Shown here piece after piece: positions 1 through 64,000 of a stretch of 64,000 nucleotides of DNA. Below the pieces are notes generated by a model. The model ran no database searches and had not been told where the DNA came from. It saw only the letters and a program-made list of their open reading frames with translations. Position numbers and translations under genes: made by a program. How positions within the stretch are numbered: the first letter of the stretch is position 1; each line of letters starts with the position of its first letter. The stretch is from Allomeiothermus silvanus DSM 9946 (GTDB lineage: Bacteria > Deinococcota > Deinococci > Deinococcales > Thermaceae): contig NC_014212.1 in NCBI RefSeq assembly GCF_000092125.1, positions 2,128,001 through 2,192,000 of the forward strand, given 5' to 3'.

Positions 1-900
1 CCCGGAAGCTGCCGCCTCCAAGGCCTCAGGGAAGGGCTTGCCCGAGGCCACCAGCTCGCGTATCCGCTCGAGGCCCATGAAGGCCGCGTGCCCCTCGTTC
101 ATGTGCCAGACCGTGGGGGCCAATCCCAAAGCCCGCAGCATCCGCACCCCCCCGATCCCCAGGATAAGCTCCTGCTGGATGCGCATCTCTTGCCCCGGGG
201 CGTAGAGCCGGGCGGTGAGGTAACGGTCATCGGGGGCGTTCTCGGGCAGGTTGGTGCTCATCAGGTAAACCGGGACAGTGCCCACCTGGGCCTTGTAAGC
301 TGTCACCCATACCGTGCGCCCAGGGAACTCTACCCCGACACGTAGAGGCTTACCCTCAGCGTCCTCCACCGGGGTAAGCGGTAGTTCCTCGGGGTGCTGC
401 TCATCATAGACCTCTTTTTGCTGCCCATCCGGGGAGAGTTCCTGGCGGAAGTACCCTTGGTGGTAGAAAAGGCCTATTCCAACCAGGCTCAGGCCGTGAT
501 CAGAAGCGGCTTTGATGTGGTCCCCGGCCAAAATCCCCAAGCCCCCCGAGTAGATCGGCAAGGACTCGTGAAAACCGAACTCCATGGAAAAATAGCCGAT
601 CAGCGGGGTGGTGGATTTGGGGCGGCTCGAGAGGTATTTGCGAAAGCTCTCCACCACCGCCTCGACGTGCCCCAGATAGGAGACGTCTTCGGCCAGGGCG
701 GCAATCCGGTCGGGGTCGGTCTCGAGGAGCTGTTTGACCGGATTTCCCCGGAAGCGCTTCCAGTTGCCGGGATCGAGCTGCTCAAAGAGGCGCTGGGCCT
801 CGGGGTTCCAACTCCACCAGAGGTTATAGGCTACCTCGCGCAACCCCTTGAGGGGCGCAGGCAAGGTGGGCATAGCGGTAATCCGTCCGAGTACATTCAT
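1..900 (-). CDS. glgP: alpha-glucan (glycogen) phosphorylase, N-terminal part, cut by window edge
   Basis: The reverse strand reads 300 uninterrupted codons from ATG at 900 to the window edge, so the C-terminal part lies outside. The product is a GT35 phosphorylase, which releases glucose-1-phosphate from alpha-1,4-glucans using pyridoxal phosphate. Visible family landmarks are LREVAYNLWWSWNPEAQRLF near residue 20, IGYFSMEFGFHESLPIYSGG near residue 103, GILAGDHIKAASDHG just after it, and TVWHMNEGHAAF near residue 268; these belong to the short bacterial/archaeal phosphorylase type seen in Thermus. The PLP lysine would lie in the missing part. An in-frame TAA six codons upstream limits the start to the ATG at 900. 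It is divergent from the gene at 1003. Whether it is called glgP or malP cannot be decided from this fragment. Confidence 0.93.
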   Translation of the reverse strand, partial: MNVLGRITAMPTLPAPLKGLREVAYNLWWSWNPEAQRLFEQLDPGNWKRFRGNPVKQLLETDPDRIAALAEDVSYLGHVEAVVESFRKYLSSRPKSTTPLIGYFSMEFGFHESLPIYSGGLGILAGDHIKAASDHGLSLVGIGLFYHQGYFRQELSPDGQQKEVYDEQHPEELPLTPVEDAEGKPLRVGVEFPGRTVWVTAYKAQVGTVPVYLMSTNLPENAPDDRYLTARLYAPGQEMRIQQELILGIGGVRMLRALGLAPTVWHMNEGHAAFMGLERIRELVASGKPFPEALEAAASG

Positions 901-1002
901 AAGCCAAAGAGCATCTTACCATTGAGTATTTGCCGCGCTTCGTGAACCGACCGTAAGCTGAACCTGGATGCCGTTAGCACAGCGCCCTAGACTGGCCTAG
1001 GG

Positions 1003-1710
1003 GTGAAAAAAGACCTAACGACTTACCTTTCTGAAGCCGTGCAAAGCGCCCACGATCAGCTTGAGCGGCGGATCGCAGCTTACCTGGCTGGTAAGGAGCT
1101 AGGTATAAGCTGCCGCAAAGGGTGTGCGTTTTGCTGCCACGCCCTGGTGACCCTCTCGCTGGCCGAGGCTGAGTATCTGCGGGGCCATCTGAGCCCGGAG
1201 GGCCTCGAGCACGTCCAGGGCGTAGGCCAGAAGCGGCTGCAACGAATTGCCCGCGAGAAAAACACCCCCGACTTCCCTACCCGCTACTTCCTCGAAGCCC
1301 ACCCCTGCCCGCTGCTCACCCAAGACGGAGCTTGTTCGGCCTATGCCCACCGCCCCCTGGCCTGCCGCGGCGTGCTCACCGACCTCCAGGCCCGCTACTG
1401 CTCTCCGGGGGCCATCCCTGCACTCAAAGGAACACAACGAAAAGCTTATCTGGGCCAGCTCGAGCCCCATCACGGTCCTGAGCACTATCTGAAAATTCCC
1501 TGGCGGGCCTCCGAGCAAGCCGCCCGGCGGCTGTGGCGACGCGAGCAGGGGGCTCGAGGCTTTACCGTCATTGGGGAGTTAGCAAGCATGATATACCTGC
1601 TGGGCCAAGCCGATTTCCGCAAAGCCCTAAGCGGGGGACAAAAAGCCGTCCGGGACTACCTGAGAAGTCAGGGCCTGCTGGGTGGAGAGTGGGGATTCTG
1701 GGTGGGGTAG
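1003..1710 (+). CDS. YkgJ-family cysteine-cluster protein
   Basis: A 235-residue protein with an N-terminal cysteine cluster (CRKGCAFCCH, residues about 37-46) followed by further cysteines in CPLLTQDGACSAYAHRPLACRG. This spacing is that of the YkgJ/UPF0153 family, thought to bind zinc or an iron-sulfur cluster; its reaction is unknown. The start is GTG at 1003. A TAGACT -10-like box at 988-993 leaves only 9 nt before it and no Shine-Dalgarno sequence is seen, so the mRNA is probably leaderless or nearly so. The gene ends 3 bp before the convergent JAMM gene. Confidence 0.85.
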   Translation: MKKDLTTYLSEAVQSAHDQLERRIAAYLAGKELGISCRKGCAFCCHALVTLSLAEAEYLRGHLSPEGLEHVQGVGQKRLQRIAREKNTPDFPTRYFLEAHPCPLLTQDGACSAYAHRPLACRGVLTDLQARYCSPGAIPALKGTQRKAYLGQLEPHHGPEHYLKIPWRASEQAARRLWRREQGARGFTVIGELASMIYLLGQADFRKALSGGQKAVRDYLRSQGLLGGEWGFWVG

Positions 1711-1713
1711 GTG

Positions 1714-2100
1714 TTACTGCCTTATCTCGATCCCCACCTCTTCCCCTTCCGGTAAGCGATACGCCCGTACCTCGCTTGACTCGAGGGCGAAGATCACGTA
1801 GGGAACCCGCCAGTAGGCTTTAGAGGTATCGGTGGGGCTGGGCCGGGCCGGGCCAGTGGGGTGCGAGTGGTAGATGGCCAGAAGCTCCAGGCCCGCCGCC
1901 TCGAGCCCCTGGAGCGTCCGCAACAGCTCTACCGGGTCGGCCTCGTAGCTTTGATGGGGCTTGGGATGCACATTGGGTAGGGGATGTACCTGGGTCACCA
2001 AACCCCAGCATCCGGCCCAAAGCCCTACCCCTTCGCCGGGGAACTCCGCCCGGAGGTGTCGCCAGGTGGACGCCAAGAGGTCTTTGGAAATGCACAGCAT
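1714..2100 (-). CDS. JAMM/MPN (Mov34) metalloprotease-like protein
   Basis: A 128-residue single-domain protein. The JAMM zinc motif is complete: an N-terminal glutamate (FPGEGVGLW, about residue 22) and HSHPTGPARPSPTD at about residues 78-91, which fits H-S-H-x7-S-x2-D exactly. Family members are isopeptidases acting on ubiquitin-like modifiers or sulfur-carrier proteins (M67 family; the Mec+/CysO system is a bacterial example). No sulfur carrier or E1-like gene lies nearby, so the substrate is unknown. It is convergent with the YkgJ gene, and 91 bp separates its start from the end of the DUF2461 gene on the same strand. Confidence 0.88.
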   Translation of the reverse strand: MLCISKDLLASTWRHLRAEFPGEGVGLWAGCWGLVTQVHPLPNVHPKPHQSYEADPVELLRTLQGLEAAGLELLAIYHSHPTGPARPSPTDTSKAYWRVPYVIFALESSEVRAYRLPEGEEVGIEIRQ

Positions 2101-2191
2101 CAGGTTTAGTTTACTGGCACGTCGCGCTGCCCAGCGCTGAACGGAAAAGCTCGAGGCTTATGGCTGCTCGAGCGGCCAGAGCGCGACTGCA

Positions 2192-2902
2192 CTAAGGCGC
2201 TCCCTCGGATGCTTCGACGGTGGGGAGCTTGAGCACGTCGCATAAGAAGTCCACCAGCGGGTTGAGACGCTGGCAGGCCTGGCTGACCTTCTCTAGAAAA
2301 TCCGGCGAGCAGACCTCCTCCTCGCTGAACGCTACCCAGGCGATGAAGCTCTTGAGCTTGAGGTCCTCGACCAGCGGGTGGTGGGGATCGAAGCCCTTGG
2401 GCGCACGTTTGAGCTTGTCCTCTTGGGACAGCGGCGGGCCATCCTTTTTGACGGCCATCCAGCGGGGGTCCCAGCGAGCGATCGCCTGACGAATGCGCAA
2501 GGTAGGCTCGGCCTCCGGCAACCAGATCCCCCCGGCGATGAAGCAGTTGTCGGGCTCGAGGTGCAGATAAAATCCCGGCGCGTGAACGTCCCGGCCTAGG
2601 ATATGGCGAAACTGGGCCGCGGCGTGGGTCTTGTAGGGGGTTTTGTCGTAGCTGAAACGGGTGTCACGGTAGATGCGAAAAAGGCTCTTGGCCTCGGCGG
2701 TAAAGGCCGGGTTGATGCGCTTCAAATAGGGAGCGAAGTCCTCGATGAAGCGAAGAAAAGGCCGCCGGATGTACTCCTCGTAGCGAGGTTTGTTAGCTTG
2801 GAACCAAGCGCGATGGTTGTTGTAGCGCAGCTCGAGGAGGAGGTGGAAGAGTTCCGCAGAGAAATAAGTGTTTGCGGAACTGCTGGCCATCTTTCTTGCC
2901 AT
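2192..2902 (-). CDS. DUF2461 (TIGR02453) family protein
   Basis: A 236-residue soluble protein with the family pattern FHLLLELRYNNHRAWFQANKPRYEEY near the N-terminus, then FRIYRDTRFSYDKTPYKTHAAAQF, GFYLHLEPDNCFIAGGIW and a C-terminal FAEEEV-type region. The family is widespread and has no assigned reaction. The start at 2902 is supported by TAAGAT at 2909-2914 (read on the minus strand), 6 nt upstream of ATG, the leaderless arrangement seen repeatedly here; an internal ATG at 2890 is the alternative. The gene is probably transcribed alone. Confidence 0.85.
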   Translation of the reverse strand: MARKMASSSANTYFSAELFHLLLELRYNNHRAWFQANKPRYEEYIRRPFLRFIEDFAPYLKRINPAFTAEAKSLFRIYRDTRFSYDKTPYKTHAAAQFRHILGRDVHAPGFYLHLEPDNCFIAGGIWLPEAEPTLRIRQAIARWDPRWMAVKKDGPPLSQEDKLKRAPKGFDPHHPLVEDLKLKSFIAWVAFSEEEVCSPDFLEKVSQACQRLNPLVDFLCDVLKLPTVEASEGAP

Positions 2903-3052
2903 AGCGTAATCTTACTCCCCTCCAGGTCCGCCGGATCAGGGGTAGGCTCACAGCGAGGATCAGCACCCCCTACCACATTCCCAGCGGCTTGGGGTAGGGA
3001 CTGATGCTCTTGGCGTTGTGGGCTATACTGTACCCACAAAGGAGGTCTAAGA

Positions 3053-5029
3053 ATGATTCGCACCCTAGCCCTAGTCGGGCATAGCGGCAGCGGTAAAACC
3101 ATCCTCGGTGAAGCTTTACTGGTCTACACCGGGGGTAAGGACCGCATGGGCAAGGTCGAAGAGGGCAGCACTACCTCGGACTATACCCCGGAGGAAAAAA
3201 CCCACGGGGTATCGGTGCGCACCGGTGTGCTGCCCCTGGAGTACCAGGGGCACAAAATTTACCTGCTGGATGCCCCGGGGTATGCCGATTTCGTAGGGGA
3301 GATTCGCGGCGCCCTCGAGGCCGCTGACGCCGCGGTGGTAGCGGTCTCGGCGGAAGCCGGAGTCCAGATTGGCACCGAGCGGGCCTGGACAGTAGCCGAG
3401 CGGCTCGGCTTGGCGAGGATGGTAGTGGTGACCAAGCTCGAGAAAGGCGGAGATTTCTTCGCTCTGCTCGAGGACTTGCGCTCCACGCTGGGGCCTATAC
3501 TTCCGGCGCATCTGCCGATCTACGAGGGTGGGAAGTGGGTGGGGCTGGTGGACGTGCTGCGCGGGAAGGCTTACCGCTACACCGGCGGCAAGCCCGAGGA
3601 GATCCCGGTTCCCGAAGATCAAAAAGCGGGAATCGAGAAATACCGCAACGAAGCCCGCGAAGCCATCATCGAAACCGACGAGGGTTTGTTGGAAAAATAC
3701 CTGGGCGGCGAAGAGGTGGACGAACAAGGGCTCTCCAAAGCCTTCCACGAAGCCGTACGCAAGGGTCTGGTGTACCCGGTGGCGATCGGCTCCTCCGGAG
3801 CCATGATCGGGCTGGACTTGCTCTTGCAGCTGTTTCTGGAAGCCCTGCCCTCTCCTACCGAGCGCTTCGGGGAGGGTCCTTGCCTGGGCAAGGTCTTCAA
3901 GGTACAGGTAGACCCCTTCATCGGCCATGTGGCGTTTGTGCGGATCTACCGGGGAACTCTAAAGCCTGGGGACACCTTGCAATCCGAGGGCGGGGCAGTC
4001 AAGCTGGGCCACCTCTATACCGCCAAAGGCAAGGACCTGGTGGAACTCCCCGAGGCCCCGGCTGGGACCATCCTGGCTATCCCCAAGGCCGAGTCTTTGC
4101 ATCGGGGGATGATCCTCTGGACTGGAAACCGCCCGGAGTCGGACGAAGTACCTTTCGCCCGGCTCCCCGACCCCAACGTGATGATGGCCCTGTACTTGGA
4201 GAACAGGGGCGACGAAGCCAAGCTGGGAGAAGCCTTGCGCAAGCTCCTGGAGGAGGATCCTAGCCTAAAGGTCGAGCGCAACCCGGAAACCGGCGAGATG
4301 CTCTTATGGGGCCACGGCGACTTACACCTCGAGACCGCCAAGGAACGCCTGGCCGACTATGGGGTGAAAGTCCAGCTGCGTCTACCCAAGATCCCCTACC
4401 GCGAGACCATCCGCAAGGTGGCGGAGGGCCAGGGCAAGCACAAGAAACAAACCGGAGGCCACGGGCAGTATGGCGATGTCTGGCTACGGCTCGAGCCCGC
4501 CCCCGAGTACGCCTTCGAGTGGCGCATCACCGGCGGGGTAATCCCTACCAAGTACCAAGAGGCCATCGAGGCGGGCATCCGCGAGGCCGCCAAGCAGGGG
4601 GTGCTGGCGGGGTTCCCGGTGATCGGCTTCAAGGCTATCGTCTATCACGGCTCCTATCATGACGTGGACTCCTCGGACATGGCCTTCCAAACCGCCGGGT
4701 CACTGGCTTTCAAAAACGTCGCCCCCCAAGCCCAGCCAGTGTTGTTGGAGCCGGTGTACAACCTCAAGGTGTTCGTGACACAAGACCGGGTAGGGGATGT
4801 GATCTCAGACCTCCAAGGCCGCCGAGGTCGGGTGCTGGGAATGGACCAAGACGGAGCTTTAGCGGTGGTACAAGCAGAAGTTCCTTTGGCGGAATTGCTC
4901 GAGTACAGCCGGGTGCTATCCGGCATGACCCAGGGCACCGGGGCCTATAGCCTGGAGTTCTCTCACTATGCTGAGGTTCCACCCCACCTAGCCCAAAAAG
5001 TAATCGCGCAACGGCAGCAGACGGCTTGA
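3053..5029 (+). CDS. fusA2: elongation factor G-like GTPase (EF-G-2 type)
   Basis: A 658-residue translational GTPase with EF-G architecture: G domain with P-loop GHSGSGKT (residues 9-16), domain II (GKVFKVQVDPFIGHVAFVRIYRG), domain III (RNPETGEMLLWGHGDLHLE), domain IV (GGHGQYGDVWLRLEP) and domain V (EPVYNLKVFV). It is shorter than canonical EF-G (about 690) and resembles the second EF-G of Thermus. Switch residues deviate: the G3 motif reads DAPGYADF, so the catalytic His of DTPGH is Tyr, and the NKxD motif reads TKLE. A strong AAAGGAGGT ribosome site precedes ATG, with a TATACT box at 3024-3029. A terminator follows at 5075. It may be a ribosome-associated factor of specialised use rather than the main translocase. 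Confidence 0.9.
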   Translation: MIRTLALVGHSGSGKTILGEALLVYTGGKDRMGKVEEGSTTSDYTPEEKTHGVSVRTGVLPLEYQGHKIYLLDAPGYADFVGEIRGALEAADAAVVAVSAEAGVQIGTERAWTVAERLGLARMVVVTKLEKGGDFFALLEDLRSTLGPILPAHLPIYEGGKWVGLVDVLRGKAYRYTGGKPEEIPVPEDQKAGIEKYRNEAREAIIETDEGLLEKYLGGEEVDEQGLSKAFHEAVRKGLVYPVAIGSSGAMIGLDLLLQLFLEALPSPTERFGEGPCLGKVFKVQVDPFIGHVAFVRIYRGTLKPGDTLQSEGGAVKLGHLYTAKGKDLVELPEAPAGTILAIPKAESLHRGMILWTGNRPESDEVPFARLPDPNVMMALYLENRGDEAKLGEALRKLLEEDPSLKVERNPETGEMLLWGHGDLHLETAKERLADYGVKVQLRLPKIPYRETIRKVAEGQGKHKKQTGGHGQYGDVWLRLEPAPEYAFEWRITGGVIPTKYQEAIEAGIREAAKQGVLAGFPVIGFKAIVYHGSYHDVDSSDMAFQTAGSLAFKNVAPQAQPVLLEPVYNLKVFVTQDRVGDVISDLQGRRGRVLGMDQDGALAVVQAEVPLAELLEYSRVLSGMTQGTGAYSLEFSHYAEVPPHLAQKVIAQRQQTA

Positions 5030-5074
5030 AGCCATACATCCTACGTCGCAGGCCGAAAACCCGCTGTTCTTGAC

Positions 5075-5100
5075 AGCCCCCTCATAAAGGGGGCTTTTTC
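5075..5100 (+). terminator. intrinsic terminator of the EF-G-like gene
   Basis: Perfect 8-bp stem AGCCCCCT/AGGGGGCT with a 5-nt loop, followed by TTTTT. It lies 45 bp after the fusA2 stop codon and before the next promoter. Confidence 0.85.
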
Positions 5101-5170
5101 TAGCGTTCGGCGATCCCTGGGTTCGCCCATCACCCACACTGTACCGGCCGCTCGGTACACTGAAGGGGTT

Positions 5171-6604
5171 ATGAAACTATTCCGCATTGGGCTTGTGCTG
5201 GCGGTTTTGTGCTCCCCGGTTTTCGGCCAGAACCTGGTCAGCTTAGCCCCTCCGGGGGCCGCCGCCGGGTTTATCCTCAATGACCTCTCCCACAATCCCT
5301 ACTTGCGCGGGGTAGCCCGGGACTGGGCCAAGAGCGGGCTCGAGGCCGAGTTGCGCCGCGCAATGGGCGAGCAAGCCGCCGACCCCGCATTGCTGGGCCT
5401 CATAAGCGGAGGGATTGCGGCGGCTCTTTATCCCAGTGGAGACTTCTTCGCGATAGCCAAACCCACCCCTCAAGCCCTGCAAAGCCTGCGCAAGGGATTG
5501 CGCAAGCCCCAAAACCGTGGCGGGTGGCAGGTGGATACCCAAGGTGGGGTGGTGACCGGCTTGAGCAAAGACCTGGCACTTGTGGCTTCGCCCCCGGCCT
5601 TTGAACGCTTTATCCGCAACCAGCGCGGGCTCAAGGCTCCGGTAGGCGGGGACATCGCATTCTGGGCGGAGGTACCTAAGAACCTCGCCAACCAGCTCGA
5701 GCTTCCCCCCCGCATAGGCCTCACCCTCTCGGCGGTGAAACGTCTTACCTTCTCGCTAAAGCTAACCCCCCAGGGGATCAGCCAGGAAACCCGCCTGGAG
5801 TTCCTCCCTGGAGTGGACCCCCAGCTCAGCAATATCGCCTTACCCAAAGACCGGCCCTGGGAATTGGGCGACTTCCCCCAAGGCGTTGCTGCTAGCACCA
5901 GCGTTGTGGATATCCCGGCTTTGGGCCGCTATCTGAATGCGCTATCCCGCGACCTGAACTCAAGCCTCAACCTCGACCTTTCGGCCTTTGGCAAGCGAAT
6001 AGCACAGGTAACCTTCAACGCCCCCACCGGTCAGCGGGGCCTCCAGAACGATGCTCTGGCCCAGTTTAGGGATATGCTGCTCTTCGTAGAGGTGCTGGAC
6101 CCCCCTACGGCTGAGGCAAACTTGCTGGGCTTACTACAAAACGTCGCCGCATTCGCCACCCCCGAGGGCAAGGGCGGGTTCAAGGTGGTGGGCAACGAAG
6201 GCGATTTCAAAGCGGTAGAGGTCGGCCTGCTGGGGCGGCTCTACTACCGTTTCGACGCCGACCGGCTGATCCTGGCTACCAGCAAGACCGCCCTCGAGGG
6301 CCTAGGCAACCCCAACTGGAAGGAGAACGCCCGCTTCCAGCAGGCCCGCCGGGCGATTCCCGCCCGCGCGGTCAGTTACGGCTTTAGCGACGCCGCCGCC
6401 CAGATCCCCAGCATCGAGGAATTGCTGCAAAACACCCCCCTGCCCGCCGGGAACCCGACCCAGGCCCGCCGTGCCCGCGAACTGAGCAAGCGGGTGGGGG
6501 ACTTCATGGTAAGCGTGCTCAAGCGGTTCGGTGATGGGATCAGCTACGCTGCTGTAGAGGGTAATACCCTCATCAGCCGTTCGTTCGCCAACGTCAAATG
6601 GTGA
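5171..6604 (+). CDS. secreted protein of unknown function (DUF3352-like)
   Basis: A 477-residue protein with a clear Sec signal peptide (MKLFRIGLVLAVLCSPVFGQ, cleavage likely after FG or GQ). The mature part is rich in short repeated beta/alpha segments (AIAKPTPQALQSLRKGL, LVASPPAFERFI, LATSKTALEGL) recalling DUF3352 exported proteins, whose role is unknown; that assignment is tentative. There are no cysteine or metal motifs and no lipobox. A TACACT -10-like box at 5156-5161 lies 9 nt before ATG. The vWA gene follows 76 bp downstream on the same strand. Confidence 0.7.
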   Translation: MKLFRIGLVLAVLCSPVFGQNLVSLAPPGAAAGFILNDLSHNPYLRGVARDWAKSGLEAELRRAMGEQAADPALLGLISGGIAAALYPSGDFFAIAKPTPQALQSLRKGLRKPQNRGGWQVDTQGGVVTGLSKDLALVASPPAFERFIRNQRGLKAPVGGDIAFWAEVPKNLANQLELPPRIGLTLSAVKRLTFSLKLTPQGISQETRLEFLPGVDPQLSNIALPKDRPWELGDFPQGVAASTSVVDIPALGRYLNALSRDLNSSLNLDLSAFGKRIAQVTFNAPTGQRGLQNDALAQFRDMLLFVEVLDPPTAEANLLGLLQNVAAFATPEGKGGFKVVGNEGDFKAVEVGLLGRLYYRFDADRLILATSKTALEGLGNPNWKENARFQQARRAIPARAVSYGFSDAAAQIPSIEELLQNTPLPAGNPTQARRARELSKRVGDFMVSVLKRFGDGISYAAVEGNTLISRSFANVKW

Positions 6605-6680
6605 GTCCTACCGTCTAGCGTATTGAGGACTTTTGCTCGGACTAATCTGTCCAATTCGCAGCAGGTTATCCTCGAGGTAG

Positions 6681-8132
6681 ATGACTTTCTTGGCCCCGCT
6701 GGTTGTACTGGCCCTGCCGCTGGTGCTGGGCTTGGTGTACTGGCTCTACCGCCGCCGTCGCCCGCCCGAGCGCACGGTGGCAGGGCTATGGCTGTGGCAG
6801 AAAGCCAGGCGTCAGGGCCGATCCCGCCGCCGCCTGGACCTGCGCTTATTGCTTTTGTTGCTTGCTGCGAGTTGTATGGTGCTGGCTCTGGCGCGCCCCC
6901 AACTTCGGCTCGAGCGGCCCGGGCCGCTAGTGATCGTACTCGACGCCTCGGCGTCGATGGCTGCAACCGACCTCACCCCTGAGTACCGGCCTGGCCGGGC
7001 CGCCACCGCGGCTTCACTGAGCCGCTTGGAGAGTGCCAAACAGCAACTGCGCGAGCGGCTGGCCTCGAGCCCCCGTGCCCTCCTGATCCGAGCCGGGGAA
7101 CGCCCCCAAGCCTTCGGACCAGCCCTGGGACGAACCCTCTTGGATGCGCTGGCGGGGATTCGCCCGGGGGACCCGGAAGCCGATCTTCAGGCTGCGATTG
7201 CCCTGGGCCACCGACTTTTGCCCGGTGCGCCAGTCCTGGTGGCCTCCGATAGCCCCGACCCGGGGGCGGAAGGCTACCTGAACCTAGGGGGGCATGGTCA
7301 AAACGTGGGCATCACCGCTATTGGGCCGGGCTTTGTAGCCTTTGCCAACAGCGGGCCTCGGCTGTGGGAGGGCCAGGTTGTGGTGAACAGACGGTTATAT
7401 GCACTCAAGATCCCCGCCGGGGGGTACGCTACGCTCGAGGTACCCTCCCTCACTGTCCAGGCTCAAGTTTCCGGGAACGACGCCCTCACCCTCGACAACC
7501 AGGCCTCCTTCACCCGCCGGGCGGTACGGGTGGCCCTCTCGGAACCGGCCCCGACCCTCGAGCGCCTGCTAGCCCTGCTCGGCACGGTGAGGGCACCGGC
7601 CAACCCCGAGGTTCGCTTCGAAATCGGCACCCCCAAGGAAACACCCCGCACCTTCACCGTGTACTTCGCCCGCCAGGCCCAGGCGGAGGCCACCGTGCTG
7701 GATCTCGAGCGCACCCTGCCTTACCTGAGGGGGGTGGAGTTGGTGGGCTTTCGGCTTCCAGTTACGCCCCAGGCTCCGCAGGGCTGGCGGCCCCTGCTCA
7801 CCGGCGAAGCTGGGGAAATCCTGGGCTGGTATAGCCCAAACGGGGTCTACCTGCCCCCGCTTGGGGCATTGCGCGACTTACCGGCTTTCCCGGTGCTGCT
7901 ATATAACCTGATCGCCCCACGCGGCGAGATCCGCCAAGGTCTCTTGCGCCCACAGGAGACCTTGCTCCCCCGCCCCGCCCCAAGCCGCCCCCTCCCGCCG
8001 ACTTTCGTGCTCGAGCTAAGCCCCTGGTTGGCCCTACTGGCGGCCTTGCTTCTGGCCACGGAATATTGGTGCTTCCAGCGCGGCCCCAGGGCGAAGGCCT
8101 CCCCTGCGTCTACCCCGCTTACTAGCGTTTAG
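6681..8132 (+). CDS. BatA/vWA domain membrane protein
   Basis: A 483-residue protein: N-terminal membrane helix (residues 4-22), RRRRPP stop-transfer, second helix (55-72), then a von Willebrand A domain starting with VIVLDASASM, whose D88-x-S90-x-S92 is the MIDAS metal site, and a last membrane helix near 445-465 (LSPWLALLAALLLATEYW). The N-terminal region matches the BatA type found in aerotolerance loci and with MoxR ATPases; no MoxR or DUF58 gene is present in this window. It presumably acts as a membrane-bound scaffold facing the cytoplasm or periplasm. The partner is not known. Confidence 0.8.
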   Translation: MTFLAPLVVLALPLVLGLVYWLYRRRRPPERTVAGLWLWQKARRQGRSRRRLDLRLLLLLLAASCMVLALARPQLRLERPGPLVIVLDASASMAATDLTPEYRPGRAATAASLSRLESAKQQLRERLASSPRALLIRAGERPQAFGPALGRTLLDALAGIRPGDPEADLQAAIALGHRLLPGAPVLVASDSPDPGAEGYLNLGGHGQNVGITAIGPGFVAFANSGPRLWEGQVVVNRRLYALKIPAGGYATLEVPSLTVQAQVSGNDALTLDNQASFTRRAVRVALSEPAPTLERLLALLGTVRAPANPEVRFEIGTPKETPRTFTVYFARQAQAEATVLDLERTLPYLRGVELVGFRLPVTPQAPQGWRPLLTGEAGEILGWYSPNGVYLPPLGALRDLPAFPVLLYNLIAPRGEIRQGLLRPQETLLPRPAPSRPLPPTFVLELSPWLALLAALLLATEYWCFQRGPRAKASPASTPLTSV

Positions 8133-8162
8133 CGTCGGGCGTTTTGCCTTTAGCATGGGGTT

Positions 8163-8615
8163 ATGGTTTTCCGCGACTTTGCCGAACCCGACTTTGCCAG
8201 GCTCGAGGCCTACGAAAAAGCTAAGCTGGGCGAGCAGCCCCCCCACGTATACCGCTGTACTCCGGCTGGCTTGCGGTTTTTCAGTCGAAGCGGGCATTCG
8301 TTTATGGCCTTAGAGGAGGAGCGCATTGTGGGGTTCGCTCTGGCGCAAGCCCTTTGGCAGGGGGACCAGGTTACCGTGCTCCTTACCCGCATCCTGGCCG
8401 ATGCCCAGGAGGTCTACCAGGGTCTTTTGGGAGCAGTGGTCAAGTCGGCCTACGATGCCGGGGTCTACGAGGTGGCGCTGCACCTAGATCCCGCGCATAC
8501 CGAGCTAAAATCGGCGCTCGAGGCTCACTCCTTTGTGCTGGGGCCAAAGATCCTGGCGGTACGGGTGCTGGGGAGCCGGGGACAGCGTCAAGAGGTGCAG
8601 GGTGTCTTAGAATAG
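8163..8615 (+). CDS. DUF1999 (GNAT-fold) protein
   Basis: A 150-residue protein beginning MVFRDFAEPDFARLEAYEKAKLG and containing FMALEEERIVGFALAQALWQG, the beta4-like segment of GNAT acetyltransferases. It matches DUF1999, a GNAT-fold family first defined from Thermus, with no known substrate. Start choice: TAGCAT at 8151-8156 is 6 nt before ATG with no Shine-Dalgarno, a leaderless promoter placed just after the vWA stop codon. The HMA-like gene follows 38 bp downstream and is probably cotranscribed. Confidence 0.85.
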   Translation: MVFRDFAEPDFARLEAYEKAKLGEQPPHVYRCTPAGLRFFSRSGHSFMALEEERIVGFALAQALWQGDQVTVLLTRILADAQEVYQGLLGAVVKSAYDAGVYEVALHLDPAHTELKSALEAHSFVLGPKILAVRVLGSRGQRQEVQGVLE

Positions 8616-8653
8616 ACGCTGTTGATGAAGCTTTGGCGAGAGGTGGTATCGGG

Positions 8654-8863
8654 ATGAACCGGGTGCTGATCGGTGTTCGCGGGGTGGACCAAAAAGAGCA
8701 AATGGAGAAGATCGTCCTCGCCCTGAGCAAGCTCGAGGGCGTAGGCAAGGCCGTCGCTACCAGCCTAGGCCAAGTCGAGGTGGAATACGACGCCCACCGG
8801 CTCACTGTGATGGACCTGATCCGCACCGTGCGCGAGCAGGGGTTTTTGGCAGGGATGCTATAA
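8654..8863 (+). CDS. small HMA-like (ferredoxin-fold) protein without CxxC
   Basis: 69 residues from ATG at 8654 (AGGTGG eleven bases upstream). The spacing of GVGKAVATSLGQVEVEYDAHRLTVMDLIRTVREQGF is that of heavy-metal-associated domains (beta-alpha-beta-beta-alpha-beta), but the metal-binding MxCxxC motif is replaced by a cysteine-free GVRGVDQKEQ segment. It may be a fold relic or a protein-interaction domain rather than a copper carrier. The stop overlaps TATAAT-like sequence at 8859-8864, and the ISAs1 element begins 56 bp later. Confidence 0.75.
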   Translation: MNRVLIGVRGVDQKEQMEKIVLALSKLEGVGKAVATSLGQVEVEYDAHRLTVMDLIRTVREQGFLAGML

Positions 8864-8918
8864 TCGGCATCTCCCCTGACATCAGCCCCGTCCCTCTCGT
8901 AAAGGAGCGTAACACCCC

Positions 8919-10062
8919 CAGACTTGACCGCTATGCCGCATAGAGCCCCAGGAAGCGCAGGGCGGAGAGGGGGTTGAAGGAGAAGATTTCTAGGGCTGCC
9001 TTCTTCTCCCTCACCCCCTCTCGGTGAAGCATGGAGACCAGGAAGGCCCGCAGCACCGCTAGCACCCACGCCCCCACCCCCCGCACCTGACAGGCATCCT
9101 CCCCAAAGCACACGTCCCGCACCCAAAACGATCGGTTCTCCACCTCCCATCGGGAAAGCAACAGGCTCCCCAGCCGCTTTGCGTCCGCTACCTCCGGCCC
9201 CAGGCTGGTGAGGGCGTAGCTCACCGTCCGCCGCACCTCCCCCGTCCCCTTGTGCCTCACCTCCCGCCAAAGCCGCACCACCTGCCTGGCCCCAGGGAAG
9301 GCCCGCACCTCTTCCGGCAGGTAGGGGGAAGCCCAAACCCGGTAGGTCCACACCTCCCCGTCCCGCACCCCACTCCAGGTCGCCTCCGTCTCCCCGGGAA
9401 GACGCCTTCCCGCCATCCCCTTGAACACCTCCAGGGCCCAGGACAAAAGCTCCTCCTGGTTCCCCTTCAGGACCAAGAGATAGTCCCCCCTTTTTTCCGC
9501 ACCCGGGCCGCCACCTCAGGGTACAGGTACCCCGCGTCCCCCACCACCACCTTGCCCTCCAGCTCCCTCGCCTCCAAACGGTCCAGAAGCTCCAGGAAGG
9601 CCTTCTCCTCCCTCCCTTCCGCCCGGGCCTGGGCCAGGGTGGTATGGAGGTGCAGGGCCAGGACCTCCACCAGCTTGACCTGGGGGCTTTTCCCCTTGCC
9701 GCTTCCCCGCAGGTGCTTCCCGTCCACCACCAGGACCTCCCCAAGGTCGGCTTCGGGGAAGACCTGGCCAAGGGCCGCCTGGAGCTTCTCAGGATCCAGG
9801 CGGTGAAGGAGAAGGGTGATGGCGGTGTGGCCTGGGGCCTTGCGCAGGCCCAGGTGGGGCAAGAGGTGGGGGTTGGCGCGGGCAAAGCGTTCCACGCCGC
9901 GCAGGGAGTCCACGCGGCTCAGGAAGGCCACCAGGATGAGGGCCAGAAGGCCCCACAGGGGGTACCGCCGGTTGTGGGCCCGGGGGTCCGGGACCTGAGA
10001 TAGCGCCTGGCGCAGAGTCATGATCTTTCTCTACCCCAAGGGCTGTATATCGGTCAAGTCTG
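8919..10062 (-). mobile_element. ISAs1-family insertion sequence, 1144 bp
   Basis: The ends form perfect inverted repeats, CAGACTTGACCG at 8919-8930 and its complement at 10051-10062. They are flanked by a 10-bp direct repeat GTAACACCCC at 8909-8918 and 10063-10072, a target duplication of the size expected for ISAs1. One transposase region on the minus strand fills the element. Intact ends and identical target duplications indicate a recent single insertion into an intergenic region. It contains no CTCGAG, unlike the surrounding chromosome. Confidence 0.93.
8931..10021 (-). pseudogene. ISAs1 transposase in two overlapping frames (-1 shift)
   Basis: The first frame (10021 to 9467, 184 residues) holds the ISAs1 N-terminal domain (LRQALSQVPDPRAHNRRYPL) and catalytic segments LVVDGKHLRGSGKGK and VVVGDAGYLYPEVAARVRKKGG. 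The second (to 8931) continues with DYLLVLKGNQEELLSWALEVF and ends with RWEVENRSFWVRDVCFGEDACQVR, the catalytic glutamate region. They join by a -1 shift at a run of six A then six G (minus strand, 9496-9485). The joined protein would be about 363 residues, normal for the family. It is either a disabling indel or a slippage site; RNA-polymerase slippage on homopolymer runs is known in Thermus dnaX. The sequence alone does not decide. Confidence 0.88.
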
Positions 10063-10080
10063 GTAACACCCCCTCCTAGC

Positions 10081-10110
10081 TTGCATCGAAGGCATCCGCG
10101 AGCGTACAAT
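10081..10110 (+). promoter_or_regulatory. likely aconitase promoter beside the IS
   Basis: TTGCAT at 10081-10086 and TACAAT at 10105-10110 with an 18-bp spacer. It starts 8 bp beyond the right target duplication of the IS, so the element now provides its upstream sequence. The transcript would carry a leader of about 210 nt before acnA. Confidence 0.5.
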
Positions 10111-10240
10111 AAGGTCCGTCTGAGGCAGGGCGCACCCGCCCGGGCATGCAAACCAGCCCTTAAAACTCCAACGGCGAGTCCGTTTTTCAAAGTCTTTTTA
10201 CCCAAGGGAAGCTCGGGTAAACTGATAAGACCTTGCTTGA

Positions 10241-10273
10241 GCCAATGGTCTATTGGCTAACTGCTAACAGTTA
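10241..10273 (+). repeat. two adjacent short palindromes upstream of aconitase
   Basis: GCCAAT/ATTGGC with a 5-bp spacer (10241-10257), followed at once by TAACTG/CAGTTA with a 4-bp spacer (10258-10273). They sit 50-85 bp before the acnA start and could be operator sites or RNA hairpins in its leader. No regulator is identified. Confidence 0.45.
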
Positions 10274-10324
10274 ACCCGCTTTTATGGCTGGTTCATGCCC
10301 GACAAGACTTAGAAAGGAGCCACT

Positions 10325-13036
<2,712 letters not shown>

Positions 13037-13108
13037 AGCAACCAGTATGGCCGGAGGTGGGCCTTTACCCGGCCCACCTCTAGCCATACTCCCCGATAGC
13101 ACCAGGCT

Positions 13109-13337
13109 AATACCGGATTCAAAAAGACAGTTTACAAAAACCAAAACCCCAGAGGATGTCTTTTTGAATCCAGAGCACACCCCTCCCTCTCGGTCGGCGA
13201 AGAAAGCGTATCCCTTCCAAGGGGCGGTATCGCCCACCCCTCGCTTCGCTCGGCGAAACTACGCCACCGCTACGCGGATAACTTCGGTCGGGTTGATTCG
13301 TTACCGTTCGGTAGCGAATCAACCGAATCTGGTATAA
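13109..13337 (+). repeat. composite palindromic intergenic element (MITE-like)
   Basis: About 230 bp between acnA and the hydrolase, without a credible gene. It is bounded by imperfect inverted ends ATACCGGATTC (13110-13120) and GAATCTGGTAT (13325-13335), 10 of 11 matching. Inside are a 15-bp perfect inverted repeat (GGATTCAAAAAGACA, 13115-13129, with 13157-13171) and a 15-bp hairpin with one mismatch (GGTTGATTCGTTACC, 13291-13305, with 13310-13324). A 22-bp segment at 13236-13257 recurs inverted at 18003-18024. The rest of the 13037-13443 gap shows nothing else I can support. Confidence 0.7.
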
Positions 13338-13443
13338 GTGGGATAGAGGGCACCTGGCCGCTTATGGGTTTACGTGCAGCTCAGTAACAAGTTTGTAACA
13401 GGGCTCCGGTAACATAACCCAAATCAAAGTGAAGGAGTGCGCT

Positions 13444-14514
13444 ATGGGTTCAATCCCGACATTGCCCGGCCTCGAGTCCCGGATGATCCAGACCCCGCGT
13501 ATCCAGATGCACGTGCTGATGGGCGGGCCGAAAGATGGCATACCGGTACTCTTGGTTCACGGGAATGCCTCCTCCTCGACCTACTGGGAAGAGACCATGC
13601 TGGCTTTGCCCCCCAGCTTCCGGGCGATAGCCCCCGATTTGCGCGGCTACGGCGACACCGAGGACAAGCTGGTAGACGCCACCCGGGGCTGTATGGACTG
13701 GGTGGACGATTTGCTGGGGCTGATGGACGTTCTCGGTCTGCAAAAGTTTCACGTCGCCGGGCACAGCCTGGGCGGGAGCGTGGTCTGGGCAATGCTCGCT
13801 GCCCATCCCGAGCGGGTGCTGAGCGCGACGGTGATCTGCCCCGGCTCGCCCTTCGGGTTTGGCGGGACGAAAGGGCTCGAGGGCACTCCCTGCGCCCCCG
13901 ACTATGCCGGTTCGGGGGGGGGAATCGTCAACCCCGAGTTTGCCCGGCTGATGGCCGAGAAGTACCGCGGCAGCGAATATCCAGCTTCGCCGCGCACGGT
14001 GATGAACAGCTTCTACTGGAAGCCACCCTTCAAACATCCACGCGAGGAGGAATTGCTCTCGGGATTGCTCTCGGAGCGGATCGGGCCGGACAAATACCCC
14101 GGAGACTTCGAACCCTCGCCCCACTGGCCGGGGGTGGCCCCGGGCAAGTTCGGCCCGGCCAACGCCATCTCACCCAAGTACATCGGGGACAGCGTGGAGC
14201 GGATGCTCACGGCCACCCCCAAACCCCCCATCCTCTGGGTGCGCGGCTCCGATGACCAGATCGTGAGCGATTTCAGCCTCTTCAATATGGGCACCCTGGG
14301 CAAGATGGGCGCGGTTCCCGGTTGGCCCGGCGACGAGGTGCACCCACCCCAGCCGATGGTGGGGCAGACCCGCTACGTGCTCGAGCGCTACGCCGCGAAT
14401 GGCGGTTATTTCCGCGAGGAGGTCATCGCCGACACCGGACACTCGCCACACATGGAAAAACCCGAGGTCTTCGACCCGATTTTCCACGCTCACCTAAAAG
14501 CGGCGTCTTCGTAA
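13444..14514 (+). CDS. alpha/beta hydrolase
   Basis: 356 residues with the alpha/beta-hydrolase fold: oxyanion motif VLLVHGNASSS (residues 35-45), nucleophile elbow GHSLGGS with Ser108, an acid in WVRGSDDQIV and the histidine in DTGHSPHMEKPE near the C-terminus. Substrate is unknown; the long cap between the nucleophile and acid (about 100 residues) suggests an esterase or epoxide-hydrolase-like enzyme. AAGGAG at 13432-13437 is 6 nt from ATG 13444, which decides this start over a GTG five codons upstream. It is cytoplasmic, with no signal peptide. Downstream lies 236 bp before the oxidoreductase gene, with only a CCCCC/GGGGG hairpin near 14545. Confidence 0.87.
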   Translation: MGSIPTLPGLESRMIQTPRIQMHVLMGGPKDGIPVLLVHGNASSSTYWEETMLALPPSFRAIAPDLRGYGDTEDKLVDATRGCMDWVDDLLGLMDVLGLQKFHVAGHSLGGSVVWAMLAAHPERVLSATVICPGSPFGFGGTKGLEGTPCAPDYAGSGGGIVNPEFARLMAEKYRGSEYPASPRTVMNSFYWKPPFKHPREEELLSGLLSERIGPDKYPGDFEPSPHWPGVAPGKFGPANAISPKYIGDSVERMLTATPKPPILWVRGSDDQIVSDFSLFNMGTLGKMGAVPGWPGDEVHPPQPMVGQTRYVLERYAANGGYFREEVIADTGHSPHMEKPEVFDPIFHAHLKAASS

Positions 14515-14750
14515 AGCCAAACTCTAAGGAAAGCCAAGTCTCCCCCTTGCTGGGTGCCGGTAGGGGGTCGGAGGCGAAGCTTCCATGCGTGACGAGGAAG
14601 CTGATCTGCTATGCGGTCAAAAGGCATTCGCCTTCGTCTTATCCCCCCTCCCCCGGCGGAGAGGGAGCTAGTTCTCACATAATCTTCCCGGTTGGGTTAT
14701 CCTTAGACCCAATCGGTGGCGTATTTCGCGGCGATAGCTGGGAGGTTTTG

Positions 14751-17009
14751 GTGGCCTTGAAACCCGTCAAAAAGGGGTGGATGCCGGAGCTTTGGGTCTC
14801 TAAGGTTCCGTTCGGAGTCGGGGAGCAAAAACCCAACAACTTCCTCGAGGTCTTCCGGGCGGCCTGGGAGAACCGGGATAACCTCGAGTACGCCTATCGC
14901 ATCCTGAGTGACGGCTGCTGTGACGGCTGCGCATTGGGCACCTATGGGATGCGAGACTGGACCATCCAGGGCATTCACCTCTGCAACGTGCGGCTCAGGC
15001 TTTTGCGGCTCAACACCCTGGGGCCGCTGGATGTCAGGGTGCTGGAGGACGTCTCGAGCCTGGAGGACAAAACCAGCACCGAACTCCGCGAGTTGGGCCG
15101 CCTCCCCTATCCCATGCTGCGCAAGCGCGGCCAACAGGGCTTTACCCGCATCTCCTGGAGTGAAGCGCTGGACCGCATCGGCCTAAGGATTCTGCGCGCC
15201 CACCCAAAACGGCTGGCTTTCTACCTCACCAGTCGAGGCATTCCCAACGAAACCTACTACCTAGTCCAGAAAGCAGTACGGGCACTGGGTAGCAACAATA
15301 TCGACAACGCCGCCCGCATCTGCCATAGCCCCAGCACCGTCGCGCTCAAGGAAGCCCTGGGAGTAGCCGCGACCACCTGCAGCTACAAAGACCTCATCGG
15401 CACTGACCTGATCGTGTTCTTCGGCTCGAACGTGGCGGTCAACCAGCCGGTGATGATGAAGTACCTCTACTACGCCAAAAAGGCCGGGACCAAGGTGGTA
15501 GTGGTAAATCCTTACCGCGAGCCGGCAATGGAAAAGTACTGGGTTCCCTCCGACCCCGAGAGCGCCCTTTTCGGCACGAAGATCGCCGACCGGTTTTTCC
15601 AAGTCGAGCCGGGAGGGGATATCGCCTTCATCCACGGGACGCTCAAGCACCTCATCGAGCAGGGCCAGATCAAACGGGAATTCATCGAAGCCCACACTAC
15701 GGGATTCGACGAACTCCAAGACCTGCTGGCGAAAACCGCTTGGGAGAACTTCGAGACCGCCTCCGGCCTCCCTCACAGTGAGATGCAGGCCTTCGCCCAA
15801 CTGCTAGCCCAAGCCGAGCGGGCCGTGCTGGTCTGGAGCATGGGTGTGACCCAACATTCCTTTGGCGAGGACACCGTGCAGGCGATCATCAATCTGGCGC
15901 TCTCGCGGGGCTACCTGGGCCGCGAGGGCTGTGGTTTGATGCCGATCCGTGGGCATTCGGGCGTGCAGGGTGGGGCCGAAATGGGGGCCTACGCGACCGC
16001 GTTCCCCCGTGGATTACCGATCAATTCGGAGAATGCGGCGCACTTGCAGGAGCTATGGGGCTTCGAGGTGCCCGACCAAGCCGGCCTCACCGCGCCGGAA
16101 ATGCTCGAGGCTGCCCGGCAAGGCCAGCTAGAGGTGCTGTGGAGCATAGGCGGGAACTTCCTGGAGGTCTTGCCCGACCCCCATAGCGTGCGCGAAGCCT
16201 TGGGCAAAGTTCCCCTGCGGGTGCACCAAGACATCGTCCTCTCGAGCCAGATGCTCGTAGAGGGCGAGGAGGTGATCCTGCTTCCCGCCACCACCCGCTA
16301 CGAGATCAAAGGCGGCGTCACCGAGACCAGCACCGAGCGCCGGGTGATCTTCAGCCCGGAGATTCCTGGCCCCCGCATCCGCGAGGCCCGGCCCGAAGGG
16401 GAGGTCCTGCTCGAGGTCGCGGCCCGGGCCCGCCCCTGGCTGGCCGACAAGCTGAAGTTTGAGGGGATGGATACGGTGCGGGCCGAGATTGCCCGAGTCG
16501 TCCCGCTTTATGACGGCATCCAGCACCTCAAAGCCAAGGGCGACGCCTTCCAGTACGGTGGGCCGCACCTCTGCCCAGACGGGGTCTGCCCTACCCCGGA
16601 TGGAAAGGCCCACTTCAAGGCGGTGCCGCTCCCCGAGCGCCGGATCCCCGCCGGGGCCTTGCGGCTCGTCACCCGGCGGGGGAAGCAGTTCAACAGCATG
16701 GTGCACGAAGCTACAGACCCCATCAACGGGCTACCCAGGGATGCCGTGCTCATATCGGCTAGCGATGCTGCGCAGCTCGGGCTCACACCCGGTCAGAGCG
16801 TCGTCCTGAGCAACGAAAAGGGCAAGCTGCTAGGTAGGGTATTTATCGGGGAGGTGAAGCGGGGCAGCATACAGGTACACTGGCCCGAAGGAAACGTGCT
16901 GATCGGGGAGAAGCGCTCGCCTAAAGCCAAGATCCCCGGCTACAAAGATGCCTACGTCTTCATCAGCCCATCCCGAGGCCCTATCTCCGCTGTTGAGAGC
17001 GCATCATGA
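14751..17009 (+). CDS. FdhF/YdeP-family molybdopterin oxidoreductase
   Basis: 752 residues from GTG at 14751, chosen because GGAGG lies 5 nt upstream and family similarity starts there; the frame stays open much further upstream without homology. The N-terminus has the YdeP signature RILSDGCCDGCALGTYGMRDWTIQG, followed by the catalytic domain (RLAFYLTSRGIPNETYYL, IVFFGSNVAVNQPVMMKYLYY) and a C-terminal molydopterin-dinucleotide-binding domain (FNSMVHEATDPINGLPRDAV). YdeP proteins resemble formate dehydrogenase alpha subunits but their substrate is not established. No electron-transfer subunit is encoded nearby. It overlaps fdhD by 4 bp (ATGA), implying translational coupling. Confidence 0.9.
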   Translation: MALKPVKKGWMPELWVSKVPFGVGEQKPNNFLEVFRAAWENRDNLEYAYRILSDGCCDGCALGTYGMRDWTIQGIHLCNVRLRLLRLNTLGPLDVRVLEDVSSLEDKTSTELRELGRLPYPMLRKRGQQGFTRISWSEALDRIGLRILRAHPKRLAFYLTSRGIPNETYYLVQKAVRALGSNNIDNAARICHSPSTVALKEALGVAATTCSYKDLIGTDLIVFFGSNVAVNQPVMMKYLYYAKKAGTKVVVVNPYREPAMEKYWVPSDPESALFGTKIADRFFQVEPGGDIAFIHGTLKHLIEQGQIKREFIEAHTTGFDELQDLLAKTAWENFETASGLPHSEMQAFAQLLAQAERAVLVWSMGVTQHSFGEDTVQAIINLALSRGYLGREGCGLMPIRGHSGVQGGAEMGAYATAFPRGLPINSENAAHLQELWGFEVPDQAGLTAPEMLEAARQGQLEVLWSIGGNFLEVLPDPHSVREALGKVPLRVHQDIVLSSQMLVEGEEVILLPATTRYEIKGGVTETSTERRVIFSPEIPGPRIREARPEGEVLLEVAARARPWLADKLKFEGMDTVRAEIARVVPLYDGIQHLKAKGDAFQYGGPHLCPDGVCPTPDGKAHFKAVPLPERRIPAGALRLVTRRGKQFNSMVHEATDPINGLPRDAVLISASDAAQLGLTPGQSVVLSNEKGKLLGRVFIGEVKRGSIQVHWPEGNVLIGEKRSPKAKIPGYKDAYVFISPSRGPISAVESAS

Positions 17010-17857
17010 AAGTATCGGCCAGACCGCGTGTTGGCAGTAAAGTCAAGGTGCGGCGACTTGAAGTCGCGCCCAATCAAATCCGCTGGATCTCGGACGAACT
17101 GGCAACGGAGGAGCCGCTCGAGCTTCGCCTGGTTGCCGGGAATGAGCATCGAACCATCGCGGTAACCCTCCGCACCCCCGGCAATGACTTCGAGTTAGCG
17201 GCGGGATTTCTGTTCGGCGAGGGGGTCATCCAACGGCGGAGCGAGATCAAGCGCATCGCCTACTGTGTGGAAGAGGGCCAAGAGCAGCGTTACAACATCG
17301 TGAGCGTGGAACTCCGCAGCCAAGCCTTGCCCAGGTTACCTACCCTCGAGCGCCACTTCTTCACCACCAGCGCTTGCGGGCTTTGTGGCAAGGCCAGCAT
17401 CGAGTCATTGTCGGCTCGAGGGTTGAGCCCGGTCTCGGGCGATTCTACGGTTTCGGCGAAGGTGCTACGGGAGCTACCCGAAAAACTGCGAAAAGCCCAG
17501 CAACTCTTCGACCTGACGGGCGGACTGCACGCGGCGGCGCTGTTTGATCTGGAGGGGAATCTGATTGCCCTCCGCGAGGACATCGGGCGGCACAACGCGA
17601 TGGACAAGCTGGTGGGCTGGGCACTTTTGGAGGGCAAGCTTCCGCTCGCACCGTGCATCGTCGTGGTGAGTGGGCGGGCCAGCTTCGAGCTGGTGCAGAA
17701 GGCCCTTGCCGCGGGCATCCCGATCTTCGCTTCGGTCTCAGCTCCCAGCAATCTCGCCGTGGACCTGGCGGCCTCTTTTGGTATGACCCTGGCGGGCTTC
17801 CTGCGCGGGGAACGCTTCAACGTTTATGCTCACCCTGAACGGATTCTGCTAGTCTAG
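17006..17857 (+). CDS. fdhD: formate dehydrogenase accessory sulfurtransferase FdhD
   Basis: 283 residues. FdhD passes sulfur from a cysteine desulfurase to the bis-MGD cofactor of formate dehydrogenase-type enzymes. Visible hallmarks are the sulfur-carrying pair in TTSACGLCGKAS (about residues 115-126), the FELAAGFLFGEGVI segment, and LREDIGRHNAMDKLVGW and VVVSGRASFELVQKA in the C-terminal half. The ATGA overlap with the oxidoreductase gene strongly suggests that FdhD matures that enzyme. Confidence 0.95.
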   Translation: MKVSARPRVGSKVKVRRLEVAPNQIRWISDELATEEPLELRLVAGNEHRTIAVTLRTPGNDFELAAGFLFGEGVIQRRSEIKRIAYCVEEGQEQRYNIVSVELRSQALPRLPTLERHFFTTSACGLCGKASIESLSARGLSPVSGDSTVSAKVLRELPEKLRKAQQLFDLTGGLHAAALFDLEGNLIALREDIGRHNAMDKLVGWALLEGKLPLAPCIVVVSGRASFELVQKALAAGIPIFASVSAPSNLAVDLAASFGMTLAGFLRGERFNVYAHPERILLV

Positions 17858-18002
17858 AGGCAATGCCGCAAAAGCTATCCGCCATTCGCCATCAGCCTCG
17901 AGCGCATCGCTTACTGCATTCAGCGTTCAGCGCTCGGAGGGCGTCATGGTGCCAGCGGCAAGGAGGGGTTGCTTTGCCCGGCTGCTTTGCCCGAGGTATA
18001 TT

Positions 18003-18024
18003 TTCGCCGAGCGGAGCGAGGGGT
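18003..18024 (-). repeat. inverted second copy of a 22-bp dispersed repeat
   Basis: This 22-bp stretch starting TTCGCCGAGCGG matches the complement of 13236-13257 at 21 of 22 positions. It lies 28-49 bp before the DUF503 start codon in a 194-bp gap between fdhD and DUF503. Two copies in non-homologous gaps point to a small dispersed repeat. Confidence 0.6.
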
Positions 18025-18051
18025 AGGGCAAACACACCTTGAGGAGCCATC

Positions 18052-18378
18052 ATGAAAGCCTATCTTGGCGTCTATACCGCCCGCCTGGAGATGCCCTGGG
18101 TGCGCAGTCTCAAGGAGAAGAGGGCGCTAGTAAAGCCCGCGGTTGAGCGGCTGCGCTCACGTTTCCCGGTCTCGGTGGCCCGACTTGCCGGGCAAGACGA
18201 TCACAGTTGGGAAGTGGTAGGTTTCACCGTGATGGGCTACGACATCGTCTGGGTCGAGACTATTTTGCGCGAAGCCGCCGATTTTCTGGCAGCCCAGGCC
18301 GAGTACGAGGTAGCCGAGGAGAACTGGAAGGTGGACGAGGTGAGCCTGGACGGTATTGTTCCGCTGTGGGCGCAGTAA
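18052..18378 (+). CDS. DUF503 family protein
   Basis: A 108-residue protein with the DUF503 pattern VYTARLEMPWVRSLKEKRALVKPAVERLRSRFPVSVARL and QDDHSWEVVGFTVMGYD. The family (YlxP-like in Firmicutes, often near ribosome-maturation genes) has a ferredoxin-like fold; function is unknown. GAGGAGCCATC precedes ATG. It is convergent with the DUF4342 gene and separated from it by a terminator hairpin. Confidence 0.88.
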   Translation: MKAYLGVYTARLEMPWVRSLKEKRALVKPAVERLRSRFPVSVARLAGQDDHSWEVVGFTVMGYDIVWVETILREAADFLAAQAEYEVAEENWKVDEVSLDGIVPLWAQ

Positions 18379-18403
18379 AACCCCCTCTCGCCAGGAGGGG
18401 GTT
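18379..18403. terminator. hairpin between convergent DUF503 and DUF4342 genes
   Basis: Perfect 9-bp stem AACCCCCTC/GAGGGGGTT with a 7-nt loop. On the minus strand it is followed by TTTT, so it best fits as terminator of the DUF4342 gene; for the plus strand the U tract is absent. Confidence 0.7.
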
Positions 18404-18417
18404 AGGAAAGAGGTTTC

Positions 18418-18771
18418 TTAGACCTGAGGCGGGGTCTCGTTCTTGGGGGTTTCGGTGGCCTCGGGCTCCTCGCGAACCACCTCGAGCTTCACCTGCGCTA
18501 CCAGCGCAGCTAGGGCGCCGATCGCAGCCCAAATGGGGGCCGCCAGGGCGAAGACGCCGCCGCCCAGCACACCCAAGGTCACGGGCATGGCGAGGAGTTC
18601 GTTGCCGTCCTTGGTACGGATGATTACCCGCCGGGCGTTGCCCTCCGCAAGCAGGTCTTTGAGCTTTTCCACCAACTGGCTTCCGGCCACCTCGATCTCC
18701 TCGACCCAGGTGCGCTTTTTAGTCTCTGGCTCGGGGGTGGTTGTGGTTTGGGTGGTCTCGTTCTCGTTCAT
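18418..18771 (-). CDS. DUF4342 family protein
   Basis: A 117-residue protein: a low-complexity Thr/Glu-rich head (about 20 residues), then WVEEIEVAGSQLVEKLKDLLAEGNARRVIIRTKDGNELL, followed by a glycine/alanine-rich hydrophobic hairpin (MPVTLGVLGGGVFALAAP) and an acidic tail. This is the DUF4342 layout; the function is unknown, and membrane association is likely. An AGGGAAAG site precedes ATG. The following 283 bp (18772-19054) show no gene or structure I can support. Confidence 0.82.
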   Translation of the reverse strand: MNENETTQTTTTPEPETKKRTWVEEIEVAGSQLVEKLKDLLAEGNARRVIIRTKDGNELLAMPVTLGVLGGGVFALAAPIWAAIGALAALVAQVKLEVVREEPEATETPKNETPPQV

Positions 18772-19054
18772 GCTTTCCCTCCTCTAATAGCTACCTTACT
18801 CCCGTTTTCCCAACACAGCATGAGGCCTGCGAAGTTTGCGTCAATAGTCTGCCCAGTCGGACGTCGTTTTGGCAAACTCCGCTTCGGGGGCATCAGTGCA
18901 TAGCACATTGCAGGCCCAGATCCCTCACCCACCCGCTGCCCAAAGTTCCGCTCACCCCCGCCCGGTATCCATGACCCGGTAAGCGACCGGGCAACCTCCT
19001 CGAGCCCCCCGATTAGCAATCCGTCCCGGTCTGGTAGGCACAACCCCTGGACAC

Positions 19055-20428
19055 TTAGGGGGAAACCAGGTCCGGTAGCACCTTGCCAGGGTTGAGCCGC
19101 CCCGCCGGGTCCAGGGCCCGTTTAATAGCCCACAGGGCCTCCAGGCTCTCCCGGTCCAGCGCCTCGGTCATAAAGTCGCGCTTCATCAGGCCGATGCCGT
19201 GCTCGCCAGACAAGACCCCGCCGTGGCGCAAGGCCACCCGCGCCACCTCGTGCAGCATCTCCCAAACCTTATCCTCGTCGTCGCTTTCGGGGTCGAACAT
19301 CACATTAGGATGAAGGTTGCCGTCCCCAATGTGCCCGAACTGCACCAGCGGGAAACCGTAGGCCCTACCCAACGCCTCGATCGAGCGCACCACTTCGGGC
19401 AAGGTCGAGCGGGGAACCGCGATGTCCTCGTTGAGCCGCTTGGGGCGTATCCGGCCCAAGGCCGGGCTTACGGAGCGGCGGGCCCGCCACAATTGCTCGG
19501 CTTCTTGCGGGTCGCGCGCTACCCGCACCTCACCGCCGCATTCGCGGCAGGCCTCCGCCACCCAGGAAAGCTCCTCCTCCACGATCTGTGGGTCATCACC
19601 GTCAGTGTCCACCAGCAACAAAGCCGCCGCCTCGACGGGTAGGCCCATGTGGAGGTAATCTTCCACCGCCCGGATACAGCCCTGGTCCATGAACTCGAGC
19701 TTGCTCGGCACCGCCCCCGCCGCGATGGCTCGCGAAACGGCTTCGGCAGCCTGCCCGACCTCCCCAAACACCGCCATCAGGGTACGGGTATGGGGGGGAA
19801 TGGGCGTAAGCCGTAGGGTCGCCTCGGTGATAATCCCCAGCGTTCCCTCCGAGCCGATCAAGAGCCCCGGCAGATCATAGGCTTCGCGGCGTAGGCGGTG
19901 AACCTGGCCCCAGGCGTCCACGCACTCGAGTTCCACCACGTAGTCGCCGGTCACCCCTTTTTTGAAACACATCGGCCCCCCGGCGTTCTCGGCCAGGTTG
20001 CCGCCCAAGGTGCTGGTGCGCAGTGAAGCCGGGTCGGGCGGATAGGTGAGCCCGAGCGGTTTGGCCCGCTCGGAGATCCAGGCCGTGACCACTCCCGGTT
20101 GGGCGATGGCCAGGCGACGGTCGGGGTCCAGCTCGAGGCGGGTCATCCGGGTGAAGCAGAGCACGATGGACTCCTCCGTCGGCACCGCGCCCCCGGAGAG
20201 CCCGCTAGCCGCCCCCCGCGGCACCAGGGGCAGACCCGTGGCCTGGGCTAGCTGCACCGCCTCCACCACGTCCTGGGTGGTCTCAGGCAGCACCACGATG
20301 GCTGGGGTCTCCCCCACCGCGATCCCGTCGTAGCGGTACATCCGGCGCTGGGGAAGTTCGAGGAAGACCTTGCCCTTCCCCAGCCGGGCGGCGAACTCCT
20401 GAAGCACTCGGGATGTCGAAACACTCAC
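19055..20428 (-). CDS. FAD-linked oxidase, glycolate/D-lactate oxidase GlcD-like
   Basis: 457 residues of the FAD-binding PCMH/oxidase type. FAD-binding segments [15 protein letters not shown] (about residue 69) and [12 protein letters not shown] are present, and the C-terminal FAD_oxidase_C domain has [18 protein letters not shown] and [14 protein letters not shown]. Such enzymes oxidise glycolate, D-lactate or a related 2-hydroxyacid. No glcE/glcF partner is adjacent, so a single-subunit D-lactate-type dehydrogenase is equally possible. It is cytoplasmic or peripheral at the membrane. Confidence 0.9.
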
Positions 20429-20487
20429 GCCCTCAGTCTATCGGACGCAAACGGGGAAGTCTGGCCGCGCGGAAGCTTCAACACGAT

Positions 20488-20940
20488 TTAGCAATCGAAG
20501 ATAGGGATGCTGTACGAAGCTCGAGTCTGACGGAACCCGCTGGCGAAAGTGGCCTCGAGCACCAAATAGGCATTTTCCGGGAGACGTTGGCTTGCTAGAG
20601 GGGCTGTTTCCTCTTTAGCCGCCAGGGTTTCGAAAGAGGGGATCTGGGCCGTTACCAAGACCGTATTGCCCTCTTTGGTGACGCTGGCGGTGAGGCTGCG
20701 CAGGTCGTAGCGGTTGCCGTCGTCGGCCTGCCAGTAGGTGCGCCAAGAGACCAAGCTTCCCTGATAGCTGAACCGGTACGCCACGGCGTTGGGGCGGGCC
20801 GTACAGAGGAAGGGGGATTCCAAAGTGAAGTTCGACACCCGTTCTCCAGAAGGGCCGGGACCGGTCTCGCCGGAGAGTTGGCAGCCCGAGAGGAGGAAGG
20901 AAATCAAGCTCAGGATCAATACAGTAGCAATTCTGAGCAT
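20488..20940 (-). CDS. small lipoprotein of unknown function
   Basis: 150 residues with a lipoprotein signal peptide ending in the lipobox LLSGC (Cys at residue 19). The mature domain includes FTLESPFLCTARPNAVAYRFSYQG and ends with a cysteine (PIFDC); three mature cysteines could form a disulfide plus the lipid anchor. I do not recognise a family. It lies 59 bp beyond the start of the GlcD-like gene on the same strand and may be expressed separately. Confidence 0.7.
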   Translation of the reverse strand: MLRIATVLILSLISFLLSGCQLSGETGPGPSGERVSNFTLESPFLCTARPNAVAYRFSYQGSLVSWRTYWQADDGNRYDLRSLTASVTKEGNTVLVTAQIPSFETLAAKEETAPLASQRLPENAYLVLEATFASGFRQTRASYSIPIFDC

Positions 20941-21073
20941 ACTCTAATCGTATCACAGCCTCCGCTCAGCGGTTTTAGCGTGGCTTTAGACTGCTACACT
21001 AGGTTCAGGTCGCACTGCTCCGGGATCCCCCACCTATTTGTGACGGATGCGCCGCCCTAAGGTGGAGACGTCT

Positions 21074-21529
21074 ATGGCCTACTGGTTATTGAAATCCGAA
21101 CCCGACGTATATGGCATCCGCGACCTCGAGCGCCAAAAGACCACCGTGTGGGATGGGGTGCGCAACTACCAAGCGCGAAACTTCCTGCGCGCGATGCAAG
21201 TAGGCGACCTGGTTTTTTTCTATCATTCCAGCACCGCCTTTCCGGGGATCGCCGGGCTGTGTCGGGTGATCGAGACCGAGGTGGTGGACCCCACCCAGTT
21301 CGACCCCAGATCCGACTACTTTGACCCCCAAAGCCGCCCCGACGCCCCCCGCTGGTGGACGGTACGGGTGCAGTTCGTACAGGCTTTTGCCAACGTGCTG
21401 GGGCTCGAGGTGTTGCGACAGCATTTCTCCCCGGATGAGCTTTGGACGCTGCGGCGAGGAAACCGGCTCTCGGTGATGCCGGTGAAGGAAGCCGTGGCGC
21501 GCAAAATCCTCGAGCTAGCCCAGACATAG
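21074..21529 (+). CDS. EVE domain protein
   Basis: 151 residues starting MAYWLLKSEPDVYGIRDLERQ, with TVWDGVRNYQARNFLRAM and GDLVFFYHSS, the core of EVE/PUA-fold proteins that bind modified bases. The start at 21074 is preferred because AAGGTGGAG lies just upstream and homology begins there; an ATG nine codons earlier is less likely. The role is not established; stand-alone EVE proteins are common and are sometimes linked to modified-DNA defence. It is convergent with pilC. Confidence 0.9.
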   Translation: MAYWLLKSEPDVYGIRDLERQKTTVWDGVRNYQARNFLRAMQVGDLVFFYHSSTAFPGIAGLCRVIETEVVDPTQFDPRSDYFDPQSRPDAPRWWTVRVQFVQAFANVLGLEVLRQHFSPDELWTLRRGNRLSVMPVKEAVARKILELAQT

Positions 21530-21542
21530 CTCGCTCTGGCTT

Positions 21543-22769
21543 TTACTGGTTCCCGGACAGCGTACCGATGATCTGGAATAGCGGCAGGAACATCCCCGCC
21601 ACAATCATCCCCACGATCGCGCCCAAGAAGATGATCATCACCGGCTCAATGGCGGCGGTGAGGCTCGAGACCGCCTCGTCCACCTCGCGCTCGTAGAAGT
21701 CGCCGATCTTTTGCAGCATGGTATCGAGCGCTCCGGTCTCCTCGCCGATGGCCACCATCGAACTCACCATCGGCGGGAACACCTGAGGGTACGCCTGCAA
21801 CGTCGAGTGAACCGGCTCACCGGCTTGGATGGTGACCTTGGTCTCCTCGAGCACATCTTCTACGATGGCGTTTCCGGCAGTTCCCTTGGTGATATCCAGC
21901 GACTCGACGATGTTCACGCCGCTGCTGATCAGGATCCCGAAGGTGCGGGAGAAGCGAGCCAGAGAACTCTTCTTGGTCAAGTTACCGAAGACCGGCATCC
22001 GCAACTTGACCCGGTCGATGACCCGCCGCCCCTGCTCGGTGCGGTAATAGGCTCGGTAGGCAAAATATCCGGCCACGGCTAGCGCCAACAGGAAAATTCC
22101 GCTTGACTTCAGAAAATCCGAAACCGCGATCAAGAAGCGGGTAAGCGGGGGGAGCTGAGCATTGAGGGAGGTAAGGATGTTGGCGAACTGCGGCACGATC
22201 CCGGTGAGCAAGAAATAGGTCACACCGATGGCGAACACGAACACGATGGTCGGGTAGGTAAGCGCCGACTTGATCTTGCCCCGCAGCTCGAGGTCTTTCT
22301 CCAAAAAAGCAGAAAGCCGATCCAAAATGGCGTCCAAGTTGCCCGAGGTCTCCCCAGCCCGCACCAGGTTCATGTACAGGCGGTTGAAGAGCTTGGGGTG
22401 CCGAGCTAAGGCCTCGCTGAAGGAGGCTCCGCCCTCGACCTCGGTGCGTACATCCTTGATGATGGCCCGAAAAGATTTCTTTTCGGTCTGCTTCTCCAGG
22501 ATGGCCAAGGCTTGCACGATAGGCAAGCCCGCCGAGAGCATGGTGGCGAGTTGACGGCTGAAGATAGCAAGGTCTTTGAGGCCCGGCCCGCGGTCTAGCC
22601 CGGGGATCTTGACATCGGCCTGGAGCCCCTTACCGGGTTCTTTGATTTCCGCGATGTAAAAGCCCTTGTCCCGCAGCACCCGAGCCGCGGTCCGCACGTC
22701 ATCGGCTTCGATCACCGCCGAGATCATCCGCCCTTGCTTGTCGCGGGCTTTATATTGGTAGTTCGGCAT
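21543..22769 (-). CDS. pilC: type IV pilus inner-membrane platform protein PilC (T2SSF family)
   Basis: 408 residues beginning MPNYQYKARDKQGRMISAVIEADD, then two repeated T2SSF domains (FSRQLATMLSAGLPIVQALAIL and FSRTFGILISSGVNIVESLDI) with three membrane helices. PilC is the platform that couples PilB/PilT ATPases to pilin assembly; in Thermaceae this machine also serves DNA uptake. TATACT at 22779-22784 is 9 nt before ATG. Other pil genes are not in this window. Confidence 0.92.
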   Translation of the reverse strand: MPNYQYKARDKQGRMISAVIEADDVRTAARVLRDKGFYIAEIKEPGKGLQADVKIPGLDRGPGLKDLAIFSRQLATMLSAGLPIVQALAILEKQTEKKSFRAIIKDVRTEVEGGASFSEALARHPKLFNRLYMNLVRAGETSGNLDAILDRLSAFLEKDLELRGKIKSALTYPTIVFVFAIGVTYFLLTGIVPQFANILTSLNAQLPPLTRFLIAVSDFLKSSGIFLLALAVAGYFAYRAYYRTEQGRRVIDRVKLRMPVFGNLTKKSSLARFSRTFGILISSGVNIVESLDITKGTAGNAIVEDVLEETKVTIQAGEPVHSTLQAYPQVFPPMVSSMVAIGEETGALDTMLQKIGDFYEREVDEAVSSLTAAIEPVMIIFLGAIVGMIVAGMFLPLFQIIGTLSGNQ

Positions 22770-22836
22770 ATTAGGTTTAGTATAGCCAAGGTTCAGGCCG
22801 CTCCAAGTTTATCTGCGGCCCTGGGAGCAAGTTGCC

Positions 22837-23358
22837 ATGCACGAGCTTCATGCCACCCTCCTGGCCCTGCTTTTCGCCGCGGGCAAGCCCTTGACCCTCG
22901 AGGACTTCGCCAAGCTGGGCCACCCCGAGGACACCTTGTTACGCTCGCTGGAGTCCTTGGCCGCCAAGCTCTCCAGTGGCGATACCGGGGTCAGCCTGGA
23001 GTATGTGGCCCGGGGCTGGCGGCTGGTGGTCCACCCCCGCCACCTCGCGGCAGTGGAGCAGGTGCTCCGCCCTACCCCCCCCAAGCTTTCCAAGGCCGCG
23101 CTCGAGGTCTTAGCCATCGTGGCCTATCACCAACCCCTGACCCGCGCCGAGATCGAAGCCTTGCGGGGCAAAAGTGCCGAAGGGGTGCTGGACGGGTTGG
23201 TCGAGCGCGAGCTGGTGCGGGTAGTAGGGGAAAAAGACGCGGTGGGCAAACCCAAGCTCTACGGAACTACCGAGCGCTTTTTGATAACCTTTGGGCTGCA
23301 AAGCCTAGACGATTTGCCCGCCATGGAAGAAGGGCCGACCTTGCTGCTGCGCAGTTAG
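22837..23358 (+). CDS. scpB: segregation and condensation protein ScpB
   Basis: 173 residues with the tandem winged-helix ScpB pattern: LLALLFAAGKPLTLEDFAKLG, SKAALEVLAIVAYHQPLTRAEIEALRGK and GKPKLYGTTERFLITFGL. ScpB binds ScpA and SMC in chromosome condensation. ScpA is not adjacent. Pil and scp genes diverge from a 67-bp gap. Confidence 0.93.
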   Translation: MHELHATLLALLFAAGKPLTLEDFAKLGHPEDTLLRSLESLAAKLSSGDTGVSLEYVARGWRLVVHPRHLAAVEQVLRPTPPKLSKAALEVLAIVAYHQPLTRAEIEALRGKSAEGVLDGLVERELVRVVGEKDAVGKPKLYGTTERFLITFGLQSLDDLPAMEEGPTLLLRS

Positions 23359-23372
23359 CCAGGCGGTATATC

Positions 23373-23440
23373 CTACGCTACACGTCCTGTCCAAAAGGGA
23401 TAGCCCATCGCTTGGGGCGTACTTGAGGTAAGACGTTTGG
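23373..23440. repeat. degenerate CGTA/GACGT-rich intergenic tract
   Basis: The gap before comB contains CATCGCTTGGGGCGTA and GGCGTATGAC. Closely similar words occur in the ilvC-leuA gap (CATCGCCTTGGGGTGCGTA, GGCGTATGAC at about 28280-28316). It looks like a degenerate dispersed repeat. Confidence 0.4.
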
Positions 23441-23455
23441 CGTATGACCTTCTTA

Positions 23456-23468
23456 TATAATGCCGCCG
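23456..23468 (+). promoter_or_regulatory. -10 box for a leaderless comB transcript
   Basis: Consensus TATAAT at 23456-23461 is followed by six bases (GCCGCC) and then GTG at 23468. The expected transcription start therefore coincides with the start codon. No good -35 match is seen at 17 bp. Confidence 0.6.
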
Positions 23469-24247
23469 TGCGTTTACGGGTAGATCTAAGCCCCAAAGAC
23501 CACACCTACCCCGACTTGGTCGTGGTGGTGGACGTTTTCTCCGGAAGCGTGGTGAGTCTGCTCTTATCTCGGGGAGCCCGCGAAGTCTGGGTAGCTCCCA
23601 GCCTCCGCTCAGCCCGCCTCCTGGCCGAGCCGGGGGACGTGTTGCTAGGTGAACAGGAAGGTATTCCGCCCGAAGGATTCCACCGCGGGCTGAGCTTGAA
23701 AGACTTGGATTCGGCTGATATGCGCGGGCTTCGGTGTATTATCCATGCCCCTTCCCTGAGCAAAGCCTTGGCTTTCCAGGCCCCGCGAACCGTTCTGGGA
23801 CAATTCCGCAACACCAAGGCCCTGCTCGCCGCGATTCCTCGGCTGGCACGGGAGGAGGTGGCCCTCGTCTGCGCGGCGGAAAACCCTGGGGATCCCCAAC
23901 CCGCCGGACCGGGCGAGCCCAGCCAAGCGAACATGCTAGCAGCGGGTTTTTTGGCTAAACGGCTCGAGCAGACCCTTCCGCTTACCGCCATCCAGGGAGC
24001 CACATTGGCCACCCACCTGCTCTCGGCTTTCCCTGACCCGCAAGAAGCGCTCTTCGGAAGCCGGGAGGGTCAGCACTTGCACCGCATGGGCCGCGACGAG
24101 GATATCGCCTTGGCCAGCCTGATCGGCTTCGATCCGGTAGTTCCGCTGCTGCAGGAAACCCGGATCCTGGAAGCTTCCCGTTACGGACTTTCCAAAGACC
24201 GCACAGCCTATGCTTTTACCGCGCTGGAGGGCGGCGATGAAGCCTGA
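23468..24247 (+). CDS. comB: 2-phosphosulfolactate phosphatase (ComB family)
   Basis: 259 residues from GTG at 23468; an upstream ATG at 23444 would overlap the -10 box and is rejected. Family pattern: VVVVDVFSGSVVSLLLSRGAREVWV near the N-terminus, LLGEQEGIPPEGFHRG, and CAAENPGDPQPAGPGEPSQANMLAAGFLA. ComB hydrolyses 2-phosphosulfolactate in coenzyme M synthesis, but the family occurs widely in bacteria without that coenzyme, so the bacterial substrate is uncertain. It overlaps the glycosyltransferase gene by 11 bp. Confidence 0.85.
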   Translation: MRLRVDLSPKDHTYPDLVVVVDVFSGSVVSLLLSRGAREVWVAPSLRSARLLAEPGDVLLGEQEGIPPEGFHRGLSLKDLDSADMRGLRCIIHAPSLSKALAFQAPRTVLGQFRNTKALLAAIPRLAREEVALVCAAENPGDPQPAGPGEPSQANMLAAGFLAKRLEQTLPLTAIQGATLATHLLSAFPDPQEALFGSREGQHLHRMGRDEDIALASLIGFDPVVPLLQETRILEASRYGLSKDRTAYAFTALEGGDEA

Positions 24248-24977
24248 GCGGATCAGCTTAATGGGCCTTCCCTTGGACCTGGTCAACATGAGTGGGGCGC
24301 TCGAGGTCATCGAGGGGTTTCTCGGAGAATCCGGCCCAACCCGCCAGGTCTTGACCCTCAACCCCGAGATCGTGGTGCGGGCAGAGTCGGACCCGGCGGT
24401 TCGGCAGGCCATCCTCGAGGCCGAACTGGTCACCGCGGACGGGGTGGGGATCCTCTGGGCCGCCAAGCAGCTCGCCGGGAAGCAGCCGGAGGACCGGGTC
24501 ACCGGGGCCGATCTGACCGTAGAACTCTTTCAGCGCTTCGGTTCGAGATTGAAGGTCTTCTTCCTCGGCGCAAAGCCAGGAATCGCGCATAAAGCCGCCG
24601 AGCGCTCCCGGCGGGAGTGGGGAATCCAGGTGGTAGGCATCCAGGACGGCTATTTCCAGGACGAAGCGGCGGTGCTCGAGGCCATTCGCGAGGCCCAGCC
24701 CGATCTTTTGCTGGTAGGGATGGGTGAACGTCAGGATACCTTTATCCATCGCAACAAGGCCACACTAGGGGCGAAAGTCGCCATCGGGGTAGGCGGGGTG
24801 CTGGACGTACTCTCCGGTGAGGTCAAACGCGCCCCACGCTGGGCGCAACGCCTCAACATCGAGTGGCTGTTGCGTGTCGGCCTCGACCGCAAGCGCTGGG
24901 GGCGGTTTCCGCGGCTGGTCCGGTTTGTACGGCTGGTGCTGGAGCAAAAAAAGGCTGGAGGCCAAAGCCTTTTCTAG
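24237..24977 (+). CDS. WecG/TagA/CpsF family glycosyltransferase
   Basis: 246 residues from ATG at 24237 (GGAGG ten bases upstream). It is a GT26-type enzyme that transfers N-acetylmannosamine or related sugars to lipid-linked precursors. Motifs: LNPEIVVRAESDP, LVTADGVGILWAAK, VTGADLTVELFQR and GVGGVLDVLSGEVKRAPRWAQ with C-terminal basic helices for membrane contact. It is translationally coupled to comB. Its last codons lie inside the terminator stem of the converging ilv operon. Confidence 0.9.
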   Translation: MKPERISLMGLPLDLVNMSGALEVIEGFLGESGPTRQVLTLNPEIVVRAESDPAVRQAILEAELVTADGVGILWAAKQLAGKQPEDRVTGADLTVELFQRFGSRLKVFFLGAKPGIAHKAAERSRREWGIQVVGIQDGYFQDEAAVLEAIREAQPDLLLVGMGERQDTFIHRNKATLGAKVAIGVGGVLDVLSGEVKRAPRWAQRLNIEWLLRVGLDRKRWGRFPRLVRFVRLVLEQKKAGGQSLF

Positions 24978-24985
24978 CCTCCAGC
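24946..24985 (-). terminator. terminator of the ilv-leu-cimA operon
   Basis: Stem GCTGGAGGC/GCCTCCAGC (24954-24962 and 24977-24985) with a 14-nt loop, followed on the minus strand by seven U (24952-24946). It lies 14 bp after the cimA stop and overlaps the 3' end of the converging glycosyltransferase gene. Confidence 0.85.
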
Positions 24986-24998
24986 TTGCAGCTCCCGG

Positions 24999-26585
24999 CT
25001 AATCTGCCAGGACGGGCTGGGTCTTGACCAAGGCGTAGGCGTAGCCGTCGGTGAGGGCTTTGAGGGAGGCCTCGAGGCTGTTGCGGCTGGCTCCCACGGT
25101 GGTCCAGCGCTCCCCGCCCCGGGCCATCTCGATCATGACCCGCACCCCGCTCGCGGTTCCGCTCTCCTGCCCGCTCAGAATACGCATCTTGTAGTCGGAT
25201 AGCTCGATCTCGGCGATCTCGGGGTAGAAGGGCTGGACGGCTTTGCGAAAGGCGATGTCCAAAGCCGAAACCGGGCCGAATTTGCTCTCGGCGGCGGTGT
25301 GCTGCACGCTCTCTCCCACCTTCACCCGCACCGTGGCCTCGGCCCAGGTAGGGGTGTCGGGGCGGTCGTCATTGGCGTGCATAAAGACGCTAAAACCCAG
25401 AAGCTTGAAAGGCATCTCTCCCCCGCGCAGGCGGTGGGCCAGGAGGTAAAAGCTTGCCTCGGCGCCCTCGAAGGAGTAGCCGGCGTGCTCGAGCTGCTTG
25501 ACCTCCTCCAAGAGCGCTCCCGCTGTCTCCTTGGGTACCTCTACCCCCGCTTCGGCCAACTTGGCGAGCAGGTTGCTCCGGCCCGAAAGGTCGGAGACCA
25601 GTACCCGGCGGGTGTTGCCCACCGCCTCGGGAGGAACATGCTCATAGGTGCGGGGATTTTTTAGGACTGCCGAGACGTGGATGCCGCCCTTGTGCGCGAA
25701 GGCCGCATCGCCCACGTAGGGGGCCCGCAGGTTGGGCGTGAGGTTGGCCCGCTCGTCCACGTAGTGCGAGAGTGCCCGCAGTTCGGCCAGCTTCTCGCGC
25801 GGAATGCCCTCTAGCTCGAGCCCATACTTGAGGATGAGGTTGGGAATGGTGCTGGTGAGGTTGAGGTTGCCGCAGCGCTCACCGTAGCCGTTGACGGTGC
25901 CCTGCACGTGGGTGGCCCCGGCCCGCACCGCGGCCAACGCATTGGCCACCGCCAGTTCCCCATCGTTGTGGGGGTGGATGCCGATGCGAACGCCCGGGAA
26001 AGCCTCTACCACGGCGCGGGTAATCGCGGCGACCTCCTCGGGCAGGCTGCCGCCGTTGGTGTCGCACAGGCACAGCGTGTCGGCCCCGCCCCGCACGGCG
26101 GCCTCGAGCGTCGCCAGGGCGTAGCCCCGGTTGGCCTTGAAGCCGTCGAAGAAGTGCTCGGCGTCGTGGATGACCCGCCGTCCTTGAGCAACCAGGTAGG
26201 CGTAGGTCTCCTCGATCATGCGCAGGTTCTCCTCCAAGCTCACCTCGAGCGCTTCGGTGACGTGAAAGTCCCAGGACTTGGCGACCACCGTGACCACCGG
26301 AGTAGCTGCTTCCAGCATGGCCTGCACCGAAGGGTCGTCCTGCGGCCGCAGCCCCTTGCGCCGGGTAGAGCCAAACGCACAAAGCTGGCTAGCTCCTAGA
26401 TCCACCCCCTTCATCCGAGCGAAGAATTCCGCATCCTTGGGGTTCGACCCCGGCCAGCCGCCCTCGATGAGCGGCACGCCAAAGGCCGCCAGCCGCCGGG
26501 CGATGGCTATTTTGTCGTCGCTGGAGAGGCTCACCGCCTGCCCCTGGGTGCCGTCGCGCAGTGTGGTGTCCAGAATTTCGATCAC
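24999..26585 (-). CDS. cimA: citramalate synthase
   Basis: 528 residues of the CimA/LeuA family (TIGR00977 type), condensing pyruvate and acetyl-CoA to (R)-citramalate on the threonine-independent route to isoleucine. The catalytic barrel begins [23 protein letters not shown], with [13 protein letters not shown] and [19 protein letters not shown]; the C-terminal regulatory domain ([26 protein letters not shown]) probably binds isoleucine. GTG start at 26585 with GAGGAGC upstream. It is the last gene of the ilv operon. The pyruvate/threonine-independent function is inferred from family and context. Confidence 0.9.
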
Positions 26586-26642
26586 GCTTCGCTCCTCTTC
26601 GCCGTGCCCGCGCTAGGAGTCATGCTATTGGCACTCTCCTGG

Positions 26643-26682
26643 ACTAGCGGGGCGGGCCGCACTTCCCCTTGCGGTCTAGTCA
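26643..26682 (-). other. hairpin in the leuA-cimA gap
   Basis: GACTAG at the leuA stop pairs with CTAGTC 34 bp later, enclosing a smaller CCGC/GCGG hairpin. No U tract follows. It may stabilise the upstream message or partially attenuate cimA. A 13-codon ORF (26623-26582) starting MTPSAGT overlaps the cimA GTG. Confidence 0.4.
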
Positions 26683-28239
26683 GGAGGCGGCCCCCTTGGC
26701 CTGCACCTCGTCCAGGCTGGGCGGGTGCTTGCTGGCTTGTCCAGCTACAAACCTGTTCACCGCGTCGAGGTAAGCCCGGGCCGAAGCCTCGATGATGTCC
26801 GGCGAGACCCCGTGCCCGGTAGTCAAGACCTCACCCAGGCGGAGCTTCACGGTTACTTCGCCCAGCGCCTCGGTGCTGCCGGTGACCGATTCCACCCGGT
26901 ACAGCTCGAGTTCGGGCTGTAGCTCGATGGCCTCCGAGATGGCCTTATACACCGCGTCCACCGGCCCATCCCCTATAGCGGTGGTAGTGACTTCGCCCTT
27001 AGGGGTCTTGAGGCGCACCGTGGCAGTGGGGAGCATCCCATAACCACTGAAGAACTGCAGCTGCTCGATGCTGAATAGCTGCGGGGTGTTGACCGACTCG
27101 GATTCCACCAAGGCCCTCAGCTCATCGGTCTCGAGCGCGCCCTTGGTGTCGGCGATCTCCTTGAAGCGGAGGAAGAGGTTTTGCAGCTGCTCCTCGGGGA
27201 GGTTGAAGCCGAGTTCGGCCAGCGCCTTGCGGAAAGCGTTGCGCCCGGAGTGCTTGCCCAGCACCAGTACGGCGGCCTGGCGGCCCACGATCTCGGCGTT
27301 CATGATCTCGTAGGTCTCTTTGTTCTTGATCACCCCGTCTTGGTGAATGCCCGACTCGTGGGCGAAGGCGTTATCCCCCACGATGGCCTTGTTGGGCTGC
27401 ACTACCATCCCGGTATAGCGCTCGACCATGCGGCTCATGCGGTAGATCTCGCGGGTGTGGATACGGGTCTCGGCCCGGTAGTGGTCGCGCCGGGTGTAGA
27501 GGGCCATCACCACCTCCTCCAAAGCCGTGTTTCCGGCCCGCTCCCCGATCCCGTTGATGGTGCACTCAATCTGGGTAGCCCCGTTCTCCACCCCCGCCAA
27601 AGCGTTCGCCGTGGCCATGCCCAGATCGTCGTGGCAGTGCACCGAGATGTGCACGTCGCGGCCGCGCACCACCTCGTCACGAATGCGCCGGATGAGCGCT
27701 CCGTACTCCTGCGGCACCCCGTAGCCGGTGGTATCGGGGAGGTTGATGGTAGTGGCCCCAGCCGCGATAGCCACTTCGTAAAGCCGCTTGACGAAGTCGA
27801 AGTCGGCGCGCATGACGTCTTGCGCGCTAAACTCCACGTCGTCGGTAAACTCCTTGGCGTAGCGCACCATGGCTTCAGAAAGCTCGAGCACCTCCTCGGG
27901 GGTCTTCCTGAGCATGTACTCGAGGTGCACCCGGCTGGCGCTGGTGAAAACGTGGATGCGCCGTTTCTCGGCGGGCGCGATGGCCTCCGCGGCCCGCTCG
28001 ATGTCGGCCTTGTTGGTCCTGGCCAAGGCGCAGATCACCGGGCCCTTTACCTCGCGGGCGATCCGGTTGACGCACTCAAAATCGCCCTGCGAGGTGATGG
28101 GAAACCCGGCCTCGATGATATCTACCCCCAGCCGGGCCAGGCCATGGGCGATCTCGAGCTTTTGGGGAACCGAAAGGGCTACGCCCGGGGATTGTTCCCC
28201 ATCCCTGAGGGTCGTATCGAAGATTCGGATATGTCGCAT
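26680..28239 (-). CDS. leuA: 2-isopropylmalate synthase
   Basis: 519 residues starting [23 protein letters not shown]; it condenses 2-ketoisovalerate with acetyl-CoA, the first step of leucine synthesis. The barrel has [15 protein letters not shown] and [18 protein letters not shown]; the C-terminal LeuA dimer domain ([21 protein letters not shown]) gives leucine feedback. AGGAGG 5 nt upstream of ATG 28239 decides the start. It follows ilvC after an 82-bp gap containing repeat-like sequence. Confidence 0.95.
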
Positions 28240-28257
28240 GGAAACCTCCTGGTTTGG

Positions 28258-28321
28258 TCGCACGTCTTACGTGCCGCGTCATCGCCTTGGGGTGCGTAAC
28301 GCGCGGCGTATGACGCGCGGC
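28258..28321. repeat. repeat-like GC/CGTA tract in the ilvC-leuA gap
   Basis: Contains near-tandem words GCGTAACGCGCGG and GCGTATGACGCGCGG and CGCACGTCTTACGTG. Similar CGTAC/GACGT words fill the ilvB-ilvN gap (30160-30262) and the comB upstream gap. No protein is encoded. Confidence 0.45.
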
Positions 28322-29618
<1,297 letters not shown>

Positions 29619-29630
29619 AGACGATAAACC

Positions 29631-30143
29631 TTACACAGCCTCCTTCCGCTCGCGTACTTTCAAGGTTTTCTCGCCCCGCGAAAGGGCCACCGCCCCGGTG
29701 CGCATGACCTCCAACAGCCCATATGGCCGCATGGCCTCGATGAAGGTAGAAACCTTCTGCGAGTCGCCGGTCAGTTCAAAGATCAGGGCTTTTTTCCCCA
29801 CATCCACGATCCTGGCCCGGAAAGCCTCGGCAATGTCCTTGATCTCCAACCGCTCCTCCACGCTCGCTACGTGGACTTTGACCAAAGCCAACTCGCGCTC
29901 GACGTGGGGCTCGGTGTGGTCGGTCACCTTGAGCACTTCGATCAGGCGGTTGAGCTGCTTCTCCACCTGCTCGACCACCTTATCATCGCCGCTCACCACC
30001 AGCGAGATGCGTGAAAGCCCGGCCTGGTGGGTGCGCCCCACCGCTAAGGAATCGATGTTGAACCCCCGCCGGGCGATGAGCGCGGTGATCCGCTGCAGCA
30101 CTCCGGGGTGGTCTTGGACCAGTACGGAAACGAGATGTCTCAT
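29631..30143 (-). CDS. ilvN: acetolactate synthase small subunit
   Basis: 170 residues starting MRHLVSVLVQDHPGVLQRITALIARRGFNIDSLAVG, the ACT domain that binds valine and regulates IlvB. The C-terminal ALS_ss domain has ARIVDVGKKALIFELTGDSQKVSTFIEAM. ATG 30143 is preferred (GGAGA upstream, homology start); the frame is open 13 codons further. It is separated from ilvB by 118 bp of repeat-rich sequence. Confidence 0.95.
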   Translation of the reverse strand: MRHLVSVLVQDHPGVLQRITALIARRGFNIDSLAVGRTHQAGLSRISLVVSGDDKVVEQVEKQLNRLIEVLKVTDHTEPHVERELALVKVHVASVEERLEIKDIAEAFRARIVDVGKKALIFELTGDSQKVSTFIEAMRPYGLLEVMRTGAVALSRGEKTLKVRERKEAV

Positions 30144-30261
30144 ATTGAATCTCCGATTCAAGGCGTACGTCTCACGAACCACGTCGAACGTCTAAAACAG
30201 GCTGGTGGCTTGTAGCCCGTGCTGTCTTCCCGAGCGTTCGTACGACGTACGGCGCACGACA

Positions 30262-31950
30262 TTAGTCCCCCGCCTCAACGGTCTCGCGCGGATTCTCGAT
30301 GATCATGTCCTCCGCCGCTCCGCCCGAGGGAATCATGGGGAAGACGCCTTCTTCGTGGTAGACCCGTGCCTCGAGCAGCACCGGGCCATCGTGCTCCAGC
30401 ACCTCCCTGACCGCATCGGCCAGCTTGGCCCGGTCGGTCAGGGTGATACCCTTGATGCCGTAAGCCTCGGCCAACTTGGCAAAATCAGGGTTGGAATCGG
30501 CCAGATAGACCTCGCTATAGCGCCTGGCGTGGAAGAGGTCTTGCCACTGGCGCACCATACCTAAAAACCCGTTGTTGAGGATTACGATCTTGACCGGCAG
30601 GTTGTACTTCTTGACCGTGGCCAGTTCCTGCAGGGTCATCTGAAAAGAGCCATCCCCATCAAAGTCGATGACCAGCTCGCCGGGCCTAGCCAGCGCTGCC
30701 CCGATAGCAAAAGGCAAGCCCACTCCCATGGTACCCAGGCCACCGGAGTTAATCCAGGAACGAGGCCTGTCGAACTTGAAAAACTGCGCGGTGAACATCT
30801 GGTGCTGGCCTACTCCGCTCGTCACGATGGCCTTGCCCCCGGTGGCCTCCCAGAAAGCCTGGATGACCTCCTGGCTTTGCAGATGAGGCTTGGGTTTGAA
30901 GGAGAAGGGGTGCTTGGTCTTCCACTCGTTGAGCTCTTCCCACCATTGGCCGATCTTGAGCGGGCGGGCTCCTTTGGCCAGTTCCCCCGCGACCCACTTA
31001 GCATCACCCACCACCGGGATGTGCGTGTTGACCAGCTTGCCGATCTCGGCCGGGTCAATGTCCACGTGGATTATGGTGTGGGCGTTAGGGGCAAAGCGCG
31101 AGACCTTTCCGGTCACCCGGTCATCGAAGCGTAATCCGATGGCGAGGATGACATCAGCGTGGTGAATAGCGCGGTTGGCAGCTACCGAGCCGTGCATTCC
31201 TGGCATTCCTAGGCACTGCTTATGGGTTCCAGGGAAAGCCCCCAGGCCCATCAGGGTGGGAATCACCGGGATGCCAGTCTGCTCGGCGAACTCGATGAGT
31301 TCAGGGGCGGCGTGCTGGGCACCACCGCCCACCATCAGCACCGGCTTTTGGGCGATCTCCAAGGCCTCCAGGGCCCGCTCGATCTGGCGGGGGTGACCCT
31401 TGTAGGTGGGCTTATAGCCGGGAAGGTCGATCTCCACATCAAAGCTGCCGTTAAATTCGGCTAGCTGCACGTCCTTGGGCACATCCACCAACACCGGGCC
31501 CGGCCGTCCCGTAGCGGCGATGTAAAAAGCCTCGGCGATGATGCGGGGAATATCGTTCACGTTGCGAATTTGCACATTGTGCTTGGTGACCGGCTGGGTG
31601 ATGCCCACCACGTCGGCCTCCTGAAAAGCATCGGTACCGATGAGGGCCTGTGGCACGTTCCCGGTGATCGCCACCACCGCCGTGGAGTCCATCAAAGCGT
31701 CTTGCAAACCGGTGACCAGGTTCAACGCCCCTGGGCCACTGGTTGCCATCACCACCCCCACCTTGCCGCTAGCACGGGCGTACGCGGTGGCCGCGTGAAC
31801 CCCGCCTTGCTCGTGCCGAACCAGGATGTGGCGGATCGGAGAGTCGTAAAGCGCGTCGTAGGTGGGCATAATGGTTCCCCCTGGGTGACCGAAAATGATC
31901 TCCACCCCCTGTCGTTCCAGTGCCCTAAGGATCGCTGCCGCTCCGTTCAT
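30262..31950 (-). CDS. ilvB: acetolactate synthase large (catalytic) subunit
   Basis: 562-residue TPP enzyme that makes acetolactate or acetohydroxybutyrate. Motifs: IFGHPGGTIMPTYDAL with the glutamate-region VRHEQGGVHAATAYARASG (catalytic Glu), FAD-region RFDDRVTGK, and TPP-Mg motif GDGSFQMTLQELATVKKYNLPVKIVILNN. GGGAGG precedes ATG 31950. First structural gene of the ilvBN-ilvC-leuA-cimA operon, with an attenuator immediately upstream. Confidence 0.97.
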   Translation of the reverse strand: MNGAAAILRALERQGVEIIFGHPGGTIMPTYDALYDSPIRHILVRHEQGGVHAATAYARASGKVGVVMATSGPGALNLVTGLQDALMDSTAVVAITGNVPQALIGTDAFQEADVVGITQPVTKHNVQIRNVNDIPRIIAEAFYIAATGRPGPVLVDVPKDVQLAEFNGSFDVEIDLPGYKPTYKGHPRQIERALEALEIAQKPVLMVGGGAQHAAPELIEFAEQTGIPVIPTLMGLGAFPGTHKQCLGMPGMHGSVAANRAIHHADVILAIGLRFDDRVTGKVSRFAPNAHTIIHVDIDPAEIGKLVNTHIPVVGDAKWVAGELAKGARPLKIGQWWEELNEWKTKHPFSFKPKPHLQSQEVIQAFWEATGGKAIVTSGVGQHQMFTAQFFKFDRPRSWINSGGLGTMGVGLPFAIGAALARPGELVIDFDGDGSFQMTLQELATVKKYNLPVKIVILNNGFLGMVRQWQDLFHARRYSEVYLADSNPDFAKLAEAYGIKGITLTDRAKLADAVREVLEHDGPVLLEARVYHEEGVFPMIPSGGAAEDMIIENPRETVEAGD

Positions 31951-31974
31951 GTTGCCTCCCTAACTTGCTCAAAC

Positions 31975-32063
31975 ATAGACCCCCCGCTCGAGCGGGGGGT
32001 CTATGGTGTTCTGCGCCTATCACTGCACCAAGCCCCCCCTAGTCGCTACTACTAGGACTAGGG
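31975..32063 (-). promoter_or_regulatory. ilv attenuator: protector, antiterminator and terminator hairpins
   Basis: Read on the minus strand. Segment 1 CCCTAGTC (32063-32056) pairs with segment 2 GACTAGGG (32044-32037) around a loop made of leader Leu/Val codons. Segment 2 continues into GGGGGGG (32039-32033), which can instead pair with CCCCCC (31985-31980, plus strand), the first arm of a perfect 30-nt palindrome at 31975-32004 centred on GCTCGAGC. Thus 1:2 allows the terminator and 2:3 prevents it. The U tract after the terminator is short (UAUGUUU). A ribosome held on the CTA/GTA codons would block segment 1. Confidence 0.8.
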
Positions 32064-32097
32064 ATAGGCTGCTAATGCGGGTATAGGCTCGGCTCAC
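32020..32097 (-). CDS. ilvL: ilv leader peptide, 25 codons, Leu/Val rich
   Basis: GTG 32097 to TGA 32020. The peptide contains SSLSLVLVVA in its middle and GGLVQ at its end: four Leu (three are CTA), four Val and one Ile codon in 25. Its Leu/Val codons form the loop of the protector hairpin. It starts only 10 nt after the -10 box, so initiation must be leaderless or use a leader of a few bases (AAG precedes GTG). Confidence 0.75.
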   Translation of the reverse strand: MSRAYTRISSLSLVLVVATRGGLVQ

Positions 32098-32107
32098 CTT
32101 GAAGGGA

Positions 32108-32137
32108 AGTCTACCCGCGCTTGGTATACCGTGTCAA
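32108..32137 (-). promoter_or_regulatory. promoter of the ilv operon
   Basis: TTGACA at 32137-32132 and TAGACT at 32113-32108 on the minus strand, separated by 18 bp. The -35 is a perfect consensus. Transcription would begin near 32100, immediately before the leader peptide. Confidence 0.75.
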
Positions 32138-32191
32138 GCCGGTATTACAGTCTGAGCCTTTATGGTGTAAGGTTTCGTACCCCTGCCTCCC

Positions 32192-32665
32192 TCAGCGAGT
32201 AAACGCCATGATGCTTTGGGTGTGCTGGGGAAAGCGCCGCTGCAACTCTTCCCGGGTGGGTAGCTCGAAGTCGGCGAAGTCAAATCCAGGGGCCACCGTG
32301 CACCCTACCAGCGCATAGTCCCCCAGCGGGCGGGCCGCCTGCCAGACCCCCGCCGGAACCACCGCCTGGGGCCGCTCCCCGCGCAGGACGTCCGGGCCCA
32401 TACGAACTAGGTTGTAAGCACCTTCGTCGGTCAGCAGGTGTAGCTCGAGTCCCTCCCCAGCGTAGAAATGCCACACCTCATCGGAGCGAACCCGGTGCCA
32501 AGCGGAAAAATCCCCCCGCTGGAGCAAAAAGTAAATGGCGGTAGAGGCTGCCCGCAGCCCTTGCGGAGCATGCAGGAGGGTGGGGGATTGGAAGGTCTGG
32601 GCGTAGTAGCCACCCTCCGGGTGCGGCTTCAGACCCAGCGCCCGGATCACATCCGCCGGGTTCAT
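32192..32665 (-). CDS. DUF985 / cupin_5 family protein
   Basis: 157 residues with the DUF985 cupin pattern: LGLKPHPEGGYYAQTFQSP, STAIYFLLQRGDFSAWHRVRSDEVWHFYAG and VPAGVWQAARPLGDYALVGCTVAPGFDFADFEL. The family is a single-domain cupin of unknown substrate. It overlaps the ypdA stop region by 4 bp (ATGA), so both are translated together. The pairing with a thiol reductase may hint at a redox-related role, but this is conjecture. Confidence 0.88.
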   Translation of the reverse strand: MNPADVIRALGLKPHPEGGYYAQTFQSPTLLHAPQGLRAASTAIYFLLQRGDFSAWHRVRSDEVWHFYAGEGLELHLLTDEGAYNLVRMGPDVLRGERPQAVVPAGVWQAARPLGDYALVGCTVAPGFDFADFELPTREELQRRFPQHTQSIMAFTR

Positions 32666-33657
32666 CGCGGCACCACCTGCAGCCGCTGAGCGATCTCTCT
32701 AACCGCGATTTGGGCGTGCTCCCGGCCATTTTCGATAAAGACCGTACGGGTGTCGTTGCCGAAGCCTGCACTACCCGCTACAAACAAGCCGGGAATCGAG
32801 GTTTCGAAGGCCTTGGATAGCACCGGAGCATCGTCTTCCCCGGCGAACCTGGCGCCCGCTTCCCGCAAGAGCCGGTCTACCGCCCGGTATCCGATCAGCA
32901 CGACCACGAAGTCTGCTCGCAGGCTGAAAGCCGCAGGCTCCGCATCCTTCGAACGTTGGACGATCTTCACTTCGGTCGGGGTAATCTCCCGTACCTCTGC
33001 GTTCAGGAGGAGTCGGATGGAACCCTCCTTGACCCGGTTTTCGAAGTCAGGTTTGAGCCAGTACTTGACACTGGGGCGGATTTCCCCCTCGCGGTGGACG
33101 ACGGTGACCTTAGCCCCACCCCGGTATAGATCAAGGGCGGTCTCCACCGCGCTGTTCGACCCACCGAGCACTACCACCGTGCGGTTCCAGTAAGGCAGGG
33201 TCTCCTCGATCCCGTAGCGGACATGGGGCAGGTTCTCGCCCGGTACGCCAAGCCGGTTGGGATTGCCGTAGTAGCCAGTGGCCACCAAGACAAACCGGGC
33301 CGACATCCTGCCCTCCCCCTCTCGGTCCTGGTAGAGAACGGTGAAATTCCCTTCTTGACCGGCGATTCCCGTCACCTCGGTATAGGTACGGACCTCAAGC
33401 CCCTCCACCTCCGCTACCCGACGATAGTACTGCAAGGCTTCGCGACGGGTAGGCTTGGGGCCTGCCGCCGGAAAGGGGTGGCCACCGATCTCGAGGTTCT
33501 TGGCCTCGCTGAAAAATATGGTCTCGCGCGGCCAGCGGTAGATGGTCTCGAGCAGGGTGCCCCTTTCCAGCACCACGGCCTTGAGCCCGGCCCGTTTGGC
33601 CTCGATGGCGGCAGCGAGCCCCACCGGGCCGGCCCCCACCACAATCAGATCCCACAT
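32662..33657 (-). CDS. ypdA: YpdA-type bacillithiol disulfide reductase
   Basis: 331-residue flavoprotein with FAD motif VVGAGPVGLAAAIEAKRAG (residues 6-24) and NAD(P)H motif VVVLGGSNSAVETALDLYRGG (about 165-185). It lacks the CxxC redox pair of thioredoxin reductase, as is usual for YpdA/Bdr, and carries GSAGFGNDTRTVFIENGREH near the C-terminus. YpdA reduces bacillithiol disulfide; bacillithiol is made by Deinococcus-Thermus. It is cytoplasmic and coupled to the DUF985 gene. Confidence 0.87.
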   Translation of the reverse strand: MWDLIVVGAGPVGLAAAIEAKRAGLKAVVLERGTLLETIYRWPRETIFFSEAKNLEIGGHPFPAAGPKPTRREALQYYRRVAEVEGLEVRTYTEVTGIAGQEGNFTVLYQDREGEGRMSARFVLVATGYYGNPNRLGVPGENLPHVRYGIEETLPYWNRTVVVLGGSNSAVETALDLYRGGAKVTVVHREGEIRPSVKYWLKPDFENRVKEGSIRLLLNAEVREITPTEVKIVQRSKDAEPAAFSLRADFVVVLIGYRAVDRLLREAGARFAGEDDAPVLSKAFETSIPGLFVAGSAGFGNDTRTVFIENGREHAQIAVREIAQRLQVVPR

Positions 33658-33858
33658 ACTCCCATGCTACAAGGCCGAGCTTAGGGGAAACTGTTCCCCC
33701 GGGAAGCGTGGGCCGCGCCGATCCGGAAGCGCCGCTTTTTCCTGCCGCACCCCTCTGGATGCATCCGCGTTATCACGAGGGCAACTGTTCTGTACAGCAG
33801 GCGAAAACCGAGGCAAGAGGTTCAGCCGTTACGAAGAGTGCTCTAAGCTTGTGCATGT

Positions 33859-34611
33859 ATGGAGTGGATCGCTAACCCCGAAATCTGGACCGCGCTCGTC
33901 ACGCTGACCGTGCTCGAGATCGTGCTAGGCGTGGATAATGTTATCTTTATCTCGATCCTGGCCGCGAAGCTGCCCAAGGAGCAGCAAGACCGCGCTCGCC
34001 AGACCGGGCTCTTGCTGGCTGCGGGCATGCGGCTGCTGTTCCTGCTGGCCATCGGCTGGATCATCGGCCTCAAGGCCACGCTCTTCACGGTGCTGGGGAA
34101 GGATATCTCCGGCAAGGACATCGTGCTGATGCTGGGCGGGCTCTTCCTGATCTACAAGGCCACCAAGGAGATTCACGAGAAACTCGAGGGCGAGGAGGGC
34201 CACGCCAGCGCCCGCGTCGCCCCCACCTTTGCCGCGGTGATCGGCCAGATCCTGCTGCTGGACCTGGTCTTTTCCATCGACTCGGTGATCACTGCGGTAG
34301 GCATGACCCCCTATGTGCCGGTGATGATGGCCTCGGTGATCGTGGCGGTGTCGATCATGCTCTTTGCCTCCAAGAGCATCTACGGCTTCATCAACCGCCA
34401 CCCGGCGGTCAAGATGCTGGCGCTGTCCTTTTTGCTACTCATCGGCGTGAGCCTCATCGCCGAGGGGTTGGGCCAGAAGATCCCCAAGGGCTACATCTAC
34501 TTCGCCATCGCCTTCGCGGTCTTCACCGAATGGCTCAACATCCGCGCCGGCAGCCGCACCAAGGCCAAGCCGGTGCAGCTTCACCAGCCCTACGAGCACA
34601 CCAAGGAGTAG
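33859..34611 (+). CDS. TerC-family membrane protein
   Basis: 250 residues with seven or so membrane helices. Family residues: VLEIVLGVDNVIFISILAAKL (N-terminal Asp/Asn), LLLDLVFSIDSVITAVGMT (central Asp). TerC proteins are linked to tellurite resistance and, in several bacteria, Mn2+ export. No yybP-ykoY-like element is recognisable in the 200-bp upstream gap. It is convergent with marR. The block terC-marR-MFS appears richer in GC than the flanking genes. Confidence 0.92.
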   Translation: MEWIANPEIWTALVTLTVLEIVLGVDNVIFISILAAKLPKEQQDRARQTGLLLAAGMRLLFLLAIGWIIGLKATLFTVLGKDISGKDIVLMLGGLFLIYKATKEIHEKLEGEEGHASARVAPTFAAVIGQILLLDLVFSIDSVITAVGMTPYVPVMMASVIVAVSIMLFASKSIYGFINRHPAVKMLALSFLLLIGVSLIAEGLGQKIPKGYIYFAIAFAVFTEWLNIRAGSRTKAKPVQLHQPYEHTKE

Positions 34612-34618
34612 CCGGCCA

Positions 34619-35071
34619 TTACCCCCCGGGCGGGCTGGTCTCGAGCTCCTCCAGCACCGCGTTCACGGCCCCGAGGAGGGGCCGGATTTTTTCGTCGGGG
34701 ACACGCGAGAGCACCTTGACGATCTGCTCGAGGGCGGCCTGGTCGAACTGCCGGGTGATCGTGCGGCCCTGGGGGCTCAGCCGCACCTGCTTCTCCCGGC
34801 GGTTGGCGGGGTTCTCGGCGCGCTCGAGCAGCCCCTGCCGCACCATGCGCTCGACCATCTGGCTGGCCGCCGCCTTGGAGAGCCCGGTGCGCGCGGCGAC
34901 CTCGGAGACCTTGAGCGACTCGTTCACGCCCAACTCGTAGAGCGTGTTGATCTCGCGCAGGGTGAGGCCGTGGATCTGGGCCATCTCGGTCATCTGCCCG
35001 GTCCAGTCGGCGAAGGCCACCTCGCTCAGCCGCCACAGGGCCTGGGCCAACTCCTGCCGTAGGGCGTCCAC
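34619..35071 (-). CDS. MarR-family transcriptional regulator
   Basis: 150 residues with a MarR winged helix: LTLREINTLYELGVNESLKVSEVAARTGLSKAAASQMVERMVRQGLLERAENPANRREKQVRLSPQG. GTG start at 35071; TAAGAT at 35083-35078 on the minus strand lies 6 nt upstream, a leaderless promoter. The gene is divergent from the MFS transporter across a 100-bp region with two palindromes, the usual arrangement of a drug-sensing repressor and its efflux pump. Confidence 0.92.
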   Translation of the reverse strand: MDALRQELAQALWRLSEVAFADWTGQMTEMAQIHGLTLREINTLYELGVNESLKVSEVAARTGLSKAAASQMVERMVRQGLLERAENPANRREKQVRLSPQGRTITRQFDQAALEQIVKVLSRVPDEKIRPLLGAVNAVLEELETSPPGG

Positions 35072-35077
35072 CCCCCC

Positions 35078-35165
35078 ATCTTAGGCCAAAAGGGCGAACG
35101 GTTCGGCGAACCGCTATTTACGATTGACCAAACAGTTTGACAAACCAAACCTTCGCGGCTAGAGT
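35078..35165. promoter_or_regulatory. divergent marR/MFS promoters with two operator palindromes
   Basis: For the MFS gene: TTGACA 35137-35142, 17-bp spacer, TAGAGT 35160-35165, then 6 nt to ATG. The palindrome CAAACAGTTTG (35129-35139) overlaps this -35. For marR: TAAGAT 35083-35078 (minus), with the palindrome CGGTTC-GGC-GAACCG (35099-35113) over its -35 position. The two sites differ in sequence, so either MarR recognises both loosely or a second factor binds one. Confidence 0.7.
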
Positions 35166-35171
35166 GAGCTC

Positions 35172-36392
35172 ATGGCGCGCTCCGGCCTGCTGGTGGTGCT
35201 GGCGATCCTGTTCGTGGACGTCGCGGGCGAGGGGCTGGTCTACCCCATCACGCCCAGCTTCCTGCAAGCCCTGGGCGGCGGCACCGTGCAGGAGGCGGCC
35301 CGCCTCTACGGCTGGTCGCTGGCCCTCTACGCGGCGCTCACCCTGTTCTTCGCCCCGGTGTGGGGAATGCTCTCCGACCGCTACGGGCGCAAACCCGTCC
35401 TGCTGCTGTCAATGGCGGGGGCGGCGGCGGGAAACCTGCTCACCGCGCTCGCGCCGGGCCTCGAGCTCTACTTCCTGGGCCGCGTCGTCGCGGGGGCCAC
35501 CAGCGCCAACCTGGTGGTGATCAACGCCTACCTGATCGACGTCTCGCCCCCCGAGCAGCGGGCCCGCAACTTCGGCCTCGTCGGGGCCGTTTTCGGCGTC
35601 GGCTTCGTGATCGGGCCCGCGCTGGGCGGCCTGGTGGGCGACTGGGGCTTGCGGGTGCCGTTCTGGATCGTCGCGGGCTTCTCGGCCTTCACCTTCACGC
35701 TGGCCCTGACGCTGCTGCCCGAGTCGCTGAAGGCGGAAAAGCGCAAGCGAACGCTGCGCTGGCTCGAGGCCAACCCCTTCGGGGCGCTGGCCGCCCTGGG
35801 CCGGTACCCCCTGCTGCGCTCGCTGACCTGGACCATCCTGCTCAACGGCCTGGCGATGAACATGCTGGTCGCGGTGTGGATCCCCTACGTCGCCTACCGC
35901 TACGGCTTCGGCCCCGCCGAGAACGGCCTCACCCTGGCGGCCTTCGGGCTGATGACCGCCCTGGGGCAGGGGCTGGTGGTGCCCTGGCTGGTCCCGAGGC
36001 TGGGGGAACGGCGGGCCGTCGTGCTGGGCCTGGTCGTGAGCGCGCTCAGCCTCGTGCTCTACGGCCTCGCCAGCGCCCCCTGGATGCTCTTCGCGGTGCT
36101 GGTGGTCGCCACGCTGGGCGCGGTGGACGAGCCCGCGCTGCAGGCCCTCATCAGCCGCAGCGTCCGGTCCGACGAGCAGGGGACCGTGCAGGGCGCTTTG
36201 GCGACCGTCGGCAGCCTGATGGGCGTCGTGGGCCCGGTGGCGGGCACCTACCTCTTCAGCCGCTTCATCGGGCCGCAGGCGGTGGCGGAGCTGCCCGGCG
36301 CCCCCTTCTTCGCCGGGGCCTTCTGCGTGGCACTCGGCTTAGGGATTGCCTACCGCGCGCTGCGCCGTTTCGACCCCCGGCCCAGCCGGTAA
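35172..36392 (+). CDS. MFS transporter (multidrug/tetracycline-efflux type)
   Basis: 406 residues with 12 predicted helices. Motif A of the drug:H+ antiporters is seen as GMLSDRYGRKPVLL (about residues 65-78), and the 12-helix family motif in GRVVAGATSANLVVINAYLID. The family includes TetA-like exporters; the substrate is unknown. It is controlled with the divergent marR. The mRNA is probably leaderless. It ends 12 bp before fumC. Confidence 0.9.
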   Translation: MARSGLLVVLAILFVDVAGEGLVYPITPSFLQALGGGTVQEAARLYGWSLALYAALTLFFAPVWGMLSDRYGRKPVLLLSMAGAAAGNLLTALAPGLELYFLGRVVAGATSANLVVINAYLIDVSPPEQRARNFGLVGAVFGVGFVIGPALGGLVGDWGLRVPFWIVAGFSAFTFTLALTLLPESLKAEKRKRTLRWLEANPFGALAALGRYPLLRSLTWTILLNGLAMNMLVAVWIPYVAYRYGFGPAENGLTLAAFGLMTALGQGLVVPWLVPRLGERRAVVLGLVVSALSLVLYGLASAPWMLFAVLVVATLGAVDEPALQALISRSVRSDEQGTVQGALATVGSLMGVVGPVAGTYLFSRFIGPQAVAELPGAPFFAGAFCVALGLGIAYRALRRFDPRPSR

Positions 36393-36404
36393 AATGGCAA
36401 AGCC

Positions 36405-37808
<1,404 letters not shown>

Positions 37809-37872
37809 GCCGGTACCCAAGCTTTCGCAGCTGGTATCAATAGAATCAGCAGGAGTAAAGGAGGTTGTCGTT

Positions 37873-38478
37873 ATGGCTTATCCCTTCAAGGTGCCGGAAC
37901 GCCCGTATGCCGCAGATGCCCTCGAGCCCCACATCGACACTAAAACCATGGAGGTGCACTACCAGGGCCACCACGTGGCCTACGTCAACAACCTCAACGC
38001 TGCTTTGGAGAAGCACCCCGAACTCCACAGCTGGGAGCTAGAAGACCTGCTGCGCCGGATCAACGAGGTGCCCGAGGACATCCGCACCGCCGTGCGCAAC
38101 AACGGGGGCGGCCACCACAACCATACCCTCTTCTGGGATATCCTCACTCCCGGCGGTGCCAAGGAACCCACCGGCAAGCTGGCTGAGGCCATTAACGCCA
38201 CCTTTGGCAGCTTCGACGAATTCAAGAAGCAACTGACCCAAGCCGGGGTCACCCGCTTCGGCTCGGGCTGGGCCTGGCTGGTGAAGGATAAGGCAGGTAA
38301 GCTGAAAATCTACAGCACCGCCAACCAGGACTCCCCCCTCATGGAAGGCGACACCCCTCTCCTGGGCATTGACGTGTGGGAGCACGCTTACTACCTCAAG
38401 TACCAAAACCGCCGGCCCGAATATCTGGCGGCGATCTGGAACGTGATCAACTGGGATAAGGTAGCCGAGCGCTTCTAA
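37873..38478 (+). CDS. sodA: superoxide dismutase [Mn/Fe]
   Basis: 201 residues starting [40 protein letters not shown]. Metal ligands: His in VHYQGHH, His in [10 protein letters not shown], and Asp and His in [15 protein letters not shown], the SOD signature. Sequence type is the Mn form found in Thermus. AAAGGAGG at 37857-37864 precedes ATG 37873, deciding it over an open upstream extension. Confidence 0.96.
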
Positions 38479-38495
38479 AGCTTGAGCATGACATA

Positions 38496-38520
38496 GAGGC
38501 CGGGAATTCGTCCCGGCCTC
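38496..38520. terminator. hairpin between converging sodA and lipoprotein genes
   Basis: Perfect 10-bp stem GAGGCCGGGA/TCCCGGCCTC with a 5-nt loop, 18 bp after the sodA stop. No U tract follows, so it may act weakly or as mRNA end protection. Confidence 0.65.
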
Positions 38521-38540
38521 CGCATTATCGGACCCAGCGA

Positions 38541-39776
38541 TCAAGGAACCGTGGTAAAGTTGGTGTTCTTGGAACCGAAAACGAAGATTGGGGTATTGCT
38601 AAGCAACGCGCTCAGTTCCAGGTTCGAGCCATCTGGGTTGGTCAAGTCGTCGCTGCTCGCGGCGAACCCCTGGAAAGCCTCGACCCCCCAGCTATACACG
38701 GTGGACCCGGTGAGGCTGGCCCCTAGCACGCTGTAATCCGGCAACTGAAGGCTGGCTCCCGCCGAAGCAGGCACATACAAAGTGTAGGTTTTTCCCGCTC
38801 CGGAAAGCGTTAGCGTATACAGGCCAACCCCCGATACCGGCGTCCAGGAAAGGGTGGGGCGCTTATCCACGCCGGTAGCCCCGGCGGCAGGCAAGCTGTT
38901 TTTCAGCACGGTAGCGGCGGGAAGCGTAACATTGCTGGAACCCGTGGTATTAGCCGGAACGATCGCTGCCACAGTATTGCCATCGGCATCCTTTCCGCTA
39001 GCGATAAAGCCCGCCCCTTCGCTCGGGATTTTGACCGAAGTTCCGCTCGAGACTGACAGCCCAGGTACGATAAACATCGCTCCACCCGCCTTGATGTAGA
39101 TGAGGCCGGAACTCGGACTGTTGCTGTAAGCCCCGGTGGTCAGAGTAAAGGTGGTAGTAGTGCTGGGAACCGCAGTATTGAGGGGGATGTTGAGGCCGGT
39201 CTGCCCGACCCCCGCGTTGAGCGTGACCCCCGTTCGCTTGCCGAGTTGCAGGTAGTCGGTAATCGCACTCCCCGCTACTTTGAGATGCAAGGCAACAAGA
39301 TCGGTGGTCTTGCTACTGGAGCCAAACCAGACGATGTTGCCCGAGTAACTGCCGGTGGTGGAGTTAGCCGGAATAAAGCCAAAGGCTCCGGTACCGGAAA
39401 CCAAGATCCCCTGCCCTGCAGGCAAGGGGAAAGTTGGCCCGGTCACGGCTCCCGCCACCGAGGCGCTATAGACGCCGCTACCGCCGATCTGCGGATTGGC
39501 CCGAGTGAGCCCCCGGTACTCCCAGATATTCGTCCCGGTTTGAACAGTGAGGCTATAGGGGGTGGTCACGCTGGTATAGCTAAAAGTTCCATCCGCCCCC
39601 GTGGTTTTGAGGTTGCTTCCATTGAGCAGGATGTTTGCTCCGGAAACCGGGTTCCCTGAAGAATCGAGCACCTTACCGTTTACGCTGATCGTCACCGGGC
39701 CGCCCCCGCCTCCCCCACAGGCGGCCAGAGCCAGCAATAAACCGGATACCGCTAAGGTTTTCCCTAACGTTTTCAT
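38541..39776 (-). CDS. lipoprotein with carboxypeptidase-regulatory-like domain
   Basis: 411 residues from ATG 39776 (GGAGG upstream). A lipoprotein signal ends in LLALAAC followed by a glycine tract, usual for exported lipoproteins of this group. Next, VTISVNGKVLDSSGNPVSGANILLNGSN-type sequence matches the CarboxypepD_reg/Cna B-like fold. The rest is Thr/Ser/Gly-rich beta-sheet sequence, with GVDKRPTLSWTPVSGVGLYTLTLSG resembling a fibronectin-like module. It probably sits at the cell surface. The function is unknown. Confidence 0.75.
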   Translation of the reverse strand: MKTLGKTLAVSGLLLALAACGGGGGGPVTISVNGKVLDSSGNPVSGANILLNGSNLKTTGADGTFSYTSVTTPYSLTVQTGTNIWEYRGLTRANPQIGGSGVYSASVAGAVTGPTFPLPAGQGILVSGTGAFGFIPANSTTGSYSGNIVWFGSSSKTTDLVALHLKVAGSAITDYLQLGKRTGVTLNAGVGQTGLNIPLNTAVPSTTTTFTLTTGAYSNSPSSGLIYIKAGGAMFIVPGLSVSSGTSVKIPSEGAGFIASGKDADGNTVAAIVPANTTGSSNVTLPAATVLKNSLPAAGATGVDKRPTLSWTPVSGVGLYTLTLSGAGKTYTLYVPASAGASLQLPDYSVLGASLTGSTVYSWGVEAFQGFAASSDDLTNPDGSNLELSALLSNTPIFVFGSKNTNFTTVP

Positions 39777-39841
39777 CTCGCCTCCGTCACCCGAGCCGGG
39801 CTTTGCTGCTCGAGTCAAGAGGAAGGCTAGCAGCTAGGGCG

Positions 39842-42800
39842 TTAAATCCCCGTTATGCCACCGTTATTGGACTTACTCAGGGCGTGCGCTACGAAGCGGT
39901 TAGCCAGCAAGCGCTCGCGCAGGGCGGGCTCGAGCGTCGCCGCCAGTTCGTGCATCACCTTCTGACTGCGGACCAAGTAGGGCCGCCCCTCGCGGTCGCC
40001 CAGGGCGCGGGCGTAGGCGTAGAGCACCAGCGGCAGGTCGAAAAGCCCCTTGGCCCAGTCCTCGAGGTAGTGCATGGCCTCCTGGGCGGCCTCGCGGGCT
40101 TTGGCGCGGTTCCCGTAGCGCAAGCGGGCCAACGCCAAAGCCGCTAGCGAGCGGGCCCGGTGGCGCCACTCTTTGCGCTCCCTCCACAAGTCGGCGGCTT
40201 CGCTTAGGTAAGCCTCGGCCAATTCGGGCTCTCCCGAATCCAGGAGGGTCCACCCTAAGGCGAAAAGGGTATGCCCCAAGCGGGCTCGTTCGCCGAGTTC
40301 CTGAAGTTCGCGCAGGGCGATGGAGAGGTGTTCGCGGGCTTCGGCCAGGCGGTTGATCGCCATCAGGCCAGCCCCCAGGTCACTCCGCAGCACCGCCCGG
40401 TCGCGCCAGGCCCCGGCTGCCTCGGCCTCCTTAAGTGAATCCCGAAGGGCCTGCTCGAGCCCCTCATCGAGCCCCAACACGCTGGCATTGAGGGCTTGCA
40501 CCTGCAAGGCATCCCACACCGCCCAGAGGTCTCCGGTCTGGCGGGCTTCGGCCAAAAGGCGCTCACCCTCCGCCAGGCTCTGGCCGTAACGCCCCATCAC
40601 CCAGTCCACATTGGCCCGGTCAGCCATCAGCCGACGCAGCAGATAGCGATCCTGGGTCGCCTCGGCCAACCGCAACGCCTCGCCGTAAGCTGCTTCGAAG
40701 GCCTCAATCTGGCCCAGCCGCAACCAGTAACCGGAAAGGTTTCGTATGGCTTGGGCCTCTAGGCTCCTTTCGCCCGCCTCATGAAAAGCTTGAATGGCTT
40801 GTTCTAAGGGCTCGAGCTGAGCGTCGGGGTCGCCGCCCCGGTACTCCAGCCAGGCCAGCCGAAACAGCACCTGACCTCGCTCGAGGGGGTTCTCGGCTAG
40901 CTCGAGGGCCTGCCGAGCCGAGACGATACCCTCCTCCACGACCCCGGTCAACACCGCTGCGTTCGTTTCCAAAAGGCGCAGCCGGTACTGGGCCGCTTTG
41001 CCCAGCTCGGCGGCCAGCGGGTTCATCTGGCGTACTTCGCGCCGAGGATTCTCCCCCAAGGTCAGCTTAAGTTCGGCGATCTCGGCCAGCAATGCGAAGG
41101 AGTCTGCCGGGTTGAGGCTCTCCCCAAGCAGGCTCCGGGCTTCGGCATAGTAGCTAAGGGCCTGCGCGGCCAGCGGCCCCGAGCGAGCCGCGCGCGCCGC
41201 TTGGAGATAGGCCTGGCCCGCCTCACGCGGTCGGCCTGCCAGGTGCAGGTGGGGAGCTAAGCGCTCAGGAGCTGCTCCGGAGATCCGCAATAGCTCGGCG
41301 AAGCGTGCATGAAAGCGCATCCGGGTGGTCTCGGGCATCGCAGCCAGAATGGCTTGGCGGGAAAGCTCGTGGCTTAGGCTGAATCTCACCCCGCCTGGCG
41401 AATCCGATCCGGCCCGAACCAATCCGGCCTGCACCAGCTGGTCCAGCGCTGCCAGCAGAGCGTTGTCCGATGGCGACTCCTCCGCAAGCAAATCCCGCAG
41501 GGCCTCGAGGCTAAGCGGCTGGTCAGCTAGGGCCAACGCCTGAGCGACCGATAGGGCCTGTTCACGCGTTGACAGAGTCCCTGCGACCTCCTCCGTAAGG
41601 CGCTGAAACCGGCTCAACACCGCCCCTTGTACGCTGGGCGGGACCGGGAGTTCGCGGTAGTCGGCGGTGAAGGCGTCGTAAGGGGTGTGCCAGCTGCCCT
41701 CTCCTACCCGCAAGAGCCCCTGCTCAAACAAAAAACGTAAGGTCTCGAGCAGGAAAAAAGGGTTTCCCCCGGTGCTCTGGTACAGCCGCTCGGAGAAGAG
41801 GCTTCCCCCCGATTCTTGGCCCGAGAGTTGGCGGATCAGCTCCAGCACCTCGGCCATCTCGAGGTTACGCAAGGGGTGGGTCTTCACCGCCTGCTCGGCC
41901 TTGAGTTCCTGGAGGACAGCCCGCAGTTGGGCCGGGTACTGCTCTTCGGGGCGAGCCGTCGCCAGCACCATATACCCTAACCCCCCCGAACGCTGCACCA
42001 GGTAGGGTAAAAACTCCAGGCTGGACTCGTCGGCCCAGTGTACATCTTCCCACAGCAAGATCCCACCCGGCCCCACCCAGTCCTGCACGAAGCGGGCCAA
42101 GGCCTCGAAGAGATGCGACTTGGCTGAGCGGGAGGTAAGGGGACGAGTTTTGAGGTACCTCACCTGGCCAGCACCGCGAAGCAACCCCTCCCGGCTCTCT
42201 CGGCGAAAGGACGCTTCGGGTTTGCTGAGCAACTCGGGGACCAGCCAGGTCAGCTGGTCCCGCCAAGCGGCATCCAGCCCGGCCGGACTCCAGCCCTGCT
42301 CGAGCGCTACCCGTATCGCCTCAATGAAACCGCTAAAGCCAAGCCCCCGGCCGCTCTCGCGCTGCCGCACAGTGAGCATTCGGCCTCGCCGCCGGGAAAA
42401 CTCCTGGGTCAAGCGGCTCTTCCCCACCCCGGGTTCACCGGTCACTAAAAGCAACACCCCTGAGCGCAGGTTAGCCTCGAGCCACATCCAGTCCTCGGCC
42501 CGGCCCACCAGCGGCGGCTCGCTCAACCCGCGGGGCAGTAGCCAACCCTCCGCCTCGGCCAGGGGTTTGCCTTGGCGCAAGCGACGATACAGGGCCTGCG
42601 TCTGTAAGGAGGGTTCTACTCCGAACTCCCGGCGCAGTACCTCGCGGTAACCCTCGTACTGCCGCAGCGCCGCCGGAGTCTCGCCCAAAAGGGCGTAGAG
42701 CCGCATCACTGCCTGCTGCTCTTGCTCTTGGTAAGGATCGGCCTCCAGCATCCGCTGATAGATCTCCAGCGCTTCCTGGTAGGCTCCGGCAGCCTCCCGG

Positions 42801-43261
42801 CTACGGGCCCAGCCCAGCATGGCCTCGCGGTACAGACTCTGCCAGCGTTCCTGTTCGGGCAAGAGCCAGTCCAAAAAAGCCTCACCCCCCCGCACTTCGA
42901 ATCCCGGTAAGAACCCTCCTCGCCAGATTCCCGCCGCCTTCGCCCACTCACCCCGCGCCAGGTGACCCAAAAAAGCCTCGAGGTCGGTATCTACCTCGCC
43001 CAAAGCGAGGGTTTGAGGGGTCTGTTCGAGCAAGGGCTCGAGCGCAGAACCCTTGAGCCGGAAGAGTTCCTGCCGCAGATTTCTCCGTGCCGCCTCCTCG
43101 TCCCCCTCCCACAAAAGCCCAGCCAAGACCGAACGCTCCACCGGCTCCCGCCGGGTAGCCAGGTAGGCCGCCAAGGCCACTGCCTTGCGCTGGGGTAGTT
43201 CAGTGACCTTTCCCCTGACAGTGAGGGTTGGCGGGCCGAGTAGGCTGAGGTAGGGCTTCAT
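39842..43261 (-). CDS. large BTAD/AAA ATPase/TPR regulator (SARP/STAND type)
   Basis: 1139 residues. Residues about 1-95 form an OmpR-like winged helix (LSLLGPPTLTVRGKVTELPQRKAVALAAYLA); about 95-235 are a bacterial transcriptional activation domain with TPR-like helices ending in LRREFGVEPSLQTQALYRRL. An AAA ATPase follows, with Walker A GEPGVGKSRL and Walker B-like GGILLWEDVHWADESSLEFLPYL. The C-terminal half is a TPR array. Such proteins act as signal-gated activators; target and signal are unknown. A 14-bp inverted repeat lies just upstream of its start. Confidence 0.87.
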   Translation of the reverse strand: MKPYLSLLGPPTLTVRGKVTELPQRKAVALAAYLATRREPVERSVLAGLLWEGDEEAARRNLRQELFRLKGSALEPLLEQTPQTLALGEVDTDLEAFLGHLARGEWAKAAGIWRGGFLPGFEVRGGEAFLDWLLPEQERWQSLYREAMLGWARSREAAGAYQEALEIYQRMLEADPYQEQEQQAVMRLYALLGETPAALRQYEGYREVLRREFGVEPSLQTQALYRRLRQGKPLAEAEGWLLPRGLSEPPLVGRAEDWMWLEANLRSGVLLLVTGEPGVGKSRLTQEFSRRRGRMLTVRQRESGRGLGFSGFIEAIRVALEQGWSPAGLDAAWRDQLTWLVPELLSKPEASFRRESREGLLRGAGQVRYLKTRPLTSRSAKSHLFEALARFVQDWVGPGGILLWEDVHWADESSLEFLPYLVQRSGGLGYMVLATARPEEQYPAQLRAVLQELKAEQAVKTHPLRNLEMAEVLELIRQLSGQESGGSLFSERLYQSTGGNPFFLLETLRFLFEQGLLRVGEGSWHTPYDAFTADYRELPVPPSVQGAVLSRFQRLTEEVAGTLSTREQALSVAQALALADQPLSLEALRDLLAEESPSDNALLAALDQLVQAGLVRAGSDSPGGVRFSLSHELSRQAILAAMPETTRMRFHARFAELLRISGAAPERLAPHLHLAGRPREAGQAYLQAARAARSGPLAAQALSYYAEARSLLGESLNPADSFALLAEIAELKLTLGENPRREVRQMNPLAAELGKAAQYRLRLLETNAAVLTGVVEEGIVSARQALELAENPLERGQVLFRLAWLEYRGGDPDAQLEPLEQAIQAFHEAGERSLEAQAIRNLSGYWLRLGQIEAFEAAYGEALRLAEATQDRYLLRRLMADRANVDWVMGRYGQSLAEGERLLAEARQTGDLWAVWDALQVQALNASVLGLDEGLEQALRDSLKEAEAAGAWRDRAVLRSDLGAGLMAINRLAEAREHLSIALRELQELGERARLGHTLFALGWTLLDSGEPELAEAYLSEAADLWRERKEWRHRARSLAALALARLRYGNRAKAREAAQEAMHYLEDWAKGLFDLPLVLYAYARALGDREGRPYLVRSQKVMHELAATLEPALRERLLANRFVAHALSKSNNGGITGI

Positions 43262-43263
43262 GG

Positions 43264-43322
43264 GGTGGATTCGTCAGAGCCCGCGGGGAGGGTGCTAGGT
43301 TGCGAGGACTGACGGATCCACC
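43264..43322. repeat. 14-bp inverted repeat upstream of the large regulator
   Basis: GGTGGATTCGTCAG (43264-43277) and CTGACGGATCCACC (43309-43322) pair at 13 of 14 positions around a 31-bp spacer. It begins 3 bp from the regulator's start codon. Candidate operator, or the relic of a small mobile element. Confidence 0.5.
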
Positions 43323-43353
43323 TAGCATAGCGCTTTCTGGGTCATCCCGACTA

Positions 43354-44136
43354 CTACGAAAATATCCCTCGGCCCATCAGAACCTCGACGGCTTGGCGCC
43401 AGCTGCCGCTACGGGCCAGGCTGGTTCCCACCAGCACCGCGTCGAAAAGCCCCTCCAGTGGAACGATTTCTTCTTTGCGCCCATACCCCGACTCGGCCAC
43501 CAAGAGGCCCGAGTATCCGCGCTGCCGGGCTAGCCGGCCTAGGCGGGGGGCGGTCTCGAGGTTGATCTCGAGGGTGGTGAGGTCGCGGTTGTTGATGCCC
43601 AAGATGGTCGCGCCCGCCTCCAGGGCAATTTCCAGTTCGGCCTCGTCGTGCACCTCTACCAAGGCCTCTATTCCGGCCTGGTGGGCGGCCTCGAGGAAAC
43701 TTGCGGTCTCTTCGCGCAATACCGCCACGATCAGCAGCGCCGCCGAGGCCCCAAGGCTGCGGGCCTCAGCGAGTTGATAGGGATGCACGGTGAAGTCTTT
43801 GCGCAAGAGGGGCAAGTTCACTGCCCCCCGCACCTTCCGCAAGTCCTGGTCGGAACCCGCAAAGTAGTGAGGCTCGGTCAGTACGCTGATGGCCCGAGCC
43901 CCACCCTCGGCGTACTGGCGGGCGACCTGGGCCGGGTCGAGTTGGGCGATATCCCCCTGGGAGGGGCTTTTGCGTTTGACCTCAGCGATCAAGGACAAGC
44001 CAGGCTCAGCCAGCGCCCCACCGAATGAGGGAACCGTGGGCGGTTCGGGCAATGGCGAGCCGACCAGGGGAAGCACTTCCTCCCATCGCCGCCGAACGAT
44101 CTCCCCTAAAACTCCCGGTACGTGAGCCCAGCGCAT
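43354..44136 (-). CDS. trpC: indole-3-glycerol phosphate synthase
   Basis: 260 residues; closes the indole ring in tryptophan synthesis. Barrel motifs: [20 protein letters not shown] (catalytic Lys), [64 protein letters not shown] and [12 protein letters not shown]. It stands apart from other trp genes, and no Trp-rich leader peptide is seen in its 73-bp gap from the divergent patatin gene. Confidence 0.96.
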
Positions 44137-44209
44137 GGGCCTAAATTACCCCAGCCGGGGCGAGTTGTGTACTGGCAACCAACCAGAGCAAGGCTGGTAC
44201 AGTGAAGGC

Positions 44210-45067
44210 ATGGGTCTGGTAGTGGCTTTAGGGGGCGGGGGCATTCGCGGCATCGCCCACCTGGCGATCCTGGAGGCACTCCGCCGCGAGGGCATTCCCA
44301 TCCGGGCGCTGGCAGGAAGTTCGGCGGGGGCTTTGGCAGCAGCCATGTACGCCTTCGATCTTCCGCTCGACCCGCAGCTAGTGCTGCAAAACCTCTACGA
44401 TCCTGACGTAGAGCGGCTGGCGCAATCCGGGACCTTGCGGCAGATGGCCCGGCTGGTGGCTTTTCTCCGTAAACCCCACCTATCCGAGGGAGCTGGGCTG
44501 CGTAGCGGTTATGCTCGGCTTTTTGGCGAACGTCGGCTTGAAGAAAGCCCGATTCCCCTAGCCCTGGTCGCCGCCGATTTGCGCACCGGGGAGGCGGTAG
44601 CGCTGCGCGAAGGCCTGGTCTCGGAAGCCCTGAAAGCCAGCAGCGCCATTCCCAGCGTCTTTCCTCCGGTGGTGTGGGACGGGCGACTCCTGGTGGACGG
44701 GGACGTGGCGGAAAAGGTACCGGTGACGGTGGCCCGCTCGCTCGCGGCGGGGCCGGTGCTAGCAGTAGACATCTCCAACCCGTATCCCCCGGTGGAACCC
44801 AAAACCGCCCTCGAGGCCGCTTTGCAGGCCGGAGAGGCCTCACGAAGGCGCCTGCTGCAACTCGCTTTGGACAAAGCCGATCTGGTGATCCGGCTAGACC
44901 CTCCACAGGCCATCGAGACCTTCGACACCCGTCAGGCAGAGTACATCTACCAGCTGGGCCAAGAGCGCATCGAGGCAGCCCTGCCCGCCATCCGCGCCCT
45001 CTTACGAGCGCCTGCGCCAGCTAACCGCCGCTGGTGGGAAGGCTGGCTACGGCGCAGGGCGCGCTAG
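44210..45067 (+). CDS. patatin-like phospholipase (RssA/NTE type)
   Basis: 285 residues. Catalytic Ser-Asp dyad pattern: oxyanion GGGGIRG (residues 8-14), nucleophile GSSAG (about 39-43) and DGD (about 164-166). It likely hydrolyses phospholipids or acyl-CoA. ATG 44210 is selected because TACAGT at 44198-44203 leaves 6 nt, the leaderless pattern. A C-terminal arginine-rich tail (WWEGWLRRRAR) may contact the membrane. Confidence 0.9.
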   Translation: MGLVVALGGGGIRGIAHLAILEALRREGIPIRALAGSSAGALAAAMYAFDLPLDPQLVLQNLYDPDVERLAQSGTLRQMARLVAFLRKPHLSEGAGLRSGYARLFGERRLEESPIPLALVAADLRTGEAVALREGLVSEALKASSAIPSVFPPVVWDGRLLVDGDVAEKVPVTVARSLAAGPVLAVDISNPYPPVEPKTALEAALQAGEASRRRLLQLALDKADLVIRLDPPQAIETFDTRQAEYIYQLGQERIEAALPAIRALLRAPAPANRRWWEGWLRRRAR

Positions 45068-45077
45068 GGTCCTTGGA

Positions 45078-45497
45078 CTATCCCTTAGCCCCCGCGGTTT
45101 CCAAAGCCTGGGCCAAAGCTAGCAGGTACATCCCCAAACCGATTCCCAACAGCACCCAAGCCCACCCCACCAACCCCAAAGCCGCCGCGAGTGCTGCCAG
45201 GAGCAGGAAGTTGCCCAAAGAAGCGGCCTCGAGCAGACCTTTGGCCACGGCATACCCCGGACGTTTAGGGTCAAGCCGACGCACCCACCGCCGGATCGCC
45301 CCATGCGCAATCACGCCGATCCCCACAAACACCGGCCCCACCCAGCCAGGGATCGGGAACTCCCGGTAGGCCACTACTAAAACCACTGCGGCGAGCAAGA
45401 GATTAGGTAGCGGAGCTAGGCCATACAGCCATAGCAAAGCCGCCCGGCGAAGGGCCGGGTCGGCTTTGGGATCGTACAGCGCACGCAAGCGGTGCAT
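45078..45497 (-). CDS. small integral membrane protein, unknown
   Basis: 139 residues from ATG 45497, which follows the TRAP permease stop by two bases. Starts MHRLRALYDPKADPALRRAALLWLYGLAP, then about four hydrophobic helices (PNLLLAAVVLVVAYREF, GPVFVGIGVIAHGAI, LGNFLLLAALAAALGLVGW, VLLGIGLGMYLLALAQAL). I recognise no family. Immediate linkage to the TRAP transporter suggests cotranscription and perhaps an accessory role. Confidence 0.7.
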   Translation of the reverse strand: MHRLRALYDPKADPALRRAALLWLYGLAPLPNLLLAAVVLVVAYREFPIPGWVGPVFVGIGVIAHGAIRRWVRRLDPKRPGYAVAKGLLEAASLGNFLLLAALAAALGLVGWAWVLLGIGLGMYLLALAQALETAGAKG

Positions 45498-45499
45498 CT

Positions 45500-47515
45500 T
45501 TAGGAGTTGGAGCCTTGCCGAAGCTCGGCTCGAGCCGAGGCCATCCGCTGCCAAATGTAGACCAACAACAACAATCCGGCTCCGACCAGGTCACTCTGGA
45601 TGCCCGGGGTCACCAAAGCCACTGCCGCTCCTAGCAACAAAAGCCGCTGCAGCAGGCCCAGCGGGCGGTGCAAGAAACCCATCACCCCCGAAGCGAAAGC
45701 GACCATACCCACAAATCCCGAAAGCACCACCTCGAGCCCATCCAAGAAACCGTTCACCCCGATCAATAGCAGCTTGGGATTGAAGAAGAACATGTAGGCC
45801 AAGAAGGCAGTGCGCATTTCATAGATAAAGCCCTGTACCCCGGTGCGCCAGAAATCTGACTTGGCAATGGCACTCGCGGCGTAAGCCGCCAGCGCCACGG
45901 GCGGGGTAGAGTCGGCCATGATGCCGAAGTAAAACACGAAGAGGTGGGCGGCCACCGCAGGTACCTGGAGGCCAGATTTCTCCGCCAGGTTGAGCACCAC
46001 GGGTACCACCAGGCTGGCCATGACGATGTAGTTGGCGGTGGTGGGAAGTCCCATCCCCAAGATCAGGCAGATGATCTGGGTCATCACCAGTACCGCAATG
46101 ATATTGCCCATGGATAGGGCCTGAACGATATCGGAAAGGCCGAAACCGATTCCGGTGATGGTCACTACGCCTACGATGATCCCCGCGCTGGCGGTAGCCA
46201 AGGCAATCCCCACCATGCCCCGCCCCGCCGCCTCGAGGCCCTCCAAAATCAGCCCCGCCCCCCGTCGCAGGCCGTGCAGCGCTCCCTGACCGCCGCGCAA
46301 AGCCCGCCAGGCCTCCTGTAGGAAAATCAACAGGCCGATCAGCAGCACGGTGTTAAAAGCAGCCCGCTCGGGGGTCATGTGGACGACCACCAGGCTATAG
46401 ATCAGATAGCCTAGGGGGATCAGGTAATGGAACCCGCTGCGCAGAATGGGCCCCGCGGCAGGCAACTCCGAACGCGGAACCCCCTTGAGACCCAGCCGTA
46501 AGGCCTCGAGGTGCACCACCACGAAAAGGGTGGCATAGGCCAACACCGCGGGCACAGCGGCATACACGATGAGCTGGCTGTAGGGGATGGAGAGGTATTC
46601 GGCCATGATGAAAGCCGCCGCTCCCATCACCGGGGGCATGAGCTGCCCGTTGGAACCCCCCGCTACCTCGATGGCCCCAGCGGTCTCGGCAGGGTAACCC
46701 ACCCGCTTCATCAGCGGGATGGTTAGGGTTCCCACCGTGACCACGTTGGAAACCGAGGAGCCCGAGACCATACCGTGCAGCCCCGAGGCCACCACTGCGG
46801 CCTTGGCTGGGCCACCCCGGAAGGTTCCCAGCAAGCTGTAGGCAATCTGGATCAGGAACTGACCGGCCCCGGCCTTATCCAAGAGCGCCCCGAAAAGCAC
46901 AAACAAAAACACAAACGTAGCCGAGACCCCGATAGGCGTACCCCACAGCCCCTCGGTAGTCAGGTAGAGCTGGCCTACCGCCTGAGGCCAGGTAAACCCG
47001 GCATGGAGCTGTAAAAAAGAAGGCAGGCTGAAGTGAAACGTCCCCTTAGGACCGGTGAGGGCATATAACAAAAAAACCGCGGCGATGATCGGTAGTGCTT
47101 TGCCTAAAACACGCCAGCTGGCCGCCAACAAAACCAACACGGTCAGGGTAGCCATGACGCTGTCGAGCTGGTTCGGCACCCCACCCCGCAGCTGGGTAAT
47201 GCCGTAGTACTCCACCACCACATAAAGCGCCCCGGCCACCCCCAAACCCGCCAGCAGCCAGTCCGCCCAGGGAACCCGATCCCTGGGGCTTTTTTTGGAA
47301 AAGGGGTAGACCAAAAAAGCCAAGGCCAGGGCAAAAGCCAAGTGGATGGCGCGCAGCTTCAGCGGATCCAGGGTTCCAGTCCAGGTAGCCCACAGCTGGA
47401 ACACGCTCCATGAAACGGCGACGGCGAAGATCAACCAACGGCTGTAACCCTTGGGTTTACGCCCCCCTAGCTCAGACTCTTCTACAATTTCCAAGGCACG
47501 ATTGTCCTCGGCCAT
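45500..47515 (-). CDS. TRAP transporter fused permease (DctQM-type, 4TM/12TM)
   Basis: 671 residues with about 16 membrane helices; the small and large TRAP membrane subunits are fused as in TAXI-type systems. Conserved large-subunit sequence includes VVASGLHGMVSGSSVSNVVTVGTLTIPLMKRVGYPAETAGAIEVAGGSNGQLMPPVMGAAAFIMAEY and GMGLPTTANYIVMASLVVPV, given here only in part. It uses an ion gradient to import organic acids. AGGAGGT precedes ATG. The binding protein gene lies upstream, with an intercistronic terminator. Confidence 0.92.
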   Translation of the reverse strand: MAEDNRALEIVEESELGGRKPKGYSRWLIFAVAVSWSVFQLWATWTGTLDPLKLRAIHLAFALALAFLVYPFSKKSPRDRVPWADWLLAGLGVAGALYVVVEYYGITQLRGGVPNQLDSVMATLTVLVLLAASWRVLGKALPIIAAVFLLYALTGPKGTFHFSLPSFLQLHAGFTWPQAVGQLYLTTEGLWGTPIGVSATFVFLFVLFGALLDKAGAGQFLIQIAYSLLGTFRGGPAKAAVVASGLHGMVSGSSVSNVVTVGTLTIPLMKRVGYPAETAGAIEVAGGSNGQLMPPVMGAAAFIMAEYLSIPYSQLIVYAAVPAVLAYATLFVVVHLEALRLGLKGVPRSELPAAGPILRSGFHYLIPLGYLIYSLVVVHMTPERAAFNTVLLIGLLIFLQEAWRALRGGQGALHGLRRGAGLILEGLEAAGRGMVGIALATASAGIIVGVVTITGIGFGLSDIVQALSMGNIIAVLVMTQIICLILGMGLPTTANYIVMASLVVPVVLNLAEKSGLQVPAVAAHLFVFYFGIMADSTPPVALAAYAASAIAKSDFWRTGVQGFIYEMRTAFLAYMFFFNPKLLLIGVNGFLDGLEVVLSGFVGMVAFASGVMGFLHRPLGLLQRLLLLGAAVALVTPGIQSDLVGAGLLLLVYIWQRMASARAELRQGSNS

Positions 47516-47583
47516 TTCTACCTCCTAACCTCCTAAAGGTACTCGTCAATCTATTTTGCCCCAAACACTCCACTCAGCCCTAC

Positions 47584-47610
47584 AAAAAGATCGGCCCCGC
47601 ACAGGGGGCC
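47584..47610 (-). terminator. intercistronic terminator between TAXI binding protein and permease
   Basis: On the minus strand GGCCCC/GGGGCC with a 6-nt loop is followed by GATC and TTTTT (47588-47584). It lies 20 bp after the binding-protein stop and 68 bp before the permease start, so partial readthrough would make binding protein in excess. Confidence 0.7.
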
Positions 47611-47629
47611 TGCCGTAGTGGCCGAAGGG

Positions 47630-48583
47630 TTACTTGATCACACCCTTTTCCTTCCAATAACGTTCGGCACCAGGGTGCAGTGGAACCGGAAGGTTGCGCA
47701 CCGCCTTTTTTACATCGAAGTAGCGCTCGAGGTTGGGGTGGATTTTCTTGAACTCAGCCAGGTTGTCAAAGGTGGCCTTCATGACCTTGTACACGGTATC
47801 TGCGCTGAGCTGGTCAGAAGCCAGCAACATCGAGAGCACCGCAACCGTGGGGGTACTCACCTCTACGCCGCGGTAGACCCCACTGGGAATGATGAAGTTG
47901 GCATAGAAGGGGTACTTCTGCGCTACCGTTTTGACTTTTGCAGGCTCCACCGCAACCAGGTTGATGCGGGTGGTGAGGGCGAGTTGCTGGATGGCGGAGG
48001 CCCCCAAGCCCACGGTGTAGAACATAGCATCGGCTCGACCGTCCTGGAGTAGCGAGATCCCCTGAGAGGCACCCACCCGGATGGTCTGCCCCAGGTCGTT
48101 GAAGCTCAAGTTGTAGGCCTCGAGGATCTGGCGAGCGTTTTGCTCCGTGCCCGAGCCCACGTCGCCCACTACTACCCGCTTGCCCTTGAGATCGGCAACC
48201 GAGTCGATCTTGGCCTCCGCCCGGGCTACGATGTGCACCACCTCGGGGTAAAGAACCGCGATAGAGCGAATGGACTTGACGGGCTTGCCCTCGAAGGCGG
48301 GGATGCTGCTGCCGTTATAGGCGTAATAGGCGATGTCGTTTTGGGAAAGGCCCATCTGCAACTCGCCGGAGGCGATAGCGTTGATGTTGAACACGCTCCC
48401 ACCGGTGGAGCGGGCGTTGGCCCGGATGCCTACCCCCGCATCGTTGATCAGCTTGGCGATGCCCGTAGCCACCGGGAAGTAAACCCCGGTGGTAGATCCA
48501 GAACCGATGGTCACAAACTCCTGAGCCAGTGCGGAGGCTGCCAGGGCCAGCGATGCCCCTATGATCAGTAAGGTTTTCTTCAT
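47630..48583 (-). CDS. TAXI-family TRAP solute-binding protein
   Basis: 317 residues: signal peptide MKKTLLIIGASLALAASALAQ, then EFVTIGSGSTTGVYFPVATGIAKLIND and ARSTGGSVFNINAIASGELQMGLSQND, the TAXI (NMT1-like) pattern. It captures a solute, often glutamate or another carboxylate, in the periplasm and delivers it to the fused permease. GGGAGGAAG precedes ATG; TATAGT on the minus strand at 48696-48691 is a candidate -10. Confidence 0.93.
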   Translation of the reverse strand: MKKTLLIIGASLALAASALAQEFVTIGSGSTTGVYFPVATGIAKLINDAGVGIRANARSTGGSVFNINAIASGELQMGLSQNDIAYYAYNGSSIPAFEGKPVKSIRSIAVLYPEVVHIVARAEAKIDSVADLKGKRVVVGDVGSGTEQNARQILEAYNLSFNDLGQTIRVGASQGISLLQDGRADAMFYTVGLGASAIQQLALTTRINLVAVEPAKVKTVAQKYPFYANFIIPSGVYRGVEVSTPTVAVLSMLLASDQLSADTVYKVMKATFDNLAEFKKIHPNLERYFDVKKAVRNLPVPLHPGAERYWKEKGVIK

Positions 48584-48786
48584 CGTATCTTCCTCCCAAA
48601 AGCCTTGGTGTTCCTAAGGTCGTCTCGAGGTTTCCCTAAACCTTTCAGTCCGGCCTTGCGACTCTAGTTAGGGCTTCCCCGGCGCAACTTACTATACCCG
48701 CTGCGTCGCTGCAAGCGTAATCGGCGCGACCATCCCCTGGGGCTGCCGTAGAGTTTAGGGTGTGGTAGTGACCATCGAGAAACTAA

Positions 48787-49879
48787 TAGGAGTTACGCAG
48801 TTGCAGTTGACTGGACATTCTTCTGTGTGCTAGGAGGAGAGTGCTTAGCCAAGCTTCTCCAAAGGGGGTGATGCCCATGAACCCACCGAAGTGCGATGAC
48901 CTGGACTACATCCACTTTCTCATCGCCGCTCAGCGGGTCTTCACCTGTACCGAGGCCGCTCGCTGTAGTCCAAAGGAGAAGAGCCCTCCCGCCCATGATG
49001 CCTTTACCCGCCTGCTGCAAAGACAGCCGCCCGACACGGCGGCGCTGTGGCAGGAGGCCAAGGCCTTCGTGAAGCTCAGGGAGGGGCTGCTGATCCTGGA
49101 CGACACCACCCTGGATAAGCCCTACGCTCGGGACATGGATCTGGTGAGTTACCACTGGAGCGGCAAACACCAAAGGGTGGTTAGGGGCATCGCCCTCATG
49201 ACCCTGCTGTGGACGGAGGGGCAGGCCCTGATCCCCTGCGACTTTCGGGTCTACGACAAGCCCCAGGATGGGAAGAGCAAAAACGACCACTTTCAGACCA
49301 TGCTCCAGAAAGCGAAGGAGCGGGGGTTTCAGCCGGAATATGTCCTGATGGACAGCTGGTATGCCAGCTTGGAGAACCTCAAGGCCATAGTCAGCTTTGG
49401 CTGGCGGTTTCTGACGCGGCTGAAGGGCAACCGCCTGGTCAACCCGGAGGGGAAGGGAAATGTACCCATCCGTGAGGTGGAAATCCCTGGGGAGGGGAGG
49501 GTGGTTCATCTTCGGGGTTTTGGGTTCGTGAGGGTGTTCCGAACGCTCTCCAAGGACGGGGAGGCGGAGTACTGGGCCACGAACCATCTGGGGATGAGCG
49601 AAGAGAAGCGGGCGGAGTTAGAGCGGCAAGGATGGGGGATCGAAGTGTACCATCGGGGGCTCAAGCAGTGCTGTGGGGTGGAGCGGGCCCAGGTGAGGAA
49701 GGCGGTCTCCATCCTGCGGCACCTCCTCCTGGCTTTGCGGGCCTTCCTCCGGCTGGAGGTCTACCGGCTGCGCAGGGGGGTGAGCTGGTACGAGGCCAAG
49801 GCGTCCATTGTTCGCGAGGCAATACGAAGTTATCTCGCCCATCCCCTCCACATCCTTCAGCCAACTGCGTAAGTCCTAA
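48787..49879 (+). mobile_element. IS701-like insertion sequence, about 1093 bp
   Basis: Ends TAGGAGTTACGCAGTTG (48787-48803) and the complement of TAGGACTTACGCAGTTG (49862-49878) match at 16 of 17 positions. It is flanked by CTAA at 48783-48786 and 49880-49883, the 4-bp YTAR duplication expected for IS701; a one-base ambiguity in the boundary remains. It contains one transposase and no CTCGAG. Confidence 0.87.
48877..49872 (+). CDS. IS701-family transposase
   Basis: 331 residues from ATG 48877 (AAGGGGGTG 7 nt upstream). DDE residues are visible in LLILDDTTLDKPYARDMDLVSYHWSGKHQ, VLMDSWYASLENL and the C-terminal GWGIEVYHRGLKQCCGVERAQVR with the catalytic Glu. The frame is intact and runs nearly to the right end of the element, so it may be active. 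Confidence 0.87.
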   Translation: MNPPKCDDLDYIHFLIAAQRVFTCTEAARCSPKEKSPPAHDAFTRLLQRQPPDTAALWQEAKAFVKLREGLLILDDTTLDKPYARDMDLVSYHWSGKHQRVVRGIALMTLLWTEGQALIPCDFRVYDKPQDGKSKNDHFQTMLQKAKERGFQPEYVLMDSWYASLENLKAIVSFGWRFLTRLKGNRLVNPEGKGNVPIREVEIPGEGRVVHLRGFGFVRVFRTLSKDGEAEYWATNHLGMSEEKRAELERQGWGIEVYHRGLKQCCGVERAQVRKAVSILRHLLLALRAFLRLEVYRLRRGVSWYEAKASIVREAIRSYLAHPLHILQPTA

Positions 49880-51138
49880 CTAATACCGGGCGGTTTGGGT
49901 CTGGCCCGCACACCCACTGGCACCGCCCTGGTGCGTGGCGCCCTACCCGGCGAGGTGGTGCGGGTGGGGCTCCGGCCTCGCAAAAACCACCTCGAGGGCC
50001 AGGTGTTGGAAATCCTCCAGGCCCACCCCGAGCGCTATCCCGAAGCGCTTCCCCCGACCGCTGATCTTCCCCTTTATTACCCTGCCCAGCTACCTCTCAA
50101 ACAGGGCTTCGTGCACGAAGCCCTGGTGCGCATTGCCAAGCTCGAGTTCCCCCTCTCCCCCATCCAACCCTCACCGGATGCCCTTAACTACCGCACCGCC
50201 GCACAGTATGCGCTGCACCCGCTGGGCGGACTCGCCTACCGCAAACCCAACAGCCATGAACTGGCAAAAATCGAGCAGGACCCTCTAATCGCACCTCCCT
50301 TGCAGGAGGCCTTCCGGCTATTGTCACACGGGGCGCTCTCGAGCCTAGACGAAGTGGTGTTCCGGGGTAGCTTGTACGAGGGGCGAACCCTGGTGGGCTT
50401 GATCGGCGGGGAAGCCCGCTTTTGCAGGCGCACCGCCCAGACTTTGGTACAAGAGGGCCTGGCCGGGGTGGTCTGGGCCGAGGCCAGCCCCAAAGGGCGC
50501 TTTCGGGGACGGGTGCAGCATTTGGCTGGGGAGAGGGGCTTGCTCGAGGAGTACGGCGGGGTGCTCTCGACGGTGGATGCGCAAAGCTTTGCCCAGGTCA
50601 ACCCCAAAGCCGCCGGGCTTTTGTACCGGGAAGCCGCCCAGATCGCGGGGGGTGGGGAAAGAGCGGTGGAGCTTTACGCCGGGAGCGGGGTCTTGGGGCT
50701 CCACCTGGCTGAGCGGTTTTGCGAGGTGATCGCTATCGAGATCAACAAGGACGCCGTAAGGCGCGGAGAGGCCGACCGGGAGCGGCTGGGGGTGAGTCAC
50801 CTGCGCTTTCACCGCGGGGACTCGAGAGAGTTATACACCTTTACCCCCGCCGATTTGGTCGCGGTGGACCCGCCCCGCTCCGGGCTATCGGCGGAGGTTA
50901 TGCAGGCGATTGTGCAGGCCCGCCCTAAACGGGTGCTGTACCTCTCCTGCGACCCCGCGACCTGGGCCAGGGATGTGCGGGGGCTCACCCAGGCCGGTTA
51001 CCGGCTCGCTTTCGCCCGGCCTTACGACTTCTACCCCTTTACCCATCATGTGGAGGTACTAAGTCTGCTCGAGAGGTGAGCGCAAAAGCTCTTCACCCAG
51101 TAGAGCACCACCGCAAAGCCAGGGGCTATACTCTGTCC

Positions 51139-51900
51139 ATGCTAGCCAAACGCATCATCCCTTGCCTGGACGTCCACGCCGGACGGGTGGTCAAGGGAAT
51201 CAACTTCGTAAACCTGCGGGATGCCGGAGACCCGGTGCAAGCCGCCCACGCCTACGACCGAGCGGGAGCCGATGAGTTGGTATTTCTCGACATCACCGCT
51301 ACCCATGAGGAGCGGAAAATCCTGCTCGATGTGGTTTCGCAAGTGGCGGAGCAGGTGTTTATCCCGCTCACCGTGGGGGGCGGGGTACGCAGCCTGGAGG
51401 ACGCCCGCGCCCTTCTGGGGGCCGGGGCCGACAAGGTCTCGGTAAACTCAGCGGCGGTCCGGCGGCCTGAACTCATCCGGGAACTCTCCGATCACTTTGG
51501 CTCACAGGCGGTGGTGTTGGCGATTGACGCCCGCCAAAGCCCCGATGGCTGGGAAGTTTATGTGGCGGGGGGACGCACCCCCACCGGGCTCGACGCGGTG
51601 CGGTGGGCCGAGCGCGGGGTGGAGCTAGGGGCGGGGGAAATCCTGCTCACCAGCATGGACAAAGACGGAACCAAGGCCGGCTATGACCTCCCGCTCACCC
51701 GGACTATCCGCGAGGCGGTGGGGGTTCCCCTGATCGCCTCGGGCGGAGCGGGAAAGCGCGAAGATTTCGCAGCGGTGCTCGAGGTCTGCGACGCCGCCCT
51801 AGCTGCTTCGGTGTTCCACTTTGGGGAAATTCCCATCCCCGAACTCAAGGAGTACCTGGCTTCAAGGGGTTTCCCTATCCGCATCGAGGTGCCCGCATGA
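51139..51900 (+). CDS. hisF: imidazole glycerol phosphate synthase, cyclase subunit
   Basis: 253 residues starting [26 protein letters not shown], the (beta/alpha)8 barrel that makes the imidazole ring with ammonia from HisH. Catalytic Asp residues lie in CLDVHAG (Asp11) and VLAIDARQS (about Asp130). ATG 51139 follows TATACT (51127-51132) by 6 nt, a leaderless start; it overlaps hisIE by 4 bp. Confidence 0.97.
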
Positions 51901-52544
51901 ATATCGAGGAGGTGCATTTTGACGCCAACGGCCTGGTGCCGGTGATCGTACAGGACGCTGTAAGCGGACAGGTGTTGACCCTGGCCTATGCCAACCGGGA
52001 GGCCCTAGCCAAAACCCTCGAGACCCGCCAAAGCACCTTCTGGAGCCGCAGCCGGGGCGAGCTTTGGGTCAAAGGAGCCATCTCCGGCAACACCCAAGAG
52101 GTGCTGGAAGTGGTACTGGATTGCGACCAGGATGCGGTGCTCTACCGGGTGATCCCTACCGGCCCAGCCTGCCATACCGGGGCCGAGACCTGTTTTCACC
52201 ACCCGGTTACTGCAGAAACCGCGCCTCCCCCTTTGGGCGAAGTGCTGGAAAAGGTCTACCGCACCCTCCGCTCCCGGCTCCGCGAGCGCCCCGAGGGCTC
52301 TTATGTGGTAAAGATGCACGATGCGGGTCTCGACCGCATCCTCAAGAAGATCGGGGAGGAAGCTGGAGAAGTTATCATCGCCGCGAAGAACGGTAGCCGG
52401 GAAGAACTCGCCTGGGAAGCCTCGGACCTGCTTTTTCACCTGCTCTTTACGTTAACCGAGCTGGGCCTGAGCCCTCAGGATCTGGCTCGAGTGCTCTGGG
52501 AACGCAACCAAAAAAGCACCTCCATCCCTGCCGAGGGTGGCTGA
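51897..52544 (+). CDS. hisIE: bifunctional phosphoribosyl-AMP cyclohydrolase / phosphoribosyl-ATP diphosphatase
   Basis: 215 residues. HisI part: [31 protein letters not shown] and zinc cysteines in [27 protein letters not shown]. HisE part from about residue 115: [46 protein letters not shown]. It performs steps 2 and 3 of histidine synthesis. The ATGA overlap couples it to hisF; hisH, hisA and the other his genes are not here. Confidence 0.96.
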
Positions 52545-52635
52545 GGCAAAAGGGCCTGCAGCGTTCACCGACCTCTTCCCACCCTGGCTCCCTGGTAGCT
52601 TTTCGCGTAGGGCTAAGGGGCTTCGGTCCCCAAAA

Positions 52636-52663
52636 CGGTAGCGGTCTGTTGGAACCGCTACCG
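52636..52663. repeat. 10-bp perfect inverted repeat between hisIE and glpX
   Basis: CGGTAGCGGT and ACCGCTACCG with an 8-bp loop, 25 bp upstream of the glpX -10 box. No U tract follows, so it may be an operator for glpX or a weak terminator of the his genes. Confidence 0.5.
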
Positions 52664-52699
52664 CGGTGAGGCTGGCTTGGGCTTTGGTAGGCTCAATTT

Positions 52700-53668
52700 A
52701 TGGACATCGAACGCCTATTGGTACTCGAGGTCGCCCGCGTCACCGAACAAGCCGCTCTGGCTGCTAGCCGTTTGGCCGGAAAAGGCGATAAAGAAGCCGT
52801 GGACGCCGCCGGTACCGAGGCCATGCGCCAGGTGCTAGGCGAGCTACCTATCAACGGCACGGTGGTGATCGGCGAGGGCGAGATGGACGAGGCCCCCATG
52901 CTCTATATCGGGGAGAAGCTCGGAATGGGTGGCCCCGAGGTAGATATCGCGGTGGACCCGGTGGAGGGCACCACCATCACCGCCAAGGGGCTGCCCAACT
53001 CCATCACCGTCATCGCCATCAGCGAGAAAGGCGGGCTCCTCCACGCCCCCGACATGTACATGGAGAAGCTGGTGGTGGCCCCCCCAGCGGTGGGAAAGGT
53101 GAGCCTGGAGTACCCGGTCAAGGCCAACCTGCGCTTGATCGCTGAATCGCTCCAACGCGGCGTGGAAGACCTGGTGGTAGTGGTGCTGGATCGCCCTCGC
53201 CACGAGAAGCTCATCAAGGAGATCCGCGACGCCGGGGCCCGGGTCAAGCTGATCGGGGACGGAGATGTGGTGGCGGCGCTGGCGGTAGCGGTGCGCGGCA
53301 CTGGGGTTCATGCTTTGATGGGCAGCGGCGGAGCCCCCGAGGGGGTGTTGGCCGCAGCGGCCCTCAAGTGCCTGGGGGGCGAGATTCAGGCTAAATTCCT
53401 GCCCGCCGACGACACCCAGCGCGAACGGATGCAGGCCATGGGGGCCAACGAACACCAGATCTACCGCACCAACGATCTAGCCCCCGGCAAAGAGATCGTC
53501 TTTGCGGCAACCGGGATCACCCACGGGGATATCCTCGAGGGGGTGCGCTTTTTCGGGGGTGGGGCCCGTACCCACTCCATCGTGATGGGGTACAAGACCC
53601 GGGTGGTGCGCTTTATTGACAGCATCCACCTCTTCGAGCGCGGGGCCAGGGTGACGATTCGGGTCTAA
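52700..53668 (+). CDS. glpX: class II fructose-1,6-bisphosphatase
   Basis: 322 residues of the GlpX family, hydrolysing fructose-1,6-bisphosphate in gluconeogenesis. Metal and phosphate sites: [37 protein letters not shown], and [27 protein letters not shown] at 52688-52693 stands 6 nt before ATG (leaderless). Its 3' end abuts a transposase remnant. Confidence 0.95.
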
Positions 53669-53675
53669 TAGGCCG

Positions 53676-53831
53676 TTGCCCAAGCGGTGGGTGGTGGAAC
53701 GGACCTTTGCCTGGCTGGGGCGAAACCGACGGCTGGGAAAAGATTACGAGTACTATCCTGAGGTAACGGAAGCCTGGATGTATTTAGGTATGATACGCTT
53801 GTTGGTGAAGCGGCTGGCCAGGGCCGCGTAG
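53676..53831 (+). pseudogene. IS5-type transposase C-terminal remnant
   Basis: Fifty-one codons ending in TAG read [20 protein letters not shown], then [21 protein letters not shown], the C-terminal catalytic-Glu region of IS5/IS427-type transposases. Nothing of the N-terminal domain is present. It starts 7 bp after the glpX stop and marks the left border of the haem operon block. Confidence 0.85.
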
Positions 53832-53865
53832 CCTCCTGTGGAGGACTTTTACAACAGTTTCTCAC

Positions 53866-54626
<761 letters not shown>

Positions 54627-54627
<1 letters not shown>

Positions 54628-55652
54628 CACCGGGCCACCTCCCGCTTGAAGCGCAGCAACAGAGCGATGAAGAAGGGCGCGCCCAGCAGGCTGGTCACCA
54701 CGCCCACCGGCAGCTCGGCAGGGGCCGCCGCCGTGCGGGCGATCAGGTCGGCCAGCACGCTTAGGATGGCCCCCAGCAGCACCGAGCCCGGCAGCAGGTA
54801 GCGGTGGTCAGGCCCGGCCAGCAGGCGGAAGAGGTGGGGGGCCACCAGCCCGATGAAGCCCACGCTGCCCGCCGCAGCCACTACGGTGCCCACCGCCAGC
54901 GCGGCCAGGGCCACGGCCTTGCGCTTGAAGGGCTCGAGGCTCACCCCCAGGTGGAAGGCCTCCGACTCGCCCAGCACCAGCGCGTTCAGGGGGCGCGACA
55001 GGCGCAGCAGGCCCCAGACCGACAGCAGCGCGGTGGGCGCGATGGCCGCCAGCAGGCCCCAGGTGGCCCCGCCGTAGCCGCCCAGGGTCCAGAAGGTCAG
55101 GCTCCTGAGCTGCTCGTCGGTAGCGCGGCTCACCAGCAGCCCGATCAGGGCCCCGGCCAGCGCGTTGAGGGCGATCCCGGCGAGCAGCAGGGTCAGCACC
55201 TGCACCCGCCCGCCGCTGCTGGCCAGCGTCCACACCGCCAGCGTCGCCAGCAGCCCGCCCGCGAAGGCCATGAAGGGCAGGGCGTAGACCTCGAGCACCC
55301 CCGCCCCCGGCAGCGCCACGATGAACGCAGCGGCCCCCAGCGCGGCCCCCGCGCTGACCCCGATCAGGCCGGGGTCGGCCAGGGGGTTACGGAACAGGCC
55401 CTGCATCACCGCCCCGGACAGGGCCAGCAGCGCCCCGGCCACCACCGCCAGCAGCACCCGGGGAAAGCGCACCGACATCAGCACCGCGTAGGCGGGGTTC
55501 TCGCGCTCCCACAGGACGCGCGGGATGTCCTGGGGCGCGACGGCGTAGGCCCCGCTGCCCGCCGCCAGCAGCACCACCAGCGGCAGCACCGCCCCTAGAC
55601 CCAGCAGGGCCAGCCGGTAGCGGGAAAAAACTTTGGGCAACGCGCTCTGCAC
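54627..55652 (-). CDS. hmuU: haem ABC transporter permease (FecCD family)
   Basis: 341 residues, about ten helices. Family segments: VRFPRVLLAVVAGALLALSGAVMQGLFRNPLADPGLIGVSAGA and GSVGFIGLVAPHLFRLLAGPDHRYLLPGS, quoted in part. GTG start at 55652, four bases after the DUF3386 stop. It is the inner membrane channel for the HmuT-bound ligand. Confidence 0.92.
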
Positions 55653-55655
55653 GGC

Positions 55656-56303
55656 TCAACCCAGCAGCCGGTGATGGCTCAGGCACAGCTCGCGCACGCT
55701 GAGACCCTGCTCGTCGTGGCGCACCACCTGGCGGCGCTCGGGCAGCCAGACCCCCGCCACCTCGGTGTAGGCGTCGGCGAAGCTCTCCACGGCCTCGAGG
55801 CTCCCGTCGGCCCGGCGGTGGATCACGGTGAAGTGCGCGGGGAGGTACTTGGCGCCCGCCTCGGCGTAGGCGTGCAGGTGAATGCGGAAGAAGGAAGCGG
55901 GGAAGTGGCGCTCGACCAGCCGGACCCGCCCCTCCTGCACCCACAGCGCCGAGCGCAGGGGGTCCTCGAGCTCGAGGCGGGTGCCCAGCGGGCCCTCCGC
56001 TGTGAGGCGCATGGGGTACCGCCCCTCGCCCTGGGCGAAGGGGCGGGGTGAGCGGTGGGCCAGCATGGAAGCCAGCTCCCGCCGCGGCCACTCGAACAGG
56101 TCCTCCACCAAGGGCTCGGCCCCGCCGACCGCCAGGTACAGCTCGATGTCCCCGGGTGTGCGGGCCACCACGCGCCCGCGGTGCCAGCTACCGCCCAGGT
56201 AGAGCTCGAGGTCGGCACTGAAGCCGCCGAAGCCCTCGGGCAGGGTGTAGGCGCCCGCGCGGGCGAGCTCGAGCAGCTCGTAGGCCGAGGCGGTGGCGTT
56301 CAT
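55656..56303 (-). CDS. DUF3386-like protein within haem operon
   Basis: 215 residues. The start SAYELLELARAGAYTLPEGFGGFSADLELYLGG and the end FADAYTEVAGVWLPERRQVVRHDEQGLSVRELCLSHHRLL fit DUF3386, a family I associate mainly with cyanobacteria and iron loci. It has no signal peptide, so is cytoplasmic. Histidines (HFPASFFRIHLHAYAEAG, HFTVIHRR) are numerous and could bind haem. It overlaps hmuT by 4 bp. A role in haem handling after import is inferred from position only. Confidence 0.72.
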   Translation of the reverse strand: MNATASAYELLELARAGAYTLPEGFGGFSADLELYLGGSWHRGRVVARTPGDIELYLAVGGAEPLVEDLFEWPRRELASMLAHRSPRPFAQGEGRYPMRLTAEGPLGTRLELEDPLRSALWVQEGRVRLVERHFPASFFRIHLHAYAEAGAKYLPAHFTVIHRRADGSLEAVESFADAYTEVAGVWLPERRQVVRHDEQGLSVRELCLSHHRLLG

Positions 56304-57211
56304 AGCTCCTCCTTGGGCCCGGCGACGTAGAGCCCGCTGCGCTCGTAGGCCCCGATGAACAGGTCGAGCGCGGCCTGCCCGGTGCGGGGGCCGAAGCCGC
56401 CCAGGTACAGGTCGTCGATGGCCACCACCCGCCCGGCCTGCCCGGCGGGGGTCTGCAACACGCCGGGAAGCTTCCTCAGGCCCTCCACCCCGCCGATGCT
56501 CTCGAGGCCCCTGGTGAAGACCACGATCAGGTCGGGCTGGGCCGCCACCACCGCCTCGGCGGTCATCTGGGTGCAGTCCTTGATGCCCTTGGCCGCGTTG
56601 GCGATGCCCGCCAGCTCCATCATCCCCACCGGGTTTGAACCCTCCCCGCAGACAAAGGTGGTCTGGGGACCGCGCAGGTAGAGGAAAAGCCCCTTGAGCC
56701 GCGTGCGCTGCTGCGCGAGCTTGGAGCGCAGGGCCAGCAGATCGCGCTCCATGCGCCGGATTAGTTCTTCGCCGCGCTGCACGCGCCCCACCGCGGCGGC
56801 GATGGTGCGGATCTTCTCGCGGGCCCCCTCGAGGGTGGGCTTATCGGGCACGCGCACCACCCTCACCCCCGCACCCTCGATCTGCTCGAGAACCTGCGGC
56901 GGCTTGACATCCTCGCGCCCGAGCACCAGGGTGGGCCGCAGCGCCAGGATGCCCTCGGCGTTGAGCCGGAACTGGTACCCCACGCTGGGCAGCCGCAGCG
57001 CGGCCGCGGGGTAGTAGCTGCTGTCGTCGCGCCCCACCACCCGCTCGCCCACCCCCAGGGCGAAGAGGATCTCGGTGGTGGATCCGTTGAGGCTGACGAT
57101 GCGCTCAGTGGACCACACCGTGACGTTCTGGCCCCGCGCGTCCTTGACGGTGAAGGGTTGGGCCAGCGCCAGCCCCGCCAGCAGGGCCAGCGCCGCCGTG
57201 CCGCACCTCAT
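56300..57211 (-). CDS. hmuT: haem-binding periplasmic protein
   Basis: 303 residues from ATG 57211: signal peptide MRCGTAALALLAGLALAQP, then IVSLNGSTTEILFALGVGERVVGRDDSSYYPAAALRLPSVGYQ, given in part, which is the HmuT/ChuT cluster-A-2 binding protein pattern, and AIDDLYLGGFGPRTGQAALDLF near the end. It passes haem to HmuUV. ATG overlaps the stop of the monooxygenase gene. No TonB receptor gene is nearby. Confidence 0.9.
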   Translation of the reverse strand: MRCGTAALALLAGLALAQPFTVKDARGQNVTVWSTERIVSLNGSTTEILFALGVGERVVGRDDSSYYPAAALRLPSVGYQFRLNAEGILALRPTLVLGREDVKPPQVLEQIEGAGVRVVRVPDKPTLEGAREKIRTIAAAVGRVQRGEELIRRMERDLLALRSKLAQQRTRLKGLFLYLRGPQTTFVCGEGSNPVGMMELAGIANAAKGIKDCTQMTAEAVVAAQPDLIVVFTRGLESIGGVEGLRKLPGVLQTPAGQAGRVVAIDDLYLGGFGPRTGQAALDLFIGAYERSGLYVAGPKEEL

Positions 57212-57546
57212 CGGCCGACCTCCTGGGCCGGGGCTTCGGCGCTGTCGGTGAAGACCTCGTAGGTCTCGAGCTGGGAGTGCCCCCGGAAGACCTCGCGCGG
57301 CAGGGTGCCGCTGCGGGCGTGCCCCTCCTTGAACTCCGGGCTCTCCACCCAGCCCTCGAAGTGGGCCTGGCTCTCCCAAAAGGTCATCACCACGTAGGGC
57401 TGCTCGGCGGGGTTGGCGGGCCGCAAAACCAGGTTGCGGATAAAGCCGGGCATCCGGTCGACGAGCCGGGCACGGCGCTGGAAGTTCTCCTCGAATTGCC
57501 GGGTATATTCGGGGTTCACCGGAATGCGGTTCATGGTAACGAACAT
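57208..57546 (-). CDS. IsdG-like haem-degrading monooxygenase
   Basis: 112 residues of the antibiotic-biosynthesis-monooxygenase fold starting MFVTMNRIPVNPEY. The catalytic triad of IsdG/IsdI (Asn7, Trp67, His77) is matched by Asn6, Trp66 (FEGWVESPEF) and His76 (KEGHARSG), so haem cleavage is likely. First gene of the haem operon. GGAGG precedes ATG 57546. Cytoplasmic; releases iron from imported haem. Confidence 0.9.
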   Translation of the reverse strand: MFVTMNRIPVNPEYTRQFEENFQRRARLVDRMPGFIRNLVLRPANPAEQPYVVMTFWESQAHFEGWVESPEFKEGHARSGTLPREVFRGHSQLETYEVFTDSAEAPAQEVGR

Positions 57547-57567
57547 CCCTGACCTCCTCTAGAGCCA

Positions 57568-57643
57568 AGACTAGGACGAACGTCCATTAAAGTCAAGTAT
57601 TCCGGTCGGAATTTATGTATATTGAAAACGATAACTGTTATCG
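57568..57643 (-). promoter_or_regulatory. haem operon promoter with Fur-like box and two more palindromes
   Basis: On the minus strand TTGACT (57596-57591), 17-bp spacer, TAGTCT (57573-57568). The spacer holds the palindrome GGACG-AA-CGTCC (57574-57585). Upstream are ATTCCG-GT-CGGAAT (57599-57612) and a perfect 7-1-7 palindrome CGATAAC-T-GTTATCG (57629-57643), which resembles the Fur box. Iron plus a second signal, perhaps haem, may control the operon. Confidence 0.75.
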
Positions 57644-57731
57644 CTACCGGGAGCGGCCCAGCGGCCATCCACGAAGACCACGGCGTCGGCCGAGTTGGTG
57701 CGCACCTCAAGGGGTATTTGTGAGAATTGCT

Positions 57732-58139
57732 CTATAGACCAATATTCACCCCGAACGCCCCACCCAGGCCGAAGCCAAATCGTGGGGAGAAAAAGCCCAG
57801 CAGGGGCAGACCCAGGTTGAGGTAGGTCCCTACCACCCCGCGCACCCCGTAGTTCCCCTGGTTGAGCAAGGAGATCGCCGGGCCGGTTCCGAAGAAAGCC
57901 CCTCCGCCCGCGTAGAGGTCGGTCAGGGGAATTTTGGCCAGCACGTCCACCCCGCCGCCCAAAGCACCACTTCCAAAGGGGTTGTACCCTGCATAGGCGC
58001 GTCCGTCCACTAACAAAGGAACCAAGGGAAAACGCACGCCAGCGTTAATACCGAAGGAGCTGCCCAGCGTTACCTGCAGGCTTTGGGCCATGGCCGGAAT
58101 CGAGAGGATCAAAGCTAGAGCCATCAAATAACGTTTCAT
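57732..58139 (-). CDS. small exported protein, possible beta-barrel
   Basis: 135 residues from ATG 58139: signal peptide MKRYLMALALILSIPAMAQ, then glycine/aromatic-rich alternating sequence (LGSSFGINAGVRFPLVPLLV, RAYAGYNPFGSGALGGGV, GFFSPRFGFGLGGAFGVNIGL), as in small outer-membrane barrels. The C-terminus ends in NIGL rather than a classic aromatic residue. TATACT (58152-58147, minus) lies 7 nt before ATG. I do not recognise the family. Confidence 0.72.
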   Translation of the reverse strand: MKRYLMALALILSIPAMAQSLQVTLGSSFGINAGVRFPLVPLLVDGRAYAGYNPFGSGALGGGVDVLAKIPLTDLYAGGGAFFGTGPAISLLNQGNYGVRGVVGTYLNLGLPLLGFFSPRFGFGLGGAFGVNIGL

Positions 58140-58153
58140 GCCCATCAGTATAC

Positions 58154-58486
58154 CTAGCCTTCCCAAGCCAACAGACTTAGCCTTTCCAAAGCCTTCTCGC
58201 GCGGTATAACCTGGGCCTGGAGCATCCCCGGCTGATACCCCACTACGATCTGATTCACCCCCAGACGACCCAGAGCAACCAGATACGTTTCCTTGAGGGC
58301 ATAGCCCTCGAGCTTCCCCACCTGCATCCCCGCAGCAGTAGGAGTCTTCTCCATGAAGGCTCGAGCCTCGTCCTGGCTAAGCCAAATCGTGGAGAGCCTT
58401 TGCCCCAAGGACTCCAGAACAAGGTGCTCGCCCGCAACTTGCGGGTCCTCGAGGACGTACCAGGTAGCTTTCAAAAGATCATCCAT
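58154..58486 (-). CDS. conserved hypothetical protein
   Basis: 110 residues, acidic N-terminus MDDLLKATWYVLEDPQVAGEHLVLESLG, then LSTIWLSQDEARAFMEKT and VNQIVVGYQPGMLQAQVIPREKALERL. No signal peptide or motif is recognised; it is probably a small alpha/beta protein of Thermales. It ends just before the promoter of the exported-protein gene and may contain its -35 region. Confidence 0.65.
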   Translation of the reverse strand: MDDLLKATWYVLEDPQVAGEHLVLESLGQRLSTIWLSQDEARAFMEKTPTAAGMQVGKLEGYALKETYLVALGRLGVNQIVVGYQPGMLQAQVIPREKALERLSLLAWEG

Positions 58487-58542
58487 GCTAAGCTTGTGTA
58501 ATTCTTCACGATAACTTGCTCGTGAATAAAATCCCTGTTGGT

Positions 58543-59559
58543 CTAGGACGCGACCGCAGGGTGGATCTCCCCCATCTCCACTAAGGTCTCAGCAATCTGC
58601 ACCGCGTTGAGGGCCGCCCCCTTGAGCAGTTGGTCCCCCGCGACGAAGAAATCTAGCCCGTTCTCAAAGACCAGATTTTTGCGAATACGGCCCACCTCAA
58701 CGTTGTATTTGCCGCTCGCCCTAAGCGGCAATGGATATTGCAGGTTAGCCGGGTCATCCACCAAGTCCACCCCGGGCGCCTGACGCAGCACCTCGCGGGC
58801 GGCCTCGGGGGTAATCGGGCGCTCGAATTCCGCCGTCACCGCTTCCGAATGGACCCGCAGGGTAGGGACCCGCACCGCTGTGCAGGAGAGCTTCACCGTG
58901 TCGTCACCCATGATCTTCTGGCTTTCCCACAACACTTTCATCTCCTCTTTGGTGTAGCCGTTGTCCTGGAAAGCATCGATGTGGGGAATGACATTGAAAG
59001 GCAAGGGGTGGGCAAAAGTCCGGCTCTGAAGCGGCTTTCCCGCCAGGAAATCGCGCGTGCCCTCCAGCAATTCCTGCATCCCACTAGCTCCCGCCCCGCT
59101 CGAGGACTGATAGGTGCTCACGATGACCCGCTTGGCCTTGAAGGCCCTATGGAGCGGATAAAGGGCCATCAGCAGGATCGCGGTGGTGCAGTTGGGGTTG
59201 GCGATGAGGTTTTGGTGTCCCCGGATGGCCTGAGCGTTGATCTCCGGTACAATCAGCGGAACCCAAGGCTCATAGCGAAAAGCCGAAGAGTTATCGATTA
59301 CGATAGACTTTTTGGCCCAGATAGGAGCATATTGCTTGGAGAGGCTACCCCCAGCGCTAGCCAGCACGATATCTACCGGCAAGGGGCCTTCGGGGAGGGC
59401 TTCCACCAAGTACTCCGTGTTGCGAAAGCTCAGGGTCTTCCCGGCAGAACGCGCCGAAGCGTAGAGCCTTAGCTCCGAAAGCGGGAAATGGCGCTGCTCG
59501 AGCACCCTCAATAGCTCTTGCCCTACCGCACCGGTTGCACCTACGATGGCGATTTTCAT
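58543..59559 (-). CDS. asd: aspartate-semialdehyde dehydrogenase
   Basis: 338 residues starting [27 protein letters not shown], reducing aspartyl phosphate to the semialdehyde, the branch to lysine, threonine and methionine. Catalytic Cys is in [16 protein letters not shown]; other motifs are [13 protein letters not shown] and [24 protein letters not shown] precedes ATG 59559. A threonine-type attenuator sits directly upstream. Confidence 0.96.
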
Positions 59560-59574
59560 CTGCTCCTCCTCAAC

Positions 59575-59627
59575 AAAAAACCCGCCTGGATAGGCAGGTG
59601 AGGGCGACGACACGAAGGGTCGTCGCC
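59575..59627 (-). promoter_or_regulatory. asd attenuator: hairpin plus intrinsic terminator
   Basis: On the minus strand, hairpin A is a perfect 9-bp stem GGCGACGAC/GTCGTCGCC (59627-59619 and 59611-59603). Hairpin B is ACCTGCCT/AGGCGGGT (59599-59592, 59587-59580) with one G-U pair, followed by six U, a standard terminator 16 bp before asd. The 5' arm of A begins within the leader stop codon, so a ribosome paused on the threonine codons would cover it. The freed 3' arm (UCGCC) could pair with GGCGG of B, but this antiterminator is short. Confidence 0.7.
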
Positions 59628-59653
59628 TAGGTAGTGGTGGTATACCAAACCAT
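59627..59653 (-). CDS. asd leader peptide MVWYTTTT
   Basis: ATG 59653 to TAG: ATG GTT TGG TAT ACC ACC, then ACT ACC TAG. Four consecutive threonine codons end an eight-residue peptide, as in thr operon leaders. It starts 8 nt after the -10 box TAAGGT, so the transcript has at most a minimal 5' leader. Confidence 0.75.
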
Positions 59654-59661
59654 TGACTCCG

Positions 59662-59690
59662 ACCTTACACGCCATGCCCCTAAAAGTCAA
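59662..59690 (-). promoter_or_regulatory. asd promoter overlapping the glyS 3' end
   Basis: TTGACT (59690-59685), 17-bp spacer and TAAGGT (59667-59662) on the minus strand. The -35 box begins at the last base before the glyS stop codon. Confidence 0.7.
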
Positions 59691-61214
59691 TTAGCGCAGC
59701 CGTTCTTGCAGATACTGGGGCAACTCTTTTACATGCACCCGCTCCTGTTGCATGGTGTCCCGATCCCGCACGGTAACGGTATCCATTAGGGTTGTGCTGC
59801 CGTCTTGGCTCTTGCCGATGGTGTCGTAATCTACCGTTACGCAGAAAGGCGTGCCTACCTCGTCGTGACGGCGGTAGGCCTTGCCGATGTTGCCGGTATC
59901 CTCGTAGAGCACACGGCCCATCCCCAGGGCCTGGAGCTTGCGTTTCAGGTCTTTGGCGTAGCGGGTGATCTCCTCTTTGTTCTTGGCGAGTGGGATCACC
60001 GCAACCTTGATGGGGGCCAGGTGAGGCTTGAGCTTGAGGACGATGCGCTCCTCGCCGGACTCGAGCTTCTCCCGCGTATATGCCTCGGAGAGCACCGCCA
60101 ACACCCCCCGGTCCACCCCCGCGGAGGGCTCGATGACGAAGGGCACAATCCACTTGCCCGTCTCGGGGTCCTGGATGGCCAGCTTGGCGGTGGAGTCGGT
60201 ATTCTCCATCACCCTGGCCTGAATCCCCAACTCGCTTTGTGCCTTGGTATGCGAACCCAGGTCGTAGTCGGAGCGGTTGGCTATCCCCTCGATCTCCTCG
60301 AAGCCCAGGGTGGGGAAGTTGTACAAAAGGTCATACGTGCGCTTAGAGTAGTGGGCCAGGTCCTCCTTGGGCACGTCCAGCACCTGGATCTGCGCGCGCG
60401 GAATCCCCTGCGCCTCCCACCACTCTAGCCGCGTCTCAAGCCAGTGCTGGTGCCAGTGCTCGTCGGTTCCTGGCTTGACAAAGTACTCGATCTCCATCTG
60501 CTCGAACTCGCGCACCCGAAAGATAAAGTTGCGCGGGGTGATCTCGTTACGAAACGCCTTACCGATCTGGGCGATGCCAAAAGGCAGGCGCCGGCTGGTG
60601 GAGTCGAGGACGTTCTTGAAGTTTACGAAAATGCCCTGTGCGGTCTCGGGGCGCAAGTAGCCGTAGGAATCCTCATCCGCCACAGGGCCGATGGTGGTCT
60701 TGAACATCATGTTGAAGGGCCGGGGCGGAGTCCAATCGCCGGGGGCACCGTCGGCGGGGTCAACCACTCGGGCGGCGTTCATGGCCTGGGCCGCCCGTTC
60801 CGGGTCGGCCATCAGCGCCGCGACCAGGGTGGCTATGTCGGTGTTTGGCTCGAGGCCCATCCCCACGGCCACCGCTGCGCATACCCCCGGTTTTTGCTCT
60901 TTGAGCAGGTGGTCCAGCCGGTAGCGCTTCTTGCTGATGCGGTTGTCGATCAGCGGATCGGCAAAAGTGGCCTCGTGGCCTGAGTAGTGCAGCACCAGCC
61001 GGTGGGTGAGGATCGAGGCATCTAGCCCTTCCATGTCGTCGCGCTCGTAAACGTTGGCCCTCCACCAGGCCGCCTTGAGGTTGTTTTTGAGTTCAACCCC
61101 CAACGGGCCGTAGTCGTAGGTGCCCTGGAGACCCCCATAGATCTCCGAGCCCTGGAAGATAAAGCCCCGGCGCTTGCACAGAGAAACCAGTTCGTCCATC
61201 GTTTCAGCAGGCAT
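59691..61214 (-). CDS. glyS: glycyl-tRNA synthetase (class II, dimeric)
   Basis: 507 residues of the alpha2 glycyl-tRNA synthetase type, as in T. thermophilus. Motifs: [22 protein letters not shown] at the N-terminus, [25 protein letters not shown] (motif 2 region), [22 protein letters not shown] (motif 3), then the anticodon-binding domain [25 protein letters not shown] precedes ATG. Regulated by the T-box upstream. Other genomes may call this gene glyQS. Confidence 0.96.
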
Positions 61215-61292
61215 AGAAGCTCCTTTCGGTCACGCTAAACCCTGAGCCAGGCCTTGTCGTGCGCTCAGCGTTTGGCCCGACCGCCGGGGAAC

Positions 61293-61535
61293 AAAAAACG
61301 CCCCCGGCAAGATGCCTGGGGACGAATAGTTAGTCACTACTCGCGGTTCCACCCCAGTTCTCGAGGGAATACCCTCGAGCCCTTTAGCTTGCGTTGGCCT
61401 CGACTAGGAGCAAGCTCCCAGCATTCAGCAACTTTCCGCCGCCCTTCCCCTGGCTCTGGCTACCTGGCTCACACCCTCCCAGACTCGCTGAAGCTGAGCC
61501 CCAGGGTACTCCTGCGGATCAACGCCCTTCCATGA
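61293..61535 (-). promoter_or_regulatory. glycine T-box leader of glyS
   Basis: On the minus strand the leader has: an AGGAGUA segment (about 61514-61508) and its partner GAA (61447-61445) forming the specifier loop, with GGC (61443-61441), a glycine codon, next to it; stem III CTCGAGGG/CCCTCGAG (61379-61360); the T-box sequence GGGTGGAACCGCG (61354-61342), which pairs with the tRNA acceptor end; and a terminator stem (61324-61299) with six U (61298-61293). Uncharged tRNA-Gly would favour readthrough into glyS. The 5' limit is approximate. Confidence 0.9.
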
Positions 61536-61706
61536 TGAACAAAAAAAGCTGCCCGGTCAATCGCCTTAAACCGAAGAAGTGGCCTCTGGTTACAAGCCAC
61601 TCCCGTGGTTGGGCTATGCCGTGTAATCGGCCGCTCAAACATCCCATCTGGGACTGCGTAGTATATCATCAGAAGTGAGGAGCCTTGAATACGAAGGGGG
61701 TAGCTC

Positions 61707-63911
61707 TTGAACAGGTACGATGATCGCGCCAGGCTGGTATTCCACTACGCGAGGGAGGAGGGCAGTCGCCTCGGGCATAGCATGATCGGCCCGGAGCATC
61801 TCCTCTTAGGCCTGATGCGCGAGGGGGGCACCGCCGCGCGCATCCTGATGGAGTACGGGGCGACCCTCGAGGCCATGAGGCGAATGGTCGAAGAGCTCGT
61901 CGGGCGAGGGGAGGGTTCGCGTAGCGGTGAGCCGCCGGCAATCACCCCCAGGGCCCGGCGAGTGATGGAACTGGCGGGTGCCGAGGCCCGCAACATGGGC
62001 TCTCCAGTTATCGGCACGGAGCATATCCTCCTGGGCATCATCCGTGAGGGCGATGGTATCGCCTACCGCATCATGACCCACTACGCCAAGGACGTGGATA
62101 CCATCCGCTGGCGGGTGCTGTCGCAGGCTGGTGAAACCACCAAGGAGAAGGCCGTGGCGACTCCCTTCCTCGACGAATACGGACGCGACCTCACCAAGGA
62201 AGCTCGAGAAGGCAAGCTTGACCCAGTAATCGGCAGGGCGGAAGAGATCAACCGGGTAATCCAAATTCTGGCCCGCCGTACTAAAAATAACCCGGTGCTG
62301 GTAGGCGACCCCGGCGTGGGCAAAACCGCCATCGTAGAGGGGCTAGCGCAAGCCATCATCGAGGGGCGGGTGCCCCCCGTACTGCGCGGGGCCCGCATCG
62401 TTTCGGTGGACCTAGCCGGGGTGGTGGCGGGAACCAAATACCGCGGCGAGTTCGAAGAGCGGCTGCGGCAGATTATCGAGGAGCTCAAGAACGCCAAAGT
62501 GGTAGCGTTTATAGATGAGCTTCACACCCTGATCGGGGCGGGCGGAGCGGAAGGCACGCTCGACGCGGCCAATATCCTCAAGCCACCGCTCTCACGGGGT
62601 GAGATCCAGGTCATCGGGGCCACTACGACGGGCGAATACCACCGTTATATCGAGAAAGACGCCGCCCTCGAGCGCCGTTTCCAGCCGGTGATCGTGCTCG
62701 AGCCCACCCCCGAAGAAACCAGCGAAATCTTAAGGGGCTTGCGTCCTCGCTACGAGGCTCACCACGGGGTGGTGATCCCCGACGAGATTCTGGATCTCTC
62801 CGTTAAGATCGGCATCCGTAGCTTGCCGGGCCGCAACTTCCCCGATAAGGCCATCGACCTCATCGACGAGGCTGCCAGCCGGGTTCGGCTCAACGCTTCT
62901 TTGGGCCTCCCGGTAGCTGAGGACGAGGACGGCACCCCCCTGGTAAGCCGCGAGGACATCGAGGCGGTGGTGGATAGCTGGGGTGGCGTGTACGTGGACG
63001 ATAAGGACGATCAGAAACTCTTCGGGCTGGAGGACGAACTCAAAAAACGGGTCATCGGCCAAGATGAGGCTGTAGAGGCCTTGGTGGCTGCCCTCCGGCG
63101 CAGCCGGGTAGGCTTGGGCGGGCGGACTCGGGTCGCAGCCAGCTTCCTGTTCGTAGGTTCGTCAGGGGTCGGTAAAACGCACTTGGCCAAAGCCCTGGCC
63201 GAGGTCCTCTTCGGCTCCGAGCGGGCCTTGGTGCGCTTTGATATGAGCGAGTTCCAAGAGCCGCACTCCATCTCCAAGCTGATCGGGGCCCCTCCTGGCT
63301 ACGTGGGTTACGAGCAGGGGGGTCGCCTCACCGAGGCGGTGCGCCGTTCTCCGTTTAGCGTAGTGCTCCTCGACGAGATCGAAAAAGCCCACCCCGATAT
63401 CTATAACACCTTCTTACAAGTGCTGGACGAGGGCCGCCTGACCGACGGGCTAGGCCGCACGGTGGACTTCCGGCGGGTCATCCTGATCATGACCTCCAAC
63501 ACCGGCTTCAACGTGGGCCCCGGTATCGGCTTCACCAGCCGCGAGGTAGACACCGAAAGCCCGCTCAAAGCGATGTTTACCCCGGAGTTTTTGGACCGGC
63601 TCGATGAGGTGATCCGCTTCCGCACCTTGAATGAGGCAGAGCTGATTCAGGTAACCCAGAACATGCTAGAGGACATCGCTCAGGAGCTGGCCAGCCGCGA
63701 GAAGACGGTGCGCTTCGACCCGGCCATCGCCGCCTGGTTAGTCGAACAAGCACCCAAGAACGGCTCGACCCGGGCCCTGCGCAACCTGATTCGCGAGAAG
63801 GTAGAAGACCCGCTCTCGCTGGCCCTGCTGACCCGCCCCGGTCGGACTCTGCTGGTCACCCTCAAAGACGGGGAGATCGCCTTCGAGGAAGAAGAAGTCA
63901 GTTTGGTCTAA
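61707..63911 (+). CDS. clpC: ClpC/ClpA-type AAA+ unfoldase lacking a long middle domain
   Basis: 734 residues from TTG 61707 (GAAGGGGG upstream; start matches homologues). Two Clp_N repeats (about 1-140), AAA-1 with Walker A GDPGVGKT (200-207) and AAA-2 with Walker A GSSGVGKT (484-491). The ClpP-docking loop GIGF (606-609) is present, so it should feed ClpP. Only about 40 residues separate AAA-1 from the GQDEA start of AAA-2, so the coiled-coil M-domain of ClpC is missing, making it ClpA-like in layout. ClpP is not adjacent. Confidence 0.92.
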
Positions 63912-63924
63912 GCCGAAAAGCCTC

Positions 63925-63952
63925 AGGTGGGGTGATGATCCCCACCTTTTTT
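63925..63952 (+). terminator. intrinsic terminator of clpC
   Basis: Perfect 8-bp stem AGGTGGGG/CCCCACCT, 7-nt loop and TTTTTT, 14 bp after the clpC stop codon. Nothing further is recognisable in the last 48 bases. Confidence 0.9.
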
Positions 63953-64000
63953 ATCACCAAGCTTGGGGACGTAGCTCCGTCAGAGAAGATAGCCGGTCAC

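Follow-up and report, generated by a model that had tools for sequence, protein, structure and literature searches.

The asd gene of the hot-spring bacterium M. silvanus DSM 9946 is preceded by a leader that consists of a short ORF ending in a run of Thr codons, a hairpin beginning in its stop codon (hairpin 1), and an intrinsic terminator. Based on comparisons across the Deinococcota, sensing of charged tRNA-Thr by this leader is well supported. Because an alternative antiterminator pairing is missing, we do not group it with the classical thr attenuators; it is a variant of ribosome-mediated attenuation that lacks one defining classical feature. The leader lies in a window of 64,000 nucleotides (positions 2,128,001 to 2,192,000 of NC_014212.1) on the 3,249,394-base contig of a genome of 3,721,669 bases in three contigs. 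A preliminary description had reported a promoter, a Thr leader, a stop-codon hairpin, and a six-U terminator before asd, and sequence, folding, and conservation in 22/22 genomes locate all of them where it had put them. In window coordinates, the features are as follows.

59690-59662, minus strand, promoter: −35 box TTGACT (59690-59685), 17-nt spacer, and −10 box TAAGGT (59667-59662).
59653-59627, minus strand, leader ORF: ATG GTT TGG TAT ACC ACC ACT ACC TAG.
59650-59637, minus strand, predicted operator: GTTTGGTATACCAC, a copy of the palindrome TTGGTATACCAA overlapping codons 2-6.
59641-59630, minus strand, regulatory codons: ACC ACC ACT ACC (Thr5-Thr8).
59627-59603, minus strand, hairpin 1: 9 bp, arms GGCGACGAC and GTCGTCGCC, 5' end at the stop-codon G.
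59599-59575, minus strand, intrinsic terminator: 8-bp stem, 4-nt loop, and U6, from folding and a terminator scan.
59570-59563, minus strand, Shine-Dalgarno sequence of asd: AGGAGGAG.
59559-58543, minus strand, asd, the putative regulated gene: aspartate-semialdehyde dehydrogenase, named by sequence recognition rather than profile search, with known orthologues.

In transcript coordinates, with the A of the ATG as 1, the ORF spans 1-27, hairpin 1 27-51, the terminator 55-74, and the U tract 74-79. The leader folds with a z score of −5.5 (0/200 shuffles equally good), and its terminator was picked up by the terminator scan. A generic promoter scan missed the promoter because the −10 box of M. 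silvanus matches the consensus poorly; the promoter is backed by comparison with g1 and g3 relatives, which have TTGAC[TA]TT, a 17-nt spacer, a better −10 box, and an equal distance. The ATG at 59653 lies 8 nt past the −10 box in M. silvanus, and the asd leader would therefore be practically leaderless. The start codon lies 6 nt past the −10 box in Calidithermus, and ATG or GTG starts are found 6 to 8 nt after it across the leaders compared, with the transcription start taken from sequence position. Given normal start-site choice, the 5' UTR of the leader mRNA would be 0 to 2 nt. In M. silvanus, glyS (window 59691-61214) ends directly before the asd promoter. The −35 box starts at the base after the glyS stop codon, and asd might thus also be transcribed by read-through from glyS. 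In an Rfam search of window positions 50000-64000, the leader, which is only about 80 nt long, matched no family at gathering score, threonine leader and T-box included.

asd was present in 50/50 family genomes and in 103 of the 111 Deinococcota genomes searched. In the Meiothermus/Calidithermus clade (g1-g3), the Thr run, stop codon, hairpin, and terminator are kept in 22/22 asd leaders, and by sequence comparison this conservation exceeds chance. All 22 leaders have three to five consecutive Thr codons beside the stop codon; the Thr codons are ACC (60), ACT (25), ACA (1), and ACG (1), i.e., ACC or ACT in 85/87, and the stop codons are TAG (12), TAA (8), and TGA (2). The g1-g3 peptides range from MVWYTTT to MVWYTTTTT, some with one extra residue (S, A, P, G, or R); in the Calidithermus leader, MSLARTTTT, the other residues are replaced and the Thr run is retained. 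The leader also precedes asd in five genomes of two other families, namely, three in f3 (MNVWYTTTTTI, MQFWNTTTTTK, and MSQRFNNTTTI) and two in f2 (MKLASHICNIMITP and MKFDSSTSNTTIF), of which the latter carry other Asp-family codons (NTTI and NIMIT). The f2/f3 leaders at L205, L350, and L204 mix Asn, Ile, and Met codons with Thr, as if several aspartate-family end products were sensed. The earlier proposal of a threonine-sensing leader before asd is thus supported by the Thr run, which all 22 clade genomes and some genomes outside the family retain, and it also withstood the check for nonconservation of the run in close relatives. A covariance model of asd and related leaders, of which the M. 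silvanus leader was itself part, returned the M. silvanus site as the sole match in that genome (E = 8.9e-22) and one strong match per g1-g3 genome, located at asd. Weak matches of a hairpin-plus-terminator model (R2) were, among those inspected, ordinary terminators or in-gene hairpins, except for asd of G051. The leader was absent from the Thermus-type asd loci read (27 loci in g4 and g5; L024-L050), and no convincing Thr leader was found at the asd loci of families f4 (four loci) and f5 (six loci). In Thermus, asd comes after glyS or other ORFs. The leader was either lost in Thermus or gained elsewhere.

The covariance model also found a leader, MKIQSSTPQIIIF followed by a stop codon, before ilvA in the f2 genome G051 (L315:1459-1552). 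This gene encodes a biosynthetic threonine ammonia-lyase (TIGR01124, E = 9e-230), and its leader has ATT ATT ATT (Ile-Ile-Ile) as regulatory codons and a 12-bp hairpin that begins at the stop codon and is separated from the terminator by a linker of 1 nt. This leader is known from one genome, and none like it was found at ilvA of G050, G052, and G053. In the leaders compared, codon identity follows the regulated gene; the Ile codons at ilvA strongly suggest that the signal is carried by the codons rather than by the peptide.

Hairpin 1 covaries: 13 distinct hairpins are fully paired, both sides have changed in 12 cells, and 0/500 shuffles scored as high. These compensatory changes support that hairpin 1 is under selection. 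In leaders with more or fewer codons, it shifts along with the stop codon. The linker that joins it to the terminator is −1 to 4 nt long in the f1 and f3 asd leaders, with varying letters; in f1, this linker stays short even though asd begins anywhere from about 14 to 89 nt after the U tract. Based on a ribosome footprint of +15 from the P site, which is a general value and may not be that of Thermales, a ribosome stalled at Thr1 in these f1 and f3 leaders would have its edge 1 to 7 nt short of the 5' arm of hairpin 1, and this arm would end within −2 to +1 nt of where a ribosome at the stop codon has its edge. The f2 locus G052 shows a looser fold once the ribosome constraint is applied, with a linker of 6. 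Of the 54 terminator-like sites found in the scanned loci, a small null, 20 had a strong abutting or overlapping hairpin, and all 20 are these leaders (19 asd type and 1 thrS). The full arrangement of regulatory codons, stop codon, a hairpin of ~11 bp at the stop codon, a short linker, and a terminator was found at 27 asd loci, one ilvA locus, and one f4 thrS locus.

A pattern search for Thr-run leaders brought up Thr leaders before thrS. Most matches of this generic search were chance in-gene matches, and L158, which adjoins a transposase gene, and L192/L193, which is the start of an ordinary gene, were dropped on inspection. We read 20 thrS leaders in family f1 (among loci L208-L229 and L250-L256). 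That of M. silvanus, identified by reading the leader, is as follows.

G000:C1:965997-967922 and upstream (L225), thrS with its leader: MIWLCTTRRRGNF followed by a stop codon.

The f1 thrS leaders are practically leaderless ORFs with one to three Thr codons and a terminator ahead of the gene. With a ribosome stalled at Thr1, the thrS hairpin begins beyond the ribosome edge by 1 to 5 nt, and by exactly 1 nt in most leaders. It overlaps the 5' arm of the terminator by up to 5 nt in most of them and is predicted just to abut it in a few; thus, it is a genuine base-pairing antiterminator, whereas hairpin 1 of asd merely adjoins the terminator. The mean predicted probability of the basal terminator pairs at 55°C was 0.00 without a ribosome, 0.33 with a Thr1-stalled ribosome, and 0.93 with a ribosome at the stop codon (n = 20); M. 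silvanus DSM 9946 has its optimum at 55°C (PMC3035272). In this modeling, the thrS leader reads as an ordinary attenuator in which starvation would lead to antitermination. Thr-codon leaders before thrS were also found in f4 (G058 and G060), f3, and less clearly f2, and the f4 leader of G060 has the abutting form known from asd. At hom (PF00742) loci, we found no Thr leader.

The thrS and asd leaders have the same ribosome geometry, with the hairpin free at the Thr1 stall and covered at the stop codon. This common geometry points to hairpin 1 as the structure of the starved state; therefore, if control exists, the formed hairpin 1 must lower termination. The leader, Thr run, hairpin, terminator, geometry, and missing alternative pairing come from sequence comparison, and from these we infer the response to threonine itself; by analogy with the thrS sister leader, threonine scarcity would open asd transcription, and the leader would thus probably boost threonine synthesis when this amino acid runs short. 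We see about an even chance that the asd leader is a ribosome-mediated attenuator that reads charged tRNA-Thr and in which hairpin 1 sterically blocks the terminator. In this model, a 70S ribosome would start on the AUG at, or 1 to 2 nt from, the transcript 5' end. When Thr-tRNA is scarce, the ribosome would stall with the first Thr codon in its A site and its leading edge just upstream of hairpin 1, which would then form. When Thr-tRNA is plentiful, the ribosome would reach the stop codon with its footprint over the 5' arm of hairpin 1, so that the terminator alone would form and transcription would end before asd. The two asd hairpins share no bases and are separated by a linker of about 0 to 4 nt, and from this we infer that a formed hairpin 1 acts sterically, obstructing the terminator such that transcription continues into asd. 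We know of no established mechanism in which a neighboring RNA hairpin serves as a steric antiterminator. Termination requires the base of a terminator hairpin to invade RNA polymerase through its RNA exit channel, a step that a rigid upstream hairpin could hinder. Antitermination by proteins that fill the RNA exit channel is accepted for terminator hairpins (phage P7; PMC6624301). The steric step appears to be the weakest of the model, which would also require that the terminating ribosome dwells at the stop codon while RNA polymerase passes about 50 nt. As a counterpoint, a ribosome that stalls far into the Thr run would sit on hairpin 1, with the opposite effect.

The main rival of the steric model, a reading that we consider rather unlikely, has this opposite sign. 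Here, too, the leader would attenuate in response to Thr, but hairpin 1 would favor termination: a late stall would cover its 5' arm and cause less termination, and after ribosome release hairpin 1 would stack on the terminator and make termination efficient. The same comparative evidence of Thr sensing applies here, 0-nt linkers permit coaxial stacking, and a ribosome on the last Thr codon covers much of the 5' arm. However, a stall at the first Thr codon leaves hairpin 1 free, as do stalls at the first three Thr positions in f3, judged by distances; moreover, the thrS sister leaders follow the opposite logic, and the terminator is predicted to be stable without hairpin 1.

The 5' half of the leader is, as read from the sequence, a copy of a DNA operator, a point missed in the preliminary description. 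The block ATGGTTTGGTATACCAC is identical in 20/20 g1/g3 genomes, wobble positions included, and one f3 leader contains the greater part of it. In each g1-g3 genome and in most f3 genomes, there are 4 to 16 matches to its 11-mer core, TTGGTATACCA, compared with 0 to 3 for the reversed control; matches were counted on both strands, such that a full palindrome counts as two. Other copies in M. silvanus lie upstream of leuC and the gene for DAHP synthase/chorismate mutase (G000:C1:1605293 and 1250166; L282 and L265); in relatives, ilvC, aroG, and hom have copies upstream, and further copies are close to a glutamate synthase-like gene and to GntR-type regulators. A literature search for the operator sequence TTGGTATACCAA returned no paper, and this palindrome possibly marks an undescribed amino-acid regulon. 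The Calidithermus asd leaders have neither the operator nor VWY and keep four Thr codons and both hairpins. The conservation of VWY is thus probably explained by constraint on the DNA operator, not on the peptide, and the copy in the asd leader probably adds promoter-level control. That the operator, together with a constitutive terminator, is the real control and the Thr run incidental is very unlikely: the operator copy in the leader and the regulon-wide sites would fit, but Calidithermus retains the Thr codons and both hairpins without an operator, the f2 codons change along with the gene, and the Thr run is mostly outside the palindrome.

Attenuation by alternative pairing operates in the enterobacterial trp, his, and thr operons. 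In the corresponding reading for asd, a ribosome covering region 1 would let region 2 pair with region 3 or 4 and thereby destroy the terminator. A regulatory-codon leader, a hairpin, and a terminator do stand in the classical order; nevertheless, we regard this reading as less probable still. The 2:3 and 2:4 duplexes (−2.5 and −8.3 kcal/mol) are weaker than the terminator (about −14 kcal/mol), and a leader's own 2:3 and 2:4 pairs are no better than cross-species pairs (844 and 1,211 of 2,000 permutations as good). When region 1 was masked, the terminator persisted in all 22 species (P = 0.65-0.99). Among the pairings 2:3, 2:4, 1:3, 1:4, 0:3, and 0:2, none convincingly coevolves against the cross-species controls, in which only hairpin 1 and the terminator gave a clear signal; 1:3 was marginal (66/2,000). 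The pairing 0:2 (2/2,000; own range, −14.3 to −0.5) was rejected as probably driven by outliers, perhaps two Calidithermus sequences. The predicted probability of the basal terminator pairs at 55°C was 0.91 without a ribosome, 0.92 with a Thr1-stalled ribosome, and 0.89 with a ribosome at the stop codon, which argues that the terminator is insensitive to the ribosome via base pairing. Both hairpins coexist in equilibrium folding, and hairpin 1 would therefore not weaken the terminator thermodynamically. Thus, folding and permutation tests detected no antiterminator in the asd leaders whose base pairing would preclude the terminator. The preliminary description had called the antiterminator pairing short; masking, permutations, and ribosome-constrained folding detected none. 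Its suspicion that the mechanism may differ from the textbook case is supported by this result, and masking of hairpin 1 hardly affected the terminator.

Least likely of all is that the peptide, or the ~80-nt RNA left by termination, has a trans-acting role, as leader peptides of other bacteria reportedly can (PMC7298713), or that the leader ORF works via ribosome reinitiation on asd, as proposed for short leader-to-gene distances (PMC4833913): the peptide is not conserved beyond Thr where the operator is absent, leader and gene always occur in cis, and a terminator stands between the leader stop codon and asd.

From general knowledge, the enterobacterial thr attenuator (thrL) likewise combines a Thr-run ORF, a hairpin, an intrinsic terminator, and a threonine-pathway gene; in contrast, the Thermaceae leader has 7 to 9 codons, lies at the transcript 5' end, and has neither an antiterminator pairing nor an Rfam match. 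Leader-peptide attenuation was reportedly described by Tsubouchi et al. in 2005 for lysine in Thermus thermophilus; that system is of the same bacterial family and the same leader-peptide kind but concerns lysine genes. The mycobacterial leaderless Cys-rich upstream ORFs (cysA2), for which attenuation by the cognate amino acid has been proposed, resemble the asd leader in being short and having regulatory codons clustered at the end but belong to another phylum and another amino acid, and the parts of that paper drawn on here describe no such hairpin pair for cysA2 (PMC4633059). A 2010 survey of leader-peptide attenuators, the class to which the asd leader would belong, names Proteobacteria, Actinobacteria, and Firmicutes and makes no mention of Thermus, Deinococcus, asd, or thrS (PMC2965389).

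The usual explanation of attenuation rests on RNA pairings that exclude each other; the asd device, kept across three families, has all the other parts but no such pairing, and the thrS version has one. Thermales make lysine via the aminoadipate route; therefore, threonine, isoleucine, and methionine should be the main products that depend on Asd, and it makes sense for threonine to control it. Together, the asd and thrS leaders offer a clean natural test of steric switching of an intrinsic terminator by a neighboring hairpin. More broadly, and at somewhat less than even chances, the Thermales and their relatives may have a class of attenuator that is switched without alternative pairing, in which a hairpin under ribosome control touches the terminator and keeps it out of RNA polymerase and the codons of most leaders double as a DNA operator. 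If true, the Deinococcota would gain a codon-programmable leaderless attenuator, with Thr codons for asd and thrS and Ile codons for ilvA; the same bases would encode both an operator and a leader peptide, combining control by a repressor with control by tRNA.
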